Shown: positions 1 to 64,000 of the stretch, piece after piece | Layout: each line of letters begins with the position of its first letter | Numbering within the stretch: the first letter of the stretch is position 1 | Assembly: GCF_024494595.1 (NCBI RefSeq) | Contig: NZ_JANHDI010000013.1 | Span: 62,001-126,000 of the forward strand | Length of the DNA stretch: 64,000 bases | Reading direction: 5' to 3' | Origin: Halobellus rarus | Lineage (GTDB): Archaea > Halobacteriota > Halobacteria > Halobacteriales > Haloferacaceae | Notes under the pieces: model-generated | Databases searched by the model: none | What the model was told of the DNA's origin: nothing | Seen by the model: only the letters and a program-made list of their open reading frames with translations | Position numbers and translations under genes: made by a program

Positions 1-936
1 ATGCCCGGACAGAACGGCCTGGAGTTCCTCGAAATCGTCCGCGAGCGGGACCCGGAGCTCCCGTTCGTGCTCTTCACCGGGAAGGGTTCCGAAGAGATCG
101 CCAGCGAAGCGATCTCGGCGGGCGTCACCGAGTATCTCCAGAAGGAGCGTGGGACCGATCAGTACGCCGTGCTCGCGAACCGGATCGAGCAGGCGGTGAA
201 ACGACGTCGGGCCGAAGAGGAAGTCTACCGCGGGTTCCTGGCGATAGAGTCCGCACGGGAGGGGATCGGGATCATCGGCGAGGACGGCACCTACCGCTAC
301 GTGAACCGCTCGTACGCGGAGGTCTACGACAGAGACCCGATGGAACTCGTCGGCGACCACTGGGAGAAACTCTACCCCGAGGAGGAGACCGAACGGTTCC
401 ACGACGAGATCCTGCCGGCGCTGGAACGGCGCGGGACCTGGGTCGGCGAATCGGTCGGCGTCACGAAGCACGGCGAGCGGGTCCCCGAGCGGCTCGCACT
501 CACCGAGATGGACGACGGTGGCCACGTCTGCATCGTCCGCGACATCTCCGACCGGAAGGCCCGGGAGCGCGAACTCCGCCGCGAACAGCAGTTTCTGCGC
601 ACGGTACTGGACGCGCTCGGCGACCTGTTCTACGTCTTCGACGAGGACCTGAACTTCCTCCGCTGGAACGACCGCGTCGAGGAGGCGACCGGCTACTCGG
701 GCGACGAACTCGAGGAACTGTCGCCGCTGGCCCTGTTCGACGACGACGCACCACGCGTCGCCGACGCGATCGAGACCGCGATCTCCGATCGTCGGCAGGT
801 CACCGTCACGGCCGAACTCTCCCCGAAGAACGGGGAGAGCCGGGAGTACGAGTTCACCGGATCACCGATAGAAGACGACGGTGAGTTACTCGGCATCTGC
901 GGGATCGGACGGGAAGCGACGGACGACGGTCACTGA
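1..936 (+). CDS. Receiver-PAS-PAS signalling protein, 5' end outside the window
   Basis: The first visible codons (MPGQNGLEFLE) correspond to the loop just after the phospho-acceptor Asp of a receiver domain, so the start and that Asp lie upstream of the window. Residues 1-60 finish the receiver domain, including the FVLFTGKG strand and the conserved Lys of YLQKE. Two PAS domains follow at about 72-192 and 195-308; the first ends in the typical IVRDISDRK motif. No histidine kinase core follows before the stop, so this is a cytoplasmic sensor or response regulator without its own kinase domain. A histidine kinase gene starts 61 nt downstream on the same strand and is a plausible partner (inference). 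Confidence 0.85.
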   Translation: MPGQNGLEFLEIVRERDPELPFVLFTGKGSEEIASEAISAGVTEYLQKERGTDQYAVLANRIEQAVKRRRAEEEVYRGFLAIESAREGIGIIGEDGTYRYVNRSYAEVYDRDPMELVGDHWEKLYPEEETERFHDEILPALERRGTWVGESVGVTKHGERVPERLALTEMDDGGHVCIVRDISDRKARERELRREQQFLRTVLDALGDLFYVFDEDLNFLRWNDRVEEATGYSGDELEELSPLALFDDDAPRVADAIETAISDRRQVTVTAELSPKNGESREYEFTGSPIEDDGELLGICGIGREATDDGH

Positions 937-997
937 TCGAGGCACCGGTCCGCGCGGACCGAAACGTTTTGAGGTCGTTGCCCCTCGATCCGAGTAG

Positions 998-2878
998 ATG
1001 AGTGTCGACTCGAAGCGACGGATCGTCGGTGGCGGTGCGCTCTCGACGCTCGGAGCGTTACTCGCCACCGTCACGCTTTTCGACGTCTACGAAGATTTCG
1101 CGCTGCAGGGCGATCCGCTGGTTCTCACCCTCGTCGAGAACTCTCTGCCGCTGGTTCTCAATCTCGGACTCGTCGCCGCGGGCCTGCTCCTCGTCAGCGA
1201 CGACTCCGTCCCAGAGGAGTTCGTCACGCGCTCGACGGCGTGGAGCGTTCTCGGCGCGGTGTCGCTGTTCGGGATCACCGGCTGGGTGTACTACTTCCAG
1301 GTCGCACAGGGGCAGATCAAGCCGCACATTCTGTTCAGCCACGTCGTCTCGATGGGCGCCGTCGCGGGGCTCGCGGTCGGTTTTTACGACGGCCAGCGAC
1401 GCGAACGCGAGGAGCAAGTCGTGACCGAACGCGATAAGATGATGGCGCTGTTCGAGAACAGTTCCGACTGCATCGCCGAGATCGAGTTCGTCGACGACCG
1501 GCCGCTCGTGCGCGATGTCAACCCCGCCTTCTGTGAGACGTTCGGGCTCGATCTCGACGCTGTCCGGGGAAGATGCATCGACGACGTCATCGTCCCCAGC
1601 GAGGACGAAGGGATGGCAGGCGTGATCAGCGAGCGAGCGAACCGCGGCGACCAGTTCGAGATCGACGGCCTGACTCGGCGGACTGCCGGCGGCGAGGTCC
1701 GCGTGTTCCGGTTGCAGGCGATACCGCTCGACGCCACGTCCTGGGCCGCCGACGGGTACGCCGTCTACACGGACGTCACCGCCGAACACCGGTACGAGGA
1801 GCGGATGACCTCACTCCACGAGGCGACGCGGGAGCTGATGACTATCGGTTCGATCGAGGGGGTCGCGCGAACGGCCGTCGACGCCGCCGAGGCGATCCTC
1901 AAACTCGACTTTACCAGCATCCACCAGTACGACAGCGAAAGGGAGGCCCTCTGTCCGGTCGCGCACACCGAACGGATGGACGACCTGATCGGTGCACCAC
2001 CGACGATCCGTGCGGGCGAAGCCATCGCGTGGGAAGTCTTCGAGAGCGGGACGCCCCGCTACGTTGGTGATCTGAGTGCCGAACGCGGGGCGTACAACGA
2101 CGACTCGACGCTGGCGAGCGAACTGATCGTCCCGCTGAACGGGTTCGGCGTCCTGCTGATCGGTGCACAGAGCCCGCACGCGTTCGACGAGTCGGACTTC
2201 TCGCTCGCAAAGATCCTGGCCGCGAACGTCGAGGCCGCGATGGAACGCGCCGAACGCGAGGCGCGGCTCCAACAGCAGAACGAGCGGCTCGAGACGTTCA
2301 CCAGCATCGTCTCCCACGACCTCCGAAACCCGCTCTCGGTGGCCGATGGCTACCTCGAACTGGCCCGCGAGGGCGACGAGGCGGCGCTCGTACGAGTCGA
2401 GGACGCGCTCGACAGGATGGAGGAGTTGATCGCGAACCTCCTCGAACTCGCTCGCGAGGGCGCGTCGGTCGACGCGGTCCGTTCCGTGGATCTGGCGGCG
2501 GTCGCGCACGGTGCGTGGACGAGCACGGCGACGGCGGACGCCACGCTTCAGATCGACACCGCAGCGGAGATCGAGGCCGATCCGGACCGACTGCAGCAGT
2601 TGTTCGAGAACCTCTTTACGAACGCGGTCGAGCACGGCGGCGACGACGTCACCGTCCGCGTGACGTCGGCCGACTCGGGGTTCGCCGTCGAGGACGACGG
2701 CCCCGGAATCCCCGAGGAGGACCGAGAAGACGTCCTCGCACACGGGTACACGACCGACGCGGACGGGACCGGATTCGGACTGGCGATCGTCAACGAAATC
2801 GCCGGGGGACACGGGTGGCAGATGACCGTCGAATCCGGCCGATCCGGCGGCGCGAAGTTCGTCTTCGAGACCGAGTGA
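998..2878 (+). CDS. Membrane PAS-GAF sensor histidine kinase
   Basis: A 626-aa protein. About four hydrophobic segments lie in residues 8-130, followed by a PAS domain (about 145-265), a GAF domain (about 275-420) and a kinase core. The H-box SIVSHDLRNPL places the phospho-accepting His at 440. The ATPase domain shows the N-box (LFTNAVEHGG), G1 (DDGPGIPEED) and G2 (GTGFGLAIV) motifs. It would autophosphorylate on His in response to a membrane or intracellular signal; the ligand is unknown. The ATG at 998 lies about 30 nt after an AACGTTTTGA stretch that can act as TATA, consistent with a leaderless mRNA. The neighbouring receiver-PAS protein (1-936) may receive the phosphate. Confidence 0.93.
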   Translation: MSVDSKRRIVGGGALSTLGALLATVTLFDVYEDFALQGDPLVLTLVENSLPLVLNLGLVAAGLLLVSDDSVPEEFVTRSTAWSVLGAVSLFGITGWVYYFQVAQGQIKPHILFSHVVSMGAVAGLAVGFYDGQRREREEQVVTERDKMMALFENSSDCIAEIEFVDDRPLVRDVNPAFCETFGLDLDAVRGRCIDDVIVPSEDEGMAGVISERANRGDQFEIDGLTRRTAGGEVRVFRLQAIPLDATSWAADGYAVYTDVTAEHRYEERMTSLHEATRELMTIGSIEGVARTAVDAAEAILKLDFTSIHQYDSEREALCPVAHTERMDDLIGAPPTIRAGEAIAWEVFESGTPRYVGDLSAERGAYNDDSTLASELIVPLNGFGVLLIGAQSPHAFDESDFSLAKILAANVEAAMERAEREARLQQQNERLETFTSIVSHDLRNPLSVADGYLELAREGDEAALVRVEDALDRMEELIANLLELAREGASVDAVRSVDLAAVAHGAWTSTATADATLQIDTAAEIEADPDRLQQLFENLFTNAVEHGGDDVTVRVTSADSGFAVEDDGPGIPEEDREDVLAHGYTTDADGTGFGLAIVNEIAGGHGWQMTVESGRSGGAKFVFETE

Positions 2879-3079
2879 GGACGGCGACGCCCGTCCTCCT
2901 CGGGACCCCCCGTGGTACCGCCGCGGCGCTCTCACGACGATCCGCCACGGCGTCGCTCCCGGAGACGCCAATTCCGTCGAAAAACCACTTCGTCGATCGT
3001 CTAACCGCCAGTCGGAAAAATATGGAGTTATCCCGCTGGAGTGCACTCGACGAGGTAGACACCCTCACAGGAATCGATT

Positions 3080-4420
3080 ATGTCTGGAAAGTACGATCTC
3101 GTTATCGTCGGCGGCGGCATCAGCGGGGCATCGCTTCTGTACACCACTGCGAAGTTCACGGACATCGATTCGATCGCGCTGATCGAGAAGGAGTCCGAGA
3201 TCGCGGCGATCAACTCCCACCACACGAACAACTCACAGACGCTTCACTTCGGAGACATCGAGACGAACTACACCCTCGAGAAAGCCGAAGGCGTCAAGAC
3301 GGGCGCGGAACTGCTGGCGGGGTATCTGGAGAATCACGACCCCGACCGAGAGATGCACGCGAAGCGAAGCAAGATGGTGCTCGGCGTCGGCGGGGAGGAG
3401 GTCGACAAACTCGAACGCCGGTACCACGAGGAGGGCTTCGGCGACCTCTATCCGAAACTCGAACCGATCGGTCGCGATGAGATCGGCGAAATCGAGCCGA
3501 AGGTCGTCGAGGACCGCGATCCCGACGTAGAGATGCTCGCGTTGCAGACGCCGGACGGCTACGTCGTCGACTACGGCGAGACCGCGAAGTCGATGGTCGA
3601 GAATGCGCGCGAGGAGGCGAACGTCGACGTGTTCACCGACACGAAGGTCGAAGACGTCACGGAGAACACCGAAGGCTACACGCTCACGACCGGCCGTGGT
3701 CCGTTCGACTGCGAGGTCGCGGTCGTCGCCGCCGGCTCCCACAGCCTCCAGATCGCGAAGGAATTGGGCTACGGCGAGGATATGGTGTTGCTGCCGGTCG
3801 CGGGGAGCTTCTTCCTCGCCGACGATCTCCTGAACGGGAAGGTCTATACGCTGCAGATGAAGAAACTGCCGTTCGCGGCGGTCCACGGCGACGCCGACGT
3901 CCACGACGGGAGTATCACCCGCTTCGGGCCGACGGCGAAACTCGTCCCCGCACTGGAGCGCGGTCGCGTCTCGACGGTCAGTGATTTCCTCGACGTGTTC
4001 GGACTGAACGCCGCGTCTTTCCTCAGTTACGCCAATATCCTCGCCGATCGGATCCTCCTCCCGTACGTGCTCACCAACCTCCTCTACGACGTGCCGGAAC
4101 TCGGGCGGCGGGCGTTCCTCCCGGAGGTCCAGAAGGTCGTCCCGAGCGTCGAACTCGACGACATCGAGCGCGCGAAGGGTTACGGCGGCGTCCGACCGCA
4201 GATCGTCGACACGAGCGAGCGGTCCCTCGATATGGGCGAGGCGAAGATCGTCGGCGACGACATCATCTTCAACATCACGCCCTCGCCGGGAGCGTCGACG
4301 AGCCTGAAGAACGCGATGCGCGACACCGAGACGATTCTGGAGTTCTTCGAGGAGGACTACGAGTTCGACGAGGACGCCTTCCGCGCGGAGACGATCGAGA
4401 ACTTCCCACGCGGCGCGTAG
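3080..4420 (+). CDS. mqo: FAD-dependent malate:quinone oxidoreductase-like protein
   Basis: A 446-aa flavoprotein. The N-terminus has a Rossmann FAD motif (IVGGGISG, residues 8-15) with an acidic end of the second strand (LIEKE). The segment NNSQTLHFGDIETNYT and the C-terminal GVRPQIVDTSER and TPSPGAS motifs fit the malate:quinone oxidoreductase family, which oxidises malate to oxaloacetate and passes electrons to membrane quinone. No membrane span is visible, as expected for a peripheral enzyme. It stands alone between a histidine kinase and cspA. Other FAD oxidoreductases (2-hydroxyglutarate or glycerol-3-phosphate types) share the fold, so the substrate is inferred. Confidence 0.7.
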   Translation: MSGKYDLVIVGGGISGASLLYTTAKFTDIDSIALIEKESEIAAINSHHTNNSQTLHFGDIETNYTLEKAEGVKTGAELLAGYLENHDPDREMHAKRSKMVLGVGGEEVDKLERRYHEEGFGDLYPKLEPIGRDEIGEIEPKVVEDRDPDVEMLALQTPDGYVVDYGETAKSMVENAREEANVDVFTDTKVEDVTENTEGYTLTTGRGPFDCEVAVVAAGSHSLQIAKELGYGEDMVLLPVAGSFFLADDLLNGKVYTLQMKKLPFAAVHGDADVHDGSITRFGPTAKLVPALERGRVSTVSDFLDVFGLNAASFLSYANILADRILLPYVLTNLLYDVPELGRRAFLPEVQKVVPSVELDDIERAKGYGGVRPQIVDTSERSLDMGEAKIVGDDIIFNITPSPGASTSLKNAMRDTETILEFFEEDYEFDEDAFRAETIENFPRGA

Positions 4421-4628
4421 CGACCGAAAAGACGCTCGCGGGGGACTGCCCGGATACGGTCGGAGGCAGGCTTTCGAAACTGGGGGTTCGGTCGGATTCG
4501 AATCGCCATCCGTCGAACAATCTTCGTTCTCCAGCCGGAACCGACCACACACGAGAACGTTCACTGTGTTCTCCGACACCGAGACAGTTGTGTATCAGAG
4601 GCAGTCTTTTGAAAACGAATACCGAAGC

Positions 4629-4636
4629 CTTATGCG
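4629..4636 (+). promoter_or_regulatory. TATA element of cspA
   Basis: CCTTATGC is centred about 30 nt before the cspA ATG at 4662, so transcription is predicted to begin at or next to the start codon (leaderless). Confidence 0.5.
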
Positions 4637-4661
4637 TTCCTCGGGCGTCCGTCTATCTGCA

Positions 4662-4856
4662 ATGGCAAACGGTACGGTTGATTTCTTCAACGACACAGGC
4701 GGCTACGGTTTCATCGAGACAGAGGACGCGGACGAGGACGTGTTCTTCCACATGGAAGACGTCGGCGGCGAGGACCTCACCGAGGGAACGGAGATCGAAT
4801 TCGAGATCGAACAGGCCCCCAAGGGCCCCCGCGCGACGAACGTCGTCCGCGTCTAA
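4662..4856 (+). CDS. cspA: Cold shock protein (CspA family)
   Basis: A 64-aa single cold-shock domain beginning MANGTVDFFNDTGGYGF. The RNA-binding motifs RNP1 (GGYGFI) and RNP2 (DVFFH) are present. Such proteins bind single-stranded RNA or DNA and act as RNA chaperones. A longer in-frame reading from 4566 exists, but it starts upstream of the likely TATA box at 4629 and its extra residues do not resemble the family, so 4662 was chosen. A strong hairpin follows 13 nt after the stop, so the gene is probably monocistronic. Confidence 0.95.
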   Translation: MANGTVDFFNDTGGYGFIETEDADEDVFFHMEDVGGEDLTEGTEIEFEIEQAPKGPRATNVVRV

Positions 4857-4869
4857 TCCGGTTCTGACC

Positions 4870-4905
4870 GTCGCCGTCTCGGCGACGCACGATCCGCGAT
4901 TTTCC
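4870..4905 (+). terminator. Hairpin and T run after cspA
   Basis: GTCGCCG (4870-4876) and CGGCGAC (4880-4886) form a perfect 7-bp stem with a 3-nt loop. A short T run lies at 4900-4903. Archaeal termination depends mainly on T tracts, so the hairpin may instead protect the mRNA end. Confidence 0.45.
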
Positions 4906-5051
4906 ACCAAATTACGCCCGAGAGCGACAGCCGTAGAGCGCACGCGGGCTTGCTGATTCCCGTCCCGGCAGCGACGCACGAACCGGTCGAACCAGCGCGA
5001 ACCGATCGGACCGCGACGAGCGTGTCGGCACATAATCGTGACAACCGGTAA

Positions 5052-5059
5052 TATATTTA
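5052..5059 (+). promoter_or_regulatory. TATA box of the 5084 membrane protein
   Basis: TATATTTA is centred 28 nt before the GTG at 5084. The spacing predicts a leaderless transcript and supports that start codon. Confidence 0.6.
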
Positions 5060-5083
5060 CCACGCATTCGCTCGATCCACAGT

Positions 5084-5839
5084 GTGAGCGTTTCTGTCAC
5101 AGGCACGATTCGCGGGATGGCGAACAGAGCGAACCCAGTCTTCGGCGCGGGTGCGGTCCTGATCCCGATTGTCCTGTTCGTCGCCGCGGTTCTGTTCGGT
5201 ACTGTCGAGCAGTTGACGTACGTCCACGTGATGGCCGGCGTGCTCTGGACGGGCATCGACCTGTTTATGGCGATGGTTCTCGGTCCGGTTCTCGGCGGCC
5301 TCGACGTCGAGAAGCGAGCGGCGGTCTTCCAGCGGTTCACGCCGAAGATGGCGTTTCTGATGCCGACGCTCGCCTTCACGACCATCTTCGGCGGGATGGT
5401 GTTGGCTGCGCAAATGGGATTACTCCCCGGTCTCGCCGCGTGGGGCGGACTGTTCTCGGTCGTCGCGATGGGACCGGCCTTGCTGGCGGTCGGCTACCAG
5501 TTCGACGCCTTCACCGACTGGCGATGGCTCGCGCTGTTCGCGGTCGTCGTGGGAGGCGGCGCCGCGTCGCTCGTGACGAATCTCGGCACGTTCGCGGTCC
5601 CGGCTGCACCGATCCTTCTCGCGCTCGTCATCGTCAGCGTGCTCACGATCACCGGGTTCGGGATCCTGCTGCCCGGCGAGGCGCGGATGTACTTGGAGAT
5701 GATCTCCGAGGACCCCGACGCCGATCTCATCGGCGCGATCGGGATGCGGAACGCGAAACTGAGCGGCGTGCAGGGCGTCCTGCAGCTCAGCATCGTCGCG
5801 GTGATGGTGTACATCCGCTGGGGCGGGTTCGGCTTGTAA
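5084..5839 (+). CDS. Integral membrane protein of unknown function
   Basis: A 251-aa hydrophobic protein with six or seven predicted membrane spans, roughly at residues 18-38, 43-66, 84-108, 115-135, 142-190 (two) and 225-245. A notable segment is YVHVMAGVLWTGIDLFMAMV, with a His and acidic residue inside a span, reminiscent of haem- or metal-linked membrane families such as CopD-like proteins, but I cannot place it in a family. The GTG start is supported by the TATA box at 5052-5059. An internal ATG at 5117 (MANRANPV) is an alternative start. It has no operon partner. Confidence 0.75.
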   Translation: MSVSVTGTIRGMANRANPVFGAGAVLIPIVLFVAAVLFGTVEQLTYVHVMAGVLWTGIDLFMAMVLGPVLGGLDVEKRAAVFQRFTPKMAFLMPTLAFTTIFGGMVLAAQMGLLPGLAAWGGLFSVVAMGPALLAVGYQFDAFTDWRWLALFAVVVGGGAASLVTNLGTFAVPAAPILLALVIVSVLTITGFGILLPGEARMYLEMISEDPDADLIGAIGMRNAKLSGVQGVLQLSIVAVMVYIRWGGFGL

Positions 5840-5920
5840 CTCGGGCGCGCGGGATTCGGACCTCGAACCGCATCCACCAAAAGATCCATATCTGCCGATC
5901 CGAACATCCCCACAGAGCCA

Positions 5921-7213
5921 ATGCCACCGACGATAGCCGTCGCGCACTACCCCGAAGGTGCGGGACACGCGACGCGGATGTTAGCCATCGCCGAGGCGAT
6001 CGACTCCGCCGGCGGGTCAGTGCGGATGGCGGGTGGCGGTGCCGGACGTGAGTTCGTCGCACTCAACGGCTACGACGAGTTCGAACCGACGAACGTCGAC
6101 TACATCGACGCGTACCAGAACGGGTCGCTGTGGCAGGCCACAAAGCGAAGTCTCCCGGCGAGTCTCGGCCGGATTGCGGACTATCAGGCGTGGCTTTCGG
6201 CGACCGAACCGGACGCGCTGGTCACCGACGATATGTTCGCCGCGATGGCAGCGACCCGCTGTGACGTCCCGCTGTACGTGCTGAAACACGATATGCCGGG
6301 CCTGTACGACGACTTCGCCGAACGGGCGGGGGCGCGGTTCCACACCCTGTTTCAGCTTTCGGCCGCCCGGGAGTTCTTCTACCCGGTCGTCTGGCCGGAG
6401 TCCTCGGCGGACCCGAAGGACGCGACTCGGATTCCACCGGTCGCGCTGGACGGCGAACCGCCGGTCGAAGATCACGCCGACGTCGTCGTGGTGCCGAGTC
6501 ACTACTCCTCGCTGTCTCGGGTTTCAGATCATCTCCGGCGGCAGGGATACGACGTCCTCAACGTCGCCGACGAGGGCTGGTCGCCGGTCGAATCACTGCT
6601 GCCGTACATCCGCGGGGCCGACGTCGTCGTCTGTTCGGGATACTCGACGGTTATGGACGCCGCCGTCGCGGGGACGCCCTGTGTCGTCCACCCGGCGACG
6701 GACGAACAGGACGCCGTCGCCGACTGGCTGGACCGGTTCGACGTCACCGGATTCACCGTCGCGCCGGAGCCGATCGACGTTCTGGACGCCGTCGCCGCGC
6801 CGCCCGCATCCCCAGAATTCCCGAACGGCGCGAGGTTCATCGCACGGAAGGTGTTGCTCGACTTGCGAGATCCGGACCCGTACGCGACTCCGACTCCCGA
6901 CCAGTCTCCCGCCGCCGACCCCGACGTCGAGGCGACCTCACGGCTCCGGTCGACCGCCACCATCCCGACGCTCGCGGCGGTGTGCCTCGCGACGACGACG
7001 AGCGCCGTCGCACCGTCTCGTATCGGCCGGAAAATCCGAACGACCGCGACTCGGGTCGCCGGTGGAGGGAAGCGGGCGGGCAGGTTCGCGATCCGCTCGG
7101 GCAGTGGTCTCGCGGCCGCGCTCAGAGACGGTCTCTCGGCCGCGGTAGAGGAGGGTCGCGGTTTTCTGGGCCGGTGCCGACGCTCGGTTCCCGGAGGCGT
7201 CGGCTCGCCGTAG
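5921..7213 (+). CDS. MurG/GT28-like glycosyltransferase with an unusual C-terminal tail
   Basis: A 430-aa protein. The N-terminus (AVAHYPEGAGHATRMLAIA) matches the GxGH loop of GT-B glycosyltransferases, and residues 225-265 (ADVVVCSGYSTVMDAAVAG) correspond to the nucleotide-sugar site near the C-terminal end of MurG-like enzymes. It probably transfers a sugar from a nucleotide donor in the cytoplasm; donor and acceptor are unknown. Beyond about residue 325 the sequence changes to an Arg/Thr/Ala-rich, weakly conserved-looking tail of about 100 residues unlike a GT-B domain. The gene converges with the spermidine-synthase-like gene, 50 bp apart. Confidence 0.75.
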   Translation: MPPTIAVAHYPEGAGHATRMLAIAEAIDSAGGSVRMAGGGAGREFVALNGYDEFEPTNVDYIDAYQNGSLWQATKRSLPASLGRIADYQAWLSATEPDALVTDDMFAAMAATRCDVPLYVLKHDMPGLYDDFAERAGARFHTLFQLSAAREFFYPVVWPESSADPKDATRIPPVALDGEPPVEDHADVVVVPSHYSSLSRVSDHLRRQGYDVLNVADEGWSPVESLLPYIRGADVVVCSGYSTVMDAAVAGTPCVVHPATDEQDAVADWLDRFDVTGFTVAPEPIDVLDAVAAPPASPEFPNGARFIARKVLLDLRDPDPYATPTPDQSPAADPDVEATSRLRSTATIPTLAAVCLATTTSAVAPSRIGRKIRTTATRVAGGGKRAGRFAIRSGSGLAAALRDGLSAAVEEGRGFLGRCRRSVPGGVGSP

Positions 7214-7263
7214 GTCCCGGCGCGTGGCTTCGAGCGCGTTGATTCCGCGCTTCTCGAGGTTGC

Positions 7264-8844
7264 TTACGCCGTCGCGGTCGCTACGCTCGTTCCGTTGGAC
7301 TCGTTCGCGCGGACGCGGACGTACCGCTGCCCGACCGCTCCGTCGAGGAGGCTCTCGACCGGCGCGCGGTCGTCTCTGAGTACGGGCACGTCGTCGGTCG
7401 GTTCGTCGGTTCGATACGAGGACAGATCCGACGAGAGATCGATCCCGATGTCGCGACGCTCGCTGCGGGCCTGCAGCTCCTCGCGGGTGAGAAGGGTCCC
7501 GTCCTTCGTCGCGACGACCTCGATGTTCTGCACGACCGGGCCGCCGGCGGTCGGGAAGCTGTAAACGCGCGGGAAGGCCTGCCGCATCGTCTTGTACTGC
7601 GCGCGGTAGAACTCCGAGGCGGGCCCGCTGGGCGCGGAGATGACGTTCGCGACGAGAACGCCGTCCTCGTCGAGGCGCTCGGAAGCGAGTCGCATAAACT
7701 CGACCGTCGTCAGCTGAAACGGCACGTTGTCCTTCCGGTAGGCGTCGAGGACGACCACGTCGTAGGTGTGATTCGTCTCTTCGAGGTACTGGCGACCGCC
7801 GCCGACGTGGACGTTCATCCGTTCGGAGTCGGGGACGCCGAAGTGCTCGTCGGCGGCGTCGACGACCGCGGGGTCGAGTTCGACGACGTCGACGGTGACG
7901 TTCGGGTACTGCTCGTGGAAGATCCGCGGGCCGGTGAAGCCGCCGCCGCCGACGAACAGGACGCGGTCGACGTCGTCGGCGCTGTCGGTGAAGAGCAGCG
8001 ACGCGTGGAAGTAACGGGTGTACTCGAAGACGTGTCTCGTCGGGTCGTCGAGGTCCATCGCGCTGTGCGGTTGGCCGTCGAGGTACAGCGTCCGGGTGTC
8101 GCCGCGGTCGACGACGCGGAGTTCCTGGTAGGCGGTCTGCTCCGCGTGGACGACGTCGCCGCCGACGCCCGGGCCGAGGCCGCCGGTGGCCGTCGCCACG
8201 ACGAGAGCGAGGGCGACGACGCCGACGCGGATTCCGGTCGTTCCGTCGAGGTCCGGTGCGGCGACCGCGGCCGCCGCGAGGACCGCGGAAAGCCCGAGGA
8301 CGAGGCCGATCTGCGGCACCGACAGCAGCGGCACGAGGAGGTAGGTCGTCGCGAACGCGCCCACGATGCTCCCGACGGTCCCGACGGCGTAGACGTGGCC
8401 CGCGGTCGCGCCGACGTCGCCGCCGGCCAGCTCGGCGGCGTAGGGGCTCACGTATCCCAGGAGGTACGTCGGCGGGCCGAAGAGAAGCGTGATCGCCGGC
8501 AGCGACGCGAACTGGCTGGGAAGCGGCAACACGCCCGTCGACTGGACGACGAGGTCGCCCAGGAGGACGACGCCCGCGACGTAGAGCGCCGTCGCCAGAA
8601 AGACCCCGACGAGGCGGCTGTGGGAGGCGTTCGTCGCCGCCCGCTTCCCGCCGCGGTGGTAGCCGAGGCTGAGCGCGGCGAGGAAGACGCCGATGATGCC
8701 GCCCCACGTGTAGATGCTGTTGCCGAACTCGGGGGCCAGGATCCGACCGGCGAGGATCTCCAGACCCATGCTCGTGACGCCCGAGACGAACACGGCCGTT
8801 TCGGGTCGGGTCGGCCACCGTTCCGGGAAGAACCGCGGATCCAT
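7264..8844 (-). CDS. Membrane protein fused to a spermidine-synthase-like domain
   Basis: A 526-aa fusion. Residues 15-215 contain about six hydrophobic spans, including ETAVFVSGVTSMGLEILAGR, the start typical of fused MFS/spermidine-synthase proteins. Residues 240-490 form an aminopropyltransferase-like methyltransferase fold: VLFVGGGGFTG is the nucleotide-binding loop, VDVVELDP the acidic strand and DVVVLDAYRKDNVPFQL the post-strand-4 motif. Whether it makes polyamines cannot be decided here, since the usual catalytic DxxDP-type motif is not clear; halophilic archaea often lack long polyamines. One copy of the dispersed TATA-led repeat (8947-9120) lies upstream and points toward this gene. 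Confidence 0.85.
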   Translation of the reverse strand: MDPRFFPERWPTRPETAVFVSGVTSMGLEILAGRILAPEFGNSIYTWGGIIGVFLAALSLGYHRGGKRAATNASHSRLVGVFLATALYVAGVVLLGDLVVQSTGVLPLPSQFASLPAITLLFGPPTYLLGYVSPYAAELAGGDVGATAGHVYAVGTVGSIVGAFATTYLLVPLLSVPQIGLVLGLSAVLAAAAVAAPDLDGTTGIRVGVVALALVVATATGGLGPGVGGDVVHAEQTAYQELRVVDRGDTRTLYLDGQPHSAMDLDDPTRHVFEYTRYFHASLLFTDSADDVDRVLFVGGGGFTGPRIFHEQYPNVTVDVVELDPAVVDAADEHFGVPDSERMNVHVGGGRQYLEETNHTYDVVVLDAYRKDNVPFQLTTVEFMRLASERLDEDGVLVANVISAPSGPASEFYRAQYKTMRQAFPRVYSFPTAGGPVVQNIEVVATKDGTLLTREELQARSERRDIGIDLSSDLSSYRTDEPTDDVPVLRDDRAPVESLLDGAVGQRYVRVRANESNGTSVATATA

Positions 8845-9282
8845 CGCTCGTAGCGAAGGGCGGGAGCGACTTCAACGCCGCGGCTGTCTGACCGCGGAAT
8901 TGGAGGCTCTGGGCGCGGCCCGGCGGAACAACGTCCATCCCGAAGTGGCGAACAGTCGGCACCCGCTCGCGACGGCGTCCTCGCCAGCGGCGCGGTCGGT
9001 TTCCGCAACGCCGACCGCGTCGTCGCCGTCGCTCCCCGCGTCGACGTGCCGAGCAACCGCGGCCCGACGCGGGGCAGTCTCTACGTCACGGGGACGCTGG
9101 CCGCCCAATCAGATATAAACGCCCGGGCCTGTTCGAAGCCAGACACCCCTCAACTCGAAGCGTGTTTTTCGATCGAGATGAAGGGGGGGCGAGAGCTTAT
9201 CGAGGGGCGCGAAGACGGACGGATTGGCGAACCGAGAAAGGAGGATATAGGACCCCGGAGGTGAAACGTGCGACAGAGCCAT
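8845..9282. other. 438-bp intergenic region containing repeat copy C1
   Basis: The segment next to the spermidine-synthase-like gene (8845-8946) holds two CCGCGG palindromes and no ORF with a credible start. Copy C1 of the dispersed repeat occupies 8947-9120. The rest (9121-9282) is the uspA upstream region, with a GGATATAGGA element at 9242-9251 and a Shine-Dalgarno-like GGAGGTGA at 9257-9264. Confidence 0.6.
8947..9120 (-). repeat. Dispersed TATA-led structured repeat, copy C1
   Basis: On the minus strand the element opens with a TATA box (GTTTATATCT, 9111-9120), followed about 17 nt later by GGCCAGCGTCCCCGTGACGTAG. A 10-bp inverted repeat, CCCCGCGTCG with CGACGCGGGG, encloses a 19-nt loop. 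A second 8-bp hairpin, GCGGTCGG with CCGACCGC, follows. The element ends in GCGAGCGGGTGCCGACTGTT. Copies C2 (20080-20258) and C3 (35420-35557) share the TATA box, the first stem and the 3' block. Translation of either strand gives no family-like protein. It may be a small RNA gene family or a miniature mobile element. Confidence 0.65.
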
Positions 9283-9717
9283 ATGTTCGGAAGAATCTTG
9301 CTGCCGACGGACGGGACGGACTCGATGGATGCAGTCGTCCAGACCGCAGCCGACATCGCCGACCTGCGCGGGGCCGACGTCCACGTCCTCTACGTCATCG
9401 ACGACAGAGCGTTCCTCACTCTGCACGACGAGATGAAGACCGACGTGCTCGCGGAACTGGAAGGCGAGGGCGAAGCCGCGACCGATCGGGCCGCGGCCCG
9501 GCTGCGCGAGGCCGGAATCGAGGTCACGACGGCGATTCGCGAGGGCGACCCTGCGGACCAGATCCTCGCGTACGCGGAGACCATCGACGCGGACCTCATC
9601 ACGATGGGCACCCGCAGCGGCGATTACACGAACAACCTGATGGGAAGCGTCTCCCAGAAGGTCGTCGCGCGGTCGACGACGCCGGTTCTGACGACGAACC
9701 TGGCGACGGAGGAGTGA
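9283..9717 (+). CDS. Universal stress protein (UspA family)
   Basis: A 144-aa single UspA domain. It begins MFGRILLPTDGTDSMD, and the C-terminal GTRSGDYTNNLMGSVSQKV resembles the ATP-binding G-2x-G-9x-G(S/T) loop, so an ATP-binding form is likely. Its role in stress survival is inferred from the family. An upstream in-frame GTG at 9268 would add five residues and lies only 3 nt after the GGAGGTGA at 9257-9264; the ATG was chosen because family members start at this motif. Confidence 0.9.
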   Translation: MFGRILLPTDGTDSMDAVVQTAADIADLRGADVHVLYVIDDRAFLTLHDEMKTDVLAELEGEGEAATDRAAARLREAGIEVTTAIREGDPADQILAYAETIDADLITMGTRSGDYTNNLMGSVSQKVVARSTTPVLTTNLATEE

Positions 9718-9792
9718 GAGTCGAAAACGTAGGCTCGGCCGTCCGGACCGGTCGATTACACCCTCGGACGTGTCGACGTGACGCCGACGGGG

Positions 9793-10200
9793 TCACTCCT
9801 CGGCGTCGAAATCCAAGGCGGCCGAGTTGATGCAGTAGCGTTTGCCGGTCGGCTCCGGACCGTCGTCGAAGACGTGCCCCAGATGGCCGCCGCAGTTCCG
9901 GCACAGGACTTCGACCCGTCGCATCCCGTGTCGCGTGTCGGTCCGGGTCTCGACCGCCTCCTCGTCGGCGTCGAAGAAGGAGGGCCACCCGGAACCCGAG
10001 TCGAACTTCGTCTCGCTGTCGAAGATCGGGGCACCACAGCCGGCGCACCTGAACGTCCCGTCCTCGTGGACGTCGAGGTACTCGCCGCTGAACTTCGGTT
10101 CGGTACCGCGCTCGCGCAGTATCTCGTACTCCTCGTCGGTGAGCCGTTCGCGCCACTCGGAGTCCGACGTCGGGAGCTCGTCGTCTGTGTCGTGTTCCAT
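9793..10200 (-). CDS. msrB: Peptide-methionine (R)-S-oxide reductase MsrB
   Basis: A 135-aa protein of normal MsrB length. Two zinc CxxC motifs are present (CAGC and CRNC). The fold motifs SGSGWPSF and GHVFDDGP are intact, and RYCINSAAL carries the catalytic Cys. It reduces methionine-R-sulfoxide in proteins or peptides. No MsrA is adjacent. It converges with uspA and is probably monocistronic. Confidence 0.97.
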   Translation of the reverse strand: MEHDTDDELPTSDSEWRERLTDEEYEILRERGTEPKFSGEYLDVHEDGTFRCAGCGAPIFDSETKFDSGSGWPSFFDADEEAVETRTDTRHGMRRVEVLCRNCGGHLGHVFDDGPEPTGKRYCINSAALDFDAEE

Positions 10201-10256
10201 ACGCCCCGTTGGAGCCGAAGCGGCAAGAACCTCTCCCCGAGCCTCGCCTGGTCGCC

Positions 10257-10670
10257 CTACTCTTCGCGCGTGAGGAACGACGGCAACCGGAGTCGTTCGA
10301 GGTCGTCGATATCGAATCCGTCGAGCAGCGGCGGTTGCCCGACCGCGTCGGGCACGTCGTTCGAGTGACGGTCGGTCTGGAGCGACTCTCGTGACGGGGC
10401 GGGTGAGTCCGATTCCTCGACGAGGACTTCCCAGGTCTCCTCGGCGCTCTCGTGGTGGGGATGTTCCTCCTGAACCTCCCGTTTCCCCTCCTCGAACGCC
10501 AGATCCAAGACGCTTCGTTCGTAGGCGCTCGACGCGAGTGCCCGGATCCGCGAGCGCTCCTCGGGGAATCGGTGCCCGAGTTCCGTCGCGATGCCGAGCG
10601 CGTACATCCGGCGGATCGCCTCCTCGCCCGACAGCGAGTCCCAGCCGGTGTCGAAGGCGCGTTCGTACAT
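10257..10670 (-). CDS. Conserved-looking hypothetical protein after the KaiC-like gene
   Basis: A 137-aa soluble, acidic, mostly helical protein with no family I recognise. Residues 1-70 look globular (AIRRMYALGIATELGHRFPEE), and the rest is rich in charged residues and may be disordered. Its start lies immediately after the stop of the KaiC-like ATPase gene on the same strand, so the two are almost certainly cotranscribed and perhaps translationally coupled. A function linked to that ATPase is inference. Confidence 0.7.
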   Translation of the reverse strand: MYERAFDTGWDSLSGEEAIRRMYALGIATELGHRFPEERSRIRALASSAYERSVLDLAFEEGKREVQEEHPHHESAEETWEVLVEESDSPAPSRESLQTDRHSNDVPDAVGQPPLLDGFDIDDLERLRLPSFLTREE

Positions 10671-10671
10671 C

Positions 10672-11376
10672 TCAGAAGTCCACGCGTTTCGTCGGATCGA
10701 CGACGAGCCCCTCGTCGGTGAAGCGCAGCGACCGGATATCGCAGTCGATGTCGGTCCCGCGCATCTTCACGACCTGTATCCCGCGAGTCATACCGGTCGC
10801 CTCCAGGTAGTTGTGGAAGAAGACGACGCCGTGGGCGAGAAAGTGCTCGTCGGAGTACGCGCTCGGGTCGGTCATCTCCGAGATGAGAAGCGTCGTCGCG
10901 TCACAGCCCTTCAGCGCGGTGAGAAACCGCGCCATCTCCTCTTCGCCGTCGGTGAAGAAGAGCTCGAGGAGCATCGTCGAGTCGATCACCAGCCGGTCGA
11001 TGTCGCGGGAGTTCACGAACGCGACGATCTTGTCCGTCAGGCTCTGAACGCTGGAGGGGCTCCCGCTCGACGACGACTGGCTCAACAGCCGCTTGCCCTT
11101 CTTGTTCGCCAGGTTGACGAAGCGGAACTGCTCGGAGGCCGCGAGCGTCTCGAAGCCGAACTCGTAGCTGGACATGTCGTTGACGAGTTCCTCGCGGGAC
11201 TCGTGCATCGTGACGTAGAGGCAGTTCTCCCCGTTTCTGAGCCCCTCGGCGACGAACTGGGCGGTGAAGGTCGTCTTCCCGCTCCCCGGCGGACCGGAGA
11301 GCACGTACAGGCGTCCGGGAAGAAATCCCCCCTGAATCAGGTGATCGAACCCGCTGACGCCGCTCGGTATCCGCAT
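10672..11376 (-). CDS. KaiC-like RecA-superfamily ATPase
   Basis: A 234-aa single KaiC-type ATPase domain. It starts RIPSGVSGFDHLIQGGF, a KaiC/RadA-type entry, with an intact Walker A (GPPGSGKTTF, Lys 34) and a Walker B-like RLVIDSTMLLEL strand. Such single-domain proteins in archaea are often called HTR-like or GvpD-like and are presumed signalling or regulatory ATPases rather than clock proteins. It heads a two-gene unit with the hypothetical protein at 10257-10670. Compare the homologue at 47049-47885, which has lost the P-loop Lys. Confidence 0.85.
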   Translation of the reverse strand: MRIPSGVSGFDHLIQGGFLPGRLYVLSGPPGSGKTTFTAQFVAEGLRNGENCLYVTMHESREELVNDMSSYEFGFETLAASEQFRFVNLANKKGKRLLSQSSSSGSPSSVQSLTDKIVAFVNSRDIDRLVIDSTMLLELFFTDGEEEMARFLTALKGCDATTLLISEMTDPSAYSDEHFLAHGVVFFHNYLEATGMTRGIQVVKMRGTDIDCDIRSLRFTDEGLVVDPTKRVDF

Positions 11377-11521
11377 AGTGGAATCTCGAAGGACGCCCGT
11401 AAAACGATTCCGGGCCGATTCTCAGCTGTCGTAACGAGGAGCGGGATCCCGACGGGTTCTCCGAGTTGACGCGACGGGCTCGGCCCGAACGGTAAAGCCC
11501 GTCCGGGACTGCCCTCCGAAC

Positions 11522-12679
11522 GTGACAGACCGAGTCGAGGACGAGGCCGCCACACGCATCGGCATCGTCGGCGCGGGTGCGGCGGGCGTCGGAGCGGCGT
11601 ACGCGCTCCGCGACGCCGACGCTTCCGTGACCGTCGTCGAGAAGAGCGGTGGCGTTTGTGGCCGTGCGGCGACGCGCCGGAAGAACGGGTGTCGCTACGA
11701 CCACGGCGCGAACTACCTGAAGGACGCGGACCGACGGACCGAAGCGCTGATTCGCGAACTCGGCGACGACGGCCTCGCCGAGATCGACGAGCCGGTCTGG
11801 ACGTTCGACGGGCGCGGCGAGATCACTCCCGGCGACGGCCGCGACTCCCGGAAGTGGACGTGGACCGAGGGGATCACCCAGTTGGCGAAGCGCCTGCTCG
11901 CTCGAACCGACGCGACGGTGCACCGGCGGACGCGGGTCGTCGAGATCGAGCGCCAGGTGGGGGGAGCCGCGGCCGACGAGACCCTCCGCAACGGGGCGGC
12001 CGACAGGACTGGAAGCGACGGGGAGGCGACCAGTTCAGAGGAACGACGAGCGCGCGGACGCGCGTGGACGCTCCTCGACGCCGACGGGAACCGCCACGGT
12101 CCGTTCGACGCGCTCCTCCTGACGCCGCCGGCACCGCAGACGGCCGCGTTGCTGCGGACGAGCGAGTGGGACGACGGGCGGATCGGTCCGCTCGCCGAGG
12201 CCGCCGAAGCGGTTCCCTACCGGACGATCCGAACGGTCGTGCTCCACTACCCGTTCCGCGACTCCTCCCCGTGGTACGGCCTCGTGAACACCGATCGGGA
12301 ACACGCCATCGGGTGGCTGTCACGCGAGGAGTGCAAGGCCGGTCACGTCCCCGACGGCGAGAGTCTCCTGATCGTCCAGATGAGTCCCGCGTGGTCGACG
12401 GAGCGGTACGACGATCCGCTCTCTGCGGTCGCTGACGACGTCGCAGACCGGGTCGCGGCACTGCTGGGGGACGAGCGGTACCGCGATCCGGACTGGATCG
12501 ACGATCAGGGCTGGCGCTACGCGCTCCCCGATGCCGCGGTCGACCGAGACCCGATCGAACGCGTCGAGGACGCGGGACTGTACGTCGCCGGCGACTGGGT
12601 CGTCGGCGAGGGCCGGGTTTCCGAGGCGCTCTGGAACGGCCACGGCGTCGGCGAACGGATCGCCGTGGACCTGCAATAG
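11522..12679 (+). CDS. FAD-dependent amine-oxidase/renalase-like oxidoreductase
   Basis: A 385-aa flavoprotein. The GIVGAGAAGVGAAYAL motif (13-28) binds the FAD ADP moiety and is followed by TVVEKS. CGRAATRR and DHGANYL are typical of the NAD(P)-binding-like amine-oxidase group. Near the C-terminus, GLYVAGDWVVGEGRVSEALW is the second FAD contact. The substrate is unknown. The GTG start fits a TATA-like GGTAAAGCC about 28 nt upstream, consistent with a leaderless mRNA. Residues 145-180 (around EIERQVGG to RTGSDGEATS) look like a low-complexity insertion. Confidence 0.85.
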   Translation: MTDRVEDEAATRIGIVGAGAAGVGAAYALRDADASVTVVEKSGGVCGRAATRRKNGCRYDHGANYLKDADRRTEALIRELGDDGLAEIDEPVWTFDGRGEITPGDGRDSRKWTWTEGITQLAKRLLARTDATVHRRTRVVEIERQVGGAAADETLRNGAADRTGSDGEATSSEERRARGRAWTLLDADGNRHGPFDALLLTPPAPQTAALLRTSEWDDGRIGPLAEAAEAVPYRTIRTVVLHYPFRDSSPWYGLVNTDREHAIGWLSREECKAGHVPDGESLLIVQMSPAWSTERYDDPLSAVADDVADRVAALLGDERYRDPDWIDDQGWRYALPDAAVDRDPIERVEDAGLYVAGDWVVGEGRVSEALWNGHGVGERIAVDLQ

Positions 12680-12769
12680 GATCGGGCGTCGACGACGGCT
12701 TCCGCCGCGACTCCCCGCCGGCCGACGCAAGCAGACAGGCTTTACTCTCGTCGGTTCCTACGCCTGCTC

Positions 12770-13549
12770 GTGTCGCTCACCGTTAGAATCGATCCGCACG
12801 TCCACTCGGACGCCTCCTACGACGGGGCGGATCCCTCCGAACTGCTCTTAGAACAGGCCGCAGAGATCGGTCTCGACGCCGTCGTCGTCACCGACCACGA
12901 CGTCATCCACGAGTCAGTTCGGGCGGCGGAGTTGGCCCCGATGTACGGCCTCGTCGGGATCCCGGGCGTCGAGGTCTCGACCGCCGACGGGCATCTGCTC
13001 GCGCTCGGTATCGAGGAGATGCCTCCCCGGCGCGCCCCGATGAGCGAAACCGCCGAGTGGGTCCGCGAACGCGGGGGCGTCGCGATCGTTCCCCACCCCT
13101 TCCAGCGCAGCCGACACGGCGTCCGCAAGAGCCGGCTGCAGACCGTCGATCCCGACGCGATCGAGGTGTACAACTCCTGGGCGTTCACGGGGTGGAAGAA
13201 CCGGCGAGCGCGCCGCTACGCCGACACCTACGGCTATCCCGGCGTCGCCGGCAGCGACGCGCACAAGGTCGGCTACGTCGGCCGCGCGTACACCGAGATC
13301 GAAATCGACGACGTGACGCGCGCGGAGTTGACGGCCGACGTCCTGCTGGACGCGATCAGAGACGGATCGACCCGCGTCGAGGGGCGTCGGACGCCGATTC
13401 CGACGTCCGCCCGCCACTACGCCGGCGCGGGTGCTAGAAAGAGCGGGTTCTACGCGAAGTACGGTGCCTACCGGAGTGGTGCGCTCGCGAAGACCGGTGC
13501 GCTCGAAGCCGCGCGGATGCTCTATCGGATCTCGCCGCTGTCGGGGTAG
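12770..13549 (+). CDS. PHP-domain metal-dependent hydrolase
   Basis: A 259-aa protein. The first PHP motif DPHVHSDASYDG, then VVTDHD, VPHPFQ and a late GSDAHK supply the expected His/Asp metal ligands. Stand-alone PHP proteins hydrolyse phosphoesters (histidinol phosphate, nucleotides or 3'-phosphoadenosine types); the substrate here cannot be assigned. The GTG start at 12770 lies about 27 nt after a CTTTACTC TATA-like element. Residues 205-259 are a basic, Tyr-rich tail outside the core fold. Confidence 0.85.
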   Translation: MSLTVRIDPHVHSDASYDGADPSELLLEQAAEIGLDAVVVTDHDVIHESVRAAELAPMYGLVGIPGVEVSTADGHLLALGIEEMPPRRAPMSETAEWVRERGGVAIVPHPFQRSRHGVRKSRLQTVDPDAIEVYNSWAFTGWKNRRARRYADTYGYPGVAGSDAHKVGYVGRAYTEIEIDDVTRAELTADVLLDAIRDGSTRVEGRRTPIPTSARHYAGAGARKSGFYAKYGAYRSGALAKTGALEAARMLYRISPLSG

Positions 13550-13692
13550 TTTCGGGCGTCAATCTCGGTCGTGGGGAAGCGATCCGATTGCGACCGGGTA
13601 ATGCGAACGCTTGGCGAGCGCCGTTGCGCTTCCGCTCCAAGGTGAACGATTATACGACGGTGGGAACAACTCCCCCCACGCGAGTGACGGAT

Positions 13693-14811
13693 ATGCCGGG
13701 GGAGATACCGAGGTACGGCGAGCGGCTCTGGATCGAGATAGCGGCAGACCGGGTGACCACGGCCGTCGATGGAATCGGTCCGCGGTTCGAGACACTACCG
13801 GGAGTCGAACGGCTGGGAGCCGTCCCGCGACCGTATCGCCTCGTCGGGGCCGTCGTCCTGTTCGACATCTTCGTGTTGCATTCGATCCAGCAGCTGACGG
13901 TCGGGTCGAACACGGTCCTCGATAACCCGTCGTGGTTGGCACTGCCGGGAACGGTGCTCCTGGCGGTCTTCATGAACCGATACGCACGAGACCGATACGA
14001 CAGAGCGTGTCGAGAGATCCGGATCGAGACGCGGACCGCGTCGGGGTCGACGGAATTCCAGCGGTTAGTTCCCCGTCGGTTCAAGCGCGCGCTCCTCGCT
14101 GTGACCGTCGCCGGGTACTACGCCTATATGATCCTCTCCGGAAGGATCCCGACGATCATCGAATACGAGGGGTTGGCGGGGCTGTTCGGGTGGCTGGTCA
14201 TCATCCCGTTCGCGTACGCGCCGATACTGCTCGAAACGGCGTCGATCTACCTCAGTCTGCACTTCTCGCTGCCGCGGCGCTTCGAGCGCGCCGACGTGAA
14301 AATCTACTACTTCGACCCGCACAACCTCGGCGGGCTCCGTCCGATCGGAGAGCTGCTCAAACACTCGTTTTATCTGTACGTGATCGCCCTGGTGGCACTC
14401 ACCGTCCTGCTGTACGCCCCGTTTCTGTTCCCTGATGTGCTGTACACCCCGTATCAACCGCCGGAGTGGTTCATAACGGGCGTACTCACCGCGTTGTGGG
14501 CAATCGGCGTGTTCTCGATCGGATTCTCTCTCCTGACAATACACAGATATATGCGAGATCGACGGCGGACGGAGTTGCAGTCACTCGAATCTCGGTTTCA
14601 CGAACTGGTCAACGACCCGTACAACGTGCGGGACGCGCTGGAGGACAACGAGGAACTGGAACGGTTCGAGCGGGAGCAACACCGGATCGGACAGGTCCGC
14701 GAGACGAGAGAGTTCCCCGCGACGACGGCGATGTGGCTACAGATTCTCATAAGCGGCGTGGTGCCGCTCGTCATCCAATGGGGAATCCGATGGCTCGACA
14801 GCGTGCTCTGA
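13693..14811 (+). CDS. Polytopic membrane protein of unknown function
   Basis: A 372-aa protein with about seven predicted membrane spans (for example LVGAVVLFDIFVLHSI and YVIALVALTVLLYAPFLF) and a cytoplasm-like charged stretch at about 285-345 before the last span. I recognise no family. The ATG at 13693 was chosen; a GTG at 13684 is possible and fits a GATTATAC TATA box at 13648-13655 better for a leaderless mRNA. The longer reading from 13588 starts upstream of that promoter. It has no operon partner. Confidence 0.75.
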   Translation: MPGEIPRYGERLWIEIAADRVTTAVDGIGPRFETLPGVERLGAVPRPYRLVGAVVLFDIFVLHSIQQLTVGSNTVLDNPSWLALPGTVLLAVFMNRYARDRYDRACREIRIETRTASGSTEFQRLVPRRFKRALLAVTVAGYYAYMILSGRIPTIIEYEGLAGLFGWLVIIPFAYAPILLETASIYLSLHFSLPRRFERADVKIYYFDPHNLGGLRPIGELLKHSFYLYVIALVALTVLLYAPFLFPDVLYTPYQPPEWFITGVLTALWAIGVFSIGFSLLTIHRYMRDRRRTELQSLESRFHELVNDPYNVRDALEDNEELERFEREQHRIGQVRETREFPATTAMWLQILISGVVPLVIQWGIRWLDSVL

Positions 14812-14883
14812 GACCGGTAGTGCTCCACTCAGCGCCACCCACCCGTCGTAAAAGAGCGTAGCAGACCCGTCGAAAACCGCGTT

Positions 14884-15852
14884 TCAGACGTAGTCGATGC
14901 CGTCCCAGGTGGGGCCGCCGCCGTGCCACTGGTGGTTGGTCGGGCCGCCGAGGGTCTCTTCCTTCCACTCGATCGGCTCCCAGTCGGGCTCGAAGTTGAG
15001 GTAGCCCGGGCCGGCGAACAGCTCCAGGCGGAGGCCGCTGGCGGGGTCTTTGACGTACATACAGTCCGCGCGGGTGATCGCGTGCATCGCGGGACCGTCG
15101 CTCCGGTTGTTGATTTCGATCCCGTGCTCGCTGCAGATGTCGCCGGCGGTCCAGAGGTCCTGGAGGCTGTCGAGGTGGTAGGCGACGTGATGGAACTGCG
15201 TCGGGTCGTCCTCGGGTTCCCGGTGGATCGCGATGTCGTGCGGGAGCGGCGTAACGGCGTACCACCAGCCCCAGTACTCTCCGTTCTCGGCCTCGAATCG
15301 CTCGTTTAGCTGGAAGTCCATCGTCTCCCGCAGCCACTCGTCGTGGTCGAACGCGTTCTGACCGGGGTCGTTCACGTGGATGTGGTCGATCCGCCGCGGC
15401 GCGATCCGGTTCCCGACGGACTCGCTGTAGACGCGGTTTCTGAGCCCCGACCGCTGGCCCTCGGGGGCGTCGGGCTTCTCGACGTCCCAGTAAAACTCGT
15501 AGTTGTGGCCGAACTTCTCGACGCGAATCGCCTCGCCGATGCCGTTCTCCTCGCCCGCCTCGACGTAGGTGATCTCCTCGCCCTCGTCCTCGAACTGCTG
15601 TTCGAGTTCGCCTAACGCCTCTTCGCTGGCCGTCCGGAACGCGAAGTGGTCGACGCCCTCCTTCCCGCTCTCGGTGAGGCTGAGCGTGTGGTGCTCCCAG
15701 TCTCGCATCCCGCGGAGATAGGCGGTGTCACCGTCGCGTTCGGTGACCTGCAGTCCCATCACCTCGTTGAAGAACCACAGCGATTCGTCGAGGTCGGGAG
15801 TGTGTGCCGCGACGTGTCCGAGCTTTGCAACGGGAGAGTTTCGTCGTTTCAT
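14884..15852 (-). CDS. Extradiol ring-cleavage dioxygenase (VOC superfamily)
   Basis: A 322-aa two-module VOC protein of catechol 2,3-dioxygenase size. Likely Fe(II) ligands are a His in IDHIHVND, a His in FHHVAYHL and a Glu in LRLELFAGPG. It should cleave a catechol-type ring meta to the hydroxyls; the exact substrate is unknown. The ATG at 15852 (MKRRNSP) was preferred over a reading that begins 22 codons earlier because the fold starts right after it (LGHVAAHT). No other aromatic-degradation gene is adjacent. An inverted repeat beside the TATA box suggests repression. Confidence 0.87.
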   Translation of the reverse strand: MKRRNSPVAKLGHVAAHTPDLDESLWFFNEVMGLQVTERDGDTAYLRGMRDWEHHTLSLTESGKEGVDHFAFRTASEEALGELEQQFEDEGEEITYVEAGEENGIGEAIRVEKFGHNYEFYWDVEKPDAPEGQRSGLRNRVYSESVGNRIAPRRIDHIHVNDPGQNAFDHDEWLRETMDFQLNERFEAENGEYWGWWYAVTPLPHDIAIHREPEDDPTQFHHVAYHLDSLQDLWTAGDICSEHGIEINNRSDGPAMHAITRADCMYVKDPASGLRLELFAGPGYLNFEPDWEPIEWKEETLGGPTNHQWHGGGPTWDGIDYV

Positions 15853-15938
15853 ATGAGTTTGATCTGGATCGTTCCGCAACCGGTGGTGGTAGTCGTCACT
15901 CGACGAGCGTTGTTTCACCTGGAAAACCAGTATAGAAC

Positions 15939-15966
15939 CACCCCGTATTTGCGGGTGTTTTATAAA
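15939..15966 (-). promoter_or_regulatory. TATA box and adjoining inverted repeat upstream of the dioxygenase
   Basis: TTTATAAA at 15959-15966 is TATA-like in both orientations. On the dioxygenase side, CACCC (15939-15943) and GGGTG (15953-15957) form an inverted repeat with an extra G-C pair inside. It sits between the TATA box and the predicted start of transcription, where archaeal repressors usually bind. The divergent regulator gene at 16073 could use the same TATA box. Confidence 0.4.
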
Positions 15967-16072
15967 TCACCGATCGCGAAAGAGGTCCGTATCCTCGGGC
16001 CTCGCGGGTTGTCGCCGCGTCAATGTTGCGACCCCCGAACGATTCTTGCCCCCGCGACGCGTCTCACCGGCC

Positions 16073-16753
16073 GTGAGTGGGATCCGAGCGGAGATCAGCG
16101 TCGAATCGCCCCCGGACTGTCCGGCAGCGACGGCCGCAGAGGCGGCGGGAGCCGCAGCCACGTCCGTCACCAAATCGGTCCCCACGGACCCCGGCGAGGC
16201 GGTGACAGAGGAGTTCACACTGGAGGGCGACCGGCCGCTGGTGGCCGACGAGACTTCGGGAGACACAGGAGAGCCGCAGGGTTCGGATCTGGAGTTCGAG
16301 GAGGTGTTCTCCTACGGTTCAGAGCGCGTGTATCGGTTCGAGCGGGCGCAGGACCGAACGTGCTTTTGCGAGTGTATCGAGCAGTTCGGCTGTCCCGTGC
16401 GCGACGTCCATTCTCGCGACGGATCCCTGACAGTGAGTTTTCACGCGCCCGACGTCGATACGCTCCGGTCGGTCGTCGCGCGCCTCGACGACCGGTGGTC
16501 CGACGTCTCCGTGCGTCGGCTCGTCCGGTCGGATGCCGGCCGCGAGGGCTCGGATCTCGTCTTGGTCGACCGCGGCGAACTGACCGAACGCCAGCGGGAA
16601 GTCCTAGAGACCGCCCACGAGATGGGGTATTTCGAGTATCCGAAGCGGGCGAACGCCGGCGACGTCGCCGACGAACTCGGCGTCGATGACTCGACGTTCG
16701 TCGAGCACCTCTCGGCCGCACAGGGCAAGCTCCTCTCGTCGATCCTCTCGTAA
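16073..16753 (+). CDS. HTH-10 (bacterio-opsin activator type) transcriptional regulator
   Basis: A 226-aa regulator. The GTG start gives VSGIRAEISVE, matching the usual N-terminus of this haloarchaeal family; a longer in-frame reading from 16046 is less likely. The C-terminus (about 165-226, LTERQREVLETAHEMGYFEYPK then ADELGVDDSTFVEHL) is the HTH-10 DNA-binding domain. The N-terminal 150 residues probably sense a ligand or partner. It is divergent from the dioxygenase gene, with 220 bp between them, so it is a candidate regulator of that gene (inference). Confidence 0.88.
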   Translation: MSGIRAEISVESPPDCPAATAAEAAGAAATSVTKSVPTDPGEAVTEEFTLEGDRPLVADETSGDTGEPQGSDLEFEEVFSYGSERVYRFERAQDRTCFCECIEQFGCPVRDVHSRDGSLTVSFHAPDVDTLRSVVARLDDRWSDVSVRRLVRSDAGREGSDLVLVDRGELTERQREVLETAHEMGYFEYPKRANAGDVADELGVDDSTFVEHLSAAQGKLLSSILS

Positions 16754-16912
16754 CCGTCCGCTCGTAACCGCCCGATCGCGGTCGATCGATTCTCCCGGAA
16801 CCCGGTCGCACTTCCCGCAGCCTCTCTGTCCGGCCCGGAGCGGCGTCTGATCGATGACTGTCGCCGTCGACGGACGACAACCGCTAAGTGACCCGCGGCC
16901 GCGCGTCGAGGT

Positions 16913-17815
16913 ATGCTCGACGAGTTGCTCGGTCGCGCGGAGCTCAAAGCGCGGATCGAGGAACTGGAAGAAGAGAAGCGTCACCTCGAACGCCGCGCGG
17001 CGGCCGAAGAGGAGCGTCGGTCCGAGGCCGCCCGGGAGCGCCAGGAGGCCGAAGCCGAGGTCAACCGACTCGAAGACAAGATCGAGGGCCTCGAAGAGCG
17101 CGTCGAACGTCTCTCCGCGACCGACGACGTCGACGTCGCGTTCCGCGGGACCGAGCAACTGCGGGGGGACCGTCGCGACGAGGTTCTCGCGCGCCTGTCG
17201 TCGTTCGAGACCGGGGCCGAAGGCGCGCTGACCGCGATGGTTCACGACGACGTCCCCAGCGCCGTCGCCGAGACCCTCGGCGAGCGGTCGGCGCTCGTCC
17301 GCCGGGCCGCCCCGTGTCTGGTCTGTGTCGACGACGCCGGCCTCGTCGCCGCCGCGCTCGACTCGCCGACGCCGCCCGCGGCGTTCGACGAGTGGGGTTC
17401 GGGGTTCCGGATCGACCGGTCGTGGTTCGCACCCGTGGATCCGACGTGGGTCGCGCTGGTGCGCTCGGACCTGTTCGCCCTCGGCGTCTACGACGGCGAG
17501 TCGGTGTCGCTGGTCGACGAGGTGGAATCGGACGTGATGGGGACGCACTCGAAGGGCGGGTTCTCGCAGGCGCGTTTCGAGCGTCGGCGCGACCAGCAGG
17601 TCGACGAGCACCTCGACCGGGCGCGGGAGGCCCTCGAAACCCACGTCGGACCACGCGAGGACCGCGACCTGATCGTGCTCGGCGAGGGGACCGTCCTCGG
17701 GCGGTTCACGGACCTCGCCGACCGGACCGCGACCGTCGATGCCACCGGCGAACCGAAAGAGGCGCTCCAGAGTGCCGTTCGAGAGTTCTGGACGGTTCGA
17801 CTCTCGCTTCTGTGA
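16913..17815 (+). CDS. VLRF1/Vms1-type release-factor-like protein
   Basis: A 300-aa protein. Residues 3-67 form a long charged coiled coil. Residues 75-300 resemble the VLRF1 (Vms1-like release factor 1) domain, with the key segment GTHSKGGFSQARFERRRDQQ at about 205-224. In eukaryotic Vms1/ANKZF1 the equivalent Gln-bearing loop releases stalled nascent chains from tRNA on the 60S subunit. An archaeal ribosome-rescue role is inferred from this motif and fold; I cannot confirm it without alignment. The gene stands alone between the HTH-10 regulator and dgcN. Confidence 0.72.
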   Translation: MLDELLGRAELKARIEELEEEKRHLERRAAAEEERRSEAARERQEAEAEVNRLEDKIEGLEERVERLSATDDVDVAFRGTEQLRGDRRDEVLARLSSFETGAEGALTAMVHDDVPSAVAETLGERSALVRRAAPCLVCVDDAGLVAAALDSPTPPAAFDEWGSGFRIDRSWFAPVDPTWVALVRSDLFALGVYDGESVSLVDEVESDVMGTHSKGGFSQARFERRRDQQVDEHLDRAREALETHVGPREDRDLIVLGEGTVLGRFTDLADRTATVDATGEPKEALQSAVREFWTVRLSLL

Positions 17816-17894
17816 TTCGGGCCGATCGCTCCTTGTCGGACCGTCGGACCGACGGATCACGACCGTTAAAACCACCGTCGGCGTCGGTTCACGT

Positions 17895-18947
17895 ATGACC
17901 GACACGTCACCGGAAACCGACGCAGAGCGGGTCGTCGTGCTCGCACACGAGAAGTTCCCCGAGCGGGCGAAGACGGCCACGGGCGTTCTCAAGTACGCCG
18001 ATTACGACGTCGTCGCCGTCCTCGACCGCGACCGCGCCGGGACAGTTACGACCGACCACCGTGCGGACCTCCCCGAAGTCCCGATCGTTTCCTCGATGGC
18101 GGACGCGCCCGAGGCCGACACCCTGCTGATCGGAATCTCGCCCATCGGCGGCGCGTTCGACGACTCCTGGCGACCGGACGTCCGGACCGCGATCGAGCGC
18201 GGGTGCGATGTCGTCGCCGGCCTCCACTACTTCCTCTCCGAAGACGAGGAGTTCGCGACCTTGGCGGCCGAACACGACGTCGCGCTCCGCGACGTGCGAA
18301 AGCCCAAGGAGGACTTGACGGTCGCCGGCGGCCGGAGCGCCGATATCGACGCCGAGGTGGTGCTGACGGTCGGGACCGATTGCTCGGTCGGGAAGATGAC
18401 CGTCGCGCTGGAACTCGTCGAGGCCGCCCGCGAGCGCGGCGTCGACGCCGGGTTCGTTCCCACCGGCCAGACCGGGATCATGATCGCCGGCTGGGGCAAC
18501 CCGATCGACCGCGTGGTCTCCGACTTCACCGCCGGCGCGGTCGAGGAGATGCTCCTGGAGGTCGGCGACGACTACGACGTGCTGTTCGTCGAGGGCCAGG
18601 GGAGCATCGTCCATCCGGCGTACTCCGCGGTCACCTGCGGCATCCTCCACGGATCGATGCCCGATTCGATGGTCCTCTGTCACGCGGCTGGTCGGGAGGC
18701 GATCCACGGCTACGAGTCGTTCTCGCTGCCCGAAATCTCGGAGTACGTCGACCTCTACGAGGGGCTGGCCGCTCCCGTCCACGAGGGGAGCGTGGTCGCG
18801 GGCGCGCTGAACACGTCCGGGATCGACGACGACGACGCGGCGCGTGCGGCCGTCGAGGCGTACGCCGACGAACTGGGCCAGCCCGCGACCGACGTCGTCC
18901 GCTTCGACGCCGACGCGGTCCTCGACTCGATCCTCGGGGCGGAGTGA
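17895..18947 (+). CDS. dgcN: DUF1611 N-acetyltransferase DgcN of D-glutamate catabolism
   Basis: A 350-aa DUF1611 protein. An N-terminal Rossmann-like part (VVVLAHEKFP, VVAVLDRDRAG) precedes a P-loop-like GTDCSVGKMTVALEL motif and the segment FVPTGQTGIMIAGWG. The gene is separated by 3 nt from an enolase-superfamily epimerase, the DgcN-DgcA arrangement reported for D-glutamate use in marine proteobacteria and haloarchaea: DgcN makes N-acetyl-D-glutamate and DgcA converts it to the L form. The assignment rests on family plus pairing. A GTTAAAACC TATA-like element lies about 26 nt before the ATG; the longer in-frame reading starts inside the preceding gene and was rejected. Confidence 0.82.
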   Translation: MTDTSPETDAERVVVLAHEKFPERAKTATGVLKYADYDVVAVLDRDRAGTVTTDHRADLPEVPIVSSMADAPEADTLLIGISPIGGAFDDSWRPDVRTAIERGCDVVAGLHYFLSEDEEFATLAAEHDVALRDVRKPKEDLTVAGGRSADIDAEVVLTVGTDCSVGKMTVALELVEAARERGVDAGFVPTGQTGIMIAGWGNPIDRVVSDFTAGAVEEMLLEVGDDYDVLFVEGQGSIVHPAYSAVTCGILHGSMPDSMVLCHAAGREAIHGYESFSLPEISEYVDLYEGLAAPVHEGSVVAGALNTSGIDDDDAARAAVEAYADELGQPATDVVRFDADAVLDSILGAE

Positions 18948-18950
18948 CAG

Positions 18951-19988
18951 ATGCTCTCGACCGAATTCGAGCGCGTCTCGCTCCCGCTCGCGGACGCGTT
19001 CACCATCTCCCGGGGAACGCAGGAGGTCGCAGAGAACGTCGTCGTCCGGCTCACCGACGACGGCGGAATGACGGGCGTCGGCGCGGCCGCACCGGTGGGT
19101 CACTACGGCGAGACCCCGGACACGGTCGAGGCCGTGCTACCACCGCTCTTGGACGTCGTCGAATCCGTCGGCGACCCGCACGCGATAGAGCGGATCGAGC
19201 GCGAACTCCGCGACGCCGTAAACGGGAACCCGGCCGCGCGCGCCGCGATCGACGTCGCGCTGCACGATCTGGCCGCGAAGCGCCTCGGCGTCCCGCTCTT
19301 CCGCCAGTGGGGGCTCGATCCCGACACGGTACCGAAGACGTCGTTCACGATCGGTCTCGACACGACCGAGCGAATGCGCGAGAAGACGCGGGAGGCCGTC
19401 GCAAACGGCTACGACGTCCTGAAGGTGAAACTCGGGACCGACCGCGACGAGGCGATCGTCTCCGCCGTCCGCGAGGAGGCTCCCGACGCCAGAATCCGCG
19501 TCGACGCCAACGAGGCGTGGACGCCGCGCCAGGCGGTCCGGATGACCGAGCGACTCGACGCGTACGGGGTCGAATTCGTCGAACAGCCGGTTCCCGCGAG
19601 CGATCCGGAGGGCTTCGAGTTCGTCTACGAGCGATCGGCGCTCCCCATCGCGGCCGACGAGTCCTGCGTGACGCTCCCGGACGTCCCGGCGGTCGCCGAC
19701 CGGACGGACATCGTGAACCTGAAGCTGATGAAGACCGGCGGGCTCGCGGAGGCGCGTCGGATGATCCACGCCGCCCGTGCGCACGGACTGGAAGTGATGC
19801 TCGGCTGTATGATCGAGACGAACGCCGCCATCGCTGCCGCCTGTCACCTCGCGCCGCTCGTCGACTACGCCGACCTCGACGGCGCGCTGCTGCTCGACGA
19901 CGACGAGTACGAGGGGGTTCCGATCGACGGCAGCGTGATCCGACTCACAGAGGTCGACCGCGCGGGAACGGGCGCACGACGGACGTAG
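18951..19988 (+). CDS. dgcA: Enolase-superfamily epimerase DgcA (N-acetyl-D-glutamate racemase)
   Basis: A 345-aa muconate-lactonizing-subgroup protein. A capping domain spans residues 1-120. The barrel carries the catalytic and metal residues: the KxK pair in LKVKLG, metal ligands in RVDANEAW, EFVEQP and AADES, and the second-side Lys in VNLKLMKTGG. Generic annotation would be dipeptide (Ala-Glu) epimerase. The tight pairing with the DUF1611 gene (3 nt) points instead to epimerising N-acetyl-D-glutamate for D-glutamate catabolism. That substrate choice is inferred from context and not visible in the active site by eye. Confidence 0.85.
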   Translation: MLSTEFERVSLPLADAFTISRGTQEVAENVVVRLTDDGGMTGVGAAAPVGHYGETPDTVEAVLPPLLDVVESVGDPHAIERIERELRDAVNGNPAARAAIDVALHDLAAKRLGVPLFRQWGLDPDTVPKTSFTIGLDTTERMREKTREAVANGYDVLKVKLGTDRDEAIVSAVREEAPDARIRVDANEAWTPRQAVRMTERLDAYGVEFVEQPVPASDPEGFEFVYERSALPIAADESCVTLPDVPAVADRTDIVNLKLMKTGGLAEARRMIHAARAHGLEVMLGCMIETNAAIAAACHLAPLVDYADLDGALLLDDDEYEGVPIDGSVIRLTEVDRAGTGARRT

Positions 19989-20018
19989 CGCTCGACGTCG
20001 ACGAGGCGATGTCGCCCT

Positions 20019-20061
20019 CGACGTCGACCCGATCTACGCCGCCCCGACGTCGACCCGATCT
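20019..20061 (+). repeat. 17-bp direct repeat upstream of repeat copy C2
   Basis: CGACGTCGACCCGATCT occurs exactly at 20019-20035 and 20045-20061. The second copy ends 18 bp before the TATA box of C2. It could bind a regulator or be simple duplication. Confidence 0.6.
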
Positions 20062-20079
20062 GCTCTGCTCCGGCGAGCG

Positions 20080-20258
20080 TTTATATACGAACGAGCGGCC
20101 AGCGTCCCCGTGACGTAGAGACTGCCCCGCGTCGGGTCGCGGTTGCTCGGCACGTCGACGCGGGGAGCGACGGCGACGGCGACGACGCGGTCGGCGTTGC
20201 GGAAACCGACCGCGCCGCTGGCGAGGACGCCGTCGCGAGCGGGTGCCGACTGTTCGCC
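20080..20258 (+). repeat. Dispersed TATA-led structured repeat, copy C2
   Basis: This is the closest relative of C1, in the opposite orientation. TTTATATA (20080-20087) is followed by GGCCAGCGTCCCCGTGACGTAG from 20097. Both the 10-bp and the 8-bp hairpin stems of C1 are retained. The only length change inside the conserved part is a 6-bp gain in a GACGGC run. The block ends with GTGCCGACTGTTCGCC at 20258. It lies in an intergenic region and would transcribe toward the UPF0179 gene, 298 bp away. Confidence 0.65.
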
Positions 20259-20360
20259 AAACCTGACCAGCCACGCGTCGACGACTAATCCACCACCACG
20301 TCGACGGTCAACCTGTCCTTCCGCGAGCGATTGCCGACCAACGATCGACCGGGTGGGACT

Positions 20361-20465
20361 GGAAGGGGCCGCGCGCTGGACGAAGACGCGCGACGCAAGG
20401 ACCGCAGCGAACGCAGTGAGCGAGGACCACAGCGAGCGCATCGAGTCCAGCGCGCGGGGGCTTCC
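20361..20465. repeat. 105-bp inverted-repeat element
   Basis: CCGCGCGCTGGAC (20369-20381) pairs perfectly with GTCCAGCGCGCGG (20445-20457). The arms extend to GGAAG (20361-20365) and CTTCC (20461-20465) around a mismatched GGGC/GGGG core. The 63-nt interior is AGCGAACGCAGTGAGCG-type sequence, which from memory is frequent in haloarchaeal intergenic DNA. It may be a miniature inverted-repeat element or an RNA hairpin. Confidence 0.6.
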
Positions 20466-20524
20466 GAGGTCAACACTGATCTCACGTCGCCACCGCAAAC
20501 AAGTACCGCATAGAGACGCACAGG

Positions 20525-20530
20525 CTTAAC
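20525..20530 (+). promoter_or_regulatory. TATA element of the UPF0179 gene
   Basis: CTTAAC is centred 29 nt before the ATG at 20557, predicting a leaderless mRNA. Confidence 0.45.
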
Positions 20531-20556
20531 AGCGAGCGCCGAGTATCCACGCGTAG

Positions 20557-21006
20557 ATGACCCAGGTCACGCTCATCGGCGACCGCCTCGCGTCCCCGGG
20601 GACGGAGTTCGTCTACGAGGGCGAGTCGACGGCGTGTGAGGGCTGTCCCTACCGACAGCAGTGTCTGAACCTCTCCGAGGGCGTCCGCTACGAGGTGACC
20701 GACGTCCGCGAGAACGGACAGCTACTCGACTGCGCGGTCCACGACACCGGGGTCCGAGCCGTCGAGGTCGAACCCGCATCGATCACCGCCAACGTCGCCT
20801 CGAAGGGGGCCTACGCCGGCAGCAAGGTGGAGCTCCCCGGTCCGTGCCCGCACACCGAGTGTCCGAGCCACGAGTACTGCGTCCCGGAGGGTGCGGACTT
20901 CGACGCCGAGTACCGGATCGAGGCGGTCCTCGGCGACCCGCCCCACGAGTTCTGTTACCTGGACCGAGAGCTGACGCTCGTCGACCTCGAACCGCCCGAG
21001 GAGTAG
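20557..21006 (+). CDS. UPF0179 family protein
   Basis: A 149-aa archaeal protein of unknown function. Conserved cysteines occur as CEGCPYRQQC near residue 28, a single Cys near 57 (LLDCAVHD), CPHTECPSHEYC near 97 and a final Cys near 132 (EFCYLD). The pattern suggests a metal or Fe-S site. Its length matches the family. It is monocistronic, with a TATA-like element for a leaderless transcript. Confidence 0.9.
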   Translation: MTQVTLIGDRLASPGTEFVYEGESTACEGCPYRQQCLNLSEGVRYEVTDVRENGQLLDCAVHDTGVRAVEVEPASITANVASKGAYAGSKVELPGPCPHTECPSHEYCVPEGADFDAEYRIEAVLGDPPHEFCYLDRELTLVDLEPPEE

Positions 21007-21057
21007 CGTCGTCTCTCACTGCCGTCCCTAAGCTCGACCGTCCCGCCCGGAGTCCCG

Positions 21058-21876
21058 CTATGCGAGCGTGCCGAGCCGATCGGCCGCGTAGCCGAACACG
21101 TCCTCGTAGCCGTTCGCCGAGAGCAGGACCGGGTAGAACTCGTCGTCCGCGCTGAAGGCGTCGCCGTCCGCGGCGGCGACGGTGTCGCCCGGAGCGACGC
21201 GCTGGAAGTTGTCGACGAATATTCGGTACTCCTCGGCGGGGTTCTTGGGGATCTGATCGAGGAGGCGAAAGACCGTCACCTCGTCCTCGTCGCGCCGGTG
21301 CAGCGACAGCGGCGGTTCGACGTCGCCCTCGACCGGCGCGGCGAGGACGCCCGTCGCCGAGAGGAACGCCCGGAGGATCCAGTAGGCGTTCGTCGCGGCC
21401 TCCTCGCTTCCTTGCAGCCCGCACTCGACTTCGATCGTGTGCGCGTGGTCGATGAGCCGGCCGGTCGCGAACGGCCCGGTCTCGACGAGATACTGCATCG
21501 GGAGGTGCGGACAGATCGCCCTCGACACCGCGTCGACCTCGTCGACCAGGGCGAACGGCTCGGCGTACGACTGCGTCGAGTGCAGCGAGAGCACCGTCTT
21601 TCCGCGGAGCTCGCGCACCAGATCGTGTGCGAGCCGCCCCTCGTGCGTCTGCGCCTTCGGATCGCCCGGGAACGCCCGATTGAGGTCCTCGTCGAGGTAG
21701 CGGACGCCGGCGTCGAGCGCTTCCTCGTTCGCGACTATGAGCTTGACCGGCCGTTCGACCGACGGCTCGCCCGCGACGAAGCGTTCGATCGCCCGCTCTC
21801 CGCAGGGTTCGTCCCCGTGGACCGATCCGACGACGGCGACCTCGGGTGTCCCCTCCCCGAGTTCGTAGATTCGCAT
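21058..21876 (-). CDS. Succinylglutamate desuccinylase/aspartoacylase-like hydrolase
   Basis: A 272-aa M14-related zinc hydrolase. [10 protein letters not shown] (17-26) carries the His and Glu zinc ligands, DLNRAFPGD the substrate-binding Asn-Arg, SLHST the third ligand and the late IEVECG the catalytic Glu. It would remove an acyl group from an N-acyl amino acid or deacylate a related amide; the substrate is unknown. It diverges from the DUF309 gene with 59 bp between starts, and both appear to use one TATA region. Confidence 0.85.
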
Positions 21877-21909
21877 TGCTATTCACCAGGCGACGGAGGG
21901 TCAAATCTC

Positions 21910-21918
21910 TTTATTTAT
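21910..21918. promoter_or_regulatory. Shared divergent TATA region
   Basis: TTTATTTAT and its complement AATAAA lie between divergent starts at 21876 (minus) and 21936 (plus). The centre is 38 nt from the minus-strand ATG and 22 nt from the plus-strand GTG. No second A/T-rich element is present in the 59-bp gap. Confidence 0.5.
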
Positions 21919-21935
21919 GGGAGCGAACTGGGGAT

Positions 21936-22430
21936 GTGAACGATCACACCCGCGACGACACCGTCGGACCGCCGACGTCCGGAGAGCCGACCGGCTGGGA
22001 TCCGGCGCGTACGACATCGAACGGGTGGGAGCACGGCACGCTCCGCCGCGCGACGGTCCACGGCGTTCGGCTCTACAATTCCCGGGCGTTTCACGCGTCC
22101 CACGACTGCTTCGAGGACGAGTGGTACAACTACGGGTCCGGGACGACAGAGAGCGCGTTCCTCCACGGGATGGTCCAGGTCGCCGCCGGCGCGTACAAGC
22201 ACTTCGACTTCGAGGACGAGGGCGGTATGCGCTCGCTGTTCCGGACGGCGTTGCAGTACCTTCGGGGCGTTCCGAACGACTACTACGGCGTCGACGTCGG
22301 CGACGTCCGGAACACGCTCGAAGACGCGCTCGACGATCCCGGGGTGCTGGAGGAGTGGCGGATCGAACTCGACGGATCGCGTCCGGAGGCCGACCGACTG
22401 GATCGCGAGTACGCCGAGCGACTGGACTGA
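21936..22430 (+). CDS. DUF309 family protein
   Basis: A 164-aa protein with a central DUF309 domain: [18 protein letters not shown] near residue 50, then [16 protein letters not shown]. The conserved His/Glu residues suggest a metal-binding helical bundle; the function is unknown. The GTG at 21936 was chosen because the longer reading from 21846 runs through the promoter region and into the divergent gene's start. Confidence 0.85.
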
Positions 22431-22452
22431 CTCTCGGGCATCGGAGAATCGC

Positions 22453-23472
22453 CTACTCTTCTTCGGCCGCCCGTGCGAGTTCCTCGTAGGCCGCCCACGA
22501 CGGATCGACGTCGGGATGCCCGATCGCTTCGCCGTCGACGACGACCCCCGAACCCGCCTCGACGGTACCCGCGATCCCCACGGGCGTTCCCTCGGCCTCG
22601 AGCGCGTCGAGGACGCCGCCGGTGTGATCGGGATCGACCGCCAGCACGAGCGTGCCGCCGGTCGTCGTCGTCCAGGGATCGATTCCGAGCGCGTCACAGG
22701 TCTCGCGAACGCCCGGGCGGATCGGGATCCCGTCCGTCGAGAGATCCAGTCGGACGCCCGCGCCGTCGGCGACCTCGACGAACGCTCCGAAGAGCCCGCA
22801 CTCGGTTGCGTCGTGCATCGCGTGGACGCCGCCCGCCGCCGCGGCGGTCATCGCGTCGCGGACACAGGAGGCCTCGTCGAGGCGTTTCTGTGCCGTTTCG
22901 AGCGTCGCACCGTCGAGGTCGATCGTCTCTGGAAACAGCGTGGTGAGCAGTCCCGTCGCCTCGACGGCGGGGCCCTTCGTCACGAGGACGTCGTCACCGA
23001 CCCGCGCGCCGTCGGGACGGATCACGTCCCCGAAGTCGCCGACGCCTAGGGCCGTCGCCCCGCCGACCCACGGGAACGAACAGTCCGCGTAGCGGGCGGT
23101 GTGACCGGTGACGATCGAGACGCCCAGATCCGCCGCTTCCGCGTGCATCGACGCCCAGAGCGTCGCGAAGGAATCGTCGGAGAGCGTCGGCGGGAGCGTG
23201 AAGGAGATGGCCAGATGCGACGGCGCGAGCCCCGACACGGCGACGTCGGCGAGGACGAAATCCAGCGCGAACCGGCCGGCGCGCTCGAAGCCCAGCCCCG
23301 GCAACACGGAGACGGGATCCGTCGCGATCGCGACCGCCGTCCCGTCGATATCGAGAAGTCCGAAGTCGACGCCGTGGGCCGGTCCGAGCGCCACGTCGTC
23401 GCGGTCGGCACCGAGTCGAGGGAAGATGTGTTCTTCGAAGAACGATCGGTCGACCTTTCCGAGATCCGCCAT
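22453..23472 (-). CDS. AIR-synthase-like (PurM/HypE fold) protein
   Basis: A 339-aa protein with the two-domain PurM/HypE/SelD/ThiL fold. Acidic ATP-Mg sites appear in AIATDPVSVLPG and LADVAVSGLAPSHL, and HDATECGLFGA and TTTGGTLVLAVDP mark the C-terminal domain. It lacks the Cys-containing C-terminus of HypE and the gene context of hydrogenase maturation, so a distinct ATP-dependent phosphotransfer or amidation role is likely. It lies 63 bp downstream of the udk stop on the same strand and may be cotranscribed. Confidence 0.78.
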   Translation of the reverse strand: MADLGKVDRSFFEEHIFPRLGADRDDVALGPAHGVDFGLLDIDGTAVAIATDPVSVLPGLGFERAGRFALDFVLADVAVSGLAPSHLAISFTLPPTLSDDSFATLWASMHAEAADLGVSIVTGHTARYADCSFPWVGGATALGVGDFGDVIRPDGARVGDDVLVTKGPAVEATGLLTTLFPETIDLDGATLETAQKRLDEASCVRDAMTAAAAGGVHAMHDATECGLFGAFVEVADGAGVRLDLSTDGIPIRPGVRETCDALGIDPWTTTTGGTLVLAVDPDHTGGVLDALEAEGTPVGIAGTVEAGSGVVVDGEAIGHPDVDPSWAAYEELARAAEEE

Positions 23473-23535
23473 ACGCGTCCCTCTCAGCGACTCGATTTGA
23501 ACGTGACGCTGTCGTCGAGAGGTGAGGGCACTCAG

Positions 23536-24228
23536 TTACTCGTCTGGGTCGACGACGAGTTGGTCGGCGAGCGCCTCGTCGGTCACCGTCCGCTCCCAGT
23601 CGCGCCCGGCCGCGCCGCCCACCTCGGCGTGGATCTTCTCCGCGAGCAGGTTCACGGCCACGCTGTTCGCGCCCTCGGGGACGATGAGGTCGGCGTGTTT
23701 CTTCGTGGGTTCGACGAACTGCTCGTGCATCGGCTTGACCGTCGAGAGGTACTGCTCGATGACGCCTTCGAGGTCGCGACCGCGTTCGATGACGTCCCGC
23801 TGAATGCGTCGGATGATCCGGACGTCGGCGTCGGTCTCGACGTAGAGCCGGAGGTCCAGCATCTCGTTGATCTGCTCGTCGGAGAGCGCGAAGATCCCCT
23901 CGAGGATGACCACGTCCGTGGGTTCGACCCGGACGGTCTCGTCGGTCCGGTTGTGGATCTCGAAGTCGTAGGTCGGCATCTCGATGGGCCGGCCTTCCAG
24001 AAGCGTCGAGAGTTGCGTCCGCAGGAGTTCCCACTCGAACGCGGAGGGGTGGTCGTAGTTCACGTCCTCGCGCTCTTCGAGCGCCAGGTGGCTCTGGTCT
24101 TCGTAGTAGTTGTCTATCGGAATCCGCGCGACGGAGTCGCCGACGTTCTGCGTGATGAGACGCGCGATCGTCGTCTTCCCTGCACCGGTGCCGCCCGCGA
24201 TCCCGATGACGAACGAGGGGATGCTCAT
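23536..24228 (-). CDS. udk: Uridine kinase
   Basis: A 230-aa P-loop kinase. Walker A is GGTGAGKTTIA near residue 11, followed by IPIDNYYED, the uridine-binding NYDHPSAFEW segment, and VVILEGIFAL. It phosphorylates uridine or cytidine to the monophosphate for pyrimidine salvage. The start at 24228 (MSIPSFVIG) fits the family; a 43-codon upstream extension has no family resemblance. It probably forms a unit with the PurM-like gene downstream. Confidence 0.95.
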   Translation of the reverse strand: MSIPSFVIGIAGGTGAGKTTIARLITQNVGDSVARIPIDNYYEDQSHLALEEREDVNYDHPSAFEWELLRTQLSTLLEGRPIEMPTYDFEIHNRTDETVRVEPTDVVILEGIFALSDEQINEMLDLRLYVETDADVRIIRRIQRDVIERGRDLEGVIEQYLSTVKPMHEQFVEPTKKHADLIVPEGANSVAVNLLAEKIHAEVGGAAGRDWERTVTDEALADQLVVDPDE

Positions 24229-24500
24229 TTCCAGAGAGAGTCGTCGCCGCGCGCTTGAGCGTGGCGGTTCGTCGAACGGACCGCCTGGCTTCGGTGCCCG
24301 ATCACACTCACCACGCAGTGCCTGGATGGCGCGACGTCCTGTCGTAGCAGACCACAACGTGCCAGAACGTCGAGAGGATATGGACGCCTAACGCGGTACA
24401 CACGATACAGAAACGGTGCCTCACGCGAGGGTGAGCCATCGAGTGACGTCTATCGTTGGTCATCGGGTATTTAGCTCCGATCAGTGTCGCAACGAATACA

Positions 24501-24508
24501 TTTATATT
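24501..24508 (+). promoter_or_regulatory. TATA box of the liv binding-protein gene
   Basis: TTTATATT is centred 26 nt before the ATG at 24531. This predicts a leaderless transcript and excludes the longer reading from 24456. Confidence 0.65.
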
Positions 24509-24530
24509 GAGGTGTCCCATTTCCGTGATT

Positions 24531-25946
24531 ATGGCACGTGATATCGTACGGCGCAGGTTTTTGAAACGGGTCGGTGCAGCGGGAGCGATCGGTGCGACTG
24601 GACTGGCCGGCTGTATCGGGAGCCCCGACGACGGCGGCGACGGTGGCGGTGACAGCGGCGACGGCGACAGCGGCGGAGACAGCGGCGGAGACAGCGGTGG
24701 CGACAGCGACAGTGGCGACGACGGCGGCAGTTCCGGCGACGGGCCGGACGGTCTCGTGGTCATCGGCTACCCCGAGAGTGGGATCCAGCTGTTCCGCGAC
24801 TACTACAGCCAGTCCGACGGGAGCGAGGAGATCGTCGTCCCCGACGGACTCAGAGACGGCGCGATGCCGGGGCAGGTCGGCAACGACATGGAGAACGTGA
24901 CCGGGACCGCGCCGGCGGCGGGCGGTCCGAACCAAGAGGCGTTCAACTCACTGTTCCAGGACGAGTACGGCTCCTCGCCCGGCGTGTTCACCTCCCAGTC
25001 GTACGACTCGGTCGCGATCCAACTGCTCGCGAACGCGGCCGCGGGCGAGAACTCCGGGACCGCGATCCGCGATCAGATGCGCCGGGTCGCCAACCCCGGC
25101 GGGATGGAGGTCACGCCCGAGAACCTCGTAGAGGGCATCGAGGCGGCGGCTAACGGCGACGACGTCAACTACCAGGGCGCGTCGTCGGCGACGAACTTCA
25201 ACGAGGCCGGCGACCCGGCCTCGGCGGCGTACGCCATCTGGGAGTTCAACGCCGACGAGGGCGCCGCGGAGAACGTCGAGGTACAGAACTTCGAGGGCGA
25301 GAACCCCGACGGGGCGGGTCCGGCAGCGGACAGCGGTCCCGGCGGCAGCGACCGCGAGATGTCGGTCGGCATCCTCCTCCCGGAGACCGGCGACCTCGCC
25401 TCGGTCGGCGGCCCGATGATCCAGGCCGCACAGCTCCCGGTGCAGCAGGTCAACGACGCCGGCCCGGCGGGACTCTCGGTCAACGCACAGATCGAAGACA
25501 GCCAGACGTCGCCGAGCGCGGGGACCGCCGCGGCCGAATCGCTCGTGAGCGCGGGCGTCCCCAGCGTCTGCGGGTCGGCGTCCTCGGGCGTGAACGTGCC
25601 CGTCTCACAGGAGGTGTTCATTCCGAACGAGGTCGTCGGCTGCTCGCCGTCGTCGACGGCGCTGTCGGTGACGAACCTCGACGACAACGACTACATCTTC
25701 CGGACGGCTCCCTCGGACATCCTGCAGGGGCGCGTGATGGCGCAGGTGATGTCCGAGCGGCTCGGCGTCGACAACGTCGCGACGCTGTACGTCAACAACG
25801 ACTACGGCCAACAGCTCTCCGAGCGGTTCAGCAGCGTGTTCGAGGACACGTTCGACGGCGAAGTCTACCGACAGGTCGCGTTCAACATCGGCGAGTCCTC
25901 GTACTCGTCGGTCATCAGCAACGCGCTGTCGGCGCCGGACAGCTAG
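24531..25946 (+). CDS. Branched-chain amino-acid ABC binding protein with circularly permuted lobes
   Basis: A 471-aa Tat lipoprotein. RRRFLK at 7-12 and GLAGC (Cys 28) form the Tat signal and lipobox, followed by a Gly/Asp/Ser linker to residue 72. Normally a type I binding protein begins with the lobe-1 motif SVGILLPETGDLASVGG and reaches the lobe-2 motif VVIGYPESGIQLFRDYY midway. Here lobe 2 comes first (about 73-257) and lobe 1 follows (about 277-471). The protein stops at SNALSAPDS, exactly where the lobe-2 start would continue. Both halves look intact. The CCGGAC hexamer occurs at both breakpoints (24744-24749 and 25936-25941). It faces the livHMGF operon tail to tail. Confidence 0.85.
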   Translation: MARDIVRRRFLKRVGAAGAIGATGLAGCIGSPDDGGDGGGDSGDGDSGGDSGGDSGGDSDSGDDGGSSGDGPDGLVVIGYPESGIQLFRDYYSQSDGSEEIVVPDGLRDGAMPGQVGNDMENVTGTAPAAGGPNQEAFNSLFQDEYGSSPGVFTSQSYDSVAIQLLANAAAGENSGTAIRDQMRRVANPGGMEVTPENLVEGIEAAANGDDVNYQGASSATNFNEAGDPASAAYAIWEFNADEGAAENVEVQNFEGENPDGAGPAADSGPGGSDREMSVGILLPETGDLASVGGPMIQAAQLPVQQVNDAGPAGLSVNAQIEDSQTSPSAGTAAAESLVSAGVPSVCGSASSGVNVPVSQEVFIPNEVVGCSPSSTALSVTNLDDNDYIFRTAPSDILQGRVMAQVMSERLGVDNVATLYVNNDYGQQLSERFSSVFEDTFDGEVYRQVAFNIGESSYSSVISNALSAPDS

Positions 25947-26060
25947 GCAGAGAGCCGTCGTCTCGATCCCCGTTTCTTTGGCGGAGAAGGCGCCGCGAGC
26001 CTCGCGTCGGATCCGGTTTCATCCGCCGTGAGACCCGCGTCGAAGTCGGTTCTATCCGCC
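25947..26060. other. Convergent intergenic region with a near-duplicate of the livF end
   Basis: A short T run (CCGTTTCTTTGG, from about 25969) may end the binding-protein transcript. A 25-bp block at 26036-26060, covering the last codons and stop of livF, is repeated with five mismatches at 26003-26027. Confidence 0.5.
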
Positions 26061-26834
26061 CAGGAAGTCCCGACGGACCTGCTCGTCGGTCAGGAGCGCG
26101 TCGCCGTCGTCCATGTACCGGTTCCGACCGTTCGCGAGGACGTAGCCGCGGTCGCAGCGCCGCAGCGCCTCCTTGGCGTTCTGTTCCACCATCAGAACGG
26201 CCGTTCCGTCGTCGTTGATCGCGTCGATGCGGTCGAACATATCGTCGACGAGGTCCGGTGCGAGACCCGCAGAGGGTTCGTCGAGCAGGAGCAACGAGGG
26301 ATCGAGCATCAGCGCGCGACCCATCGCGAGCATCTGCTGTTGGCCGCCGGACATCGTCCCGGCCTTCTGCGACTGCCGCTCTTCGAGGATCGGGAACCGC
26401 TCGAACACGGCGTCGAGGGCGTCCTGTGGGACCGAATCGAGGATGTACGCGCCCATCTCCAGGTTCTCCCGGACCGTCAGGGAGGCAAACACGTTGTCGT
26501 TCTGGGGCACGTAACCGATGCCCTCGTGGATGATCTCCTCGGGGCGGCGTCCAGTGATGTCTTCGCCCTCGAAGATCACCGTCCCGCCCATGTGGCTCGT
26601 GAGGCCGAAGACGGATTTCATCACCGTCGATTTGCCGGCCCCGTTCGGCCCGACGATCGTGACGTACTCGCCGTCGGCGACGTCTAAGTCCACGTCGGTC
26701 AGGATCTGGAGGTCGCCGTAGCCGGCGTCGAGGTCACGGACCTCTAGGAGCGCCTGGTCCTCACGGTCGGGAATCGTCTCCTTGGAGACGTCGGCGTCGT
26801 ACGCCGGCGGATCGCGCTCGGTGTCTGTGCTCAT
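26052..26834 (-). CDS. livF: Branched-chain amino-acid ABC transporter ATPase LivF
   Basis: A 260-aa ABC ATPase. Walker A GPNGAGKST, Q-loop YVPQNDNVF, signature MSGGQQQML and Walker B LLLLDEPSAGL are all intact, and YVPQ..VFASLTVRENL is LivF-like. It powers import of Leu/Ile/Val or related substrates together with LivG. The ATG at 26834 overlaps the livG stop by 4 bp (ATGA), so translation is coupled. A 20-codon acidic extension precedes the ATPase fold. A longer in-frame reading reaching 27572 is an out-of-frame shadow of livG. Confidence 0.95.
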   Translation of the reverse strand: MSTDTERDPPAYDADVSKETIPDREDQALLEVRDLDAGYGDLQILTDVDLDVADGEYVTIVGPNGAGKSTVMKSVFGLTSHMGGTVIFEGEDITGRRPEEIIHEGIGYVPQNDNVFASLTVRENLEMGAYILDSVPQDALDAVFERFPILEERQSQKAGTMSGGQQQMLAMGRALMLDPSLLLLDEPSAGLAPDLVDDMFDRIDAINDDGTAVLMVEQNAKEALRRCDRGYVLANGRNRYMDDGDALLTDEQVRRDFLGG

Positions 26835-27733
26835 ACGTTCCCCCCGAGGTATGCCTCGATGACCTCCTCGTTCGCCTGTATCTCGTCGGGGGATCCCTCG
26901 GTCAGGACCTGCCCCTGATGGAGCACGATGACGCGCTCGCAGTTTTCCATAATCAGATCCATATCGTGTTCGACGAGCAGGAACGTGTAGCCCTGCTCGC
27001 GGAGTTCGTGGACGTGTTCGAGCAGCCGCTTCTCCAGCGACGGATTGACGCCCGCGAACGGCTCGTCCAAGAGGAGCATGTCCGGATCGGTGAGGAGCGC
27101 CCGCGCCAGCTCCAGCAGCTTCCGCTGTCCGCCCGAGAGGTTCCCGGCGTACTCGTCGGCGATGTGGTCGATGTCGAAGAACTCGATCACGTCCCAGACG
27201 CGTTCGAGGAGTTCCTCCTCCTGTTCGACGACGTCGCCGCGGAAACCGGGAGTGACGGACCGCCAGAGTGCCTCCCCGCGCTGGTCCTTCGGGGCCAACA
27301 TCAGGTTCTCCAAGACCGTCATCTCCTGGAGTTCCCGGGCGATCTGAAACGTCCGGACGAGCCCTCTGTTCGCGATCGCGTGCGGTTTCTGCCCGGTGAT
27401 GTCCTCGCCGTCGAACGTCACGGTCCCCGCGTCGGGGCGCAGCATCCCGGTGATGAGGTTGAACGTCGTCGACTTCCCCGCGCCGTTGGGGCCGATGAGG
27501 CCGGTGAGGGTCCCGCGTTCCACCCGGAAGGACGCGTCGTCGACGGCGGTGATCCCACCGAAGGTCTTGCACAGCCCCTCCACTTGGAGCGGGTACTCCT
27601 CGTCGACGTTCGGCCCGCCGGAGCCGAGATCGAGCCCGTTCGAGGCGGCGTCGGTCCTGCCGGGGACGTCCCGGCCGCCGTTCGATCCACCAGCGTGGTC
27701 CGATCCGACGTTCGTGGCGTCCGGATCACTCAT
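26831..27733 (-). CDS. livG: Branched-chain amino-acid ABC transporter ATPase LivG
   Basis: A 300-aa ABC ATPase with Walker A GPNGAGKSTTF, signature LSGGQRKLLELAR, Walker B DMLLLDEPFAGVNP and the His-switch VEHDMDL. The first 45 residues are a Gly/Asn/Asp-rich extension. The ATG at 27733 overlaps the end of livM by 8 bp; a GTG four codons earlier is possible. It is the third gene of the livHMGF operon and pairs with LivF to drive transport. Confidence 0.95.
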   Translation of the reverse strand: MSDPDATNVGSDHAGGSNGGRDVPGRTDAASNGLDLGSGGPNVDEEYPLQVEGLCKTFGGITAVDDASFRVERGTLTGLIGPNGAGKSTTFNLITGMLRPDAGTVTFDGEDITGQKPHAIANRGLVRTFQIARELQEMTVLENLMLAPKDQRGEALWRSVTPGFRGDVVEQEEELLERVWDVIEFFDIDHIADEYAGNLSGGQRKLLELARALLTDPDMLLLDEPFAGVNPSLEKRLLEHVHELREQGYTFLLVEHDMDLIMENCERVIVLHQGQVLTEGSPDEIQANEEVIEAYLGGNV

Positions 27734-29060
27734 CGGAACCACCACCGGCGTCGCCGCCGTCGGTCTCCGCGGACGCGCTCGCTCGCGAGCCAGTCAGCGG
27801 GATGCCCGCGGCCGTCTCCTTGCGGTGTCCGAGCATCCCCTCCGGCCGGTTGTGCATCAGCCAGATCAGGGCGAGACCCATAAAGACGAGCTGGAGCTGT
27901 CGGACGCTGTCGATCGTGTAGAAGAACAGCGGCGCGGGATCGAAGTTGGAGATGAGCGGCGAGACGGCCGGGCCGAACCCCGAGGGCGCGTCGGCGTTCG
28001 GGATGACCGTGTCGATGAGGTTCTTCAGGTAGCGCGGCCCCTGATAGAGCAGCGCGGCGAAGACCGCCCCGCCGAGAACGCTGCCCGTGTTGGAGCCAGC
28101 GCCGCCGATGATGAGCGCGATCCACACGAAGAAGGTGATCCGCGGCCGGAAGAAGTTCGGCGTGACCGCGCCGCTTGTCATCAGCCAGAGGATGCCCGCC
28201 AGCCCCATCAGCGCACACCCGAGCATGAACGCCTTGATCTTGAACCGGTTCGTGTTCTTCCCCAGCGAATTGGCGGCGTCCTCGTCCTCGCGGATCGCCT
28301 TCAGGACGCGCCCGAACGGCGACTCGCCGGTCCGCTTGAGCAGCCAGAAGTAGACGGCGACGAAGCCGAGCAGCACCGCGCCGTAGACGAGGCCGTCGAC
28401 GACCGGCTTTGGATTGTTCGGGATGATGACCTCGAAGACCGAGACGAACCCGAGGTACGCGTCCCACAGGCCGAAGGACTGGAAGAACGCCTCCAGCGGG
28501 TTGGTGAAGTCGAGGATGAGCCCCGATCCGCCGCCGAAGCCGACGCGCTCGCCGAACAGTCGGAACTGCTGGAGTTCCCCCGAGAGGAACGAGAAGCGGA
28601 CGATCTCCGACATCGCGATCGTGACGATGGCGAGGTAGTCCGCGCGTAACCGGAGCGCCGGCAAGGCGATCACCGCCCCGAGAAGCGCCGCGGCGACCAT
28701 CCCGGCGACGATGCCGACGATGAGCGGCAATCCGAGACCGCCGACCTGGGCCGCGCCGCCCGACTCGTACAGCGGCTTCGAGACCAGCGCCATCACGTAA
28801 ATCCCGACCGCCATGAACCCGACGATGCCGATGTTGAAGAGCCCCGTGTACCCCCATTGAAGGTTGAGGGCCAGCGCGAGCATCGCGAAGACGCCGATGT
28901 AGAAGGTCAACACGCCGATCGTGTTCAGTTGGCCGCGAACGGAGTAGCCGAGGCCGACGCCGGCCAACACGTACGCGGCGTAGATGACGAGGAGCACGGC
29001 CACGATGAGCCCGGCGTCGCCACCGGGAATCCGCTCGGCGACGTCGTCGCGGACGCTCAT
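27726..29060 (-). CDS. livM: Branched-chain amino-acid ABC transporter permease LivM
   Basis: A 444-aa permease with about ten membrane spans. ALNLQWGYTGLFNIGIVGFM and LKAIREDEDAANSLGKN are the LivM hallmark loop and EAA-like segment that contacts the ATPases. Its start (MSVRDDVAER) overlaps the livH stop by 4 bp (ATGA). The C-terminal 35 residues are a Ser/Ala/Gly/Asp-rich cytoplasmic tail. A longer reading upstream lies within livH and was rejected. Confidence 0.94.
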   Translation of the reverse strand: MSVRDDVAERIPGGDAGLIVAVLLVIYAAYVLAGVGLGYSVRGQLNTIGVLTFYIGVFAMLALALNLQWGYTGLFNIGIVGFMAVGIYVMALVSKPLYESGGAAQVGGLGLPLIVGIVAGMVAAALLGAVIALPALRLRADYLAIVTIAMSEIVRFSFLSGELQQFRLFGERVGFGGGSGLILDFTNPLEAFFQSFGLWDAYLGFVSVFEVIIPNNPKPVVDGLVYGAVLLGFVAVYFWLLKRTGESPFGRVLKAIREDEDAANSLGKNTNRFKIKAFMLGCALMGLAGILWLMTSGAVTPNFFRPRITFFVWIALIIGGAGSNTGSVLGGAVFAALLYQGPRYLKNLIDTVIPNADAPSGFGPAVSPLISNFDPAPLFFYTIDSVRQLQLVFMGLALIWLMHNRPEGMLGHRKETAAGIPLTGSRASASAETDGGDAGGGSDE

Positions 29061-30163
29061 GCCGTCGACCTCCCCGAGAACAGTCCCTCGGGTTTCACCA
29101 GGAGGAGGACGATCATCACGAGGAACGCCGCCGCGCGGGCGAACGCCGAGGGAATCCAGACGATCGAGACCGACGCCGTCAGCCCGATCGCGAGGCCGCC
29201 GACGATGGCCCCGTAGATCGATCCGATGCCGCCGAGGATGACCGCCGCGAAGATCAAGAGTAAGAGCAGCCAGCCGTCGTTGAATCCGAGCGTGCCCTTC
29301 CAGAGGATGAACATATAGCCCGCGACGCCCGTCAGGCCGCCGCCGATCACCCACACCGCGCGGACGACCCGCTCGGTCGGGATGCCCGTGATCTGCGCGA
29401 GGTCCTCGTTGTCGGCCATCGCCCGCATCGCCTTCCCGAGTTTGGTCAGTTGCAGGAGGAGGTGGACGCCGAGCATCAGGGCACCGGCGACGACGACGAG
29501 CGCGACGTCGTGGGCGTTGATGCGGACCGCGCCGTCGACGAGATAGAGTGCCATCGCCGGCGGCTGCGACGTCGTGCCGCGGACGTCCGACCCGAAGACG
29601 AACTGCATCAGATACCGGAGCGCGAACGCGACGCCGACGCTCGTGATGAGAAGCGTGATCCCGTCGGCGTCACGGATCGGGCGGAACGTCGTCCGGTCGA
29701 CGAGAAGCGCCAGCGCGACCGTGGCGATCCCGGCGACGAGAATACCGGCGACGACCGCGACGGGAGTCGTCGTGACCCCGATGCCGAGCGTCCCTCCGAA
29801 GACCGATCCGCCCGCGCCGACGAGCAACAGCGCCCCGACGTCGGCGCGGCCGAACCCCGCGACGAGGTACGTCGTCGCCCACCCGGAGAACGCCCCCGCG
29901 GTGATGTAGTCCCCGTGCGCGAAGTTCGCGAAGTTCAGAATGCTGTACGTCATAGAGAGCCCGATGCCCGCGAGACCGACCACCAGCCCGCGCATCAGTC
30001 CGTCCCACACGAGCGACCCGATCCCGCTGAACGAGTGCCGTCCGGTCGCGAGTCCCGCGACCAGATCGAACAGCAAGACGGCCCCGACGAGCGCCACCAG
30101 AACGGAGCCGGGCCGCGTGATCGCGAACTGACGTCCGCGTGTGTATGTCTCGGCGATACCCAT
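29057..30163 (-). CDS. livH: Branched-chain amino-acid ABC transporter permease LivH
   Basis: A 368-aa permease with about eight to nine spans. GLSMTYSILNFANFAHGDYI near residue 70 and LGKAMRAMADNEDLAQITGI (EAA loop) are typical of LivH. It is the first gene of the operon. A CTTATCATC element lies about 40 nt upstream as a candidate TATA box. The operon lacks its own binding protein; the only one in the window is the permuted gene converging on livF. Confidence 0.94.
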   Translation of the reverse strand: MGIAETYTRGRQFAITRPGSVLVALVGAVLLFDLVAGLATGRHSFSGIGSLVWDGLMRGLVVGLAGIGLSMTYSILNFANFAHGDYITAGAFSGWATTYLVAGFGRADVGALLLVGAGGSVFGGTLGIGVTTTPVAVVAGILVAGIATVALALLVDRTTFRPIRDADGITLLITSVGVAFALRYLMQFVFGSDVRGTTSQPPAMALYLVDGAVRINAHDVALVVVAGALMLGVHLLLQLTKLGKAMRAMADNEDLAQITGIPTERVVRAVWVIGGGLTGVAGYMFILWKGTLGFNDGWLLLLLIFAAVILGGIGSIYGAIVGGLAIGLTASVSIVWIPSAFARAAAFLVMIVLLLVKPEGLFSGRSTA

Positions 30164-30234
30164 TGATAACTATCCTCACGATGTGTGCGGTCGGGAAACG
30201 ATGATAAGTCTTTCCTCCCGCGATTGACCCGACC

Positions 30235-30735
30235 GTGGATCCGGTCTATCGATCATCCGGAATCGACGGGGGCGTCGACAGTCTCAAGCGGGAGCGGAGA
30301 TACCGGACCACTGTGCCCTCCCGGACGCGTCTACCGCTCGGCATCGCGACACTCGTCGCGGCCGTCGGAACGCTCGGGAGTCTCTACTTCAGTCTCGGCC
30401 TCGGGCTCGTCCCCTGTGAGCTCTGCTGGTACCAACGGATCCTCCTGTACCCGCTCACGGTCGTCCTCGGGGTCGCGTCCTTCGAGGACCGCCCGCGAGT
30501 GGTGCGAACCGTGCTCCCGCTCTCGGGGCTCGGCGTCGTCGTCTCGGCGTACCACGTCCTGCTGCAACTTCGGCCGACGATGGGTGCGACCTGCTCGGTC
30601 GGCGGCGGCTGCTCGTCGGTCCTCTACCCGATGGCGGGCGGCCTTCTCACGATTCCGCGGCTCTCGTTGATCGCGTTCACGCTCGTGGCGGTACTCACGC
30701 TGGCGGCGTGGTCCGCGCGCTCGGCGACGTCGTAG
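30235..30735 (+). CDS. DsbB-family disulfide bond formation protein
   Basis: A 166-aa membrane protein with four spans. The loop motif CELCWYQR after the first span matches the DsbB active-site Cys pair and quinone-adjacent Arg, and CSVGGGC supplies the second Cys pair. It would reoxidise a DsbA-like thiol oxidase outside the membrane and pass electrons to quinone. The start is uncertain: the GTG at 30235 gives 166 aa and the GTG at 30313 (VPSRTRLPLG) gives 140 aa, closer to the start of the first span. It diverges from livH. Confidence 0.88.
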   Translation: MDPVYRSSGIDGGVDSLKRERRYRTTVPSRTRLPLGIATLVAAVGTLGSLYFSLGLGLVPCELCWYQRILLYPLTVVLGVASFEDRPRVVRTVLPLSGLGVVVSAYHVLLQLRPTMGATCSVGGGCSSVLYPMAGGLLTIPRLSLIAFTLVAVLTLAAWSARSATS

Positions 30736-30887
30736 TCACCGGGCTCGGCGAGTCGAAGTCGACGTGCTCGCTGTCGGGGCACAGGCGTACTTCCCGGTGA
30801 CGTAGCGCCCATCGATCACACCGGATCGTCGCCGGACGATTCGGGGTCGGCCGTTCGATTCCGTAGACGGGGTCGCAGAGACGCCGT

Positions 30888-31439
30888 CTACGTGTCTCGG
30901 AGCCGGTGCCAGAGCGAACTCTCCTGTTCGGAGAGCTGATACAGGGCAGAGCCGACCAGCACCAGCGAGAGCGCGGCTCCGATCGCGCCCGGAGAGAGCG
31001 ACCGCAGGACCGGAACACCGAGTGACGCCGCGAACGACGAGAGGACCCCCAGGACACCGAGTCCGAGGTAGTACTCCGCCCACGATAGTCCGTACTGGGG
31101 GACGACCTCCATGTAGACGGCGACGTCGTCGGCGTTTTCCGCGAGCGTGACCGTCTTCGCGTCGGGGTCGTACTCGACGATTTCGAGCTCGTCGAGTTTC
31201 GGGAGGTGTGTCTGGTGCAGGGAGACGTACACGCTCTGGCGGACGTTCCGCGGCGGCGGAGATTCGCCCGACTCGATCGCGCCGATCCGCTCTGCGAGGT
31301 CGGCGACGGTCTCGACTCCCCCGTCCGCACGGAGCCGTTCGAGGACGAGTCGCCGACGATCGTTCCGGAGCACGTCGTGGATCTCCGAGGCCGCCAGGTT
31401 CTCACCGTCGGACTCCGGTGCGGCCTCGAGTTCAGTCAT
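30888..31439 (-). CDS. Winged-helix regulator (DUF7344-like) with C-terminal membrane spans
   Basis: A 183-aa protein. Residues 18-110 form a winged helix: EIHDVLRNDRRRLVLERL, ADLAERIGAIES and LHQTHLPKLDELEIVEYD. Residues 128-168 carry two hydrophobic spans. The N-terminal domain is the DUF7344-type helix-turn-helix common in haloarchaea. A membrane-tethered regulator is inferred; the target and signal are unknown. It has no operon partner. Confidence 0.8.
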   Translation of the reverse strand: MTELEAAPESDGENLAASEIHDVLRNDRRRLVLERLRADGGVETVADLAERIGAIESGESPPPRNVRQSVYVSLHQTHLPKLDELEIVEYDPDAKTVTLAENADDVAVYMEVVPQYGLSWAEYYLGLGVLGVLSSFAASLGVPVLRSLSPGAIGAALSLVLVGSALYQLSEQESSLWHRLRDT

Positions 31440-31590
31440 ACTACGTTACCCTCGTGGTGGGTCCTACATGAATGTATCCGAATCGAAATATCAAAACGGA
31501 ACGGTTCGATGACACGTGCGCTCGAAATGGACGGTCCGACACTGTTCGAAAATCGTCCGCGTCGAGGCTCGGAGGGTTCAGATCGCCGTG

Positions 31591-32436
31591 TTACTCGGTC
31601 GGGCGCGGACGCGCCACGAAGAGCGTCTGGACGATGCTGAACGGGTCGTAGATCGACTGGTGGCACTGACAGTAGACGTCGTTTTCGGCGCCGAACTTCG
31701 CCGACCCCTCGGACTTGAACTTCGGAACGCAGCAGAAGTGCGTGCACTTGTTGAGCCAGGCGATGTAGCCCTCTTCGGTGGAGGCTTCGAGCCACGGGTC
31801 GTTCTGCGCCATCTCCTGCACTCGGTCGGACTTGATGACCTGGATCGGGATGACGTCCTCGGCGTCCTCGGAGCGCCAGCGACCGGTCGCGGGCTTGCCG
31901 AGACCGTCGGACCCGACGCCGTTGGACCACTCTCGGTAGTCCGAGAAGTCGTCGACGTGCAGTCGGTCGCCCTCCGAGTACGCCTCGTTCTGCCACTCGT
32001 ACCCCGGCGAGCTCCCCGACCGGAAGTAGTTGTCCGAGTCGTAGTCGGGGTTGATCCCCCCGTAGGACTCGACGCCGCAGAACTGGAACCAGTCCGTGCT
32101 GTAGGTAACACCAGAGCCCTTGAAGTCCTCCGTCTCGGCGATGGTGACCTGCACACCCTGCTGTTCTACGGTCTTGACCTCCGGCCAGACGCCTTTCAGA
32201 TAGCCTTCGTCGTCGATCTCGACGGGGATCTGTGGCATCCCGCGCGGTGCGGGACCGTCGGTGTTCTCGATGGCGTACGCCTGTGTGGATCCGCCACCGG
32301 CGCCGGATGCCTGCGTCGCGGAGTTGATTGCAGCAGCGCCTGTCGCGCCGACGCCCGCGAGTGCCGCGCCCCCCACGACACCCTTGACGAACCGGCGGCG
32401 ACCCGATTCCGCCGGGTACTTGTCGCGCTCGCTCAT
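31591..32436 (-). CDS. Rieske [2Fe-2S] protein with Tat signal
   Basis: A 281-aa protein. GRRRFVKGVVGGAALAGVGA at 12-31 is a Tat signal that may stay as an anchor. The cluster motifs are CTHFC and CQCHQS near the C-terminus, giving the two Cys/two His ligands on the outer face. Such proteins serve cytochrome bc-type or related respiratory complexes. No cytochrome b or halocyanin gene is adjacent, so its partner is unknown. CTTTTTACC about 26 nt upstream fits a leaderless promoter. Confidence 0.9.
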   Translation of the reverse strand: MSERDKYPAESGRRRFVKGVVGGAALAGVGATGAAAINSATQASGAGGGSTQAYAIENTDGPAPRGMPQIPVEIDDEGYLKGVWPEVKTVEQQGVQVTIAETEDFKGSGVTYSTDWFQFCGVESYGGINPDYDSDNYFRSGSSPGYEWQNEAYSEGDRLHVDDFSDYREWSNGVGSDGLGKPATGRWRSEDAEDVIPIQVIKSDRVQEMAQNDPWLEASTEEGYIAWLNKCTHFCCVPKFKSEGSAKFGAENDVYCQCHQSIYDPFSIVQTLFVARPRPTE

Positions 32437-32638
32437 ACCAGAACCTTCGTCCCGCCGGTAAAAAGGATGACGAAAAGCGCGGTCGCGTCCGATCCCGATC
32501 GACCGACGCTATCGGATCGCCTGCCGTCGAACCCGTCGGTCCGGCCCGCGATGAGAGATTTCGGCGTCCGACTCTGCCGTAACTTAAAGCTCTCGATAAC
32601 ACGGAGGTTTTTACTCGGATGACAGTATATCGCTCGGT

Positions 32639-35332
32639 ATGGACTTGCACAGCAGGGACGTCAAGCAGGACGTCCACGAACTCGGTGCCCTCCTCGGCGA
32701 CGTGTTGGCCGAACAGACTTCTCGGGACTCCTTCGAGACCGTCGAAGACATCAGAACCGCAGCCATCGACTACCGGAAGGACGAACGCGACTCGCGGACC
32801 GAACTGGACGAGCGCCTCGACGGGCTCTCGCCCGACGACGAGAGCGTCGTCGCCCGCGCGTTCACCACCTACTTCGAGCTCATCAACCTCGCCGAGGAGC
32901 GCGAGCGGGCCCGCGTCGTCCGCGAGGCGTCCCAGGCGGGCGAACTCGAAGACGGCCTCGTCGCCACCGTCGAAACGCTCCTCGAATCCGACGCCGATCC
33001 CGAGACAGTCCAGCAGGTCCTCGACGACGTCCTCATCGAGCCCACCTTCACGGCCCACCCGACGGAAGCCCGCCGGAAGACGGTGAAGGCGAAGCTCCGC
33101 TCCATCGCGAGCCGCTTGGAGGAACTCGACGAGCGTCGACTCACCGACCGCGAGCACGATCAGCTGTGGCGGAAGGTCGACGCCGAGGTAACGAGCCTCT
33201 GGCAGACCTCCCAGGTGCGGGAGCGACGCCCCGAACCGCAGGACGAGGCCCGGAACGTCCAGTGGTACCTCGAGTCGATCCTCTTCGACGTCGTCGGCGA
33301 GGTCTACGCCGAACTGGAGGACCTCCTGGCCGAGGAGTACCCCGAGGTCGACGTCCCGAAGCTCTTCGAGTTCCGCTCGTGGGCCGGTTCCGACCGCGAC
33401 GGCAACCCGTTCGTCACGCCCGAGGTGACCACCGACACGCTGGAGCGGCAACGCTCGGTCGTCCTCGAGAAGTACAGCCAAGCGCTCAAACGGCTCTCGG
33501 GCGTGCTGAGTCAGGACGGCCGCCGCGTCGAGGTCGGCGCGGGTCTCGAACGGTCGCTGAAAGCCGACCGGGACCGACTCCCCGGCGTCGCCGCCGAGGC
33601 CGAAGCGCGCTACCCGGGTGAGCCCTACCGTCAGAAGCTCAAACTGATGCGCGAGCGCCTCCGCCGGATCGAGGACGTCCGCCCAGACGGCTACGCCGAC
33701 GAGAGCGAACTCCTCGAAGACCTGGGCGTCATCGACGAGAGCCTCCGCTCGATCGGCGCGGACGTCGTCGCAGACGAGTACGTCGAACCCCTGATGCGGC
33801 AGGTCGACACGTTCGGCCTCGTCCTCGCGAGCCTGGACCTGCGCGATCACCAGGAGAACCACACGGAAGCCGTCCACGAGGCGCTCGCGAACGAGGGCAT
33901 CGACTACGCCGCCCTCGACGAGGACGAGCGGATCGAGGTCCTGACCGAGTCGATCCTGCAACAGGAGCGGGTCGTCGACCTCGAGGACCCCGGCGAGATC
34001 TCCGAGACGGCCGCGCGCGTCCTCGAGCGCTTCGAGATGCTCGGCGAGTGGCAGCGGGAGTTCGGCGTCAGCGCCATCGACACCTACTGCATCTCGATGA
34101 CCGAAGAGCCGAGCCACGTGCTGGAGGTCCTCTTCCTCGCCGACCAGGCGGGCGTCGTCTCCCTGCCCGACCACTGCGGACTCGACGTGGTTCCCCTCCT
34201 CGAGACGGAGTCGGCGCTCAACGGCGCGCGGCGCATTATGGGCACGCTCTTCGAGAACGAGGCGTACGCGACGGCGCTGGACGCCCGGGGTAACGTCCAG
34301 GAGATTATGCTGGGCTACTCGGACTCGAACAAGGAGAACGGGTTTTTGGCCGCCAACTGGGACCTCTACAAGAACCAGCGACGTCTCGCGACGATCTGTG
34401 ACGACTTCGACGTGACGATGCGGCTGTTCCACGGTCGCGGCGGATCGATCTCCCGCGGCGGCGGCCCGATGAACGAGGCGATGCTCGCGCTGCCGAACGA
34501 GACGGTGACGGGCCAGATCAAGTTCACCGAGCAGGGCGAGGCCATCGCGGAAAAGTACGCGAACCCCCAGATCGCCGAGCGAAACGTCGAGCAGATGCTG
34601 AACGCGCAGGTACGCTCGCGCCTGCGGGCGATCCGCGAACCCGAAGAGGACGTCCGAGACGAATGGCTCGACGCGATGGACGAGATGGCTCCCACGGCGC
34701 GCGCGCAGTACCGGGACTTGCTGGAATCTGACGGCTTCGTCACCTACTTCGGGCAGGCGACGCCGATCGGCGTCATCGAGAACCTGAACCTGGGGTCGCG
34801 ACCGGCCTCGCGGTCGGGCGAACGCACCGTCGAGGACCTGCGGGCGATCCCGTGGGTGTTCTCCTGGACGCAGTCGCGCTGCATCATCACGGGCTGGTAC
34901 GCCCTCGGAACGGGCATCGAGACGTACCTCGAGAACGGCGGCGACCTCGAGACGCTACAGGAGATGTACGAGGAGTGGCCGTTCTTCCGGACGACCCTCG
35001 ACAACGCGTCGCTGGCGCTCGCCCGCACCGACTTCGAGATCGCGGCCTACTACGCCGACCTCGCCGACGAGGACCTCCGCGGGGAGTTCTTCCCGCACCT
35101 CTACGAGGAGTACGAGCGCGCCCGCGAGGTCGTCCTCGACGTGACCGACCGGAACTCGCTGCTGAAGCGCGAGTGGCTCGAGGAGAGCCTCCGCCGGCGG
35201 AACCCCTACGTGGATCCGCTGAACCTGCTGCAGACGCACCTGCTCGGACTGGAGCACCGGACCGACGACGAGGAGCAGACGCTGCGGCTGACGGTCAAGG
35301 GCATCGCCGCCGGGATGAAGAACACCGGGTGA
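32639..35332 (+). CDS. ppc: Phosphoenolpyruvate carboxylase
   Basis: An 897-aa bacterial-type PEPC of full length. FTAHPTEARRK near residue 138 holds the catalytic His. LGYSDSNKENGFLAANW, FHGRGGSISRGGG (glycine-rich loop) and QVRSRLRAI are intact, and the C-terminus KGIAAGMKNTG is the conserved end. It fixes bicarbonate onto PEP to make oxaloacetate. The stop codon lies inside the first unit of a 16-bp tandem repeat (35324-35403), so the repeat touches but does not alter the conserved end. Confidence 0.98.
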   Translation: MDLHSRDVKQDVHELGALLGDVLAEQTSRDSFETVEDIRTAAIDYRKDERDSRTELDERLDGLSPDDESVVARAFTTYFELINLAEERERARVVREASQAGELEDGLVATVETLLESDADPETVQQVLDDVLIEPTFTAHPTEARRKTVKAKLRSIASRLEELDERRLTDREHDQLWRKVDAEVTSLWQTSQVRERRPEPQDEARNVQWYLESILFDVVGEVYAELEDLLAEEYPEVDVPKLFEFRSWAGSDRDGNPFVTPEVTTDTLERQRSVVLEKYSQALKRLSGVLSQDGRRVEVGAGLERSLKADRDRLPGVAAEAEARYPGEPYRQKLKLMRERLRRIEDVRPDGYADESELLEDLGVIDESLRSIGADVVADEYVEPLMRQVDTFGLVLASLDLRDHQENHTEAVHEALANEGIDYAALDEDERIEVLTESILQQERVVDLEDPGEISETAARVLERFEMLGEWQREFGVSAIDTYCISMTEEPSHVLEVLFLADQAGVVSLPDHCGLDVVPLLETESALNGARRIMGTLFENEAYATALDARGNVQEIMLGYSDSNKENGFLAANWDLYKNQRRLATICDDFDVTMRLFHGRGGSISRGGGPMNEAMLALPNETVTGQIKFTEQGEAIAEKYANPQIAERNVEQMLNAQVRSRLRAIREPEEDVRDEWLDAMDEMAPTARAQYRDLLESDGFVTYFGQATPIGVIENLNLGSRPASRSGERTVEDLRAIPWVFSWTQSRCIITGWYALGTGIETYLENGGDLETLQEMYEEWPFFRTTLDNASLALARTDFEIAAYYADLADEDLRGEFFPHLYEEYERAREVVLDVTDRNSLLKREWLEESLRRRNPYVDPLNLLQTHLLGLEHRTDDEEQTLRLTVKGIAAGMKNTG

Positions 35333-35403
35333 TCGCGACACCGGGCGATCGCGACACCGGGCGATCGCGACACCGGGCGATCGCGACACCGGGCGATCGC
35401 GAC
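35324..35403 (+). repeat. Five-unit 16-bp tandem repeat overlapping the ppc stop
   Basis: Five consecutive units of ACCGGGCGATCGCGAC occupy 35324-35403; the first has T for C and contains the ppc stop TGA. Each unit holds the GCGATCGC palindrome, so the array can fold into hairpins or present repeated GATC sites. There are no spacers, so it is not CRISPR. Confidence 0.9.
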
Positions 35404-35419
35404 GCTGGCCTACCGAGAG

Positions 35420-35557
35420 GGCGAACAGTCGACACCCGCTCGCGACGACGACCTCGCCGCCGGCGTCTGTCCCCACGTCGACGTGTCGAAACAATCGCGG
35501 ACCGACGCGGGACGCTCACTACGTCACTGGGGCTCTGGCCCCGCTTCGGTATATAAA
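35420..35557 (-). repeat. Dispersed TATA-led structured repeat, copy C3 (shorter)
   Basis: On the minus strand, TTTATATAC (35549-35557) leads to GTGACGTAG and then CCCGCGTCG paired with CGACGTGGG. Relative to C1 and C2 one pair becomes G-U, so the stem is kept on the RNA strand. The second hairpin present in C1/C2 is missing (about 25 bp), and the 3' block GCGAGCGGGTGTCGACTGTTC is retained. It lies between ppc and the aldo-keto reductase gene and points toward the ppc 3' end. Confidence 0.6.
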
Positions 35558-35564
35558 CCTCCGC

Positions 35565-36365
35565 TCAGATCTGATTCCAGGGCGCGCTCTCGAAGTCGAC
35601 GATGCGGTGCCGGCGGTCGACGTCGTCGATGGCGGCGACGTCCCCGTCGTCGAGTTCGAGGTCCTGCGCCTCGTAGTTCTCGCGGATGTGTGCGGCCGTC
35701 CCGGACCTCGGGATCGGCGTGACGCTCTCCTTCGCCAGCAGCCACGCGAGCGACACCTGCGCCGGCGTGGCCCCGTGCTTCTCCGCGACGTCGGCGATGG
35801 TATCGACTTCGGCGACCCGGTTGCGGGCGATCGGGCAGTACGCGACCAGGCGGTGACCGTGCTCGACGGCCAGTTCGTGCAGTTCCGTCTGCGGGAGCAA
35901 CGGATGCATCTCGACCTGGTGGGCGAAAAGCGGCGTATCGAGTCGGTCGATGGCGGCCTCCAACTGATCGGGGCGGAAGTTACTCAGGCCGACGCGCTCG
36001 ACGACGCCCTCGTCGACGAGTTCGTCGAGCGCGGGCAGCGTCTCCTCGGGGTCGTACGTCTCGGTCGGCCAGTGGACGTACAGCAGGTCGATCGAGTCGA
36101 CGTCGAGGCGCTCCGCGCTCTCGCGCGCGGTCGCGAGCACGTCGTCGTACGCCAGGTTCCCGGTGTCGAGTTTCGTCGCGACGAACACGTCGTCGGCGTC
36201 GCGGTCGGCGCGCGCGAGCCCCCGGGCGACGAGCGCCTCGTTCCCGTACATCTGCGCGGTGTCGACGTGGTCGTAGCCGAGATCGACCGCCGTGGCGACG
36301 GCCGCTGGCGTGTCTTCGGGATCCGTCAGTTTGTACGTGCCGAGACCGAGCGGTGGGAGTTCCAT
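35565..36365 (-). CDS. Aldo/keto reductase
   Basis: A 266-aa TIM-barrel NADPH reductase. GLGTYKLTD begins the barrel. The catalytic tetrad is represented by Asp in DHVDTAQMYGNE (with Tyr), Lys in VATKLD and His in YVHWPTE. The NADPH site IPRSGTAAHIRENYE is present. It reduces an aldehyde or ketone; the substrate is unknown. Its stop is 8 bp from the TATA box of repeat copy C3. Confidence 0.95.
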   Translation of the reverse strand: MELPPLGLGTYKLTDPEDTPAAVATAVDLGYDHVDTAQMYGNEALVARGLARADRDADDVFVATKLDTGNLAYDDVLATARESAERLDVDSIDLLYVHWPTETYDPEETLPALDELVDEGVVERVGLSNFRPDQLEAAIDRLDTPLFAHQVEMHPLLPQTELHELAVEHGHRLVAYCPIARNRVAEVDTIADVAEKHGATPAQVSLAWLLAKESVTPIPRSGTAAHIRENYEAQDLELDDGDVAAIDDVDRRHRIVDFESAPWNQI

Positions 36366-36468
36366 ACTCGTTCGACGGCGGCCACGCTTTCGACAGTTTC
36401 GGTGTCGACGGGGAAGCGTCGGAGCCGACGCCGGTGTCCCTTTGTCCGTCCCGATCGAACTCGGGAGT

Positions 36469-37665
36469 ATGACCGACTCCGAATCCCGCTCCGACGTCGA
36501 TTCCGACCCTTCCGCGAACGCCGACTCCGAAACACGGGGCGGTGCCGACTCCGAAACGGAGGCCGGCTCCGACGCCCGACTCCTCGTCTACGGCGCGTAC
36601 GGCTACACCGGTCGCCTGATCGTCGAGGCCGCGGTCGAACGCGGCCTCGACCCCGTCGTCGCCGGACGGGACGTCACCAAGACGCGGGGCGTCGCGACCG
36701 CGCACGGTCTGCAGGCGCGGACGTTCCCCGTCGAGGACGCGGCCGCGCACCTCGGCGACGTCGACGCGGTGCTCAACTGCGCCGGGCCGTTCGCCGAGAC
36801 CGCCGACGCGATGGCCGACGCCTGCGTCGAGTGCGGGACGCACTACCTCGATATCACCGGCGAACTGGCCGTCTTCGAGCGGATCCGCCGCCGCGACGCC
36901 GATGCGGCGGCGGCCGGGGTAACGCTGCTGCCGGGCGTCGGCTTCGACGTCGTCCCCACCGACTGTCTGGCGGCGCACCTCCACCGTCGCCTGCCGGACG
37001 CGACGCACCTCTCGCTGGCGCTGGAGGCCGACGGCGGCGTCTCGCCGGGGACGCTGAAGACGGTCCTCTCGGACCTCGGCTCCGGCGGCGCGGTGCGCCG
37101 CGACGGTCGACTCCGACACGAGCGGGTCGGCGCGCGGACGCGCGTCGTCGACTTCGGCGACGGACTCCGCCGCGCGGTCTCGATCCCCTGGGGGGACGTC
37201 TCGACGGCGTATCACACCACCGGGATTCCGAACGTGGACGTGTACCTCTCCCTGCCGGCGAACGCGCGGCGGGCGGTCGCAGTCTCGTCGTACCTCGGCG
37301 GCGGCCTGGACAGCGACACCCTCCAGCGCGCGCTCTCGTGGCTCGTCGACCGCTACGTCGACGGCCCCGACGCGGAGACGCGCTCGACCGGAGAAGCGCG
37401 GGTCTGGGGCGAGGCACGATCTCCCGACGACCGCGTCGTCTCGCGGCTTCGGACGCCGGAGACGTATCATCTCACGGTTCGAACGGCGCTGCTGACGGCG
37501 ACGAAGGTGCTCGACGGCGGGGCCCCCGCGGGCTACCAGACGCCCGCGGGCGCGTTCGGCCCGGACCTGATTCTGGAGATTCCCGGCGTCGAGCGCGTCG
37601 ATCTCCAAAACGACGAAATCGTCGAGCGGGCGTCGGGACCGAGCGCGTCTCGGTCGGTGAAGTAG
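36469..37665 (+). CDS. Saccharopine-dehydrogenase-like / trans-acting enoyl reductase family protein
   Basis: A 398-aa protein. After a 35-residue acidic Ser/Asp-rich N-terminus, the Rossmann motif LLVYGAYGYTGRLI binds a nucleotide. NCAGPFAETADAMADAC and THYLDITGELAVFE match the saccharopine dehydrogenase/trans-acting enoyl reductase group, whose members reduce lipid intermediates or act in polyketide tailoring. No lysine-pathway gene is near, so a reductase role is more likely. The reading upstream of 36469 crosses the divergent gene's promoter and was rejected. Confidence 0.82.
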   Translation: MTDSESRSDVDSDPSANADSETRGGADSETEAGSDARLLVYGAYGYTGRLIVEAAVERGLDPVVAGRDVTKTRGVATAHGLQARTFPVEDAAAHLGDVDAVLNCAGPFAETADAMADACVECGTHYLDITGELAVFERIRRRDADAAAAGVTLLPGVGFDVVPTDCLAAHLHRRLPDATHLSLALEADGGVSPGTLKTVLSDLGSGGAVRRDGRLRHERVGARTRVVDFGDGLRRAVSIPWGDVSTAYHTTGIPNVDVYLSLPANARRAVAVSSYLGGGLDSDTLQRALSWLVDRYVDGPDAETRSTGEARVWGEARSPDDRVVSRLRTPETYHLTVRTALLTATKVLDGGAPAGYQTPAGAFGPDLILEIPGVERVDLQNDEIVERASGPSASRSVK

Positions 37666-37911
37666 CGAGTCTGCGGGTCGAGTAGCGGGTCGGCGGACCG
37701 AGCAACGAGCCGGCGATCCGTCGCGACCGCGACAGCGACTGGTTGCTTCACGAGGGGGCGAAACCGGAATTGAACGCTCGTTCACTGTTGCGCCGAAAGC
37801 GCCACTGATATCCCAGAATCGGAGCGGACGATACTGCGGAATCCGTGCGGTTCGATCACAGACGCTCCGTCGCTCCGAAACGGTTTTGATGCGGCCTCGC
37901 GGACACTCGGT

Positions 37912-39570
37912 ATGCCGAAGGAACCCGACACCGGGTACGACCCCACGCTGGGTCGGAAGTTCATTTTCGTGACCGGCGGGGTGATGTCCGGACTGGGCAA
38001 GGGGATCACCGCCGCGAGTACCGGCCGTCTGCTGTCGAACGCGGGCTTCGACGTGACCGCGGTCAAGATCGATCCGTACCTCAACGTCGACGCGGGGACG
38101 ATGAACCCCTACCAGCACGGCGAGGTATATGTATTGAAAGACGGCGGCGAGGTCGACCTGGACCTCGGAAACTACGAGCGCTTCCTCGGGGTCGACATGA
38201 CCTCCGATCACAACGTCACCACGGGGAAGACCTACCAACACGTCATCGAGAAGGAGCGCGCGGGCGACTACCTGGGCAAGACCGTCCAGATCATTCCGCA
38301 CATCACCGACGACATCAAGCGTCGGATCAGGGAGGCCGCGGAGGGGACCGACGTCTGTATCGTCGAGGTCGGCGGCACCGTCGGCGACATCGAGGGGATG
38401 CCCTACCTGGAGGCGCTGCGGCAGTTCGCCCACGAGGAGGACGACGGCGACATTCTCTTCACGCACGTCACGCTCGTCCCGTACTCGAAGAACGGCGAGC
38501 AGAAGACGAAGCCGACGCAGCACTCCGTGAAGGAACTCCGCTCGATCGGCCTCCAGCCCGACATCCTCGTCGGGCGCTGTGACAACGAACTCGAACCGAA
38601 GACGAAGGAGAAGATCGCGCTCTTCTGTGACGTCCCGACGGAGGCGGTCTTCTCGAACGCCGACGTCGACGACGTCTATCACGTCCCGCTGATGGTCGAG
38701 GAGGAGGGTCTCGACCAGTACGTGATGGAGCGACTCGAACTCGACTCGGAGGCGCTGCCGCCCGAAGAGCGGGAGAACCGCTGGCGGGAACTGGTCACCC
38801 GCGAGCGGACCGAGGAGGTCGACATCGCCCTCGTCGGCAAGTACGACCTCGAAGACGCGTATATGTCCGTTCACGAGGCGCTGAAGCACGCGGGCATCGA
38901 GCGCAGAACTGAAGTGAACGTCCTGTGGGTCGACTCCGACGAGATGCTCGACCGACACGAGAACCGGTTAAAGGAGGCCGACGGCGTCGTCGTCCCCGGG
39001 GGCTTCGGCTCCCGCGGAATCGAGGGGAAACTGAAGGCCGTCGAGTACTGTCGGGAGAACGACGTGCCCTTCCTGGGTCTCTGTCTGGGCTTCCAGATGG
39101 CGGTCGTCGAGCACGCTCGAAACGTCCTCGGGTTCGAGGACGCCCACTCCGCGGAACTGGACCCCGACACCGATCACCCCGTCATCGACATCCTCCCCGA
39201 GCAGTACGAGGTCAACGACATGGGCGGGACGATGCGCCTGGGCGCGCACGAGACAGACATCGAGGCCGGGTCGCTCGCCGAGCGGGTCTACGGCGACACG
39301 GTCTGCACCGAGCGACACCGACACCGCTACGAGGTCAACCCCGAGTACATCGACGAGTTGGAGGCGGGCGCACTCGACTTCTCGGGACGGGCCGACAACC
39401 GGATGGAGATCCTCGAACGCACCGACCACCCGTTCTTCCTCGGGACGCAGTTCCACCCCGAGTTCCGCTCGCGGCCGGACCGGGCGAGTCCGCCGTTCGT
39501 CGGCTTCCTGGACGCTGTCTCCGGGGAGTTGGACGCGCGTGATCTGGCCGACAGGGAGGTGCAGGCCTGA
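37912..39570 (+). CDS. pyrG: CTP synthase
   Basis: A 552-aa enzyme of full length. The synthetase domain starts [16 protein letters not shown], with UTP/ATP-binding motifs through [17 protein letters not shown]. The glutaminase domain has [12 protein letters not shown] (nucleophile Cys) and a late FHPEF His-Glu pair. It makes CTP from UTP using glutamine. The stop overlaps the guaA start by one base (TGATG), so it forms an operon with guaA and the small DUF gene. A GGTTTTGATG element about 28 nt upstream is the likely promoter. Confidence 0.98.
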
Positions 39571-40487
39571 TGGTCGACGCACCGTCGTTCATCGAGGACG
39601 CCGTCGAGGAGATCGAGGGGGCGGTCGGCGACGCAAACGCGATCATCGCGCTCTCGGGCGGCGTCGACTCCTCGGTCGCCGCCGCGTTAGCGTACCGCGC
39701 GATCGGGGATCGGCTCACGCCGGTCTACGTCGACACCGGGCTGATGCGGAAGGGCGAGACCGACCAGATCCGCGAGACCTTCTCGTACATGGACTCCCTG
39801 CGCGTCGTCGAGGCGCAGGACCGCTTCCTCGACGCGCTCGCGGGGATCACCGACCCCGAGGAGAAGCGTCACGCCATCGGCGAACAGTTCATCCGCGAGT
39901 TCGAGCGCGAGGCCGTCTCCGCCGACGCCGACTACCTCGTTCAGGGGACGATCTACCCCGACCGGATCGAATCGGAAGGAAACATCAAATCGCACCACAA
40001 CGTCGGTGGCCTCCCCGAGGTCGTCGACTTCGAGGGGCTCGTCGAACCCGTCCGCGAGCTGTACAAGGACGAGGTCCGCGACGTCGCCCGCGAACTCGGC
40101 CTCGAAGAGATCATCTCCGAGCGGATGCCGTTCCCCGGGCCGGGGCTGGCGATCCGCGTCGTCGGCGAGGTGACCCGAGAGAAGGTCGAAATCGCCCGCG
40201 AGGCGTGTCACATCGTCGAGGAGGAGACCGCCGAGCACGACCCCTGGCAGGCGTTCGCAGCCGTCGTCGGCAAGGCGACCGGCGTGAAGGGGGACAACCG
40301 GGTCCACGGCTGGATCGTCTCGGTGCGCTCGGTCGAGTCCCGCGACGGGATGACCGCGCGCGCGCAGGAGCTCCCCTGGGAGACGCTCCAGCGCATCCAG
40401 TCGCGGATCACCGGCGAGAACGAGAACGTCGCCCGCGTGGTCTACGACGTGACGCACAAACCGCCCGCGACGATCGAGTACGAATGA
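39570..40487 (+). CDS. guaAB: GMP synthase, ATP-pyrophosphatase subunit (GuaA subunit B)
   Basis: A 305-aa archaeal stand-alone synthetase subunit. The PP-loop [15 protein letters not shown] adenylates XMP, and the dimerisation/XMP-binding C-terminus ends [11 protein letters not shown]. The glutaminase subunit needed to supply ammonia is not in this window, as usual for archaea with split GuaA. Translational coupling with pyrG is indicated by the one-base overlap. Confidence 0.97.
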
Positions 40488-40816
40488 TCCTGGTCGCAGG
40501 CGCGGACGCGGAGGGCCTCGGCGAAGCGCTCGAATCGCTCGGCGTCGAGGTCGTCCGAGTCACGGGCGTCGCCACCCGGGAGTCGCTCGACGCGGCCGGA
40601 CTCGCGGAGGCCCACACGCTCGTCCTCACCGATATGGACGACGCCTCCGCGATTCCGGTGGCGAAGGAGGCGAACACCGAGGTCCGGATCGTCGCCTACT
40701 CCAGGGATTCGCTCCCGGAGTTCGCGCGCGGACAGGCCGATCTTGCCGTCGATCCCGACCTCCTGACGCCCGACGTCGTCGCCGAGGAACTGGCCGACGG
40801 ACGGGTCGAAGAGTAG
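40484..40816 (+). CDS. Small conserved protein of the pyrG-guaA operon (DUF7126-like)
   Basis: A 110-aa Rossmann-like protein ([32 protein letters not shown]). It resembles a degenerate NAD-binding or receiver-like fold and probably belongs to DUF7126. The ATG overlaps the guaA stop by 4 bp (ATGA). A role in nucleotide synthesis is inferred only from the operon. A much longer in-frame reading covers guaA in another frame and is a shadow. Confidence 0.8.
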
Positions 40817-40849
40817 CGGGAGGACGCGGCCCCTTCTGAACCGACCACG

Positions 40850-41776
40850 TTATTCCCCGTGTCGCAACTGCCGCGCACACAGCGACGGCCCCGGCACGAG
40901 CGAGTCGTTGTCGGTGTCGGGGAGGCCGATGTGCGGCCGGCCGTCGTCGTCGACGAAGACCGAGAGCCCCGTCCAGGAGGGGGCCTCGGGGGTCGAGAGC
41001 GTCCACGTCGACACCGCATCGGGATCCGCCGCCGAAGCTCCGGCGACGTCGACGGTGACTCGGTATTTCCCTCTCCGTACCGCGAGGTTGCCGAGGACGT
41101 ACTCGTAGGCCGGGTCCGGCGCGTCAGCGCTCGCCGCTACTGTCGTCGAGAACACGGCGCGAGGCGCGCCGTCGTCGAGGTAGTCGACGGACACCGTGAC
41201 CGGGTGTTCGGCCCCGTCGAAGCGGAAGAGGTGAATTTCTGCGCCGTAGTGCTCGGTGGGATCGACGGCGTTCGCACCCGGATCGGCCGCGGCGAAGGGC
41301 TCGTCGGCTGATTCACACACCACCGCGCTCCAGGGCGCGACCTCGTGGTGGCCGCCGCGGCCGACGAAGTGGGGAACCTCGTGTCGGTTTCGACCGTAGC
41401 CGCCGCGCTCGCCGTACTGCGCGGCCGCGCTGCACGCGCCGAAGAGGAAGTACCCCGCGTCGCTCTCGACGACGAGGGTCGCGGCGGGGTCGCCGACCTC
41501 CGGTCGCCTCGCGGGCGCGTCGCCGGCGTACTCGACGAGCGCGTTGCGGACGGCGACGCGTTCGTACTCGCGAACGAACGCGAGGGCGTCCGCTGGGGAC
41601 GGGGACTCTGGGGGGTTCGGTAGGGGTTCGGTCTCCGACAGCGGCGTCGCCGTCGGCCCCGGAACCGTCGTGTCGGTCTCGGTGGGGCGGTCCGTAGTCG
41701 GTCCGGTGCGACCGCCGCAACCGGCGAGCGATGCGGGGAGGACGGAGAGGGCGGCGAGCAGTCGTCTGCGTCGCAT
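40850..41776 (-). CDS. Predicted lipoprotein of unknown function
   Basis: A 308-aa secreted protein. MRRRRLLAALSVLPASLAGC is a Tat-like signal with a lipobox Cys near residue 20, followed by a Thr/Pro-rich linker. The body contains CSAAAQYGERGGYGRNRHEV and a C-terminal beta-rich region, with no family I recognise. The start was placed at 41776 because the reading from 41803 adds nine residues before the signal. Confidence 0.75.
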   Translation of the reverse strand: MRRRRLLAALSVLPASLAGCGGRTGPTTDRPTETDTTVPGPTATPLSETEPLPNPPESPSPADALAFVREYERVAVRNALVEYAGDAPARRPEVGDPAATLVVESDAGYFLFGACSAAAQYGERGGYGRNRHEVPHFVGRGGHHEVAPWSAVVCESADEPFAAADPGANAVDPTEHYGAEIHLFRFDGAEHPVTVSVDYLDDGAPRAVFSTTVAASADAPDPAYEYVLGNLAVRRGKYRVTVDVAGASAADPDAVSTWTLSTPEAPSWTGLSVFVDDDGRPHIGLPDTDNDSLVPGPSLCARQLRHGE

Positions 41777-41903
41777 CGCCGAGAGTCGTCCGCCCAGCCA
41801 CAAAGCCGTTGCCCGTCGCCCACTCCCGGTGCAGACGAGCGACGACGTGCGGACCGCGCCGACGGATCCCCCGCCGCAGACACCCCGGGACGACGGCCGT
41901 CGG

Positions 41904-42917
41904 CTACAGCACGACGTTCTTCACGTCGCTCGCGCCCGCGCGACGAACGACCGCGCGGACGATATCCTGCGCGCCGGCGAGGTTGTCCGACTCGCCGTCG
42001 AGGACCAGCAGTTTCGCGTCGCGGCCGGGTTCGACGACGCCGCAGTTCAGTCCCGCGATATTCGCACCGTTGACGGTCGCCATCTTGAGCACCTCGGTCG
42101 CGGGGACGTCGGCGAGTTTGGCGGCGAACTCCATCTCGCGGAACATCGACGGAGAGTTCAGCATCACGTTGTCGGTCCCGAGCGCGACGGTCGTCCGCTC
42201 GACGAGTTCGCGGATCGGCGGCACGCCGACGCCCGTGACGAGGTTCGAGCGCGGGCAGACGACGACGGGGACGTCGTCGTCGGCGATCCTGTCGTAGTGG
42301 ATCGGTTCGGGGTGGACCACGTGAACCAGGAAGTCGGGGTCGAGATCCAGCGCGGGGTTGATGTCGTGCGGGTCGCGCTCGCCCGCGTGGATTCCGAACA
42401 GTTTGCCCGCCTCGCGCGTGGCGTTCCGGAGACGGTCGAAGTCGCCGTCGCGCGCGCCGGACGCGCCGAAACCGTCGGACTCGTGCATCGCGGCCTCGGA
42501 CTCACGACCGAGCGTCACCGGTTCGATCGGGAGACCGTCGGCGGCCTCGCGGATGTACTCGACGCCCTCGACGCCGCCCTCGCGGAACTCGATGCACGCG
42601 GCCGTCCCCGTCTCTCCCATCAGTCGCAGCGAGCGACGCATCGCCTCGACGGTCTCCTCGCGACCCGCCGCCCGGAGCAGTCGGTGCTTCAACCCGTCCG
42701 GCGGCGCGACGAGGTCGTCAAGAGAGAGCCCCGCGCCGGCCTCCTTGGCGATCGAGTCGCCGATGTGGGTGTGGGCGTTGACGAACGCCGGCAGGACGAC
42801 GTCGTCGGCGTAGACGTCCGCCTCCTCGACGGCGACGATCTCGCCGTCCTCGACGACGACGCGTCCCCGGACGGGTTCGAGTTCCGGACCGCGCAGTACC
42901 GTTCCCTCGGCGATCAT
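41904..42917 (-). CDS. Amidohydrolase-superfamily protein
   Basis: A 337-aa metal-dependent hydrolase. FVNAHTHIGDS supplies the HxH metal motif, LFGIHAGERD a third His, VHVVHPEPI a fourth and VALGTDNVM the catalytic Asp. This arrangement fits the cytosine deaminase/chlorohydrolase branch, which hydrolyses C-N bonds in heterocycles. The substrate is unknown and no catabolic neighbour helps. It is probably monocistronic. Confidence 0.88.
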   Translation of the reverse strand: MIAEGTVLRGPELEPVRGRVVVEDGEIVAVEEADVYADDVVLPAFVNAHTHIGDSIAKEAGAGLSLDDLVAPPDGLKHRLLRAAGREETVEAMRRSLRLMGETGTAACIEFREGGVEGVEYIREAADGLPIEPVTLGRESEAAMHESDGFGASGARDGDFDRLRNATREAGKLFGIHAGERDPHDINPALDLDPDFLVHVVHPEPIHYDRIADDDVPVVVCPRSNLVTGVGVPPIRELVERTTVALGTDNVMLNSPSMFREMEFAAKLADVPATEVLKMATVNGANIAGLNCGVVEPGRDAKLLVLDGESDNLAGAQDIVRAVVRRAGASDVKNVVL

Positions 42918-43022
42918 TGGCGATTCATCGCCGGTACAGCGGCTTGAAACTCCCGGAGTGTGGTGGGAGCTCTCGGAGTGCGGTGGGAGTCGCTGTGGGC
43001 GGAAGCGCGGAGAGATCGGCAG

Positions 43023-44258
43023 TCACGGTTCCGCGTCCGTGAATTCGTCGAGCGTCGCCGTCACACCGGGGCGCACGTCGGAGACGAGCGCCCCGTCGAG
43101 GTCGAGGCCGAGCGTCTCCGCGGTCGACCGTCCCGCCCGGTCCGTCTCCGAGGCGGGGACGTAGACGCCGAGCCGCCACTGCTGCTTCTGTGCCGTCCGC
43201 AGCGCCGACACCAGCGGCGACTGTTTGCCGAGCTGTCGCATCTCGCCGCTCACCATCACCCGCGAGGAGGACTCGGTCATCGACGGTCGCTTCGGGACGT
43301 CGACGACGACCTGCTCGGCGGGGAGATCCGCCCGATCGGCGATCGCCGCCTCGAGGTCCCGGAGCGTCGCGTAGTCGGCGTCGACGACGTCCGCGGGAAC
43401 GGCTTCGAGTTCGGCCCAGACCGCGCGCTTGTACAGGTCGCGGGTCCGCAGCCGGCGAGCGAGTTCGCCCGTCGCCTCCGTGGTCCGCAGCGCGACCAGC
43501 AGGTCGTGATCGTCCATCCGGCGGAGTTCTCTCGGCGTGGTGTCCGTCCGTTCGAGCAGCCGCTCGGCCCCCCGCCTGAGCATCGCCTTCGAGATGCGGG
43601 CGACGTGGTGCTGGTAGACGGTCGGATTCATCAACGCGCGCGCGAGCAGCAGCGACTCGGCCGTCTGGACGTTCCCCTCCGCGAGGACGAGTTCGCCGTC
43701 GACGAAGGTGAGCTCCCGGATCAGCCGCTCGTGGTCGATCGTGCCGTAGGGGACGCCCGTGTGGTGGGCGTCGCGAACGAGGTAGTCCATCCGGTCGACG
43801 TCGAGCTCTCCCGAGACGAGTTGACCGTACTGGCCCTCGCCGGCGACGAGGTCCGCGATGCGCTCGGGGTCGAGGTCGTGATCGCGGAGGACCGCTCCGA
43901 CCGCGCCCGCCGCGAGCAGTTCGTGGACGTCGTCGTGGTACTTTCCGGTGTGCCGGTGAGTGACGGATTCGACGTTGTGGCTGTACGGCCCGTGGCCGAC
44001 GTCGTGGAGCAGCGCGGCCGCGCGGACCCGCTCGCCCTGCCGCCCGCCGATCCCCAGGTGATCGAGCGCGCGATCCGCGAGGTGGTAGACGCCGAGAGAG
44101 TGCTCGAACCGCGTGTGGTTCGCGGAGGGGTAGACCAACTGGACGGTTCCCAGTTGCTTGATGTGCCGGAGCCGCTGTACCGGCTCGGTGTCGAGGAGGG
44201 CGGCAGCGACGCCCTCGACCTGGATGTGGTCGTGGACGCTGTCCTTGATCGTCGCCAT
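43023..44258 (-). CDS. HD-domain phosphohydrolase (dNTPase-like)
   Basis: A 411-aa protein. RFEHSLGVYHLADRAL and ALLHDVGHGPYSHNVES are the HD-domain metal ligands, and DVDRMDYLVRDAHHTG the downstream Asp motif. It is related to archaeal SAMHD1/dGTPase-like hydrolases. Residues 335-411 form a separate C-terminal domain. The start at 44258 (MATIKDSVHDH) fits the family; GTTTTTGTAC about 27 nt upstream is the likely TATA element. A much longer reading to 44765 crosses the hairpin array and was rejected. Confidence 0.9.
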   Translation of the reverse strand: MATIKDSVHDHIQVEGVAAALLDTEPVQRLRHIKQLGTVQLVYPSANHTRFEHSLGVYHLADRALDHLGIGGRQGERVRAAALLHDVGHGPYSHNVESVTHRHTGKYHDDVHELLAAGAVGAVLRDHDLDPERIADLVAGEGQYGQLVSGELDVDRMDYLVRDAHHTGVPYGTIDHERLIRELTFVDGELVLAEGNVQTAESLLLARALMNPTVYQHHVARISKAMLRRGAERLLERTDTTPRELRRMDDHDLLVALRTTEATGELARRLRTRDLYKRAVWAELEAVPADVVDADYATLRDLEAAIADRADLPAEQVVVDVPKRPSMTESSSRVMVSGEMRQLGKQSPLVSALRTAQKQQWRLGVYVPASETDRAGRSTAETLGLDLDGALVSDVRPGVTATLDEFTDAEP

Positions 44259-44375
44259 ACGTCGGGTAGGCGCGCCCTCGTACAAAAACAGTCGGCCGCG
44301 CCAGCGGTATCGGCAGGCCGGGACCCAGCAGTGTCGGCGGGCCACCCTATCGGTACCGGCAGATCTCGCGCCACG

Positions 44376-44383
44376 TTTTATCC
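44376..44383 (+). promoter_or_regulatory. Candidate TATA box of the hairpin RNA
   Basis: GTTTTATC lies in the only A/T-rich stretch of the gap and would start transcription near 44405, just before the hairpin array. Confidence 0.35.
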
Positions 44384-44404
44384 GAATTAACCGGGTTTTC
44401 GTCG

Positions 44405-44772
44405 CCGGGGGGCGGTGAATTCGGCTTGAGTATCGTCCCGGTTGAAGTGTTCCGGCCCGCAAGCGTCGACCGCGTCGCCGTGCCTCGTGGCGCGGCGTCG
44501 CAACGCGGTCGTCCCGATGGATGGTCGCGGCGGCCGCTTCCCGGGGCTGGCACCGGAACGCGATCAACCCGCGTTCCGTGTCGTCGGCCGCGGCTCCGAC
44601 GCGCCGACGCCCGTCGGTTCTCCCGTCCCGGCGGGCGTCGGCACGTATGCGAGCGGGCCTGACCACCCGCTCGCCACCGAGCGCCGGCCGGTCGTCGCCC
44701 CACCCGGCGACCGGCCACAGAGGCACCCGCTCCCGCGGGCGAGAGAACGCCCGCACGATCGACACCCCTTTT
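44405..44772 (+). ncRNA. Candidate structured RNA: seven hairpins in series
   Basis: Perfect or near-perfect stems follow one another: 44467-44475/44503-44511 (9 bp) enclosing 44476-44484/44489-44497 (9 bp with one U-G); 44554-44562/44570-44578 (9 bp); 44583-44587/44596-44600 (5 bp); 44603-44613/44632-44642 (11 bp); 44649-44657/44666-44674 (9 bp); 44686-44694/44708-44716 (9 bp); 44726-44730/44735-44739 (5 bp). CCCCTTTT at 44765-44772 could terminate. The U-G pair favours the plus strand. I see none of the conserved motifs of RNase P or SRP RNA. It may be a free RNA or a long 5' leader of the kinase gene. Ends are estimates. Confidence 0.5.
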
Positions 44773-44889
44773 CGGAAACGTCGTTTGCACGCGTTCGATC
44801 ACGTGCTCGCGGTCGATCGCGATCAGATGCGCAGTAGACTGCAGACGTCACGATAGCGCCCGGGACCGGTTCGACAATTCGGTGGGTTG

Positions 44890-46581
44890 ATGCCGTTGCC
44901 CGCTAACGGTGGAGCACAACAGGGACGGATGCTGTCACTATCCTATTCGAGCGCGCTGTACGGTGCGTACGTGTTCGCCTTCGCCGCCGCCGCTGTCGCC
45001 TGTCTCGCGATGCTGCCGCGCACGCGGCACATCGAACACGAGGACACCAGGAGGGGTCTCTTCTGGCTTCTCGTCACGAGCGGCGGGTGGGCGGCCGCAC
45101 ACGTCGGCTACCTCACGATGCCGACCGTCGGGCTCCAGTACACCTTCTACGTGATCGGACTCGTCGTCGGTATCGCCTCGGTCGGACCGTGGCTCTACTT
45201 CTGCGCGGCGTACACCGGTCGGTCCGTCCACCGCGACCCGGCCGTCCGTCGGGCGTTTCTCGTCGTGTTCCTCGCCATCGTCGCGGTGAAGCTGACGAAC
45301 CCGGTGCACAACTGGTACTTCGTCGCCGAATCGGCGGTCGTCCCCTTCGCGTATCTCGAGATCAACCACCGCGCGTTTCACTGGATCGCGATGGGGCTTG
45401 CGTACTCGCTCGCGTTCGTCGGCTTCTTCATGCTCTTCGAGCTGTTCGTCCGGGTCAACTCCGACACCCGCCCGCTCTTCGTCCTCATCGGACTAACGGG
45501 CATCCCAGTGGTCCTCGACGTCGCGGGCGCGGTGTCGCCGGCCGTCCTCGACATCACGTACTCCTCGATCGGCGTGGCCGCCTTCGCCGTCGGCGTCTTC
45601 TCGCTGTACTTCGACCGGTTCCAGTTCGTCCGGGTCGCGGGCGAGACCGACGATCCGATCGTGGTCGTCGACGGGGGCGGCAAGGTCCGGGACTACAACA
45701 GGCGCGCGGAGGGTCTGTTCCCGTCGCTCGCGGACTCGATCGACGAACCGCTCGCAGAGTTCGTTCCGAGACTCGCGGACGTGCTCGACAGGAAGAAGTC
45801 GATCCTCGAGATCGAAGACGGCGAGACGACCCGGTACTACAACGTCTCCTCGAACCCGTTCACGACGGGGGGCGCAGAGACGGGACAGTCGATCGTCCTC
45901 TCGGACGTGACGCACCGCGAGCAGTACCGCCAGGAGCTGGAGGCCAAAAACGAGAAGCTCGAACAGTTCGCGAGCATCGTCTCCCACGACCTCCGGAACC
46001 CGCTTCAGGTCGCGAAGGGCCGGACCGACCTCGCGATCGAGGACGGGAACACCGAGCACCTGGAACCGGTCGTCCGGGCGCACGAGCGGATGGAGCAACT
46101 CATCGAGGAGATGCTGACTCTCGCGAGGGAGGGCGTCTCGATCGACGAGACCGAACGCGTCGATCTCGCCGGTCTCGCGAGGCGGTCGTGGGGTATGATC
46201 GCCGGGGGGCAGGCGTCGCTCTCGATAGACGACGACGTCGACGTGACCGTCTCCGCGGATCCCGAGCGCCTCCAACAGCTGTTCGAGAACCTGTTCCGAA
46301 ACGCGATCGAGCACGGCGGCGACGACGTCGTCGTGAGCGTGGGCCCGCTGGAAGAGGGCGACGGCTTCTACGTCGAGGACGACGGGGCGGGAATCCCCGA
46401 GGAAGACCGCGACGAGGTCTTCGAGGCGGGCTATACGACCTCGGACGACGGCACCGGATTCGGCCTCGCCATCGTCTCGGAGATCGTCGACGCCCACGAG
46501 TGGGAGATCCGGGCGACGGAGGCCGCCTCCGGCGGCGCGCGCTTCGAGATCCGGACCGCGTCGGAGTACGCCCAGGAGTGA
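44890..46581 (+). CDS. Seven-span membrane PAS histidine kinase
   Basis: A 563-aa sensor. The first 235 residues contain about seven membrane spans of the N-terminal 7TM histidine-kinase type (IGLVVGIASVGPWLYFCAAY, NHRAFHWIAMGLAYSL). A PAS domain follows (about 245-345), then the kinase core with SIVSHDLRNPL (His 366), LFRNAIEHGG, DDGAGIPEED and GTGFGLAIV. A TTG at 44887 and an ATG at 44929 (MLSLSYSSAL) are alternative starts. The gene follows the hairpin array and lacks an obvious TATA box near its start, so its mRNA may carry that structure. Confidence 0.92.
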   Translation: MPLPANGGAQQGRMLSLSYSSALYGAYVFAFAAAAVACLAMLPRTRHIEHEDTRRGLFWLLVTSGGWAAAHVGYLTMPTVGLQYTFYVIGLVVGIASVGPWLYFCAAYTGRSVHRDPAVRRAFLVVFLAIVAVKLTNPVHNWYFVAESAVVPFAYLEINHRAFHWIAMGLAYSLAFVGFFMLFELFVRVNSDTRPLFVLIGLTGIPVVLDVAGAVSPAVLDITYSSIGVAAFAVGVFSLYFDRFQFVRVAGETDDPIVVVDGGGKVRDYNRRAEGLFPSLADSIDEPLAEFVPRLADVLDRKKSILEIEDGETTRYYNVSSNPFTTGGAETGQSIVLSDVTHREQYRQELEAKNEKLEQFASIVSHDLRNPLQVAKGRTDLAIEDGNTEHLEPVVRAHERMEQLIEEMLTLAREGVSIDETERVDLAGLARRSWGMIAGGQASLSIDDDVDVTVSADPERLQQLFENLFRNAIEHGGDDVVVSVGPLEEGDGFYVEDDGAGIPEEDRDEVFEAGYTTSDDGTGFGLAIVSEIVDAHEWEIRATEAASGGARFEIRTASEYAQE

Positions 46582-46630
46582 AGGCCGCACGACCGACAGC
46601 CTATAGACGGTTCCCCCACACGACTCCGGT

Positions 46631-46957
46631 ATGGCACTCGAACTGTACGACGACGTGCGTGAGGCGCTCGATCCAGCCGACGGCGAGATCCAGACCGCAG
46701 AACTCGTCGTGACCGACGACGTGCTCGTGAAGGCGTTCGCGCTCGGTCCGGGAGCGGAACTGGACCCCCACGAGCACGCCGAGAGCACGAACGTCTTCCA
46801 CGTGCTGGAGGGATCCGTGGTCGTCGTGCGCGACGGCGAGAGCGAGACGGTCGGCGCACCGGGCGTCGTCCGCCACGATCGCGGCGCCGTCCACGGGGCG
46901 CGAAACGACTCGGGAGAAGTCGCGGTCTTCACGGCGAGCCTCTGTCCCCTCCCGTAG
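46631..46957 (+). CDS. Small cupin-domain protein
   Basis: A 108-aa single cupin barrel. LDPHEHAESTNVFHVLEG is cupin motif 1 with its His/Glu metal ligands, and HDRGAVHGARNDSGE is motif 2. It may bind metal and act as a sensor or enzyme; the function is unknown. CCTATAGACG about 28 nt upstream supports the ATG at 46631. It follows the histidine kinase by 49 bp. Confidence 0.88.
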   Translation: MALELYDDVREALDPADGEIQTAELVVTDDVLVKAFALGPGAELDPHEHAESTNVFHVLEGSVVVVRDGESETVGAPGVVRHDRGAVHGARNDSGEVAVFTASLCPLP

Positions 46958-47048
46958 GTTCGGTGTCCGAAGGCCGCCGGCCGTCCACCGGAGGCCACCG
47001 CCGGTCAGTGCCCGAAACGGTTAACGGCGACGCCCGTGAGGTCCGCCC

Positions 47049-47885
47049 ATGGACCGGATCCCGTTCGGTATCTCGCACCTGGACAGCGTCATCGGCGGCG
47101 GAGCGCCGTCGGGATCGGTCGTGCTTCTGGTCGGCGAACCGGGTGCCGGTGCGCGGGAGTTCATGTACACGAGCGCGACGATGAACGCCGTCGCCCGGGG
47201 CGACAGAGAGCTGTTCGAGTTGCACTACGGCGACCTCCACGAGGACGCCGCACTTCCCCCCGAAGTGCACTACCTCTCGTTCACCGACGACGAGGACAAC
47301 CTCCGCCGCGAGATGGCGTACGTCCTCGACGACGACCTCGTGAGCGAGGCCGCAGACCGGATCACCGTCCGCGACTTCTCGCCCGAGTACTTCCAGTTGA
47401 GTCCGGTTCCCCGAGAGTGGTATCTCGGAGCGACGACGAAACTGCAGGACCTCGGCGGCCGCGAGGAGCGTTCGGAAGTACTCACGGCGCTCGGCCAGTA
47501 CCTCAACGAGCACGCAGCGGAGAATCTCGTCGTCGTCGACTCGATCACGGACCTGGTGGCCGGCATCTCCGACGAGATGACGTGGAACGACATCGCGATG
47601 CTGATCCGCGGCCTCGGGAAGGCCGCGCACCGCTGGGACGGCCTCGTCCTGGCGTACGCCAGCCGCGAGACCCTCGAACGGACGGAGCTCGGGCACCTGA
47701 TGGACGCCGCCGACGGGACGTTACAGTTCGAGTGGGAGTCCGGCGGTTCCAAGCGCGCGCGGACGATGGTCGTCCAGGAGTTCCGGGGCGTCCTCTCGCA
47801 GATCGAGCGCGAGAACATCGTCCGTTTCGAGACCGAGATCCACGAGGGCGGGTTCGACATCAGCGACGTTCGGAAGATCAGGTGA
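47049..47885 (+). CDS. KaiC-like protein with a degenerate P-loop
   Basis: A 278-aa RecA/KaiC-fold protein (RIPFGISHLDSVIGGGAPSG). The Walker A position reads GEPGAGAREF at residues 29-38: the essential Lys and Ser/Thr are replaced by Ala 35 and Arg 36, so ATP hydrolysis is unlikely. The Walker B-like strand ENLVVVDSITDLV is kept. It ends 24 bp from a convergent receiver-PAS-GAF histidine kinase and may be a signalling partner rather than an ATPase (inference). GGTTAACGG about 27 nt upstream is a likely TATA element. Confidence 0.83.
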   Translation: MDRIPFGISHLDSVIGGGAPSGSVVLLVGEPGAGAREFMYTSATMNAVARGDRELFELHYGDLHEDAALPPEVHYLSFTDDEDNLRREMAYVLDDDLVSEAADRITVRDFSPEYFQLSPVPREWYLGATTKLQDLGGREERSEVLTALGQYLNEHAAENLVVVDSITDLVAGISDEMTWNDIAMLIRGLGKAAHRWDGLVLAYASRETLERTELGHLMDAADGTLQFEWESGGSKRARTMVVQEFRGVLSQIERENIVRFETEIHEGGFDISDVRKIR

Positions 47886-47909
47886 AGCGGAACGACGTGG
47901 CTCTCGGCG

Positions 47910-50213
47910 TCACTCCGCGTCGCCGACGGTGACGCCGCTGATCTCGAAGCGCGCGCCCCCGTCAGCGCCGTCGGTCACCCGGATCTCCCACCCGTGTGCC
48001 TCGACGCACTGCTTCGCGATCGAGAGGCCGAATCCGGTCCCGCCCGGCGTCGTCGAGTACCCGTACTCGAAGATGTCCCCGCGTTCGTCGGGCGGGATCC
48101 CGGGGCCGTCGTCCTCGACGTAGAAGCCGTCGCCGTCTTCCAGGGTTCCGACCCGTACCGCGTCGCCGCCGTGTTCGACGGCGTTGCGAAGGAGGTTCTC
48201 GAAGAGCTGTCTGAGTTGGGTCTCGTCGGCGTCGACAGTCCCCTCGACGTCGACGGTGAACGCCGCATCGCCCGTGTCGACGTTCCCCCAGCAGGAGCGG
48301 ACGAACGAGGCCAGCTCGACCGACGTCGGCTCGACATCGGTGTCGCGCTCGCGAGCGAGCGTGAGCAGGTCGTCGATGAGTTCGCCCATCCGACCGTGGG
48401 CGTCGGCGACGTACTCGAGCTGCTCGCTGTCGCAGTCCTCTCGGGCCAGATCGAGTCGCCCCGAGGCGACGTTCAGCGGGTTGCGGAGGTCGTGCGAGAC
48501 GACGCTGGCGAACTCTTCGAGACGGGCGTTCTGTCGGGTGAGTTCGCGCTCGCGCTCGCGGATCCGCTCGTTCCGCCGGACCTGTTCGAGCGCCGTGACG
48601 ATGTTGATCCCCAGGATCTCGCTGAGCACGACGTCCTCGTCGTCGAAGGCGTCCGGCGTCGGCGATCCGGCGATGAGGATGCCGTACTCGTCGAGCGGGA
48701 CGTACATTTCGCTGCGGATCGGTGTCTCCGGGTTGTACACGTCGGGATCGGCCTGGATGTCGTCGACCGACTTCGCTTCGCCATCCTCGAAGACGCGCCA
48801 GGCGATCCCTTCGCCCTCCGCGAACGTCGGCAACTCGCCCACGAGCTCTCTCGCCGTCTCGGTCGCGGCGACGGGGACGAGCCCCTCGCCCCCCCTGTAG
48901 AGGTTGACCACGTTGGCGTCGAGGCCGATGATCGTCTTCGCCGCGTCGACGCCGATCTCGGCCACCTCCTCGCAGGACTCCGCCGTCATCAGCTCTCTGG
49001 CGGTCTCGTTCAGCGCCTCGAGGCGGCGTTCCCGTTCCTTGCGCTCGGTGACGTCGTAGTACACCCAGAGGTGCCCGCTTCCGTCGGGGAGTTCGATCGG
49101 TCGGTAGTTCCGCTCGAAGGCCCGACCGTCGTCGAGGACGAGCTCGTCGTTCCAGACCGGCTCGCGCGCGTCGATCAGCTCGTTGATCCGCGAGACGAAC
49201 CCCTCGGGTTCGGCGAACAGACCGCTCACCCGCGCTGCGAACGCCTCGCAGTCGTCCTCGATCACGTCTTCCGGTTCGGCGGAGACGTCGAACAGTTCGA
49301 GGAACCGCTCGTTGACCCGCAGCACGTTCCTGTCGGCGTCTTCTGCGAGCACGCCGACCGGCAACGTCTCGAAGAGCGTCGATCGGAGAATGTTGGTTCG
49401 TTCGAGTTGCGTTCGCCGCTGTTCCTCCTCGGTGACGTCCTCGAACTGCGAGAAGATCGAGAGGATGTCGCCGTCCTCGCCGGTGACGACCCGGTTGTGC
49501 CACGAGCAGAGCCGCCGCTCGCCGTTCTTGCGAACGATGTCGTTGACGCTCTGGTAACCGCCGCGGTCGGCGAGCAGTTGTCGCTCGATCTCGGCGACGT
49601 GTCGGTATCCCTCCTCGGGGACGATCGGGAGCCAGGTCCCCCCGACCAGTTCTTCCGCCTCGTAGCCCGTGATCTCCGTCGCGGCCTCGTTGACCCTGAC
49701 GATCGTGAAGGTCTCGTCGTACTCGATCGTCCCCAGCGGCGACTGGTCGATGAACCGCGAGAGCCGGCGCTGGCTCTCCGCCAACGCGCGCTGTGAACGG
49801 ACCTGCTCGACGGCGTTCTTGATGCGGTTCGCCAGCACGGTGTACTGCTCGGTGCCGGTCTCCTTCTGGAGGTAGTCCGTCACCCCGGCGGAGATGGCCT
49901 TGCTCGCGATTGCCTCGGAGCCCCGTCCCGTGAAGAGGATGAACGGGACGTTCCGGTCGGACTCCCTGACCCGTTCGAGGAGTTCGAGGCCGTCCATCAC
50001 GGGCATCTCGTAGTCGCTCACGACGCAGTCGATCCGCTCGCCCTCGATGCGTCCGAGGGCGGCCTCCGGATCGGTCGAGGTGTACACCGAGAACGCGTCG
50101 TCGAAGCGCGTCAGAAACGAGGCGGTCAGCTCGACGATGTCGGGGTCGTCGTCGACGTGGAGGACCCGAATCTCCGTCGGCGGGTCCTGTGACTCCGCCG
50201 TCGTTTCAGACAT
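47910..50213 (-). CDS. Hybrid receiver-PAS-PAS-GAF histidine kinase
   Basis: A 767-aa soluble protein. A receiver domain (15-130) has VLHVDDDPD and the phospho-Asp 67 in CVVSDYEMP. Two PAS domains (about 150-395), a GAF domain (about 400-550) and the kinase core follow, with SVVSHDLRNPL (His 574), LLRNAVEHGG, DDGPGIPPDE and GTGFGLSIA. An N-terminal receiver lets it accept phosphate from another kinase. A TATATAAA box 29 nt upstream predicts a leaderless mRNA. No membrane span is present. Confidence 0.94.
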   Translation of the reverse strand: MSETTAESQDPPTEIRVLHVDDDPDIVELTASFLTRFDDAFSVYTSTDPEAALGRIEGERIDCVVSDYEMPVMDGLELLERVRESDRNVPFILFTGRGSEAIASKAISAGVTDYLQKETGTEQYTVLANRIKNAVEQVRSQRALAESQRRLSRFIDQSPLGTIEYDETFTIVRVNEAATEITGYEAEELVGGTWLPIVPEEGYRHVAEIERQLLADRGGYQSVNDIVRKNGERRLCSWHNRVVTGEDGDILSIFSQFEDVTEEEQRRTQLERTNILRSTLFETLPVGVLAEDADRNVLRVNERFLELFDVSAEPEDVIEDDCEAFAARVSGLFAEPEGFVSRINELIDAREPVWNDELVLDDGRAFERNYRPIELPDGSGHLWVYYDVTERKERERRLEALNETARELMTAESCEEVAEIGVDAAKTIIGLDANVVNLYRGGEGLVPVAATETARELVGELPTFAEGEGIAWRVFEDGEAKSVDDIQADPDVYNPETPIRSEMYVPLDEYGILIAGSPTPDAFDDEDVVLSEILGINIVTALEQVRRNERIRERERELTRQNARLEEFASVVSHDLRNPLNVASGRLDLAREDCDSEQLEYVADAHGRMGELIDDLLTLARERDTDVEPTSVELASFVRSCWGNVDTGDAAFTVDVEGTVDADETQLRQLFENLLRNAVEHGGDAVRVGTLEDGDGFYVEDDGPGIPPDERGDIFEYGYSTTPGGTGFGLSIAKQCVEAHGWEIRVTDGADGGARFEISGVTVGDAE

Positions 50214-50237
50214 ACGAGACTATACTGAAACGGCTGG

Positions 50238-50245
50238 TATATAAA
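50238..50245 (-). promoter_or_regulatory. TATA box of the hybrid kinase gene
   Basis: On the minus strand TTTATATA is centred 29 nt before the ATG at 50213, a textbook leaderless haloarchaeal promoter. Confidence 0.7.
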
Positions 50246-50342
50246 TTCACGTCGGATCTCGGAACTGATACCGCTGCCGGATTCCGGCCGGGCGATCGGG
50301 TTCGGGCAGTACGCCCTTGACGCTGGGTTGCCAACGTGGGGT

Positions 50343-51119
50343 ATGCTCACCGAACTCCGACGTCTCGGACTCGAAGTGAAATCGCTGTCGCGGGCGCGGG
50401 AATTCTACGAGGGACGCCTGGGTCTCGAGGCGGAACGTCCCGGTCCCCGAGCGACGGGAGCCGACGAATCGACGTCGGCCGTCGGCTACGAGATCGGTCC
50501 GGATGGCGGAGACGCCGGCCCGACGGAACTCCTCCTCCGCCGGCCGACAACCGTCCCGCGCGGCGGCGTCCACACCCACTACGCGTTCTCGACGACGCCG
50601 GCGGCGTACGCCGCGTGGCGACGGCGACTCGCCGATCTCGACCCCGTCGAGTTCTCGTTCGGCGCGAGCGACTCGCTGTACGTCTACGACCCGGACGGCC
50701 ACTGCGTCGAGATCGGGAGCGTGGACAGAGAGAGCGACGTCGATACCGCCGATTCGACGAGCGGCGCAGACGGGGAGCGGCCGCCGGCGCTCACGGGAAT
50801 CTTCGAGGTCGTCTTGGAGGTTCGGGACCTCGATCGGGCGGAGGCGCGGTACCGACGGCTCGGGTTCGAGGTCGCCGACCGGGGCGAGGAGCGTCGTCGC
50901 GTCCGTCTGGGTGGCCCGGTGGCCCTCGAACTCTGGGAACCGCAGCTGGGAATCGCGGACGCCCGGGGCGGACTGCACGTCGACCTCGCGTTTACCACCC
51001 CCAATCCCGACGCCGCGGTCGAGTCGGGCGCGCCCTGGCCGAGCGGTCCGGAACCCGTCGGCGGCGGCGTCCGCGTCGTCGACGACGACGGCCACGTCCT
51101 GACGTTTCTGCGACCCTGA
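50343..51119 (+). CDS. Two-module VOC (glyoxalase/dioxygenase fold) protein
   Basis: A 258-aa protein with two VOC modules (about 1-125 and 150-258) joined by an Asp/Ser-rich linker. The first ends YVYDPDGHCVEIGSV and the second GGVRVVDDDGHVLTFLR; the second lacks an obvious Glu metal ligand. It may be a glyoxalase-like or resistance protein. The ATG at 50343 (MLTELRRLGLEVKSL) was chosen because the fold begins there; five codons upstream are also open. Confidence 0.82.
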   Translation: MLTELRRLGLEVKSLSRAREFYEGRLGLEAERPGPRATGADESTSAVGYEIGPDGGDAGPTELLLRRPTTVPRGGVHTHYAFSTTPAAYAAWRRRLADLDPVEFSFGASDSLYVYDPDGHCVEIGSVDRESDVDTADSTSGADGERPPALTGIFEVVLEVRDLDRAEARYRRLGFEVADRGEERRRVRLGGPVALELWEPQLGIADARGGLHVDLAFTTPNPDAAVESGAPWPSGPEPVGGGVRVVDDDGHVLTFLRP

Positions 51120-51261
51120 GCGGCGCGACGCCGCTTCCCGGTCGGACCGGGATCCGTTCTCAGTTGTGATGCGCTTCGTTCGCGATCGCAGTGCGCTTCG
51201 TTCCCGGTCGGTGTCGCGTCGCTGGCGACGCTGGACGTTCCGCTGGGGCGCGAAACCCCGA

Positions 51262-51546
51262 TCAGAGTCTGTCGGTGTCGATGTCGACCTCGGGCGGGGC
51301 CACGATCAGGAAGTCCCGGAAGTGGGTGAGGCTGCCGCCCATGTCCCTGACCGGGCGGGCGAAGCCCTTCGCCAGCTCGTTGAGGTCGCCCTCCACGGCG
51401 AGAACGAGGACGTTGTCAGCCTCGACGGTGCGGACCCACACCTCGGGGTCGGTCGAGCCGTCCAGGATCCCGAGGACGACGTCGCCCTCGACGTCTTCGT
51501 CGAGGTGTTCTTCTGCCTCCGAGAGGTTGAGGTTGAAATCGCTCAT
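51262..51546 (-). CDS. Small acidic protein (DUF5779-like)
   Basis: A 94-aa protein starting MSDFNLNLSEAEEHLDEDV, probably DUF5779. It has alternating beta-strand-like segments (VVLGILDG, VWVRTVEADNVLVLAVEGD) and a conserved-looking GSLTHFRDFLIVAPP end. The function is unknown. The longer reading from 51915 crosses non-coding DNA and was rejected. It is monocistronic. Confidence 0.8.
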   Translation of the reverse strand: MSDFNLNLSEAEEHLDEDVEGDVVLGILDGSTDPEVWVRTVEADNVLVLAVEGDLNELAKGFARPVRDMGGSLTHFRDFLIVAPPEVDIDTDRL

Positions 51547-51643
51547 ACGGACGTACACGCAAAGCGGGACGAAAAGGATTCGGACCCGCCGTCTCGTCTC
51601 ATCTCGGCGCATCGAGCGTATTCGTTCACGACATCCGGCCCCC

Positions 51644-51680
51644 GGGGTCGCCACCGCAAATTCTCGGGGTCGCCACCGCA
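51644..51680 (+). repeat. 15-bp direct repeat, period 22
   Basis: GGGGTCGCCACCGCA occurs at 51644-51658 and 51666-51680. A related GTCGCCACCGCAAA lies at 20486-20499. Confidence 0.7.
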
Positions 51681-51929
51681 GAATTCCGTGACCGTTCGTC
51701 CACTCCGGGGCGCGCGCGAGCGCCGACGGTGGGCAACTGACCGGATTCACGGCGGAAATTGCGCCGAATCGATAGCGTTCACACGGGTAGCCACGGTGTA
51801 TCGACTGCCTCTCCTGTGTACTCTCTTCCGGCCTGTGGCCACCAATTCGAGCGATGTAGGCCTTCAGCACGGTGTTCGGCCGTCGACGCCGGCCAGTCGA
51901 CGCCGGGCGACGCACCCGACCACAGCGAA

Positions 51930-51940
51930 AGCTTTTAATA
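51930..51940 (+). promoter_or_regulatory. TATA box upstream of leuA
   Basis: GCTTTTAATATC, centred about 31 nt before the ATG at 51967, predicts transcription starting at or just before that ATG. Confidence 0.6.
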
Positions 51941-51966
51941 TCTTTCCGGGGCAGTGATCAGACACA

Positions 51967-53215
<1,249 letters not shown>

Positions 53216-53298
53216 TGGCGCGCGCCCCGGTTGCTCGATCCGACGAGCCACGGGTGCGCCGCCGGCCGACCGCTCGAACCGGACCCGCGGCGCGAAAC

Positions 53299-53308
53299 GT
53301 TCAATACG
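53299..53308 (+). promoter_or_regulatory. TATA-like element of the ilvB leader
   Basis: GTTCAATACG is centred about 30 nt before the small-ORF ATG at 53333, so a transcript could begin at that ATG. Confidence 0.4.
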
Positions 53309-53332
53309 GACGAGACGCATCTTTCAGGTACG

Positions 53333-53458
53333 ATGCGACGACGGCACACCGACGCGACGGCCGCCGCGCCGACAGCGGCGTCGCTCGCTCGCGTGCGCCG
53401 GTCGATCGACGCCGAGACGCTCGGCGTCGACGCGCAGATCATTGTAGGGGCGCTATAG
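53333..53458 (+). CDS. 41-aa candidate leader peptide upstream of ilvB
   Basis: This small ORF begins MRRRHTDATAAAP and ends LGVDAQIIVGAL, placing Ile-Ile-Val and Leu codons just before its stop. Its ATG is leaderless relative to the element at 53299-53308. A GGGGC/GCCCC hairpin (53447-53462) covers its last codons and stop. The arrangement recalls amino-acid attenuators, which are not established in archaea. Regulation of ilvBNC is an inference; the ORF could also be an ordinary small protein. Confidence 0.5.
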   Translation: MRRRHTDATAAAPTAASLARVRRSIDAETLGVDAQIIVGAL

Positions 53459-53462
53459 CCCC
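53447..53462 (+). promoter_or_regulatory. Hairpin at the end of the ilvB leader ORF
   Basis: GGGGC (53447-53451) and GCCCC (53458-53462) flank GCTATA, which contains part of the leader stop codon. A ribosome at the final codons would open the stem. There is no T run, so it is not an obvious terminator. Confidence 0.4.
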
Positions 53463-53538
53463 GTCATTACCTATTCTCGCCGTTTCGATCCCGTTCGCGA
53501 CCGCCGTCCGACCGACCAGCGACCGTCACACACCGACT

Positions 53539-53682
53539 ATGGAGTACCACGCCCGATCCGCACGACCGATGCCGACGTATCGAACGCAGACCACGCCGAC
53601 CCACGCGGGACCGAACGCCGAAGCGTCCCGTACGCGGCCGAAACGCCGCTCGTCAGCCGACTGCGGAGGTGAGCGAGAATGA
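53539..53682 (+). CDS. 47-aa possible upstream ORF coupled to ilvB
   Basis: It opens MEYHARSARPMPTYRTQ and is rich in Arg and Thr. Its TGA overlaps the ilvB ATG (ATGA, 53679-53682), as in coupled genes of this window. It resembles no family and could be chance. The GGAGGTGA at 53665-53672 lies inside it. Confidence 0.3.
   Translation: MEYHARSARPMPTYRTQTTPTHAGPNAEASRTRPKRRSSADCGGERE
53665..53672 (+). promoter_or_regulatory. Strong Shine-Dalgarno site of ilvB
   Basis: GGAGGTGA stands 6 nt before the ilvB ATG. Many single genes in this window appear leaderless, so this suggests ilvB is translated from a long 5' leader or a readthrough mRNA. Confidence 0.7.
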
Positions 53683-55445
53683 GTAAACAGGCACCGTCGT
53701 CGCCGAACGCGACGACCGACGCCGAGGCCGACCCGGAGGAAGAGACGGAGCAAACCCCCGTCACGACCGGCTCTGAGTCCGTCATCCGCGCGCTCGAAAA
53801 CGAGGGCGTCGAGGCGGCGTTCGGCGTTCAGGGCGGGGCGATCATGCCCGTCTACGACGCGCTGTACCACTCGGACATCCGCCACGTCACGATGGCGCAC
53901 GAACAGGGGGCGGCCCACGCCGCCGACGCCTTCAGCGTCGTCCGGAACGAGCCGGGCGTCTGTCTGGCGACGTCGGGACCGGGGGCGACGAACCTCGTCA
54001 CCGGCATCGCCGACGCGAACATGGACTCCGACGGCCTGCTCGCGCTGACCGGGCAGGTCCCCTCGGACATGGTCGGCTCCGACGCGTTCCAGGAGACCGA
54101 CACCACCGGCGTCACCGCGCCGATCACGAAGCACAACTACTTCGCCAGCGACGCCGACACCGTCGGCGACACGGTCGGTGAAGCGCTCGCGCTCGCGGGC
54201 GAGGGTCGACCCGGCCCGACGCTCGTCGACCTCCCGAAGAACGTCACCCTCGACGGGACCGACGCCGAACCCGGTCCGGCCGAGCCGCCGGCGACGACGC
54301 GACCGCAGTACGTCGCCGACGAGGAGAACGTCGAGGAAGCCGCCGAGGCGATCGAGGCGGCCGAACGACCGCTGTTGCTCTTCGGCGGCGGCGTCATCAA
54401 GGGCGACGCGACCGAGCAGGCCCGCGCGTTCGCGCACGAACACGAGGTTCCCGTGGTCACGACGATGCCGGGCATCGGCTCGTTCCCCGAGGACGACGAC
54501 CTGTGTCTCTCGTGGGCGGGGATGCACGGCACCGGCTACGCGAACATGGCGATCACGCACACGGATCTGCTGATCGCGGTCGGGACGCGCTTCGACGACC
54601 GCCTGACCGGCGGCATCGACACCTTCGCGCCGGAGGCGGAGGTCGTCCACATCGACATCGATCCCGCGGAGATATCGAAGAACGTCCACGCGGACTACCC
54701 GCTGATCGGCGACGCGGGCATCGTCCTCGATCAGGTCGACGACGCGATCGACGCCTCGCCCGAGGCCGACGAGTGGCGCGAACAGTGTCAGACCTGGAAG
54801 GAGGAGTACCCGATGGACTACGCGACGCCGGACGACGAGCCGCTGAAGCCGCAGTTCGTCGTCGAGATCCTCGACGAGGCGACCGGCGACGACGCCATCG
54901 TCACCTCGGGAGTCGGCCAACACCAGATGTGGGCCGCCCAGTACTGGACGTTCACCGAGCCGCGGACGTGGGTGTCGAGTCACGGCCTCGGGACGATGGG
55001 CTACGGCCTGCCCGCGGCGATCGGCGCTCGAATCGCGGCCGACGACGACCAAGACGTCGTCTGCATCGACGGCGACGGCTCCTTCCTGATGACGATTCAG
55101 GAGCTTTCCGTCGCCGTCCGCGAGGAACTGGACATCACCGTCGCGGTGCTGAACAACGAGTACATCGGGATGGTCCGCCAGTGGCAGGACGCCTTCTTCG
55201 AGGGCCGGCGGATGGCCGCGGAGTACAACTGGTGTCCCGAGTTCGATATGCTCGCGGAGGCGTTCGGCGCGCGCGGTTTCCGCGTCGACGACTACGACGA
55301 GGTCGCAGACACCGTCGAGGAGGCCGTCGCATACGACGGACCGTCGGTCATCGACTTCCACATCGACCCGGCGGAGAACGTCTACCCGATGGTCCCCTCC
55401 GGCGGCGCAAACGGACAGTTCGCACTGACGGAGGATCAGCTATGA
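53679..55445 (+). CDS. ilvB: Acetolactate synthase large subunit
   Basis: A 588-aa thiamine-diphosphate enzyme. After an acidic 25-residue extension, VEAAFGVQGGAIMPVYDAL and AHEQGAAHAADAF carry the cofactor Glu region. The Mg/ThDP motif begins GDGSFLMTIQEL and continues to NNEYIGMVRQWQ. It joins two pyruvates, or pyruvate and 2-oxobutyrate, in valine/leucine or isoleucine synthesis. It heads the ilvBNC unit and its stop overlaps ilvN by 4 bp. Its Shine-Dalgarno site and upstream ORFs set it apart from leaderless neighbours. Confidence 0.97.
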   Translation: MSKQAPSSPNATTDAEADPEEETEQTPVTTGSESVIRALENEGVEAAFGVQGGAIMPVYDALYHSDIRHVTMAHEQGAAHAADAFSVVRNEPGVCLATSGPGATNLVTGIADANMDSDGLLALTGQVPSDMVGSDAFQETDTTGVTAPITKHNYFASDADTVGDTVGEALALAGEGRPGPTLVDLPKNVTLDGTDAEPGPAEPPATTRPQYVADEENVEEAAEAIEAAERPLLLFGGGVIKGDATEQARAFAHEHEVPVVTTMPGIGSFPEDDDLCLSWAGMHGTGYANMAITHTDLLIAVGTRFDDRLTGGIDTFAPEAEVVHIDIDPAEISKNVHADYPLIGDAGIVLDQVDDAIDASPEADEWREQCQTWKEEYPMDYATPDDEPLKPQFVVEILDEATGDDAIVTSGVGQHQMWAAQYWTFTEPRTWVSSHGLGTMGYGLPAAIGARIAADDDQDVVCIDGDGSFLMTIQELSVAVREELDITVAVLNNEYIGMVRQWQDAFFEGRRMAAEYNWCPEFDMLAEAFGARGFRVDDYDEVADTVEEAVAYDGPSVIDFHIDPAENVYPMVPSGGANGQFALTEDQL

Positions 55446-56122
55446 GCTCGCAGGAAACCGACGAGACCGACGATCTGCCGAAGCACGGACTGAAGGGACC
55501 GAAGCCGGAGGAGCGGCCGCACCCCGAGGGACGCCGCAACTCCCAGGGGATTCGAATCGATCCGGAGGCCGAGGCCGAGCCCGAACAGCGCCGCGCGGTG
55601 CTGTCGGCGCTGGTCGAGGACGATCCCGGCGTGCTCTCGCGCATCGCGGGGCTGTTCTCCCGCCGGCAGTTCAACATCGAGAGCCTCACCGTCGGGCCGA
55701 CGACCGTCGAGAACCACTCGCGGATCACGATGGTCATCGAGGAGCCCGACCCCGGGATCGATCAGGCGGAGAAGCAACTCGCCAAACTCAAGCCGGTGAT
55801 CGCCGTCGGTGAACTCGACGACGACGCCGTGCGGACCGAACTCGTCCTCCTGAAAGTCGAGGGCGACGAACCCGACAAGGTGCACGCGGTCACGGAGATG
55901 TACGACGGGCAGACGCTCGATGCCGGCCCGCGGACCATCACGGTCCAGCTCACCGGCGACGAGCAGAAGATCGACGACGCGATCGACGCGTTCCGCCAGT
56001 TCGGCATCATCGAGATCGCGCGCACGGGCTACACGGCGTTGGCGCGCGGCGATCAGGCGACCGTCCCGGGGGAGAAACCGGGCACCGCGGACGAACCGAC
56101 GCGACCGACGAACGCACAATAA
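55442..56122 (+). CDS. ilvN: Acetolactate synthase regulatory subunit
   Basis: A 226-aa ACT-domain subunit. A disordered, charged N-terminus of about 50 residues precedes the ACT domain ([32 protein letters not shown]). The C-terminal domain ([20 protein letters not shown]) follows. It binds valine-type effectors and activates IlvB in bacteria. It is translationally coupled to ilvB by ATGA. ilvC begins 10 nt downstream. Confidence 0.96.
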
Positions 56123-56132
56123 CATCTCAAAA

Positions 56133-57170
<1,038 letters not shown>

Positions 57171-57172
57171 GG

Positions 57173-57229
57173 ATGAGGATGACCGAGATATTGATGAACG
57201 CGGAAGCCCACGGTGATGTAGATGAGTGA
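57173..57229 (+). CDS. 18-aa ORF between ilvC and leuC
   Basis: [18 protein letters not shown] lies 2 nt after the ilvC stop and overlaps the leuC start by 8 bp (ATGAGTGA). The tight fit suggests it is translated and couples ilvC to leuC translation. Alternatively it is an unimportant reading. It is too short to assign a family. Confidence 0.4.
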
Positions 57230-58643
57230 GGGAACGCTGTACGACAAGGTCTGGGAGGAACACACGGTCTCGGAGCTCCCGACGGGACAGACGCAGCTGT
57301 TCGTCGGTCTCCACCTCATCCACGAGGTGACGAGCCCGCAGGCGTTCGGGATGCTGCAGGAGCGCGACCTAGAGGTCGCCTACCCCGAACTCACGCACGC
57401 GACGGTCGACCACATCGTCCCGACGGCGGACCAGTCGCGTCCGTACCGCGACGACGCGGCCGAGGAGATGATGTCTGAGCTCGAACAGAACGTTCGAGAC
57501 GCCGGCATCCAGTTCTCGGACCCCACGACGGGCGAACAGGGGATCGTCCACGTCATCGGGCCCGAGCAGGGACTCACCCAGCCCGGGAAGACGATCGTCT
57601 GCGGCGACTCCCACACCTCGACGCACGGCGCGTTCGGCGCGCTGGCGTTCGGGATCGGGACGAGCCAGATCCGCGACGTGCTCGCGACGCAGACGATCGC
57701 GATGGAGAAGAAGAAGGTTCGAAAGATCGAGGTCACGGGCGAACTCGGCCCCGGCGTCGAGGCGAAGGACGTCATCCTCGAGGTGATCCGTCGCCTGGGC
57801 ACCGAGGGCGGCGTCGGCTACGTCTACGAGTACGCCGGCGAGGCCATCGAGAGCCTCGACATGGAGGGGCGGATGAGCATCTGCAACATGTCCATCGAGG
57901 GCGGCGCGCGAGCGGGGTACGTCAACCCCGACGAGACCACCTACGAGTGGATGAAAGACACCGATTACTTCCGGGAGAACCCCGAGAAGTTCGACGAGCT
58001 CAAGCCCTACTGGGAGTCGATCCGCTCCGACGACGACGCCGAGTACGACGACGTCGTCACCATCGACGGCTCCGAACTGGAGCCGGTCGTCACGTGGGGG
58101 ACCACGCCCGGCCAGGGCATCGGCATCTCCGAGCCGATTCCGGAGCCGGAGTCGCTGGCGGCGGACAAACAGGACACCGCGCGGCGCGCCCAGGAGCACA
58201 TGCGCGTCACGCCCGGGGACACGATGGAAGGCTACGAGATCGACGTCGCCTTCCTCGGGTCCTGTACGAACGCGCGCCTCCCCGACCTGCGTCGGGCGGC
58301 CGAGGTCGTCGAGGGCCGCGAGGTCCACGAGGACGTCCGCGCGATGGTCGTCCCCGGTAGCCAGCGCGTGAAGGCCGCCGCCGAGGCCGAGGGCCTCGAC
58401 GAGATCTTCGAGGAAGCCGGCTTCGAGTGGCGCAACGCGGGCTGTTCGATGTGCCTCGGGATGAACGAGGACCAACTGGAGGGCGACGAGGCCTGCGCGT
58501 CCTCCTCGAACCGCAACTTCATCGGCCGGCAGGGCTCGAAGGACGGCCGGACCGTGCTGATGAACCCCCGGATGGTCGCCGCCGCGGCGATCGAAGGGAA
58601 AGTGACTGACGTGCGCGAACTCAAGGAGGTGACCGCCGTATGA
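57222..58643 (+). CDS. leuC: 3-isopropylmalate dehydratase large subunit
   Basis: A 473-aa aconitase-family subunit. The [4Fe-4S] ligands are Cys in LGSCTNARL and the pair in [29 protein letters not shown] and the late [11 protein letters not shown] contact substrate. With LeuD it isomerises 2-isopropylmalate to 3-isopropylmalate. The stop overlaps leuD by 4 bp (ATGA). Confidence 0.96.
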
Positions 58644-59248
58644 CCGACGAGATCCCCGAGATCGACTCGGTGACGGGCACGGGCGTTCCCGTCCGCGGGA
58701 ACGACATCGACACCGACCAGATCATCCCCGCGCGCTTCATGAAGGTCGTCACGTTCGACGGCCTCGGCGAGTTCGCGTTCTTCGACCTCCGGTTCGACGA
58801 CGACGACGACCAGAAGGACCACCCCTTCAACGAACCGCAGTTCCAGGACGCCTCGGTGCTCGCCGTCAACGCCAACTTCGGCTGCGGCTCCTCGCGCGAG
58901 CACGCCCCGCAGGCGCTGATGCGCTGGGGCATCGACGCCATCGTCGGCGAGTCGTTCGCCGAGATCTTCGCCGGAAACTGCCTCGCGCTGGGCATTCCGA
59001 CGGTCACGGCGGACCACGAGACCATCGTCGACCTCCAGGAGTGGATCGACGAGCACCCCGACGGGGAGATCCACGTCGACGTCGAGGAGGAGACGGTCAC
59101 CTACGGCGACACGACCGTCGAGGCGACCGTCGACGACGCACAGCGGCGGGCGCTCACCGAGGGCGTCTGGGACACGACGGCGCTGATGAAGTCCAACGCC
59201 GACGCGGTCGCCGAGAAAGCCGCCGAACTCCCCTACGTCGATGTCTGA
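58640..59248 (+). CDS. leuD: 3-isopropylmalate dehydratase small subunit
   Basis: A 202-aa swivel-domain subunit. [15 protein letters not shown] near the N-terminus and [15 protein letters not shown] near residue 75 are the substrate-binding motifs. It forms the LeuCD enzyme and is coupled to leuC (4-bp overlap). leuB starts within its last codons (8-bp overlap). Confidence 0.96.
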
Positions 59249-60221
59249 GGAGATCGTCGTCATCGAGGGCGACGGCATCGGCCGGGAGGTCGTCCCCGCC
59301 GCCGTCTCCGTGCTGGAGGCCGTCGGCGACTTCGAGTTCGTCGAGGCCGAGGCCGGCGACGCCGTGAAGGAAGAGACGGGCGAGGCGCTCCCGCAGGAGA
59401 CCTACGACACCGTCGCCGACGCGGACGCGACGCTGTTCGGCGCGGCCGGCGAGACGGCCGCGGACGTCATCCTCCCGCTGCGGACTGCGGTCGGCTCGTT
59501 CGTCAACGTGCGCCCGGCACGGGCGTACCCCGGCGTCGACGCCGTGCGCCCGGAGACGGACCTGGTCTTCCTGCGCGAGAACACCGAGGGCGTCTACGCG
59601 GGTCACGAGGATCGCCTCTCGGACGATCTCTCGACGCTCACCCGCGTCGTCACCACGTCGGCCTCGGAACGGCTGGCCGAGTACGCCTGCGAGTACGTGG
59701 AAGAACAGGGGAACGACGGGTTTCAGGTCGTCCACAAGGCGAACGTGATGCGCGAGACCGACGGCCGCTTCCGCGACGCGGTCGTCGACGTCGCCGAGGG
59801 GGCGGGCGTCGAGACCGAGGAGGTCCTGATGGACGCCTTCGCGACGCGCGTCTGTCTGGATCCAACGCAGTTCGACGTCGTCGTCTGCCCGAACCTCGCG
59901 GGCGACGTCCTCTCGGACCTCGCGGCGGGACTGGTCGGCGGACTGGGACTGCTTCCGTCCGCGAACGTCGGCCCCGACAACGCGCTCTTCGAACCGGTCC
60001 ACGGCACCGCACCAGACATCGCGGGCGAGGGCGTCGCCAACCCCTCGGCGGCGATCCTCTCGGCGGCGATGCTGCTCGATCACCTCGGCTACGCCGACGA
60101 GGCCGAGAACGTCCGCACGGCGGTCGAATCCGTGCTCGAAGACGGCCCCCGGACGGCCGACCTCGGCGGCGACGCCGACACCGAGGCGGTCACGGCCGCG
60201 GTCCTCGACCGACTGGACTGA
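59241..60221 (+). CDS. leuB: 3-isopropylmalate dehydrogenase
   Basis: A 326-aa beta-decarboxylating dehydrogenase. [12 protein letters not shown], the catalytic Tyr region [15 protein letters not shown], and [20 protein letters not shown] near the coenzyme site are intact. It oxidises 3-isopropylmalate to 2-oxoisocaproate. It is the last gene of the leuCDB run. A hairpin with a T run lies 100-140 nt downstream. Confidence 0.95.
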
Positions 60222-60319
60222 CGTTTCGTCCGCTTTTGTCCGATTTCACGATTTCGATGCCGACGCTGCAAGACACGCCGTCTCGGTAGCGTCGTCGGTC
60301 CGTCGAATCCGTCTCCGCC

Positions 60320-60358
60320 GGCCGGGGTGGGTTCCCCCACGGCCGCCGTACCCGTTTT
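60320..60358 (+). terminator. Hairpin and T5 after the leuCDB run
   Basis: GTGGG (60327-60331) and CCCAC (60336-60340) form a 5-bp stem with GGCC sequences outside it. CGTTTTTCG with five T residues follows at 60354-60358. Confidence 0.45.
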
Positions 60359-60500
60359 TCGAATCCGCGCATCTGTTACCTCCGAGACTGCATGCGTTCG
60401 TATTCCGCGGAAGTCGTGCCCGTCAGTTTCGCCGGTGGCGGTCGAATCCGCCTACTGTTGTCCGTTCGTGATCGCTAGACGGCCAGAAATCTCGGGATAC

Positions 60501-60530
60501 GTTCCGATACGAACACAAACCATTAACAAT
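60501..60530 (+). promoter_or_regulatory. glpR promoter with a palindrome
   Basis: GTTCCGATACGAAC (60501-60514) is an inverted repeat just before CATTAACAAT (60521-60530), the likely TATA region about 36 nt from the ATG. GlpR or another DeoR-type repressor could bind here and regulate glpR-pfkB. Confidence 0.35.
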
Positions 60531-60561
60531 ACACAGATCGAAGTCCGCTCAGACGAACCTT

Positions 60562-61341
60562 ATGTTACCCGCTGAGAGAAAACGACGCATCGTGGAACTC
60601 GTCACCGCCGCGGACGGGCGGTCGGTGGAAGCTCTCGCCGACGAACTGGGGTACTCGAAGGCGACGATCCGTCGGGACCTCCAAGAACTGGAGAGCCAGG
60701 GGCTCATCGAGCGGTCTCACGGCGGTGCAGTCCCCGTGACGAGCGTCGGACACGAACAGGCGTACGGACAGAAGGAGGTCCAGAACCTCGAGGCGAAGCG
60801 CGCCATCGCCGAGCGCGCCGTCGAGGAGCTCACGGAGGGACAGGTCGTGTTCTTCGACGCGGGGACGACGACGATGCAAGTCGCCCAGAGCGCGCCGAAG
60901 GACGGATCGATGCTCGCGGTGACGAACTCCCCGCGACTGGCGGTCGAACTCGGAAAGGAGGAAAACGACGTCAAACTGACCGGCGGGACGCTCCGTCGCC
61001 GGACGCGTTCGCTGGTGGGCCCGACCGCCGAGTCGTTCCTCGAACGGACGAACTTCGATCTCCTGTTTCTCGGCGCGAACGCGGTCGATGTCGAGACCGG
61101 ACTCACGACGCCGAACGAGGAGGAGGCGCGCGTCAAGGAACTGATGGTCAAGCGGGCCTCGCGTGTCGTCCTCGTCGCGGACGCGACGAAGATCGGCGAA
61201 CGCTCGTTCGTGACCTTCGCCGACCTCTCGGACATCGATATGTTCATCACCGCAGGCGAGATCGACGACGAGACCAGAGAGCGGTTCGAGGCCGAGGACG
61301 TCACCGTGGTCGTCGCGACGCCGGAGGCACCCACACTATGA
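60562..61341 (+). CDS. glpR: DeoR-family repressor GlpR
   Basis: A 259-aa DeoR regulator. The N-terminal winged helix has ALADELGYSKATIRRDLQEL and the hallmark LIERSHGGAV. The sugar-phosphate-binding domain has FFDAGTTTMQVA and a late LMVKRASRVVLVADATKIG. In Haloferax, GlpR represses glycerol and fructose metabolic genes. Here its stop overlaps the pfkB start by 4 bp, so the repressor and 1-phosphofructokinase are cotranscribed. Confidence 0.93.
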   Translation: MLPAERKRRIVELVTAADGRSVEALADELGYSKATIRRDLQELESQGLIERSHGGAVPVTSVGHEQAYGQKEVQNLEAKRAIAERAVEELTEGQVVFFDAGTTTMQVAQSAPKDGSMLAVTNSPRLAVELGKEENDVKLTGGTLRRRTRSLVGPTAESFLERTNFDLLFLGANAVDVETGLTTPNEEEARVKELMVKRASRVVLVADATKIGERSFVTFADLSDIDMFITAGEIDDETRERFEAEDVTVVVATPEAPTL

Positions 61342-62285
61342 CCCGCCGCGACGGTGCCGGGACACCGAGTCACGCCGACGTACTGACAGTGACGATGAAT
61401 CCGGCGGTCGATCACACGCTCACGGTCGAGGAACCGCTTCGTGAGGGAGAAGTCGCTCGGACCGACGACGCGCAGTTCGACGCCGGCGGAAAGGGGATCA
61501 ACGTCTCGCAGTACCTCACCGCACTGGGTGTCGAGGCCCCCGCGACGGGCTTTCTCGGCGGGCCGTTCGGCCGGATGATCGCCGAGACGCTCGACGACGA
61601 CGGCGTCGCGCGCGACTTCGTCGAGATCGACGGGCGAACCCGCCTGAACACCACGGTACTGAGTCCCGACGGCGAGTACAAGATCAATCACAACGGTCCC
61701 GTCGTCGGCCGCGAGGACGTCGACGCGCTGGTCGAGCGGGTCCGCGATCGCGGCCCCGACCGGCTCGTCGTCGCCGGGAGCCTCCCACGCGGGATCGACG
61801 CCGACGTCGTCGATCGGCTGGCCGGTGCCGGACCCTGGGAGACAGCGGTCGATATGGGCGGATCGGTCCTAGAGCGGCTTTCCGGAGCGTACCTCGTGTG
61901 CAAACCGAACCGATCGGAACTGGGCGAAGCGACCGGACGAGCGGTCGAGACGGTCGAAGACGCCGCGTCGGCCGCCGCCGAACTCCGCGAACGGGGATAT
62001 CGGTACGTGCTCGCGTCACTCGGTGCCGACGGCGCGCTCCTGGTCTCCGAGTCCGACGCGCTCTACGCCCCGGCGCTCCCGGTCGACGTCGTCGACACGG
62101 TCGGCGCGGGCGACGCGTTGCTCTCGGGCTTCCTCGCGGGACTCGCCCGGGGGGAGCCGATCGAGGACGCGCTCAGAACGGCGGTCGTCGTCGCCGCGCG
62201 CGTCGTGTCGGTATCGGGCACGAGCGTTCCGGCCTTCGACGACGTCTTCGAGAACCGCGAACAGGTAACAGTCACGCGGGTCTGA
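61338..62285 (+). CDS. pfkB: 1-phosphofructokinase (PfkB family)
   Basis: A 315-aa ribokinase-fold enzyme. VTMNPAVDHTLTVE and GGKGINVSQYLTALG mark the substrate side; DTVGAGDALLSGFLAGL is the C-terminal PfkB signature with the catalytic Asp. It converts fructose-1-phosphate made by the PTS to fructose-1,6-bisphosphate. It is coupled to glpR, with ptfC following after 105 bp. Confidence 0.94.
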   Translation: MTRRDGAGTPSHADVLTVTMNPAVDHTLTVEEPLREGEVARTDDAQFDAGGKGINVSQYLTALGVEAPATGFLGGPFGRMIAETLDDDGVARDFVEIDGRTRLNTTVLSPDGEYKINHNGPVVGREDVDALVERVRDRGPDRLVVAGSLPRGIDADVVDRLAGAGPWETAVDMGGSVLERLSGAYLVCKPNRSELGEATGRAVETVEDAASAAAELRERGYRYVLASLGADGALLVSESDALYAPALPVDVVDTVGAGDALLSGFLAGLARGEPIEDALRTAVVVAARVVSVSGTSVPAFDDVFENREQVTVTRV

Positions 62286-62327
62286 CGCGTCCGCTGTTCA
62301 TTTCCGTATTGAGAACGCCATATTCAG

Positions 62328-62374
62328 TCAGAAACAAACGCGAGCGAAAGTATTTTTGAGTTCCTTCAGAAACA
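62328..62374 (+). promoter_or_regulatory. Direct repeats flanking the ptfC TATA box
   Basis: TCAGAAACA occurs at 62328-62336 and 62366-62374 on either side of TATTTTTG (62351-62358). The second copy overlaps the expected transcription start. They are candidate operators for GlpR or another fructose-responsive factor. Confidence 0.4.
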
Positions 62375-62390
62375 TCCGTGAGGGAGACTT

Positions 62391-63542
62391 ATGTCAAGCA
62401 AAGCTGAGAGCAAGATGCGGTCCCACCTGACGAAGGTCAAGGAGGACCTCATGACCGGCGTATCGTACATGATCCCGTTCGTGACCATCGGCGGGATCTT
62501 CCTGGCGCTCGGGTTCGCCGTCGCGCCGACTGGTCCGAACGGTGCGCCGGATACGTCTCAGGTCGGGACGCTGGCGTACTTCCTCGGGCAGATCGGCGGG
62601 CTGGGCCTGACGATTATGGTCCCGATCCTCGGCGCGTACGTCGCGTACGCGATCGCGGATCGACCGGGACTGGCTCCCGGGTTCCTCGCGTCGTATCTGA
62701 TCCAGCAGGGAGAGGTACTGGTGGCGGCAGGCGAGGTCATCGGGTTGCAAGGCGGCGAGGCAGGTGCCGGGTACCTCGGAGCGCTCGTCACCGGCCTCCT
62801 CGTCGGCTACGTCGCCCGCTGGATCAAGAACTGGAGCGTTCCGGACTTCATCCAGCCGATGATGCCGGTCCTCATCGTCCCCGTGCTGACGATGGCGATC
62901 GTCTCGCCGGTCGTGCTGTTCGTCCTCGGCGTCCCTGTTGCGATCGCGAACGCGGGGCTGACCGCGTACCTGGAAGGGCTTCAGGGCAGTCAGGCGCTGC
63001 TCGTCGGCGCGCTTCTCGGTGCGATGATGGCGTTCGACATGGGCGGCCCGGTCAACAAGGTCGCCTACGTGTTCGCCGCGGGTCTGATCACCGAGGGAAT
63101 CACCCAGCCGATGGCCGCGGTGATGATCGCCGGGATGATCCCGCCGATCGGCCTTGCTATCTCGAACTTCATCGCGCCGCACAAGTACGCCGAGGAGATG
63201 TACGAGAACGCCAAATCCGGGATCGTCCTCGGGTTCTCGTTCATCACCGAGGGAGCGATCCCGTACGCGTCGGCGGATCCGATCCGCGTCATTCCGTCGA
63301 TTATGGTCGGGAGCGCCGTCGGCGCGGCGATGTCGATGTCGCTCGGCGTCACGATGCCCGCCCCGCACGGCGGCATCTTCGTCGTCCCGCTGTCTAGCAA
63401 CCCGCTGCTGTTCCTGGCAGCGATCGTCATCGGATCGCTCGTGACGGCGGCGCTCGCGACGGTGCTCAAGCCCGACTACGAGGAGGGCGTCGGCGCGGCC
63501 GGCGGGGCCGAGGCGGGCGCAGCGGCGGGCGGCGACGACTGA
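62391..63542 (+). CDS. ptfC: PTS fructose-specific membrane component EIIC
   Basis: A 383-aa polytopic permease with about nine to ten spans. The cytoplasmic N-terminus (KEDLMTGVSYMIPFVTIGGI) and MAFDMGGPVNKVAYVF are typical of fructose EIIC, and IPYASADPIRVIPS lies near the sugar site. The C-terminal 25 residues are Gly/Ala/Glu-rich. It imports fructose and phosphorylates it together with EIIB and EIIA. A GAGGGAG site a few nt before the ATG may help translation. It is followed by a gene for EIIA. Confidence 0.94.
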   Translation: MSSKAESKMRSHLTKVKEDLMTGVSYMIPFVTIGGIFLALGFAVAPTGPNGAPDTSQVGTLAYFLGQIGGLGLTIMVPILGAYVAYAIADRPGLAPGFLASYLIQQGEVLVAAGEVIGLQGGEAGAGYLGALVTGLLVGYVARWIKNWSVPDFIQPMMPVLIVPVLTMAIVSPVVLFVLGVPVAIANAGLTAYLEGLQGSQALLVGALLGAMMAFDMGGPVNKVAYVFAAGLITEGITQPMAAVMIAGMIPPIGLAISNFIAPHKYAEEMYENAKSGIVLGFSFITEGAIPYASADPIRVIPSIMVGSAVGAAMSMSLGVTMPAPHGGIFVVPLSSNPLLFLAAIVIGSLVTAALATVLKPDYEEGVGAAGGAEAGAAAGGDD

Positions 63543-63660
63543 GAGGGACAGCCGCCTCGTCGTCACTCGGTCCGATCAACTCCGATCTTTTCCGGTCGAC
63601 GCGTGTCGACCAACCGAAGAGAAAATTCCTTAACAATCCCGTGCACATATTCGATTGGTT

Positions 63661-64000
63661 ATGCTCGAAGATGACATCGACCGGCTGCTGCCGCTCGCTC
63701 ACATCTCGCTTTCGGAGCCGCCGGCGAACAAAACGGACGCGATCGAGTTCCTCCTGGATCTCATCGCGGACAACGGCCGCGTGACGGACCGCGAGGCCGC
63801 CCTCGACGCGCTCCGGGAGCGCGAGAAGGAGGCGACCACCGGGGTCGGAATGGAAATCGGGATCCCGCACGCGAAGACGAGCGCCGTCGAGGAGCCCTCG
63901 ATCGCGTTCGGCCGCTCCGAGGAGGGAATCGACTTCGACGCGATGGACGACAAGCCCGCTCGCCTGCTGTTCATGATCCTCGTCCCCGCGGAGGGCGGCG
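63661..64000 (+). CDS. ptfA: PTS fructose-specific EIIA component, truncated by the window
   Basis: The first 113 codons of an EIIA-Fru domain are visible and no stop is reached. GIPHAKTSAV places the phospho-accepting His at residue 70. It receives phosphate from HPr and passes it to EIIB for fructose uptake through PtfC. A CCTTAACAA element about 30 nt before the ATG suggests its own promoter despite the operon-like order. Genes for HPr, enzyme I and EIIB would be expected further downstream. Confidence 0.92.
   Translation, partial: MLEDDIDRLLPLAHISLSEPPANKTDAIEFLLDLIADNGRVTDREAALDALREREKEATTGVGMEIGIPHAKTSAVEEPSIAFGRSEEGIDFDAMDDKPARLLFMILVPAEGG

Follow-up and report, generated by a model that had tools for sequence, protein, structure and literature searches.

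Natural circular permutation by duplication has been described for DNA methyltransferases and for saposin/swaposin, and in the DNA methyltransferases several arrangements exist within one family, with known intermediates (PMC3320104). Those proteins are not transporters, unlike the haloarchaeal protein analyzed here, whose arrangements replace each other at one locus and for which no intermediate was found. The closest precedent is TpMglB-2 (Tp0684) of Treponema pallidum, a 'Type Ic' ligand-binding protein which was shown to bind D-glucose and to change conformation (PMC4990184). Like the haloarchaeal protein, it is a type I (cluster B) lipoprotein of an ABC importer that is permuted in nature and has a new connection between its old ends. 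TpMglB-2 is bacterial and belongs to a sugar-binding family, whereas the haloarchaeal protein belongs to an amino-acid family; moreover, the available text on TpMglB-2 describes neither a canonical orthologue at the same locus nor recurrence (PMC4990184); in haloarchaea the former was found and the latter is probable. A search of the open-access literature turned up no permuted binding protein described from haloarchaea. New here are a permuted member of the amino-acid family in archaea, two different cuts, a locus shared with canonical orthologues, and the probable recurrence.

The gene, its predicted parts and its neighbours are placed as follows in the window (the whole stretch of Halobellus rarus DNA that was analyzed, 64,000 nucleotides).

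23536 to 24357, minus strand: uridine-kinase-like gene (UDK)
24531 to 25946, plus strand: gene of a circularly permuted LivJ-type substrate-binding lipoprotein (SBP), 471 aa
24531 to 24614, plus strand: predicted Tat signal peptide, which ends at lipobox Cys28 (RRRFLK ... GLAGC)
24615 to 24743, plus strand: low-complexity Gly/Asp/Ser spacer, from the lipid anchor to the folded domain
24744 to 25295, plus strand: canonical C-terminal half (canonical residues ~193 to the end), now N-terminal
25296 to 25355, plus strand: linker GENPDGAGPAADSGPGGSDR, bridging the former C- and N-termini (20 residues; 17-22 residues family-wide)
25356 to 25943, plus strand: canonical N-terminal half (canonical residues ~1-191), now C-terminal
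26052 to 26834, minus strand: livF, ABC transporter ATPase, convergent with the binding-protein gene
26831 to 27745, minus strand: livG, ABC transporter ATPase
27726 to 29060, minus strand: livM, permease
29057 to 30163, minus strand: livH, permease

Sequence comparisons confirmed that the product of the gene at 24531-25946 is a LivJ-type (type I) binding protein in the order C-half, linker, N-half. The PF13458 profile matched it with 103.5 bits (cut-off 31.7) in two stretches, the best of which placed protein residues 278-467 on profile positions 3-188. The match was not co-linear from N- to C-terminus, as the halves were exchanged, and the product is, by its alignment, a homologous but permuted PF13458 variant and not a canonical member. 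In PDB relatives, residues 274-468 aligned to chain positions 5-203, that is, to the N-terminal half of LivJ-type chains, and in 4gnr residues 134-188 aligned to chain positions 263-315. The NF011933 model (PRK15404, high-affinity branched-chain amino acid SBP) scored 63.2 bits against a curated cut-off of 477 and matched the N-half only. No co-linear alignment with LivJ-type proteins was obtained until the halves were re-joined in the canonical order, upon which one continuous match to 4gnr appeared (3-311 on 9-315, E = 5.5e-18). Two homologous segments are exchanged and an unpermuted homologue exists, as in circular permutation. An earlier note on this DNA had proposed the permuted order, the linker and the breakpoints, and had stated that joining the end to the start restores the usual order; the PF13458 and PDB matches bear this out.

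The same note regarded an assembly error as the main alternative. We searched 17 genomes of the genus and found a full-length colinear orthologue in 14 besides the genome of origin (81-96% identity); the two genomes that had none were the lowest in completeness. Across 391 Halobacteria genomes there were at least about 150 full-length or near-full-length colinear matches among the matches listed (down to E = 1.5e-107), with identity down to about 50%. Among the genera with the permuted gene are Halobellus, Haloferax, Halogeometricum, Halorubrum, Haloplanus, Halorussus, Natrialba, Natronorubrum and Haladaptatus. The comparison with related genomes, which the note had suggested as a check, came out in favor of the permuted order. 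Since many independent assemblies, single-contig genomes among them, have the same order, an assembly error is excluded. The permuted gene is under purifying selection (dN/dS 0.06-0.26 against seven relatives), and with dN/dS well under 1 we consider the reading of this gene as an error or a pseudogene of the Halobellus rarus genome to have practically no chance of being right.

At L026 (G016 C1:1456937-1458034) the permuted gene recurs ~11 kb away from its intact copy; this second copy breaks off past query residue 368, where the sequence is masked (N). Binding-protein genes of four loci (L084, L086, L102, L110) lose frame partway, by frameshift or decay. In L275:1076-3364 (G078 C2:2080000-2085500) a permuted gene of the G2 type (see below) is split by what looks like a ~1.4 kb insertion, which carries a transposase-like ORF at 2198-3364; the remainder of the gene's N-half is located on the far side of it.

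AlphaFold modelled the permuted protein confidently, with pLDDT 90.4 and pTM 0.86, and the canonical Halogranum orthologue with pLDDT 83.1 and pTM 0.83. The predicted secondary-structure elements of the permuted protein were the canonical list, rotated; structure prediction was another check named in the earlier note. Foldseek, which aligns in chain order, matched the permuted model to LivJ-type structures over ~190 columns (TM 0.35-0.44) and the canonical orthologue's model over 376-389 columns (best TM about 0.8). When compared by order of elements and by alignment of halves, the permuted model had the two-lobed alpha/beta fold.

In the LIV-binding protein, lobe 1 consists of residues about 1-120 and 250-330, and lobe 2 of residues about 121-249 and 331 to the end. 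In the canonical model the lobe-2 cut follows helix 183-190 and precedes strand 196-200, at about canonical residue 192, in a numbering close to that of LivJ. The new N-terminal half begins with the strand of lobe 2 that contains the GYP tyrosine, and the new C-terminal half stops after helix SSVISNALS. The main cut is a helix-to-strand loop inside lobe 2, neither a lobe boundary nor the hinge. Because it falls inside lobe 2, each half holds parts of both lobes; the earlier description of permuted lobes, with a breakpoint near a hinge crossover, does not hold. The motifs SPSST, NDYG, GYP and DG, which we take to be the amino-acid-site motifs of LivJ-type proteins (an assignment made also from alignments with PDB chains), were invariant across the permuted and canonical sets when aligned with the PDB chains, and suggest that the residues of an alpha-amino-acid ligand site are present. 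Compared with LivJ/LivK-type proteins (PF13458; 1z15, 2lbp, 4gnr, 4n0q, 3ipc), both halves are homologous, with the same elements, ligand-site motifs and livFGMH partners, but the haloarchaeal chain is rotated by about half, its old termini are linked, and the linker is expected to add a fourth lobe crossover to the usual three. TpMglB-2 is cut after the third N-lobe strand, whereas the haloarchaeal proteins are cut in the lobe-2 loop or after strand 1/helix 1 of lobe 1 and do not belong to 'Type Ic' (PMC4990184).

The SBP gene adjoins livF, livG, livM and livH, the arrangement of an ABC importer. Halogranum, Halobium, Halorientalis, Natronomonas aquatica and Halolamina carry genes with the normal order, each half being about 50-62% identical; these genes occupy the same position at the side of livFGMH and have the same Tat-lipobox-spacer module. 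Permuted and canonical genes both face convergent livFGMH, often with the same uridine-kinase-like gene upstream, and are therefore positional orthologues. As UDK adjoins the binding-protein gene in both permuted and canonical relatives, the locus as such is orthologous. Several loci (L104, L106, L107, L109 (Halobaculum-type), L208 and L213) have a canonical gene with UDK and no livFGMH nearby, that is, an orphan binding protein. In L243 livHMGF lies downstream of a canonical gene in the same direction, in contrast to the convergent order elsewhere. The livG of Haloferax prahovense (L037:9392-10253) is apparently in two frames, owing to a frameshift or a sequencing error.

By analogy with ordinary LivJ, the permuted protein would be exported by the Tat pathway, anchored by its lipid, close its two lobes on an alpha-amino acid and hand it over to LivHM/LivFG. 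It is very likely a working, naturally permuted SBP of a branched-chain/alpha-amino-acid ABC importer which was permuted in place via duplication, at a locus that was re-cut more than once.

For the phylogenetic analysis of the SBP genes, the halves were put in canonical order and closer canonical outgroups were added. Most trees were built by quick search, and the groups received their names once a tree had been inspected. An impression from the first tree, that the permuted form was ancestral, came from rooting it with a single, very distant paralogue (L065, branch 7.9) and was reversed once the closer canonical outgroups were used. The permuted genes split into a main clade, which includes the Halobellus rarus gene, a group G2 (families f1/f3), a group G3 (f3, g29) and a single gene, L191, so that the lobe-2-cut genes occupy three, perhaps four, places among the canonical genes. 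In the careful SBP tree G2 grouped with canonical genes at 100/100. The tree of LivH, M, G and F (1341 columns), which represents independent data, repeated this grouping: the main clade stood beside the canonical loci of Halogranum/Halobium, G2 among canonical loci, and G3 with L191.

We estimate that the lobe-2 cut had at least two, probably three, independent origins. The main rival is a single origin, after which the SBP gene alone was transferred to the same locus elsewhere, with gene conversion or misplaced long branches mimicking recurrence. A permuted SBP gene that moved alone and was partly converted by resident copies could imitate recurrence, and the cut position is identical within about two residues in all groups. 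Further, the AU test on SBP alone did not reject a single permuted clade (p = 0.139), and the linker of L191 (SDSIPGSSSDR) is much like that of the main clade. The linkers of G2 (ELSDEDLNATAADPVGVDSFE) and G3 (DIPQPEPSASGSGSDR), however, are both unlike the main linker, G2 stands with canonical genes at 100/100 in the careful SBP tree, and its neighbours among the canonical genes are the same set in the trees of the N-half, the C-half and the transporter. On LivHMGF the single permuted clade was rejected (p = 9e-7). With SBP and LivHMGF combined, rejection extended to all permuted genes (p = 1e-138), main+G2 (p = 6e-58) and main+G3+G4 (p = 6.6e-4); main+L191 was not rejected (p = 0.10). On this evidence we think a single origin with transfer unlikely, though it deserves to be taken seriously.

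A second arrangement was observed in L095 and in three genomes (G390, on one contig, G382 and G317). We had considered L095 as a canonical gene that had reverted, which was ruled out, as it carries a second cut instead. The order in these genes is signal and spacer, N-half from residue ~35-39, C-half, main-type linker, and the first 34-39 residues of the N-half; the cut site lies after strand 1/helix 1 of lobe 1. The junction between N-half and C-half is unbroken and of native length (AL-xxx-PD), as in canonical genes, and the genes adjoin livFGMH. They were nested within the main permuted clade at two to three places, and a single lobe-1-cut clade was rejected in the AU test on SBP alone (p = 8e-59). 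A lobe-2-cut clade without the lobe-1-cut genes was rejected as well (p = 1e-5), in a test which, as labelled, also parts G2, G3 and L191 from the main clade. Because they share the main-type linker, the lobe-1-cut genes would descend from permuted ancestors, and some permuted proteins, at the least, seem to have been permuted anew.

Duplication and trimming is the most likely route to the permutation. A canonical gene would have been permuted in place, beginning with a tandem duplication. In-frame fusion of the two copies would have turned the spacer of the second copy into the linker, and the N-half of the first copy and the C-half of the second would then have been lost. The linker looks like the spacer of a second copy, since the (S)DR(T/E) before the N-half also precedes the canonical domain. 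Tandem pairs of permuted genes occur in the Haladaptatus-type loci L078, L132 and L133. No fused double-length gene or partly trimmed intermediate was present in the loci examined, tandem permuted pairs only, and for that reason the duplication step is one that we infer. Open frames of 924, 1156 and 1241 aa, candidates for fused intermediates, had just an upstream open frame and one copy of each half. In each tandem pair one gene has a Tat-like start but lacks the lipobox Cys and nearly all of the spacer (MRHKIDRRTYLRGMGG...GSLQQDGGPDMLT); the lipobox is also missing in L085 and L086.

Tandem duplication followed by deletion had been proposed in the earlier note as well, in part from the hexamer CCGGAC at both breakpoints. 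The route still stands as the likeliest, based on the spacer-like linker and the tandem permuted copies, but the hexamer lends it no support. It is indeed present at both breakpoints, the second copy at 25935-25940 and not at 25936-25941. We counted 105 occurrences in the 64 kb (both strands), three of them on the coding strand of the ORF. Both copies are Pro-Asp codons in a common spelling, and most permuted relatives have no Pro-Asp at the C-terminus, a feature seen only on the Halobellus/Haloferax side. The hexamer is uninformative on the mechanism.

The two cuts could also have come from a long-lived fused double (N-half, C-half, linker, N-half, C-half), trimmed independently many times. 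Such a gene would suit the shared linker type of the two forms and the exactly canonical length of the N-half/C-half junction (AL-xxx-PD) in the lobe-1-cut form. Joining the C- and N-terminus of a lobe-2-cut protein, however, would rebuild the loop at the right length too, and a double-length gene was absent from every locus examined; we consider a persistent double improbable. Fission into two half-genes, later fused in the opposite order, has a general precedent in circular permutation (PMC3320104). Yet separate half-genes were not seen, the linker lengths and the (S)DR(T/E) before the domain match the former spacer, and only the first half of the permuted protein has an export signal, whereas separate halves would need two. 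We hold this route to be very unlikely. The Tat-lipobox-spacer module is found unaltered ahead of the permuted domain, and the spacer of relatives varies from 9 to 84 aa in permuted and from 7 to 87 aa in canonical genes. This loose length in both forms fits an anchor position that hardly mattered, and an export module able to combine with many loops. With such a modular signal and a long disordered spacer, many surface loops could have served as a new N-terminus; the same lobe-2 loop would have been cut in two lineages at the least, probably in three, and certain permuted genes would later have been re-permuted to lobe 1. We lean slightly towards a broader reading, in which one orthologous locus of Halobacteria may be a hot spot of permutation, with the lobe-2 loop cut at least three times and lobe-1 re-permutation at least twice more, enabled by the modular Tat-lipobox signal and the long, repetitive, disordered spacer.

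Because natural permutations tend to be regarded as one-time, ancient changes that separate distant homologues, their origin and cause are seldom open to test. At this locus the canonical, permuted and re-permuted orthologues share about 50-75% identity and adjoin the same transporter. The suggestion made for TpMglB-2 that permutation is an adaptation to tethering is touched by this finding, as the canonical haloarchaeal orthologues are tethered lipoproteins too (PMC4990184). The locus is a natural laboratory for the re-cutting of protein chains.

Follow-up and report, generated by a model that had tools for sequence, protein, structure and literature searches.

A conserved hairpin-rich locus of Halobellus that probably encodes a free-standing structured RNA

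Introduction

In Halobellus rarus, a gap crowded with hairpins runs from the start of an HD-domain gene on the minus strand (~44258) to a histidine kinase gene on the plus strand (from 44887, with HisKA_7TM, HisKA and HATPase domains), which raises the question of what this DNA encodes, if anything. The window, i.e. the whole 64-kb stretch of DNA analysed (contig NZ_JANHDI010000013.1, positions 62,001 to 126,000), had been read before from its letters only. That sequence-only reading placed seven hairpins at 44405-44772, regarded them as a candidate new structured RNA, and named three options: a free RNA, a structured leader of the kinase gene, or a DNA-level element. The locus was compared with its relatives, and all coordinates below are those of the window.

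Results

Conservation and coding status of the locus

Alignment of relatives delimited a conserved unit at 44376-44774, flanked on either side by far less conserved DNA, with a sharp drop in conservation between a terminal T-run and the kinase start. The block was kept in ten Halobellus genomes. Among 60 related genomes, a search at the DNA level recovered it in seven congeners (89, 83, 72, 71, 69 and 68% identity, plus one 75% fragment), and a covariance model of its 5' half recovered it in two further genomes; relatives carrying it included H. rufus, H. captivus ZY21, H. inordinatus, H. clavatus and Halobellus sp. Atlit-31R. Several genomes placed in the genus gave no match, including G004, G005, G009, G011 and G012. 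Within the source genome the block was single-copy, no second copy being found.

The region proposed as RNA does not code for protein, as no frame was consistently open in the genus on either of its strands and 2-nt indels separated relatives that were 89% identical there. The sequence-only reading had likewise seen no credible gene in the 631-bp gap.

Fold stability

The plus strand of the locus folded 6.4 standard deviations better than dinucleotide shuffles, none of 100 shuffles being as good, and the minus strand 3.1 standard deviations better; for 44472-44772 the fold z-score was -6.3. For the segment starting at 44472, the energy gain over shuffles (-39.4 kcal/mol) was the largest among the 214 plus-strand segments of 300 nt taken across the 64 kb (mean gain = -2.0 kcal/mol, sd = 7.4), and the runner-up overlapped this segment. 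The hairpin cluster, for which a comparison with shuffled sequence had been proposed, was accordingly the most over-stable of the 214 stretches. Fold z-scores ranged from -2 to -7.7 across ten relatives, being negative in each.

Hairpins and compensatory changes

Fold stability, genus-wide conservation and compensatory changes together delineated a predicted noncoding RNA of ~301 nt on the plus strand (44472-44772, both ends being predictions), which comprised seven hairpins, H1 to H7, all on that strand. H1 (44472-44501) scarcely varied within the genus, but three of its pairs showed two-sided changes across genera and in the family f17. H2 (44505-44537) carried the loop TGGATGG at 44518-44524, of which GGATGG was invariant. 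H3 (44554-44578, inverted repeat I8) had CCCCACC as its loop region in most relatives; changes in its stem were visible in the alignment and lie outside the pair counts. The two-part hairpin H4 (44599-44646, inverted repeat I1) displayed the loop TTCTCCCGTC at 44618-44627, H5 (44649-44674) the loop CCTGACCA at 44658-44665, and H6 (44686-44716) the loop region CCCCACCC. An unpaired conserved signature, ACAGAGGCACCC, followed at 44717-44728, then H7 (44735-44754) and a near-invariant 3' end, GATCGACACCCCTTTT (44757-44772), which is a candidate U-tract terminator.

Pairs were counted after registering the hairpins by hand and eye, with 7-10 related sequences per helix (eight for H6) and with shuffled and slid controls. 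Two-sided changes were found at five pairs each in H2, the inner stem of H4, and H5, and at four pairs each in H6 and H7. By shuffle statistics that ignore the kinship of the sequences, covariation was 0.267 in H2 compared to 0.142 in shuffles (reached by 0 of 500), 0.488 compared to 0.230 in the inner stem of H4 (0 of 500), 0.259 compared to 0.120 in H5 (2 of 500), 0.310 compared to 0.203 in H6 (1 of 500), and 0.517 compared to 0.196 in H7 (0 of 500). For each helix with compensation, the counted register beat every slid register. The stems for which a covariation test had been suggested therefore showed two-sided compensatory changes in H2, H4, H5, H6 and H7, and in H1 across genera. The most diverged Halobellus members were without clear equivalents of H6 and H7.

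The caps and linkers of these hairpins were near-invariant, i.e. (U)GGAUGG, CUCCCGUC, UGACC(A)CC, CCCCACC, ACAGAGGCACCC and GAUCGACACCCC, and stems that compensate while their loops stay fixed speak for selection at the RNA level. The many perfect inverted repeats inside an intergenic gap could also be taken for a DNA-level element, such as an array of protein-bound palindromes or a recombination or replication site. That reading is very improbable, because conservation lies in the loops and compensated variation in the arms, whereas a protein-bound palindrome would show the opposite. In addition, one strand folds clearly better than the other, the unit is bracketed by a conserved promoter and a T-run, and the gap showed neither direct repeats nor the structure of a mobile element. 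Of the options named beforehand, the DNA-level one is thus disfavoured by the conserved loops and compensating arms themselves.

Promoter and ends of the RNA

Upstream of the hairpins, 17 sequences shared one order of elements: an A/T-rich double box, an imperfect palindrome, GGTTGAAGT, ~20 variable bases and an invariant GCG. The A/T-rich box, TTTTATCCGAATTAACCGGGTTTT (44376-44399, plus strand; genus consensus TTTAGCCGAATTTAGCCGGATTT), was near-invariant in Halobellus and partly kept in other genera. The imperfect palindrome, TGAATTCGGCTTGA (44416-44429, plus strand), is a candidate regulator site whose distance to the TATA-position box downstream is constant across the 17 sequences, and took the form TGAA-N6-TTCA in Halogeometricum-type relatives. 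The candidate BRE/TATA-position element, GGTTGAAGT (44440-44448, plus strand), contained TTGAAGT, which was invariant in all 17. Some 27 bp separate the centre of TTGAAGT from the invariant GCG, which is the usual archaeal distance from TATA box to transcription start. In the source genome, CNCGGTTGAAGT occurred once.

A variant with GGTTTAGGT occupied this TATA position before secreted-protein genes. In the protein genes under this promoter, the ATG lay 3 nt past the GCG, i.e. the message would be leaderless, a term that in Haloferax covers transcripts with zero to five leader bases and applies to 72% of coding transcripts (PMC4983044). By its sequence and spacing, 44376-44448 is a conserved promoter, from which an RNA start near 44472 is predicted; the first 70-95 bases of the conserved unit are thus promoter and not RNA. 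A 5' end at 44405-44420 was ruled out, as 44376-44448 acts as promoter and precedes leaderless open reading frames in other lineages. The stems reported beforehand were found where they had been placed, but the start at 44405 was set ~67 bp too early, with the RNA running from ~44472. The sequence-only reading had also noted a TATA-like A/T-rich site ahead of the hairpins. In this promoter class, the TTAATCCGGATTAA-like double box and the palindrome TGAA-N6-TTCA, both before the BRE/TATA-position box, are candidate binding sites for a haloarchaeal regulator.

Comparison with known RNAs

None of the 4227 families in Rfam 15 matched the locus or its relatives from other clades at the gathering threshold, and a permissive Rfam search of the locus returned chance-level matches only. 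The archaeal RNase P RNA (RF00373) and SRP RNA (RF01857) had no match in the window, their genuine copies being located elsewhere in the genome (G000:C24:80529-80968, 127 bits, and G000:C18:307628-307938, 184 bits, respectively). The covariance-model search thus left the locus without a family, and the earlier remark that no RNase P or SRP motif could be seen holds. With its conserved, compensated stems and no Rfam match, the cluster stands as a candidate new structured RNA.

No description of the RNA was found in the literature searched. Halo- taxa go unmentioned in the main text of a survey of 104 motifs (PMC2864571). A conserved 209-nt intergenic sRNA from Halobellus limi is among those listed in a halite metatranscriptome study (PMC7002113), and this itsRNA may be the same RNA.

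The same locus in other haloarchaea

When 392 genomes of the order were compared with a sequence-only model of the promoter, R3, 140 gave matches with E <= 0.01, many of them weak. At the loci inspected, strong matches usually adjoined guaAb and/or preceded cupin, beta-RFAP or KaiC-like genes. In Halobellus itself, the ancestral guaAb neighbour has given way to minus-strand HD-domain and amidohydrolase genes (43023-44258), and the 7TM histidine kinase gene (44887-46581) lies between the RNA and the cupin/KaiC-like genes.

Two kinds of gene followed the promoter. The first was hairpin-rich noncoding DNA. It occurred in Halobellus and two more genera of its family, g7 and g47 (the latter with Halogeometricum pallidum), as well as in the families f17 and f7. 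The second, found in several other lineages such as Halobacterium-like ones, was a gene that encodes a secreted acidic protein on a leaderless message. A GAGGCAC signature, usually CAGAGGCACCC or else CCGAGGCAYCCA, recurred in the noncoding kind of all groups: ACAGAGGCACCC of Halobellus reappears in the Halogeometricum-type genus, g7 and f17, and in f7 as CCGAGGCAYCCA. At the position of the RNA gene the signature was present in 0 of 19 protein-kind loci, with two incidental matches elsewhere. In the genome, CAGAGGCACCC occurred four times, no more than its reversed control.

As the RNA bodies of f7 and f17 could not be aligned to the Halobellus RNA, their homology is only inferred, from locus, promoter and short motif. 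The body of the f7 noncoding gene was extremely conserved (GGAGGUCGACGGG...CCCGUGACUUCC...CCACCACAGCACCCUUCCCCCACC). In this family (L095-L101, L103-L106, L113), the noncoding gene was ~230 nt long, lay after guaAb on its 3' side, also contained the invariant CCACCACAGCACCCUUCCCC, and had no Rfam match. In one Halogeometricum-type genome, a 3' module (CACAGGCAGACGCACYCACC...CGACACCCC) was present four times, which suggests a functional unit open to multiplication; at this locus (L059; L044), CACAGGCAGACGCACYCACC(CACCC)nCGACACCCC stood in four tandem copies with spacings of 45, 36 and 36, ~240-370 nt past the TATA-position box.

Secreted acidic proteins were encoded on the promoter class of the RNA at L072-L085, L087, L089, L090, L122 and L124, and in the source genome at G000:C16:354905-355213. 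Many of them shared a C-terminal GPPxELPxxVPxxVxxIH motif, and those of L072 and L124 matched no Pfam family. The Halobellus homologue sits away from the RNA locus, behind a promoter that is similar though weaker and has GGTTTA(GG/CG/CA) at the corresponding position. A co-regulated set of surface genes under this promoter class is likely.

Since protein genes use the same promoter and locus elsewhere, with an ATG 3 nt past the GCG in Halobacterium-like and other lineages, the Halobellus locus might likewise encode a small protein. This is very unlikely: Halobellus has no start codon at that position, close relatives differ by 2-nt indels and share no open frame, its homologue of the secreted-protein gene is present elsewhere, and coding would not predict compensatory changes in stems.

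The neighbouring genes also bear on whether the hairpins form a structured 5' leader or cis-regulator of the kinase gene. In Halobellus this gene comes next, in the same orientation as the RNA and 115 bp beyond the T-run. In other genera, among them Halogeometricum, the genes downstream of the RNA locus encode a cupin, a beta-RFAP synthase or a KaiC-like protein, and no kinase was found there. The constant link to one downstream gene that marks a riboswitch or 5' leader was thus lacking. Moreover, the conserved T-run closes the conserved block and conservation falls steeply before the kinase start. Because the kinase is not a constant neighbour, a leader function is improbable.

Exposed C-rich motifs and base-pairing tests

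Exposed CCACC, CACCC or CCCAC motifs were counted in the RNAs of each group. They numbered 3.9 per RNA in Halobellus compared to 1.0 in shuffles (z = 7.0), 14.5 compared to 3.7 in g47/g7 (z = 13.7), 7.8 compared to 2.3 in f7 (z = 9.4) and 3.5 compared to 2.1 in f17, where the excess was weak (z = 2.1). With unpaired C-rich motifs above shuffles, the common theme of these RNAs would be rigid stalks presenting C-rich single strands.

Paired with 16S, 23S, RNase P and SRP RNA, the conserved loops showed no excess over shuffled motifs, apart from one post hoc 23S match. The signature ACAGAGGCACCC (44717-44728) could pair with 23S rRNA (L198) directly 3' of the sarcin-ricin loop at -19.4 kcal/mol, a value reached by 1 of 100 shuffled motifs; this match contains a mismatch, was one of 28 motif-target pairs examined, and is probably due to chance. 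Such pairing would favour an RNA acting on the ribosome, and an ACA follows two hairpins, at 44717-44719 (after H6) and 44762-44764 (near the 3' end), as in an H/ACA-like guide. An RNP scaffold or guide RNA in place of a regulatory one is still unlikely, as the Rfam guide families were unmatched and no pseudouridylation pocket was recognised by eye.

Discussion

Among the three options named at the outset, the free RNA agrees best with the conserved promoter at fixed spacing, the compensated stems, the conserved loops, the C4-T4 end and the lack of an Rfam match. The locus is quite probably a free-standing, independently transcribed noncoding RNA gene, whose hairpins present C-rich loops and whose product would act in trans, probably as a regulatory RNA. 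Transcription is predicted to start at ~44472 from GGTTGAAGT and to end at the C4-T4 run near 44772, giving a product of ~300 nt with at least seven consecutive hairpins. These hairpins would serve as rigid stalks holding conserved, largely C-rich loops and linkers (CCCCACC, CUCCCGUC, UGACCACC, ACAGAGGCACCC and GACACCCC), which are the presumed working part of the molecule. Action in trans would most likely proceed through several CCACC-like sites, whose partner could be an RNA-binding protein, held as by a sponge of the CsrB kind, or G-rich stretches of mRNA. To our knowledge, no CsrA-type partner of the Halobellus RNA has been described. The RNA would probably be expressed alongside the cell-surface set of secreted proteins, because the promoter class is common to both.

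Several known systems offer points of comparison. The bacterial sponge RNAs CsrB, CsrC and RsmZ (PMC4005645, PMC7652899) likewise consist of successive hairpins whose loops and linkers repeat a short motif, and exposure of one repeated motif by several hairpins was found here too, in f17 only at z = 2.1; the motif of the Halobellus RNA is CCACC-like instead of GGA, and a sponge action is proposed by analogy. Haloarchaeal intergenic sRNAs, such as sRNA132 of Haloferax volcanii (PMC6560208) and the itsRNAs listed for halite (PMC7002113), are also archaeal, intergenic and outside any Rfam family, and have their own promoter, as is predicted here. The Halobellus RNA differs from these in its predicted length of ~300 nt, its seven hairpins with compensatory changes and its invariant loops, as well as in having syntenic RNA genes in several families and a promoter in common with secreted-protein genes. 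Archaeal RNase P and SRP RNAs resemble it in length, structure and copy number, but both have their own genes elsewhere in the source genome and do not match it. Conserved unpaired C-rich loops such as UCUCCC are a further likeness, to the C-rich-loop sRNAs of bacteria, e.g. RsaE, which pair with Shine-Dalgarno regions. Since most messages of haloarchaea lack a leader (72% of coding transcripts in Haloferax, PMC4983044), a Shine-Dalgarno target is somewhat less likely for the Halobellus RNA. This RNA is rated as a new family of a known type, the structured trans-acting sRNA.

A bolder and rather doubtful proposal is that one conserved promoter and locus passed from a protein gene to a noncoding RNA, or the other way round, and that the RNA is a sponge for a CCACC-binding archaeal protein controlling a cell-surface programme. 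If true, this would be an archaeal counterpart of the CsrA/CsrB system.

Besides the universal ones, very few structured regulatory RNA families have been defined in archaea. The locus adds a gene present in one copy, whose promoter can be recognised, whose seven or more hairpins mostly show paired changes, and whose loops are fixed. Several haloarchaeal families have counterparts at the same locus, and some of these organisms may prove more convenient to culture and engineer. Its concrete loop motif provides a bait for archaeal RNA-binding proteins, and the locus itself offers a testable case of one promoter and one position switched between protein-coding and noncoding use.
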